Below are positions 1-8,777 of a stretch of DNA of 8,777 nt, piece after piece. Every line of letters begins with the position of its first letter. The first letter of the stretch is position 1. A program made the position numbers and the translations under genes. The stretch is from Fidelibacterota bacterium (lineage in GTDB: Bacteria; Fidelibacterota; UBA8477): assembly GCA_021734045.1 (NCBI GenBank), contig JAIPJR010000092.1:1-8777 (forward strand), given 5' to 3'. Below the pieces are notes generated by a model, which worked only from the letters and a program-made list of their open reading frames with translations, searched no databases and was not told the origin of the DNA.

Positions 1-1809
1 CTTAATGAGCTGCTCCGGCCGCCACTCCTCGGGCTGCCAACTGCGCACATAGATCAGCGGGTCCTGGCCATTGAAATCAATGAGCAGAAAAAGATAGCCC
101 TCATCGGCGTAGGTTGTACTGGCGTAATTCTGGCGTAATTCCACCCCATATACATTCTTCGCGCCCTCTTTGCGCATAATCCGGAAGGAGTTGAATTCAA
201 TCAGCAGGTCTTCCTGTGAGTTGAAAATGGCTTTCTGACGGGCCAGATACTCCCGCTTGGTGAATCGCAGGTATTCAATGCCTGGCTGATCCCCGATTTG
301 CCGGTATTGGGGCTGGTCCGGCCCGGGCGGTTTTTCCTTGATCACGCGCCCCACGATAATCAGCGCATTCTCAGCGAACATCTGGTTGATCATCTCCAGA
401 TTCCGGGCCAGGTAGGCTGTCCGGTATTTTTCCATAAATTTCATAATGGTCTGTCGCTGCAGCCACTCCTCCACGAATCGGTCATTCTCAACAAATTGCT
501 TATAAACAGATTGATTCAGAGCGGTGTTGAAATCCACAGCCGCTCCAGTACTGTCTGCATCCAAAACCAGATATTCCGTATTTTGACGATTCAGTGTGGG
601 GTAGTGCAAAATCACCGGAATGCGCCGTACTTCAACCCCATGCCAGGTGGGTTGCAGCACCGCGTCCACAAAATTATCCCGCAACTCTGGCCGGCCATAG
701 CGCAGAAAATTCGCAAGCTTTTCCGTTAGAAACACATCTTCGCCGATGGCACCCAGCGAATCTCCGTCGCTCCGCAAACCGGTCTGGAAATCACGGATGG
801 ACCAGGCCACCTGTTCTTGGGGCATGTCAGCTGTGGCGAAGCGTTCGGGAATATTCAAACGGATTTCATGACCAGGTGATTTGGATAAGGTGCGTCTGAG
901 TTTATCGGTTAAACTCAATTTCAGAGTGACCTTTTTTCTGCTCTGTTGCCAGAAATCTGGGCGGGCCACGGCTTCCCACAGGTCCTGAACGGCCGGGACT
1001 TCACCACGGGATTCGTAATATTCATACTTAATCTGAGCATCCAGTGCGGAAAAACCGATAGATGATCCATACAGCGCCAGTGTTGCCACGCCATCCCGGG
1101 CGCCCACATTGACCTGCCGGTCACCATCCCAAAATGTGAAATCCAGCAGTCGCACCGGTTGATTATTTAATGTCACATCAAAAGTCAGTTGACGCTCTTT
1201 GTCACTGATGGATTCGTCTGTTCTAAGGTCAAAGGCGATATTTGCAAAAATCTGATTGATTTTTTCCGGTAGTGTGATGGTCAGATTAACGCCTTCAACG
1301 GTGACCATCACATCCGGCAGTGACCGCAGCAGGAGCATGGCAAAATAGTATTGTTTCAGGGCGCCCCGGACATTGGCTGCCAGCCGTTGGCGTTCACCGC
1401 TTTGATACAGTTCATAGGCTAATCTCCGACGTTCGGCGAAGATTTTTTCCACCTCGGATTTCGAGAGGTAAGCAAAGATGCGGATACGGTCATTAGAGCG
1501 ACTTGTGAGGGTTTCCACATTCCGCAAAGTTGCCCCTGCGTAGGAGCGCATGATAACCTGGACCTTTTCATCCAGCTCGCCGTCTTTCTCCACAACTTTA
1601 TCCTCAAATGAGGACTGCACGGTTACGGAAATGCTTTTTACAAGGTTGTCTACTGCTACAGCTCTGGCTTCTTCCTGGGTACGGGCCGTTGCTTCACCCC
1701 AGTAATATTCACCGGATTCCCGGATATAGATTTCTTCTGTGTTTTGCATACCGGCTAACACACCGAATCCTACCATAGAAAAGAGGATTAATTTTCTCAT
1801 AATAATCAT
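1..1809 (-). CDS. Exported LPP20/FlgT-N-like protein with C-terminal NTF2-like domain (3' end outside window)
   Basis: The frame is open from 1809 to the window edge. Two in-frame ATGs lie at 1809 and 1800, a TGA sits upstream at 1837-1839, and no strong Shine-Dalgarno chooses between them; counting from 1800 gives exactly 600 visible codons. Residues 1-20 are hydrophobic after Arg-Lys and look like a signal peptide; no lipobox Cys is present. Residues about 25-120 (YYWGEATA, then a helix rich in Glu/Ala, then SISVTVQSS, later RIRIFAYLS) resemble the LPP20/FlgT N-terminal fold seen in FCB envelope proteins. Residues about 120-160 are helical. The middle (about 165-440) is beta-rich and unrecognised. 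Residues about 445-590 (FMEKYRTAYLARNLEMINQMFAEN, ending in a strand and YVRSWQP) match an NTF2/SnoaL-like cone. A structural or binding role in the envelope is inferred; no catalytic motif is visible. It is monocistronic as far as can be seen. Confidence 0.85.
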   Translation of the reverse strand, partial: MIIMRKLILFSMVGFGVLAGMQNTEEIYIRESGEYYWGEATARTQEEARAVAVDNLVKSISVTVQSSFEDKVVEKDGELDEKVQVIMRSYAGATLRNVETLTSRSNDRIRIFAYLSKSEVEKIFAERRRLAYELYQSGERQRLAANVRGALKQYYFAMLLLRSLPDVMVTVEGVNLTITLPEKINQIFANIAFDLRTDESISDKERQLTFDVTLNNQPVRLLDFTFWDGDRQVNVGARDGVATLALYGSSIGFSALDAQIKYEYYESRGEVPAVQDLWEAVARPDFWQQSRKKVTLKLSLTDKLRRTLSKSPGHEIRLNIPERFATADMPQEQVAWSIRDFQTGLRSDGDSLGAIGEDVFLTEKLANFLRYGRPELRDNFVDAVLQPTWHGVEVRRIPVILHYPTLNRQNTEYLVLDADSTGAAVDFNTALNQSVYKQFVENDRFVEEWLQRQTIMKFMEKYRTAYLARNLEMINQMFAENALIIVGRVIKEKPPGPDQPQYRQIGDQPGIEYLRFTKREYLARQKAIFNSQEDLLIEFNSFRIMRKEGAKNVYGVELRQNYASTTYADEGYLFLLIDFNGQDPLIYVRSWQPEEWRPEQLIK

Positions 1810-1850
1810 TGTCTCTACTCGCTTTATGACGCGTTTTCAATTATCTGGAT

Positions 1851-1879
1851 TTTATAGTTAAGCAGTAATATTTCAAACT
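1851..1879 (-). promoter_or_regulatory. Possible promoter for the LPP20/NTF2-like gene
   Basis: Read on the minus strand, a TATAAA hexamer (1856-1851) lies about 42 bases upstream of the ATG at 1809. A TTTG element lies 17 bases further upstream (1877-1874), overlapping TTGAAA. The TTTG part resembles the Bacteroidetes-type -33 element, but the -10 does not fit that consensus fully. This is a weak call made on spacing and AT content alone. Confidence 0.3.
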
Positions 1880-1904
1880 TGAAACTTGGAGAAATTTTTA
1901 ATGA

Positions 1905-1940
1905 GTTGAACACGGATCTCACAGATGGAACGGATTTTCT
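1905..1940. repeat. CACGGAT/CACAGAT-type intergenic repeat
   Basis: The stretch contains CACGGATCTCACAGATGGAACGGAT-like units (CACGGAT, CACAGAT, AACGGAT at about 9-base steps). From memory, similar short tandem motifs occur between genes in many bacteria. Only this one copy is in the window, so repeat status rests on the internal periodicity and recall. Confidence 0.35.
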
Positions 1941-1962
1941 CTAATAAAAGATTGATGAATAA

Positions 1963-1986
1963 ATTGGTAGGGACCGCTCGCCGAGC
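1963..1986 (+). repeat. 24-nt repeat, left copy (inverted partner at 6820-6843)
   Basis: This 24-mer (core GGTAGGGACCGCTCGCC) is identical over all 24 bases to the reverse complement of 6820-6843. It contains a short hairpin, CCGCTCG followed after one C by GAGCGG, so it can fold on its own like a REP sequence. Sequence outside the 24 bases is not shared, which favours an independent dispersed repeat rather than the end of a larger duplicated block. Confidence 0.75.
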
Positions 1987-2078
1987 GGCATCCGGGGTTA
2001 GAAGAAGAATAAAACCACAACCCGTATGAAGTGGAAGGATCTTGCCTGCAGACTGAAATCGTGCGGCCAGTACATAAA

Positions 2079-2234
2079 ATTAGCACCACAATTCATTGTG
2101 GTGATTGGGATTTCTTGCAGTGATCGGGCAAACCGTTTCAACGGTTTTTAAAAAGGCTGTTTCTGATAAACGGTTAAAACCGTTTGTGTTATTTGACGGG
2201 AAACCGCACCACCCGAATAAATTCGGGTGCTAAT
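2079..2234. repeat. 156-bp nested-palindrome element with 9-bp terminal inverted repeats (REPIN/MITE-like)
   Basis: The outer ends are ATTAGCACC (2079-2087) and its exact reverse complement GGTGCTAAT (2226-2234). Inside lie four near-perfect palindromes, each with a 2-nt loop: CACCACAAT/ATTGTGGTG (2084-2103, loop TC), AAACCGTT/AACGGTTT (2130-2147, loop TC), AAACGGTT/AACCGTTT (2168-2185, loop AA) and CACCCGAAT/ATTCGGGTG (2210-2229, loop AA). The two central palindromes are variants of one sequence, so the element is roughly symmetric end to end. It encodes no protein. The organisation resembles REPIN or MITE elements moved in trans, for example by RAYT-type transposases; no such gene is in the window. 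Confidence 0.65.
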
Positions 2235-2360
2235 TTTTCGAAGAGACAATCAAACCGTTCTAAACCTGTGGACACCGTCATCCTGATCTTTTGGGGTATC
2301 TTTCATTGTGCCAAATTTAATCCGTTTTCCCATGACCAAAGTCTAATGGAATTTGACGAG

Positions 2361-2390
2361 AACGCGTACGAGTACGAAAACGCGTACGAA
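2361..2390 (+). repeat. Direct repeat of AACGCGTACGA
   Basis: AACGCGTACGA occurs at 2361-2371 and again at 2380-2390, separated by GTACGAA-like sequence that also repeats the TACGA motif. The stretch lies directly before the TGTCATCCCGACC element and may be its edge or a separate small repeat. Confidence 0.4.
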
Positions 2391-2397
2391 CTCAGAC

Positions 2398-2462
2398 TGT
2401 CATCCCGACCGGAGCAGAGGGATCTCGTGCGCACAAGATACTGAAACGCGTTCAGCATGACG
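2398..2462 (+). repeat. TGTCATCCCGACC...GCATGACG palindromic repeat element
   Basis: The element begins TGTCATCCCGACCGGAG and ends GCATGACG, giving short inverted ends (GTCAT/ATGAC). It contains a hairpin around GTGCGCAC (2422-2438, extended by ATCT/AGAT) and another, CTGAA-ACGCG-TTCAG (2441-2455). A related, diverged and inverted copy lies at 6871-6914. From memory, TGTCAT(T/C)(T/C)CGACCG...GA(G)AAATCTC repeats are widespread in FCB genomes. Non-coding. Confidence 0.5.
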
Positions 2463-2540
2463 AAATCATCGGTTTGGCATTACGTAAACCCGCTCACTCG
2501 CTTACTCACCCTACCATCCGGCTCGATTCGGATATTGCTG

Positions 2541-2578
2541 GATAAAATAAAAACAGCCCCTGTCTCCAGAGGCTGTTT
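2541..2578 (-). terminator. Intrinsic terminator of the propeller-amidase operon
   Basis: On the minus strand the RNA would fold AAACAGCCTC (2578-2569) against GGGGCTGTTT (2560-2551). This is a 10-bp stem with one G-U pair and an 8-nt loop, followed by TTTATTTTAT. It lies 33 bases past the TAG (2611-2613) that closes the amidase tail in its shifted frame. This position supports the view that the original gene ended at 2611 rather than 2699. Confidence 0.85.
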
Positions 2579-2610
2579 CGTTATTCCTGAGTAAAACGGG
2601 ATTGCCGGTG

Positions 2611-2721
2611 CTATTTCACAATCGTCAACTTCCGGGTTGATTGGAAATCCGAACTCTGTAATTGATACAGATACATCCCGCTGGGCAGTGTTTGCGTGTC
2701 AAAAGTCACCCGGTGATAACC
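2611..2721 (-). pseudogene. Frame-shifted last 36 codons of the amidase sorting domain
   Basis: One frame over from the amidase CDS, codons from 2721 down to the TAG at 2611-2613 read GYHRVTFDTQTLPSGMYLYQ, then LQSSDFQSTRKLTIVK. This is the expected second half of a type IX/FlgD-like C-terminal sorting domain (pattern: AG-H-V-FD, then SGMYLYQL, then RK-TIVK). The upstream frame reads EA then ARLSPGDF and stops at 2699. Removing one base from the GG pair at 2723-2724 (GCC-AGG to GCA-GGT) restores EAGYHRV and joins the halves perfectly. The decay is therefore very recent, or it is a sequencing or assembly error. Confidence 0.85.
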
Positions 2722-5125
2722 TGGCTTCCCGGTGCTCATTCACCAGGGATTTAACCACTTCACCCCGTAGGTTGTACACGGTGAGTTTCACCGGTGCTGC
2801 CTGCGGCAGGTAAAAGGGGATGACCGTTGACGCGTTAAACGGATTGGGATAGTTGGGATAGAGCGTGAAATCAGCCGGCGTATCCACACCCGGATCATTT
2901 CCTATGCCTACCACCGGTTCTGACCGCGCCAGACGCAGATCATCAACTACAATCGCGCCGGTGAGCGGCTGTCCATCGTTGTAGGTCAACTGAATGCTGT
3001 CAAATGTCAACTGACCATCCAGATTCCCGTCACCCAGCCAGGTGCCGGTCCCATCAGCACTCATATGCCATGAAACCAGCTTCCAGCCAATCCAGTCAAT
3101 GGTGTACCAGGGGCTCACCTCATGATAGGCTGCCGCTGTAGATGGCCAGTTGTCATTCACACAGAAGCGAAATTGATTCCCGGAGCCGTCGCCAAACACA
3201 TAGGCTTGCAACAGCCGGTTATTGCTACTGTTGAATTCCATGGAGGCTGCACTGCCGCCACCCAGATATACCCGAATCAACCAGGAAGAGGCGTTGGGAT
3301 CCCAGTCGTAGTCAATCTGCATGGCTGTCGTGCTGCCGGTAGAGAGATTCACGATATCGCTGGTTTCGGATCGGCCCGTCGTGCCTTCGGGATTAATGCC
3401 CGTGGTACTGCCGCTCTGCTGGGGCGCCCACCAATAGCTGGTGGGGTTGTTTTCAAAGTTATCGAGACCGTTGATGACAAACCTGTTTGCGCCAGTGGTA
3501 AACCGGTACCCGCGAGTTGTATTAATCGAATTTCCGGACAGATCACTCAGTCCCGGCAGAATTTCAAACAAATAGACAGTGGAGGGGTCCAGTTCACCAT
3601 CAATGAAAAAGGTGAGTGCACTGCGACCATTCACCACATAATGCTCAATCTGTCCGTCCACCGTTATATGATCCGCAAATGTCTCCAGGCTAAAACGCTG
3701 GGGGACGACAGAACCCGGATCAAGTTCTTCGTCAAAATAGAGATTCAGCACGGGCTGGAGTTCCACCCCGGTCATCTGATTTTCCGGATAAATAGCCTGT
3801 ACCACCGGCGCGGTAATATCCGCGGCACTGGAGGTGAAATGGAGCACGAAATCATCTCCACCAACACCATCGTTATTCCCGTCCAGCGGATGACCGTATT
3901 GATCGATTGCATTCCCGCCAATAGTAAGTGTGTAGAGGGTTTCATATACGACACTATCGGGGGTGAAGGTGAGTCGAGAATTCAATTCACTCCACGAGAT
4001 GACGCCAGTCGTCGCAGGCGCCAGGCTGAATGCCGCTTCCACGGAGTCCGTATTCATGGGACGGCTGAATTGGATGATAATACTTTCGTTGGAAGGGAAG
4101 GCATCATCACCCTCCACCGGATAGGTCGCCTCCACGTAAGGTGGGACATCGGATACCAGGTAAATATCGGTGAAGGTGAAAAAATCACCCTGTATCGTGA
4201 CCTGAGTAGTATCTGAATAGAATCCATCGGCGGTTATAATCATTTCCAATGTGGTATCGGGCAGGTTTTCAAAATAATAGAATCCATTATGCAGTTGATC
4301 CGGGTCATTGGAGTAATTGTGAAATAAGGATTCGTATGAATCGGTGGTGTAGGTCTCGCTATTAAGGGTCACCGTCGCGCCATTTACAGGTACATTGGTT
4401 TCAGAATCATAAATGTACCCAACCGCCGTTCCCACAAAAGGCCGTTCCAATTCATGGAATTCCAAAATCGTCCAATACATGGTCTTGGCTTCCAGCCGTT
4501 TCCATTCCGCATTCATATTCCGCGTGTTCTGCACCGGATTGGTATGAAATCCCGCTTCACTGAGTTCGGACGGCATGGATGTGGTGCGATTCACATGGAG
4601 ATAGGGGCCGGGCCAGCTGGCGCTGCAACTGCCGTAAAAAGAACAATCGCCATAGGAACCACGGGTCGTGGTGCGCATCCCATTGGTTAACAGTGGCACC
4701 ATCAGGGCGCTCATGGCCTCGCCTCCCACGGGCGGATCGGGCGTGCCATCATACAGTTGTCCCCACAGCAACAAGGTACTATTGGCCGTGGGCGATCCGG
4801 CGTCACTATGAATGGAATGATACCAGGCCGCACCTACGCTATTAGCATAATCAGTTCGCTGTGAGAGCGAGACCTGTTCATTATCCGTGGTACGACAGAG
4901 GTAAACGGTATCAATATCGGTGGTACTGACGAGTAAATCCTTCAGGTTGAATGCCACCCGCAGGTTTTTCTCTGCTTCGGAATAACCGAAGACACCCATG
5001 TTCTCCGTGCCGCTGTGGCCTGGGTCCACAAAAATATTCCAGCCCGACAGACCGGTGACCTGGGCATTCAGTGTGTTGCTCAGGAGGATGCCAATCGATA
5101 AGGCGATAATGCGAATTTTTTTCAT
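2699..5125 (-). CDS. Secreted N-acetylmuramoyl-L-alanine amidase with Ig-like modules and (frameshifted) C-terminal sorting domain
   Basis: The start is the ATG at 5125, with AGGAGG 5 bases upstream (5131-5136), giving 808 residues. Residues 1-21 are a signal peptide (MKKIRII...LNA). Residues about 28-227 are an Amidase_3 (zinc amidase) domain: DPGH with H37, E50 before EKNL, H106 in SIHSD, and catalytic-type E190 in SEAGFHTNP. The usual CRTTD and VSLSQR motifs are present, and C161/C167 may pair. It would cut the MurNAc-L-Ala bond of peptidoglycan. Residues about 231-326 form a carboxypeptidase-regulatory-like beta domain. About 328-432 and 440-545 are two SbsA-type Ig-like domains (IQFSRPMN, LYFDEELDP). 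About 550-735 is a jelly-roll-like, possibly carbohydrate-binding region. About 753-800 begins the sorting domain (YPNYPNPFN). A one-base shift near 2723 truncates it. It follows the propeller gene, its Shine-Dalgarno touching that gene's stop codon. Secretion to the cell surface or medium is inferred. Confidence 0.9.
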   Translation of the reverse strand: MKKIRIIALSIGILLSNTLNAQVTGLSGWNIFVDPGHSGTENMGVFGYSEAEKNLRVAFNLKDLLVSTTDIDTVYLCRTTDNEQVSLSQRTDYANSVGAAWYHSIHSDAGSPTANSTLLLWGQLYDGTPDPPVGGEAMSALMVPLLTNGMRTTTRGSYGDCSFYGSCSASWPGPYLHVNRTTSMPSELSEAGFHTNPVQNTRNMNAEWKRLEAKTMYWTILEFHELERPFVGTAVGYIYDSETNVPVNGATVTLNSETYTTDSYESLFHNYSNDPDQLHNGFYYFENLPDTTLEMIITADGFYSDTTQVTIQGDFFTFTDIYLVSDVPPYVEATYPVEGDDAFPSNESIIIQFSRPMNTDSVEAAFSLAPATTGVISWSELNSRLTFTPDSVVYETLYTLTIGGNAIDQYGHPLDGNNDGVGGDDFVLHFTSSAADITAPVVQAIYPENQMTGVELQPVLNLYFDEELDPGSVVPQRFSLETFADHITVDGQIEHYVVNGRSALTFFIDGELDPSTVYLFEILPGLSDLSGNSINTTRGYRFTTGANRFVINGLDNFENNPTSYWWAPQQSGSTTGINPEGTTGRSETSDIVNLSTGSTTAMQIDYDWDPNASSWLIRVYLGGGSAASMEFNSSNNRLLQAYVFGDGSGNQFRFCVNDNWPSTAAAYHEVSPWYTIDWIGWKLVSWHMSADGTGTWLGDGNLDGQLTFDSIQLTYNDGQPLTGAIVVDDLRLARSEPVVGIGNDPGVDTPADFTLYPNYPNPFNASTVIPFYLPQAAPVKLTVYNLRGEVVKSLVNEHREARLSPGDF

Positions 5126-5130
5126 GATAT

Positions 5131-5136
5131 CCTCCT
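5131..5136 (-). promoter_or_regulatory. Ribosome binding site of the amidase gene
   Basis: AGGAGG on the minus strand lies 5 bases before the ATG at 5125. Its first base is the last base of the upstream gene's TAA (5136-5138). It fixes the start at 5125 rather than the upstream in-frame ATG at 5155, and the overlap suggests coupled translation of the two genes. Confidence 0.85.
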
Positions 5137-6089
5137 TACCGGACTTCCTGGACAAAAATTTGTCCGCTGTTCATGGTGTCATACGCGATATACCGCCCAT
5201 TGGGTGACCAGGTCGCGTTCATCTCCAAGCTGTTGCCGGAGTTGGTCAGATTGGTCAATCCGGTGCCGTCGGCATTCACCACATAAATATCGGCGGTGAG
5301 GTAGGTATGACCGTCATCTGTCCCAATCATAAATGCCAGTTTACTGCCGTCAGGATGCCAGACCGGATGATTTCCAACACCCAGATCAATGGGATTGCTG
5401 CCGTCCATATCGGTAATCCACAAATGCCCGCCCATGATTTCAAAAGCGAGTTTACTGCCATCCGGGGACGTGGTCAGATTCAATACCCGGCCGGGAATGG
5501 CCTGTATCGCTGTGGTCTCAGCAGATGCCAGATTGCGGTACTGAATACCATCCCGCATGACATATACGGCATTTCCGGCAGTTGGAAGATTTTGTGAACG
5601 ATTGGCGTTGACCGGGAAAAGCTGGAAGCGGTCGCTACCCGTCAGGTAAAGATAATCATCGTTGGCAGTCCAGACCGGTGTGCCGGGCATGGTGGTGGCA
5701 TAATCGGTGAGCTGCTCCCGGACACCGGCGGTGACATCGTAAGTCACCAGCGCGTTGTAGCGGCGTTTATTCTCAAACAATGCGGTGCGACCGGCGATGT
5801 GACTTCCGGAATGATTCCATTGCATACCGAAACCCACCGCTGGCTCATCCGCCAGTTGAATGACATCACCTCCGGGGAAGGAGACCAGGTAAATACCGTA
5901 GTAGTTGGATTTGGTCACAGCAATTTCATCCCCGGCGGGTGACCAGACCGGACTCATAAAAAAGTCCGCTTCAGCGGTAAGCGCCACAGGTGCTCCCACA
6001 GCGGTTACAGCTGGTTCCGCAGCGGTCAGGTTGACGGCGGACAATCCCACCAGCAATAGTCCTGACAGCAAAATTTTGTGTTTTTTCAT
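5136..6089 (-). CDS. Exported six-bladed PD40/TolB-like beta-propeller protein
   Basis: The ATG at 6089 gives 317 residues, with GGAG 9-12 bases upstream; a TTG three bases further out is possible but less likely. Residues 1-24 are a signal peptide (Lys-rich start, LLLVGL core, TAA end). The rest is about six WD40-like PD40 repeats: SPVWSPAGDEIAV (46-58), WNHSGSHIAG (91-100), TPVWTANDDYLYL (137-149), TTSPDGSKLAFEI (206-218), PVWHPDGSKLAFMI (242-255) and ATWSPNGRYIAYD (292-304), several followed by VNADGTGLTNLT-type strands. There is no TolB N-terminal domain and no enzyme domain, so the propeller is the whole protein; a binding or scaffold role is inferred. It is the first gene of an operon with the amidase, which suggests it supports that enzyme or binds its polymer substrate. 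It is not TolB itself, which would sit with tol/pal genes. Confidence 0.88.
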   Translation of the reverse strand: MKKHKILLSGLLLVGLSAVNLTAAEPAVTAVGAPVALTAEADFFMSPVWSPAGDEIAVTKSNYYGIYLVSFPGGDVIQLADEPAVGFGMQWNHSGSHIAGRTALFENKRRYNALVTYDVTAGVREQLTDYATTMPGTPVWTANDDYLYLTGSDRFQLFPVNANRSQNLPTAGNAVYVMRDGIQYRNLASAETTAIQAIPGRVLNLTTSPDGSKLAFEIMGGHLWITDMDGSNPIDLGVGNHPVWHPDGSKLAFMIGTDDGHTYLTADIYVVNADGTGLTNLTNSGNSLEMNATWSPNGRYIAYDTMNSGQIFVQEVR

Positions 6090-6110
6090 CAATTAGGCTC
6101 CTTTATTCAT

Positions 6111-6125
6111 CCAGGTACACCCTGG
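6111..6125 (-). promoter_or_regulatory. Small hairpin in the operon leader
   Basis: CCAGG-GTGTA-CCTGG forms a 5-bp stem with a 5-nt loop in the predicted 5' leader of the propeller-amidase mRNA, just upstream of the Shine-Dalgarno. It could affect mRNA stability or initiation; it is too small to be a riboswitch. Confidence 0.35.
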
Positions 6126-6156
6126 TTCATTCGCTTGCATTTGTCTGATGCGTGAA

Positions 6157-6165
6157 ATTATACCA
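6157..6165 (-). promoter_or_regulatory. Extended -10 promoter of the propeller-amidase operon
   Basis: On the minus strand TGGTATAAT (6165-6157) is a perfect TATAAT with the TGn extension. No good -35 lies 17 bases upstream (CCATTG), as is usual for extended -10 promoters. Transcription would start near 6150, leaving a leader of about 60 bases before the ATG at 6089. No other promoter-like site is seen before the amidase gene. Confidence 0.6.
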
Positions 6166-6288
6166 AAATCACCTGAGACCAATGGTTTCATGCGATTTAC
6201 AAACTTCTGGGCTGCAGTTATGAAATTATTAGAGTTGAAGTGCTGTGTGGATACCGTATGACTTTCCAATTGGATTATATTCATCGCC

Positions 6289-6654
6289 ATGAAATTCTCT
6301 ACGCTCCTGTTCGCCTATCCTTTCCGATCTAAGGAGGTTCGCGCCATTTTTGAACACATGACACTGGCTGAAGTCAGGGCTATCCGCAGATTTACCATTC
6401 GCCAGAGTGCGGTTTGGGGATTGATTACGGCACCGGTGATTGCCATTTATCTGCAGGCGCATGCCCGGTTGTTTCCCGGTGAAGGGAGTTTCTGGCAGCA
6501 TCTGTTGACCAGTCTTATCATCGCCAGTCTCATCGGTGTTCTGGCCGGGAATCAGGCCCGCAAAGTTGCCCGCCGGATGTTGTGCGACACGGAATTTGCC
6601 CGGGAAAAGGGAATTACGCCGGAGACGCTGAAGTTGTACTCGTGGGAGGAGTGA
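6289..6654 (+). CDS. Small two-helix membrane protein of unknown function
   Basis: The frame encodes 121 residues and I recognise no family. Residues 1-38 are soluble and charged (RSKEVRAIFEHMTLAEVRAIRRF). Two likely transmembrane helices follow at about 41-58 (AVWGLITAPVIAIYL) and 70-87 (LLTSLIIASLIGVLAG), joined by a short loop. Then comes a basic stretch (ARKVARR) and a soluble tail ending PETLKLYSWEE. Positive charges on both flanks place N and C termini in the cytoplasm. No convincing ribosome binding site precedes the ATG at 6289; AAGGAGG at about 6330-6336 lies inside the frame. The gene is divergent from the propeller-amidase operon and stands alone. Its coherent membrane topology favours it over the overlapping antisense frame. 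Expression is unproven. Confidence 0.6.
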   Translation: MKFSTLLFAYPFRSKEVRAIFEHMTLAEVRAIRRFTIRQSAVWGLITAPVIAIYLQAHARLFPGEGSFWQHLLTSLIIASLIGVLAGNQARKVARRMLCDTEFAREKGITPETLKLYSWEE

Positions 6655-6703
6655 GATTTTTGGAACGAGTACGAAGCTCAAGTCCCCAGGCTCCTATCAG
6701 AGA

Positions 6704-6750
6704 ACCCCGGAGGGGTGACAGGTTTATAGCCCCGGGCTTCAGCCCGGGGG
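6704..6750. repeat. ACCCCGGAGGGGT plus CCCCGGGCT/AGCCCGGGG palindromic element
   Basis: Two hairpins lie 13 bases apart: ACCCC/GGGGT with a GGA loop (6704-6716), and CCCCGGGCT/AGCCCGGGG with a TC loop (6730-6749). The linking sequence GACAGGTTTATAG is, from memory, typical of a dispersed palindromic repeat seen in Bacteroidetes and related genomes. There is no T-run, so this is probably not a terminator of the 6289-6654 gene. Confidence 0.6.
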
Positions 6751-6772
6751 AATGGTATTGCATGAAATAATG

Positions 6773-6814
6773 GGTTTTAGATCAACCATTCTTGAAACTG
6801 GTTGAGCTAAAACC
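6773..6814. repeat. Strong stem-loop GGTTTTAG-A-TCAACC / GGTTGA-G-CTAAAACC
   Basis: Fourteen paired bases are interrupted by a single A-G mismatch, closing a 12-nt loop (6788-6799). There is no T-run on either side. It sits between a GC-rich palindrome and the 24-nt repeat and is probably another REP-like unit. Confidence 0.6.
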
Positions 6815-6819
6815 GGACA

Positions 6820-6843
6820 GCTCGGCGAGCGGTCCCTACCAAT
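6820..6843 (-). repeat. 24-nt repeat, right copy (inverted partner at 1963-1986)
   Basis: This is the exact reverse complement of 1963-1986. As in the left copy, the CGAGCGG/CCGCTCG core is self-complementary. The two copies point towards each other across the propeller-amidase operon and the small membrane protein gene. Confidence 0.75.
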
Positions 6844-6870
6844 AACCAATTGTCAGTTATTCAAGATCAA

Positions 6871-6914
6871 ATGACGAGATTTCTCCATTTCGCTCCGCTA
6901 CGGTCGAAATGACA
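6871..6914 (-). repeat. Inverted, diverged copy of the TGTCAT-CGACCG repeat
   Basis: Read on the minus strand this is TGTCATTTCGACCGTAGCGG, then AGCGAAATGGAGAAATCTCG and TCAT. It matches the 2398-2462 element in its opening TGTCAT..CGACCG block and in the GAG(A)..ATCTCG block, but it is shorter and lacks the second half. Confidence 0.5.
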
Positions 6915-6989
6915 GGTGTGAATTCTCACTGTTGGATGTCTAAAATCCATTTTTTTCTTGCTGTACACCTTTTATACACCTATCTTGTG

Positions 6990-7014
6990 GCCGTTCTTGA
7001 AAGACGGCTTTTTT
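6990..7014 (+). terminator. Terminator-like hairpin without an adjacent gene
   Basis: GCCGT and ACGGC pair across a 9-nt loop (6990-7008) and are followed directly by six T residues. The nearest upstream plus-strand gene ends 335 bases earlier. It may end read-through from 6289-6654 or an unannotated small RNA. The stem is short, so the call is moderate. Confidence 0.45.
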
Positions 7015-7103
7015 ACAATGGTTTTAGATTTGGATTCGATTTGAGTTGTCAGTGATTTTCCGGTTACCCTTCGACCCTGCTACGCTCAGCTTCGCCCGGG
7101 CAG

Positions 7104-7145
7104 GCCCCGTGAAATTCAGCTAAAAGTTGAGCATTTCACAGGGGC
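7104..7145. repeat. Long imperfect hairpin within a repeat tract upstream of lexA
   Basis: GCCCC-GTGAAAT-TCAGCT (7104-7121) pairs with AGTTGA-GC-ATTTCAC-A-GGGGC (7125-7145) across an AAA loop: 18 pairs including one G-U, with small bulges. Flanks on both sides (CAGCTTCGCCCGGGCAGG on the left, CAGGCAAGGCTCAGG on the right) are loosely related as inverted copies, so the original palindrome was longer. Probably a MITE- or REP-like unit. Confidence 0.55.
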
Positions 7146-7361
7146 AGGCAAGGCTCAGGAAGACGCATGGGAAAACTTCGAAAAAGCGCAATCGCCAAAA
7201 GCATTAACCACAGGTTTCACTCCGCCTCCCGGCCCTTGAATTGTTGTTTTCCATAACCAAAAGAAACAATGACCCATCAGCCCAACCTGGGCGGGGAGCG
7301 GAGCGAGGCCTGGACAGATACGCAACCATTATTGTTTTTTAAAATGAGGTAAGAAAGAATC

Positions 7362-7967
7362 ATGTTAACCCAAAAACAACGCGCACTCTACGATTACCTC
7401 CGCCACTATATCGAAGCGCACGAATACGCGCCTACCATTACCGAATTACGGGACCATTTTGGTCTGGCCTCCAATTTTGCCATCCAGAAGCGGCTGAAGG
7501 CGCTGGAACAGAAGGGCTATATCACCTTCGACCGTTCCAATACAGCCCGCAATATCCGGCTCACCGGTGTGAGTGGCGAATCGGTAACGCTCTCCGTGGT
7601 GGGAACGGTTACGGCCGGTGTTCCCATCGAGGCCGTGGAGATACCCGAACCGGTGGAAGTGCCTCGGCATTTATTGCGGGGCGCGGACAATTTCGCGCTG
7701 CGGGTGAAGGGCGATTCCATGCTGGACGCCAACATCGAAGATGGTGACATCATTATTGTCAAATCCCAGCCCAAAGCCAACCACGGCCAAATTGTGGTGG
7801 CCACGATTAACGGTGAAGCCACGGTGAAAAAACTCGACATCGGTGGCCCGCAAATCTACCTCCAGCCCTGCAACCTGGCTAAACAGTATGAGCCGATTCC
7901 CATTCACCCGGACGATGATTTTGAGATTAAAGGGATTGTGGTGGGGCTGCTACGCCAATACGGGTGA
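7362..7967 (+). CDS. lexA: LexA repressor (SOS regulator, S24 autopeptidase)
   Basis: The protein has 201 residues, close to the 202 of E. coli LexA. Residues 1-67 are the winged helix-turn-helix DNA-binding domain (MLTQKQRALYDYLRHYI, APTITELRDHFGL, ALEQKGYI). The self-cleavage site is A85-G86 in VTAGVP. The peptidase dyad is S119 in GDSM and K156 in ATVKKL, so all residues for RecA-stimulated cleavage are present. The C terminus (EIKGIVVGLLRQYG) is complete. The ATG at 7362 is preceded by GAGG at 7346-7349, a rather long 12-base spacing, with a purine-rich AAGAAAGA between. It represses SOS genes until DNA damage activates RecA. The gene lies 234 bases upstream of, and in the same direction as, a Y-family polymerase-like gene, a typical SOS pairing. 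No known-type LexA box is evident in its own leader. Confidence 0.96.
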   Translation: MLTQKQRALYDYLRHYIEAHEYAPTITELRDHFGLASNFAIQKRLKALEQKGYITFDRSNTARNIRLTGVSGESVTLSVVGTVTAGVPIEAVEIPEPVEVPRHLLRGADNFALRVKGDSMLDANIEDGDIIIVKSQPKANHGQIVVATINGEATVKKLDIGGPQIYLQPCNLAKQYEPIPIHPDDDFEIKGIVVGLLRQYG

Positions 7968-8044
7968 AGGTCAGGGACACCGTCTTTGAGTACACCGGGC
8001 CGGCGGCCGCTGGTGGCCGGTACCTGGATGGCCTGAGCACACCG

Positions 8045-8061
8045 GTTCATGCTCTATGAAC
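8045..8061. promoter_or_regulatory. Palindrome GTTCAT-N5-ATGAAC, candidate operator
   Basis: Two perfect 6-base arms (8045-8050 and 8056-8061) lie 141 bases before the ATG of the Y-family gene and 78 bases after lexA. Dyads built on GTTC/GAAC half-sites are typical of LexA operators, although spacing differs between phyla and this exact form is not one I know. No second copy was found upstream of lexA, so a LexA role is only suggested. Confidence 0.35.
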
Positions 8062-8201
8062 TGAGAGATATTCTGCATCATCTTACTGCATGTTGAGTTG
8101 GTTGAAGACAGTACAACGGAGGATGCGGAATACAGCTCTCGCTGTTTTTGGTGTCATTCTGAGTTTTTCTCTCTTTGCACTTCCGGAGAAAGCATCCAAC
8201 C

Positions 8202-8777
8202 ATGCAACGCCAACGTCATGTGACCCATCTGGACATCCCGGCTTTTCCGGCCGCAGTGGAGCAGGCCAAACACCCAGCCTATCGCAATCGCCCGGTCATT
8301 GTTTCCTCTGCTTCCAGCACCCGCTCTGTAGTACTGGCGGCTTCCCCCGAAGCCCGGCGGGAAGGTGTTTTCAAGGGCATGCTGCTGAAACAGGCCTTAA
8401 AACAGGCCACTGGTGCCATTGTGGTGGAACCCAATCCGGAACTCTACCACCGCGCCACCCAATACATTTTGCAACGACTGGAGCGGTTTTCACCCTATGT
8501 GGAGCCTGTCCGATACGGGCAGATTGCGGTGGATCTCACCGGCACCACACGCCTGTTCGGACGCATTAAAGACACGGCATACAACATTTACAAGGATTTG
8601 CAGTCCAGTTGTGGATTGGCGCCCAGTATCGGCATTGCGGTGAACAAACTGGTGTCGGGTATTGCGGCGCGCTATATCCAATCGTACGCAGAGCTTTTCG
8701 ATGTGCTGCCCGGGAGCGAGAGCCAGTTTCTGGAGCCACTGGACGTGAAATATTTACCCGGGATCGGCGGCGCCAAA
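8202..8777 (+). CDS. Y-family DNA polymerase-like protein lacking the catalytic Asp-Glu (ImuB/DinB-like; 3' end outside window)
   Basis: The frame runs from the ATG at 8202 to the window edge, 192 codons; an in-frame TGA at 8160-8162 bounds it upstream. GGAG at 8185-8188 is 13 bases from the ATG; a TTG at 8175 is the only other candidate start. The fold is clear: HLDIPAFPAAVE (residues 9-20), RPVIV and ARREGVFKGMLLKQA (fingers), FSPYVEP, then VDLTGTTRLFG (110-120), SIGIAVNKLVSGIAA, and the beginning of a helix-hairpin-helix, YLPGIGGAK (184-192). Working DinB enzymes have D-x-D near the start and a SIDE motif before the second palm strand. Here the first Asp is kept (D11), the next is P13, and the SIDE position reads RYGQ with G106-Q107. 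It is therefore probably not a polymerase but an ImuB-like accessory factor, or a decaying DinB. No imuA lies between it and lexA. Confidence 0.85.
   Translation, partial: MQRQRHVTHLDIPAFPAAVEQAKHPAYRNRPVIVSSASSTRSVVLAASPEARREGVFKGMLLKQALKQATGAIVVEPNPELYHRATQYILQRLERFSPYVEPVRYGQIAVDLTGTTRLFGRIKDTAYNIYKDLQSSCGLAPSIGIAVNKLVSGIAARYIQSYAELFDVLPGSESQFLEPLDVKYLPGIGGAK

Follow-up and report, generated by a model that had tools for sequence, protein, structure and literature searches.

An inactive DinB-like protein encoded beside lexA in a Candidatus Marinimicrobia genome, and its probable partnership with DnaE2

The locus

The stretch of DNA analysed here (the window) is the whole of contig C65, 8777 bases long, from a Candidatus Marinimicrobia MAG of 2.54 Mb in 119 contigs that is 92% complete; among named relatives, Candidatus Marinimicrobia bacterium CG1_02_48_14 is the closest. 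The gene at 7362-7967 (+) is lexA, encoding an SOS repressor of 201 aa that is recognised by TIGR00498 (180 bits against a cut-off of 111) and by the Pfam models LexA_DNA_bind and Peptidase_S24; it is the sole LexA detected in this genome. Downstream, at 8202-8777 (+), the ORF, Pfam and alignments identify the N-terminal 192 residues of a catalytically disrupted Y-family polymerase homologue, here called iPolY. Its ATG is at 8202, and the frame stays open up to the end of the contig, where the gene is cut at residue 192. Its place in the Y family comes from the Pfam IMS model (115 bits, E 3e-33); the top NCBIfam models are those of Pol IV, every score being far under the curated cut-off.

Alignment to E. 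coli DinB places D11 (8232-8234, +) at the catalytic D8, which is thus kept, and P16 (8247-8249, +) at the steric-gate residue F13. Alignments to E. coli DinB and to solved Pol IV sequences place G106-Q107 (8517-8522, +; codons ggg cag) at the catalytic pair D103-E104. A sequence-only reading of the window had described a DinB-like Y-family protein with Gly-Gln for the catalytic Asp-Glu, lying beside lexA with no imuA before it, and these alignments and gene positions bear it out. The alignments add that one catalytic acid, the first Asp, is kept, and no other.

Two other features of the window deserve mention. A 121-aa ORF (6289-6654, +) has no Pfam match. The gene for an amidase/Big_5 protein (about 2600-5155, −) has a stop at 2699 within a sorting-type C-terminal tail; since this tail (VTFDTQTLPSGMYLYQLQSSDFQSTRKLTIVK) resumes in another frame, there is a frameshift either in the gene or in the assembly.

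The full-length protein in relatives

The window holds half of the gene and ends before the C-terminal motifs, which were read from relatives. When the second half was sought elsewhere in the same genome it was absent, with DinB as the sole match, as expected from a break in the assembly. In the sister species (contig L033, MNWS01000019.1, an independent assembly; 84% identical) the protein has about 404 aa, with IMS, thumb and little-finger (IMS_C) domains, and carries QIRLF, a clamp motif of the form QxxLF such as the sequence-only reading had proposed to look for at the C-terminus. Q350 and F354 of this motif are invariant across 25 aligned homologues. A RecA-NT-like motif, ALDRIRLRNGHKAIGFG, which was set against the N-terminus of the genome's own RecA, follows the Y-family region; its core residues D373, R376 and G380 are likewise invariant across the 25 homologues, and a simple RecA-NT pattern gave no match in several divergent iPolY members. 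The sister protein ends about 20 residues past this motif. Its predicted full-length structure has a Y-family polymerase fold (pLDDT 87), with Dpo4, DinB and Rev1 as the top PDB matches.

Partnership with dnaE2

Across the sister family, lexA is followed by iPolY and then by dnaE2, and in some cases a short ORF separates the last two genes; some of these ORFs have weak similarity to IS200-like transposases. The same order was found again across the phylum, and dnaE2, for which the sequence-only reading had suggested looking past the contig end, is the next gene in most relatives. A survey of 245 genomes from the phylum found iPolY in 105 and DnaE2 in 107, with both in 100, iPolY only in five, DnaE2 only in seven and neither in 133. 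In two genomes counted as having iPolY only (G025 and G233), part of a DnaE2 gene lies next to iPolY and is interrupted by the edge of the contig or of the stretch examined. Where both genes are present, dnaE2 directly follows iPolY on the same strand in 84 of 100 genomes, with a median gap of 80 bp. As the genomes all come from one phylum they are not independent samples, and Fisher's p of 4e-53 for the co-occurrence overstates the evidence; gene order is therefore the stronger argument.

In the genus of the window dnaE2 is unlinked, and the sister contig has other genes downstream of iPolY. The genome of the window encodes an intact DnaE2 of 1004 aa on a separate contig (C119), which retains the motifs PDIDVDF and KIDLLG, including their catalytic Asp residues. 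This DnaE2 groups with those of Bacteroidota, apart from the ImuAB-type DnaE2A (100/100); the Bacteroidota group is DnaE2B by the name used in PMC12926913, the clade names here resting on few references.

Two genomes of family f3 (G023 and G034; 96% complete) encode iPolY with WGN at the DE position (L061:6684-7850, +, and L065:9446-10000, +), and no DnaE2 was detected in either, their sole DnaE being DnaE1. In both, lexA is not adjacent to iPolY and instead adjoins a second, DinB-like Y-family gene; the G023 protein has the RecA-NT and clamp motifs. The partnership of iPolY with DnaE2 is therefore not absolute. A role apart from DnaE2, for instance as a regulator that binds RecA and the clamp and competes with DinB, would suit these two genomes, the unlinked dnaE2 in the genus of the window and the active DinB encoded in the same genome as the window, but it is improbable for the window protein given that DnaE2 is present in this genome and 99 others and that the two co-occur tightly. 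A broader proposal starts from the persistence of iPolY in f3 with no detected DnaE2 and no adjacent lexA: the ancient iPolY clade with its conserved x-G-Q may have functions beyond DnaE2, and an inactive Y-family protein may with RecA alone regulate other polymerases or RecA. This, too, is improbable.

A different arrangement was seen in family f10 of the same phylum, where DnaE is split into a polymerase of 770-786 aa that lacks PHP and a separate PHP-domain protein of 247-260 aa, the gene for the latter lying directly downstream of that for a catalytically intact Y-family polymerase (L077:5835-8141, −; L078:4686-5465, − and 6080-7285, −; L079:15953-18274, +, 7311-8051, + and 5569-6735, +).

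ImuA, ImuB and possible LexA control

The inactive Y-family protein and its links to lexA and dnaE2, as in imuA-imuB-dnaE2, could be taken to indicate that the protein is a true ImuB, acting with ImuA and DnaE2 in a mutasome. The evidence largely refutes this, and leaves it very little probability. The only match to the ImuA model in this genome, which encodes one RecA, is that RecA itself, below the cut-off, and no separate ImuA was found; as the model also stayed below its cut-off in 14 of 14 control genomes, some room is left for a divergent ImuA. The ImuB-C domain is absent from the full-length sister protein, whose end so soon after the RecA-NT motif leaves no room for it. A search for a standalone ImuB-C with the C-terminus of Burkholderia ImuB gave no match, which without a positive control shows little. 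The IMS model scores 115 bits against the window iPolY versus 25 against Burkholderia ImuB, in agreement with the earlier claim that the protein is closer to DinB than to ImuB. Finally, the DnaE2 of this genome lies outside the DnaE2A clade.

The position of iPolY next to lexA suggests that it is under LexA control. An operator search identified no LexA operator upstream, and a conserved stretch upstream of dnaE2 showed no enrichment across the genome, with 21 matches versus 23 for its reversed control.

Conservation of the inactive site

The sister species has FGH where the window has YGQ, and the remaining members of the order have YGQ or YGH at this site. In the rest of the phylum the pair is mostly G-Q, G-R, G-K, G-N or similar. 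The DE pair is missing in all 68 iPolY rows from relatives, mostly with GQ in its place, and is present in the four active homologues that this alignment includes from the phylum. The D8 position has Glu or Asp in the sister family and mostly Arg in the rest of the phylum. Comparison of the window and sister genes gave a dN of 0.113 and a dS of 1.25, a dN/dS of about 0.09. This ratio, together with the substitutions in relatives, among them the independently assembled sister, rules out the local sequencing error that the sequence-only reading had named as a way in which it might fail. Judged by its residues, the window iPolY is a conserved, catalytically inactive protein and not a broken gene. 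The near-invariance of G-Q for D-E suggests a dead site that is maintained for a purpose rather than drifting.

Residual polymerase activity, with D11 and other ligands replacing D103-E104, would be in keeping with the overall fold and with the acid at the D8 position in the window and its nearest relatives. It is highly improbable, however, as substitutions have removed both acids of the pair and the steric-gate Phe, most homologues have Arg at the D8 position, and neither the DinB nor the solved Pol IV alignments show, at the aligned columns, a replacement acid for the lost pair; these are the positions at which the sequence-only reading had allowed that Asp or Glu might yet appear. That the ORF is cut at the contig end might point to a pseudogene in decay or to a faulty assembly, but both are refuted by the low dN/dS and by full-length open homologues that share the substitutions, in the sister species and throughout the order.

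Phylogeny of the inactive proteins was examined in a tree computed without the active-site columns. It covered a smaller set of sequences and took the place of an initial tree of the whole family in which the ImuB and UmuC branches were very long. A branch with support of 97/91 has all the inactive sequences on one side and active DinB, PolY and UmuC on the other; among the inactive ones is a row from a plasmid of Desulfosarcina, a member of Thermodesulfobacteriota. Support for the inactive clade excluding the Desulfosarcina row is 65/54, so the placement of that row is unsure. A single ancient loss of the catalytic residues is the simplest reading. A Streptomyces plasmid PolY considered as an scDinB2 reference was dropped, as it goes together with a DnaE2A-type polymerase.

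A proposed role for iPolY

The interpretation that we favour, with a probability of roughly 0.8, is that iPolY is an inactive adapter that docks DnaE2 at lesions together with the clamp and RecA, as part of a system of the DnaE2B-iPolY-RecA type. DNA damage would lead to cleavage of LexA and to expression of lexA-iPolY and dnaE2. iPolY itself would no longer synthesise DNA. From its motifs and from published models, its C-terminal QxxLF would attach it to the beta clamp, and RecA, acting in ImuA's stead, would be bound by the RecA-NT-like tail. The thumb/little-finger region may, following the same kind of published models, hold the catalytically intact, error-prone DnaE2 at the lesion. What the sequences show is an active site that is disrupted and conserved in that state, the two motifs in relatives, synteny with dnaE2 and joint occurrence with it, the catalytic Asp residues still present in DnaE2, and one RecA with no recognisable ImuA in this genome; the physical contacts, the SOS induction and the role of iPolY in mutagenesis are inferred.

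Comparison with known systems

Timinskas and Venclovas described in 2019 an inactive DinB-like iPolY with RecA-NT, paired with DnaE2, often with lexA and with no imuA (PMC6511836), and Timinskas et al. in 2026 named the DnaE2B-iPolY-RecA type and reported a widely spread gbDinB2-like group (PMC12926913). The window iPolY belongs to this already known kind, and the "new inactive Y-family branch" tied to LexA that the sequence-only reading had proposed does not stand. The features shared with the DnaE2B-iPolY-RecA mutasome are the inactive DinB-like protein, RecA-NT, the clamp motif, a dnaE2B partner, frequent lexA and the lack of imuA and imuB; the protein may belong to the group of proteins like G. 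bemidjiensis DinB2 (gbDinB2). iPolY shares with ImuB the loss of catalysis in a Y-family protein, the partnership with DnaE2 and a RecA-NT-like motif; unlike ImuB, it lacks ImuB-C, has no ImuA, is much closer to DinB and goes with a DnaE2 from another clade. It resembles E. coli DinB (Pol IV) in fold and overall sequence pattern, whereas E. coli DinB has D8, D103, E104 and F13 intact and no RecA-NT match.

A parallel outside the phylum is found on the Desulfosarcina ovata plasmid Do28_1, where lexA, a DUF72 gene, an inactive PolY and dnaE2 form a cassette (L083:2336-8111, +). Its PolY, annotated as a "hypothetical protein" (WP_231714296.1), is like iPolY in having GH at the DE position, the clamp motif QRPLF and a RecA-NT motif. 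As in Marinimicrobia, lexA is upstream and DnaE2 downstream, this DnaE2 being 45% identical to the Marinimicrobia one; the Desulfosarcina cassette differs in the DUF72 gene between lexA and iPolY and in an annotated start that lies past the D8 region. A Thermomicrobium roseum plasmid (L086:1703-7168, +) carries three genes in succession: one for a RecA paralogue, one for a "hypothetical protein" of the Y family that only the IMS_C domain matches, and dnaE2.

A full-text literature search for Marinimicrobia and DnaE2 gave a sole match, on deep-sea Actinobacteriota, in which dnaE2 is mentioned once. Unlike the DnaE2B-iPolY-RecA systems described so far, the cassette recurs here throughout a phylum, and dnaE2 is not adjacent in the genus of the window; also new are the single clade with a conserved x-G-Q and the two f3 genomes with iPolY and no detected DnaE2. 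An ImuA-less DnaE2-iPolY system, previously only predicted from complete genomes, is thus the usual lexA-linked mutagenesis cassette wherever the genomes of this largely uncultured phylum carry it.
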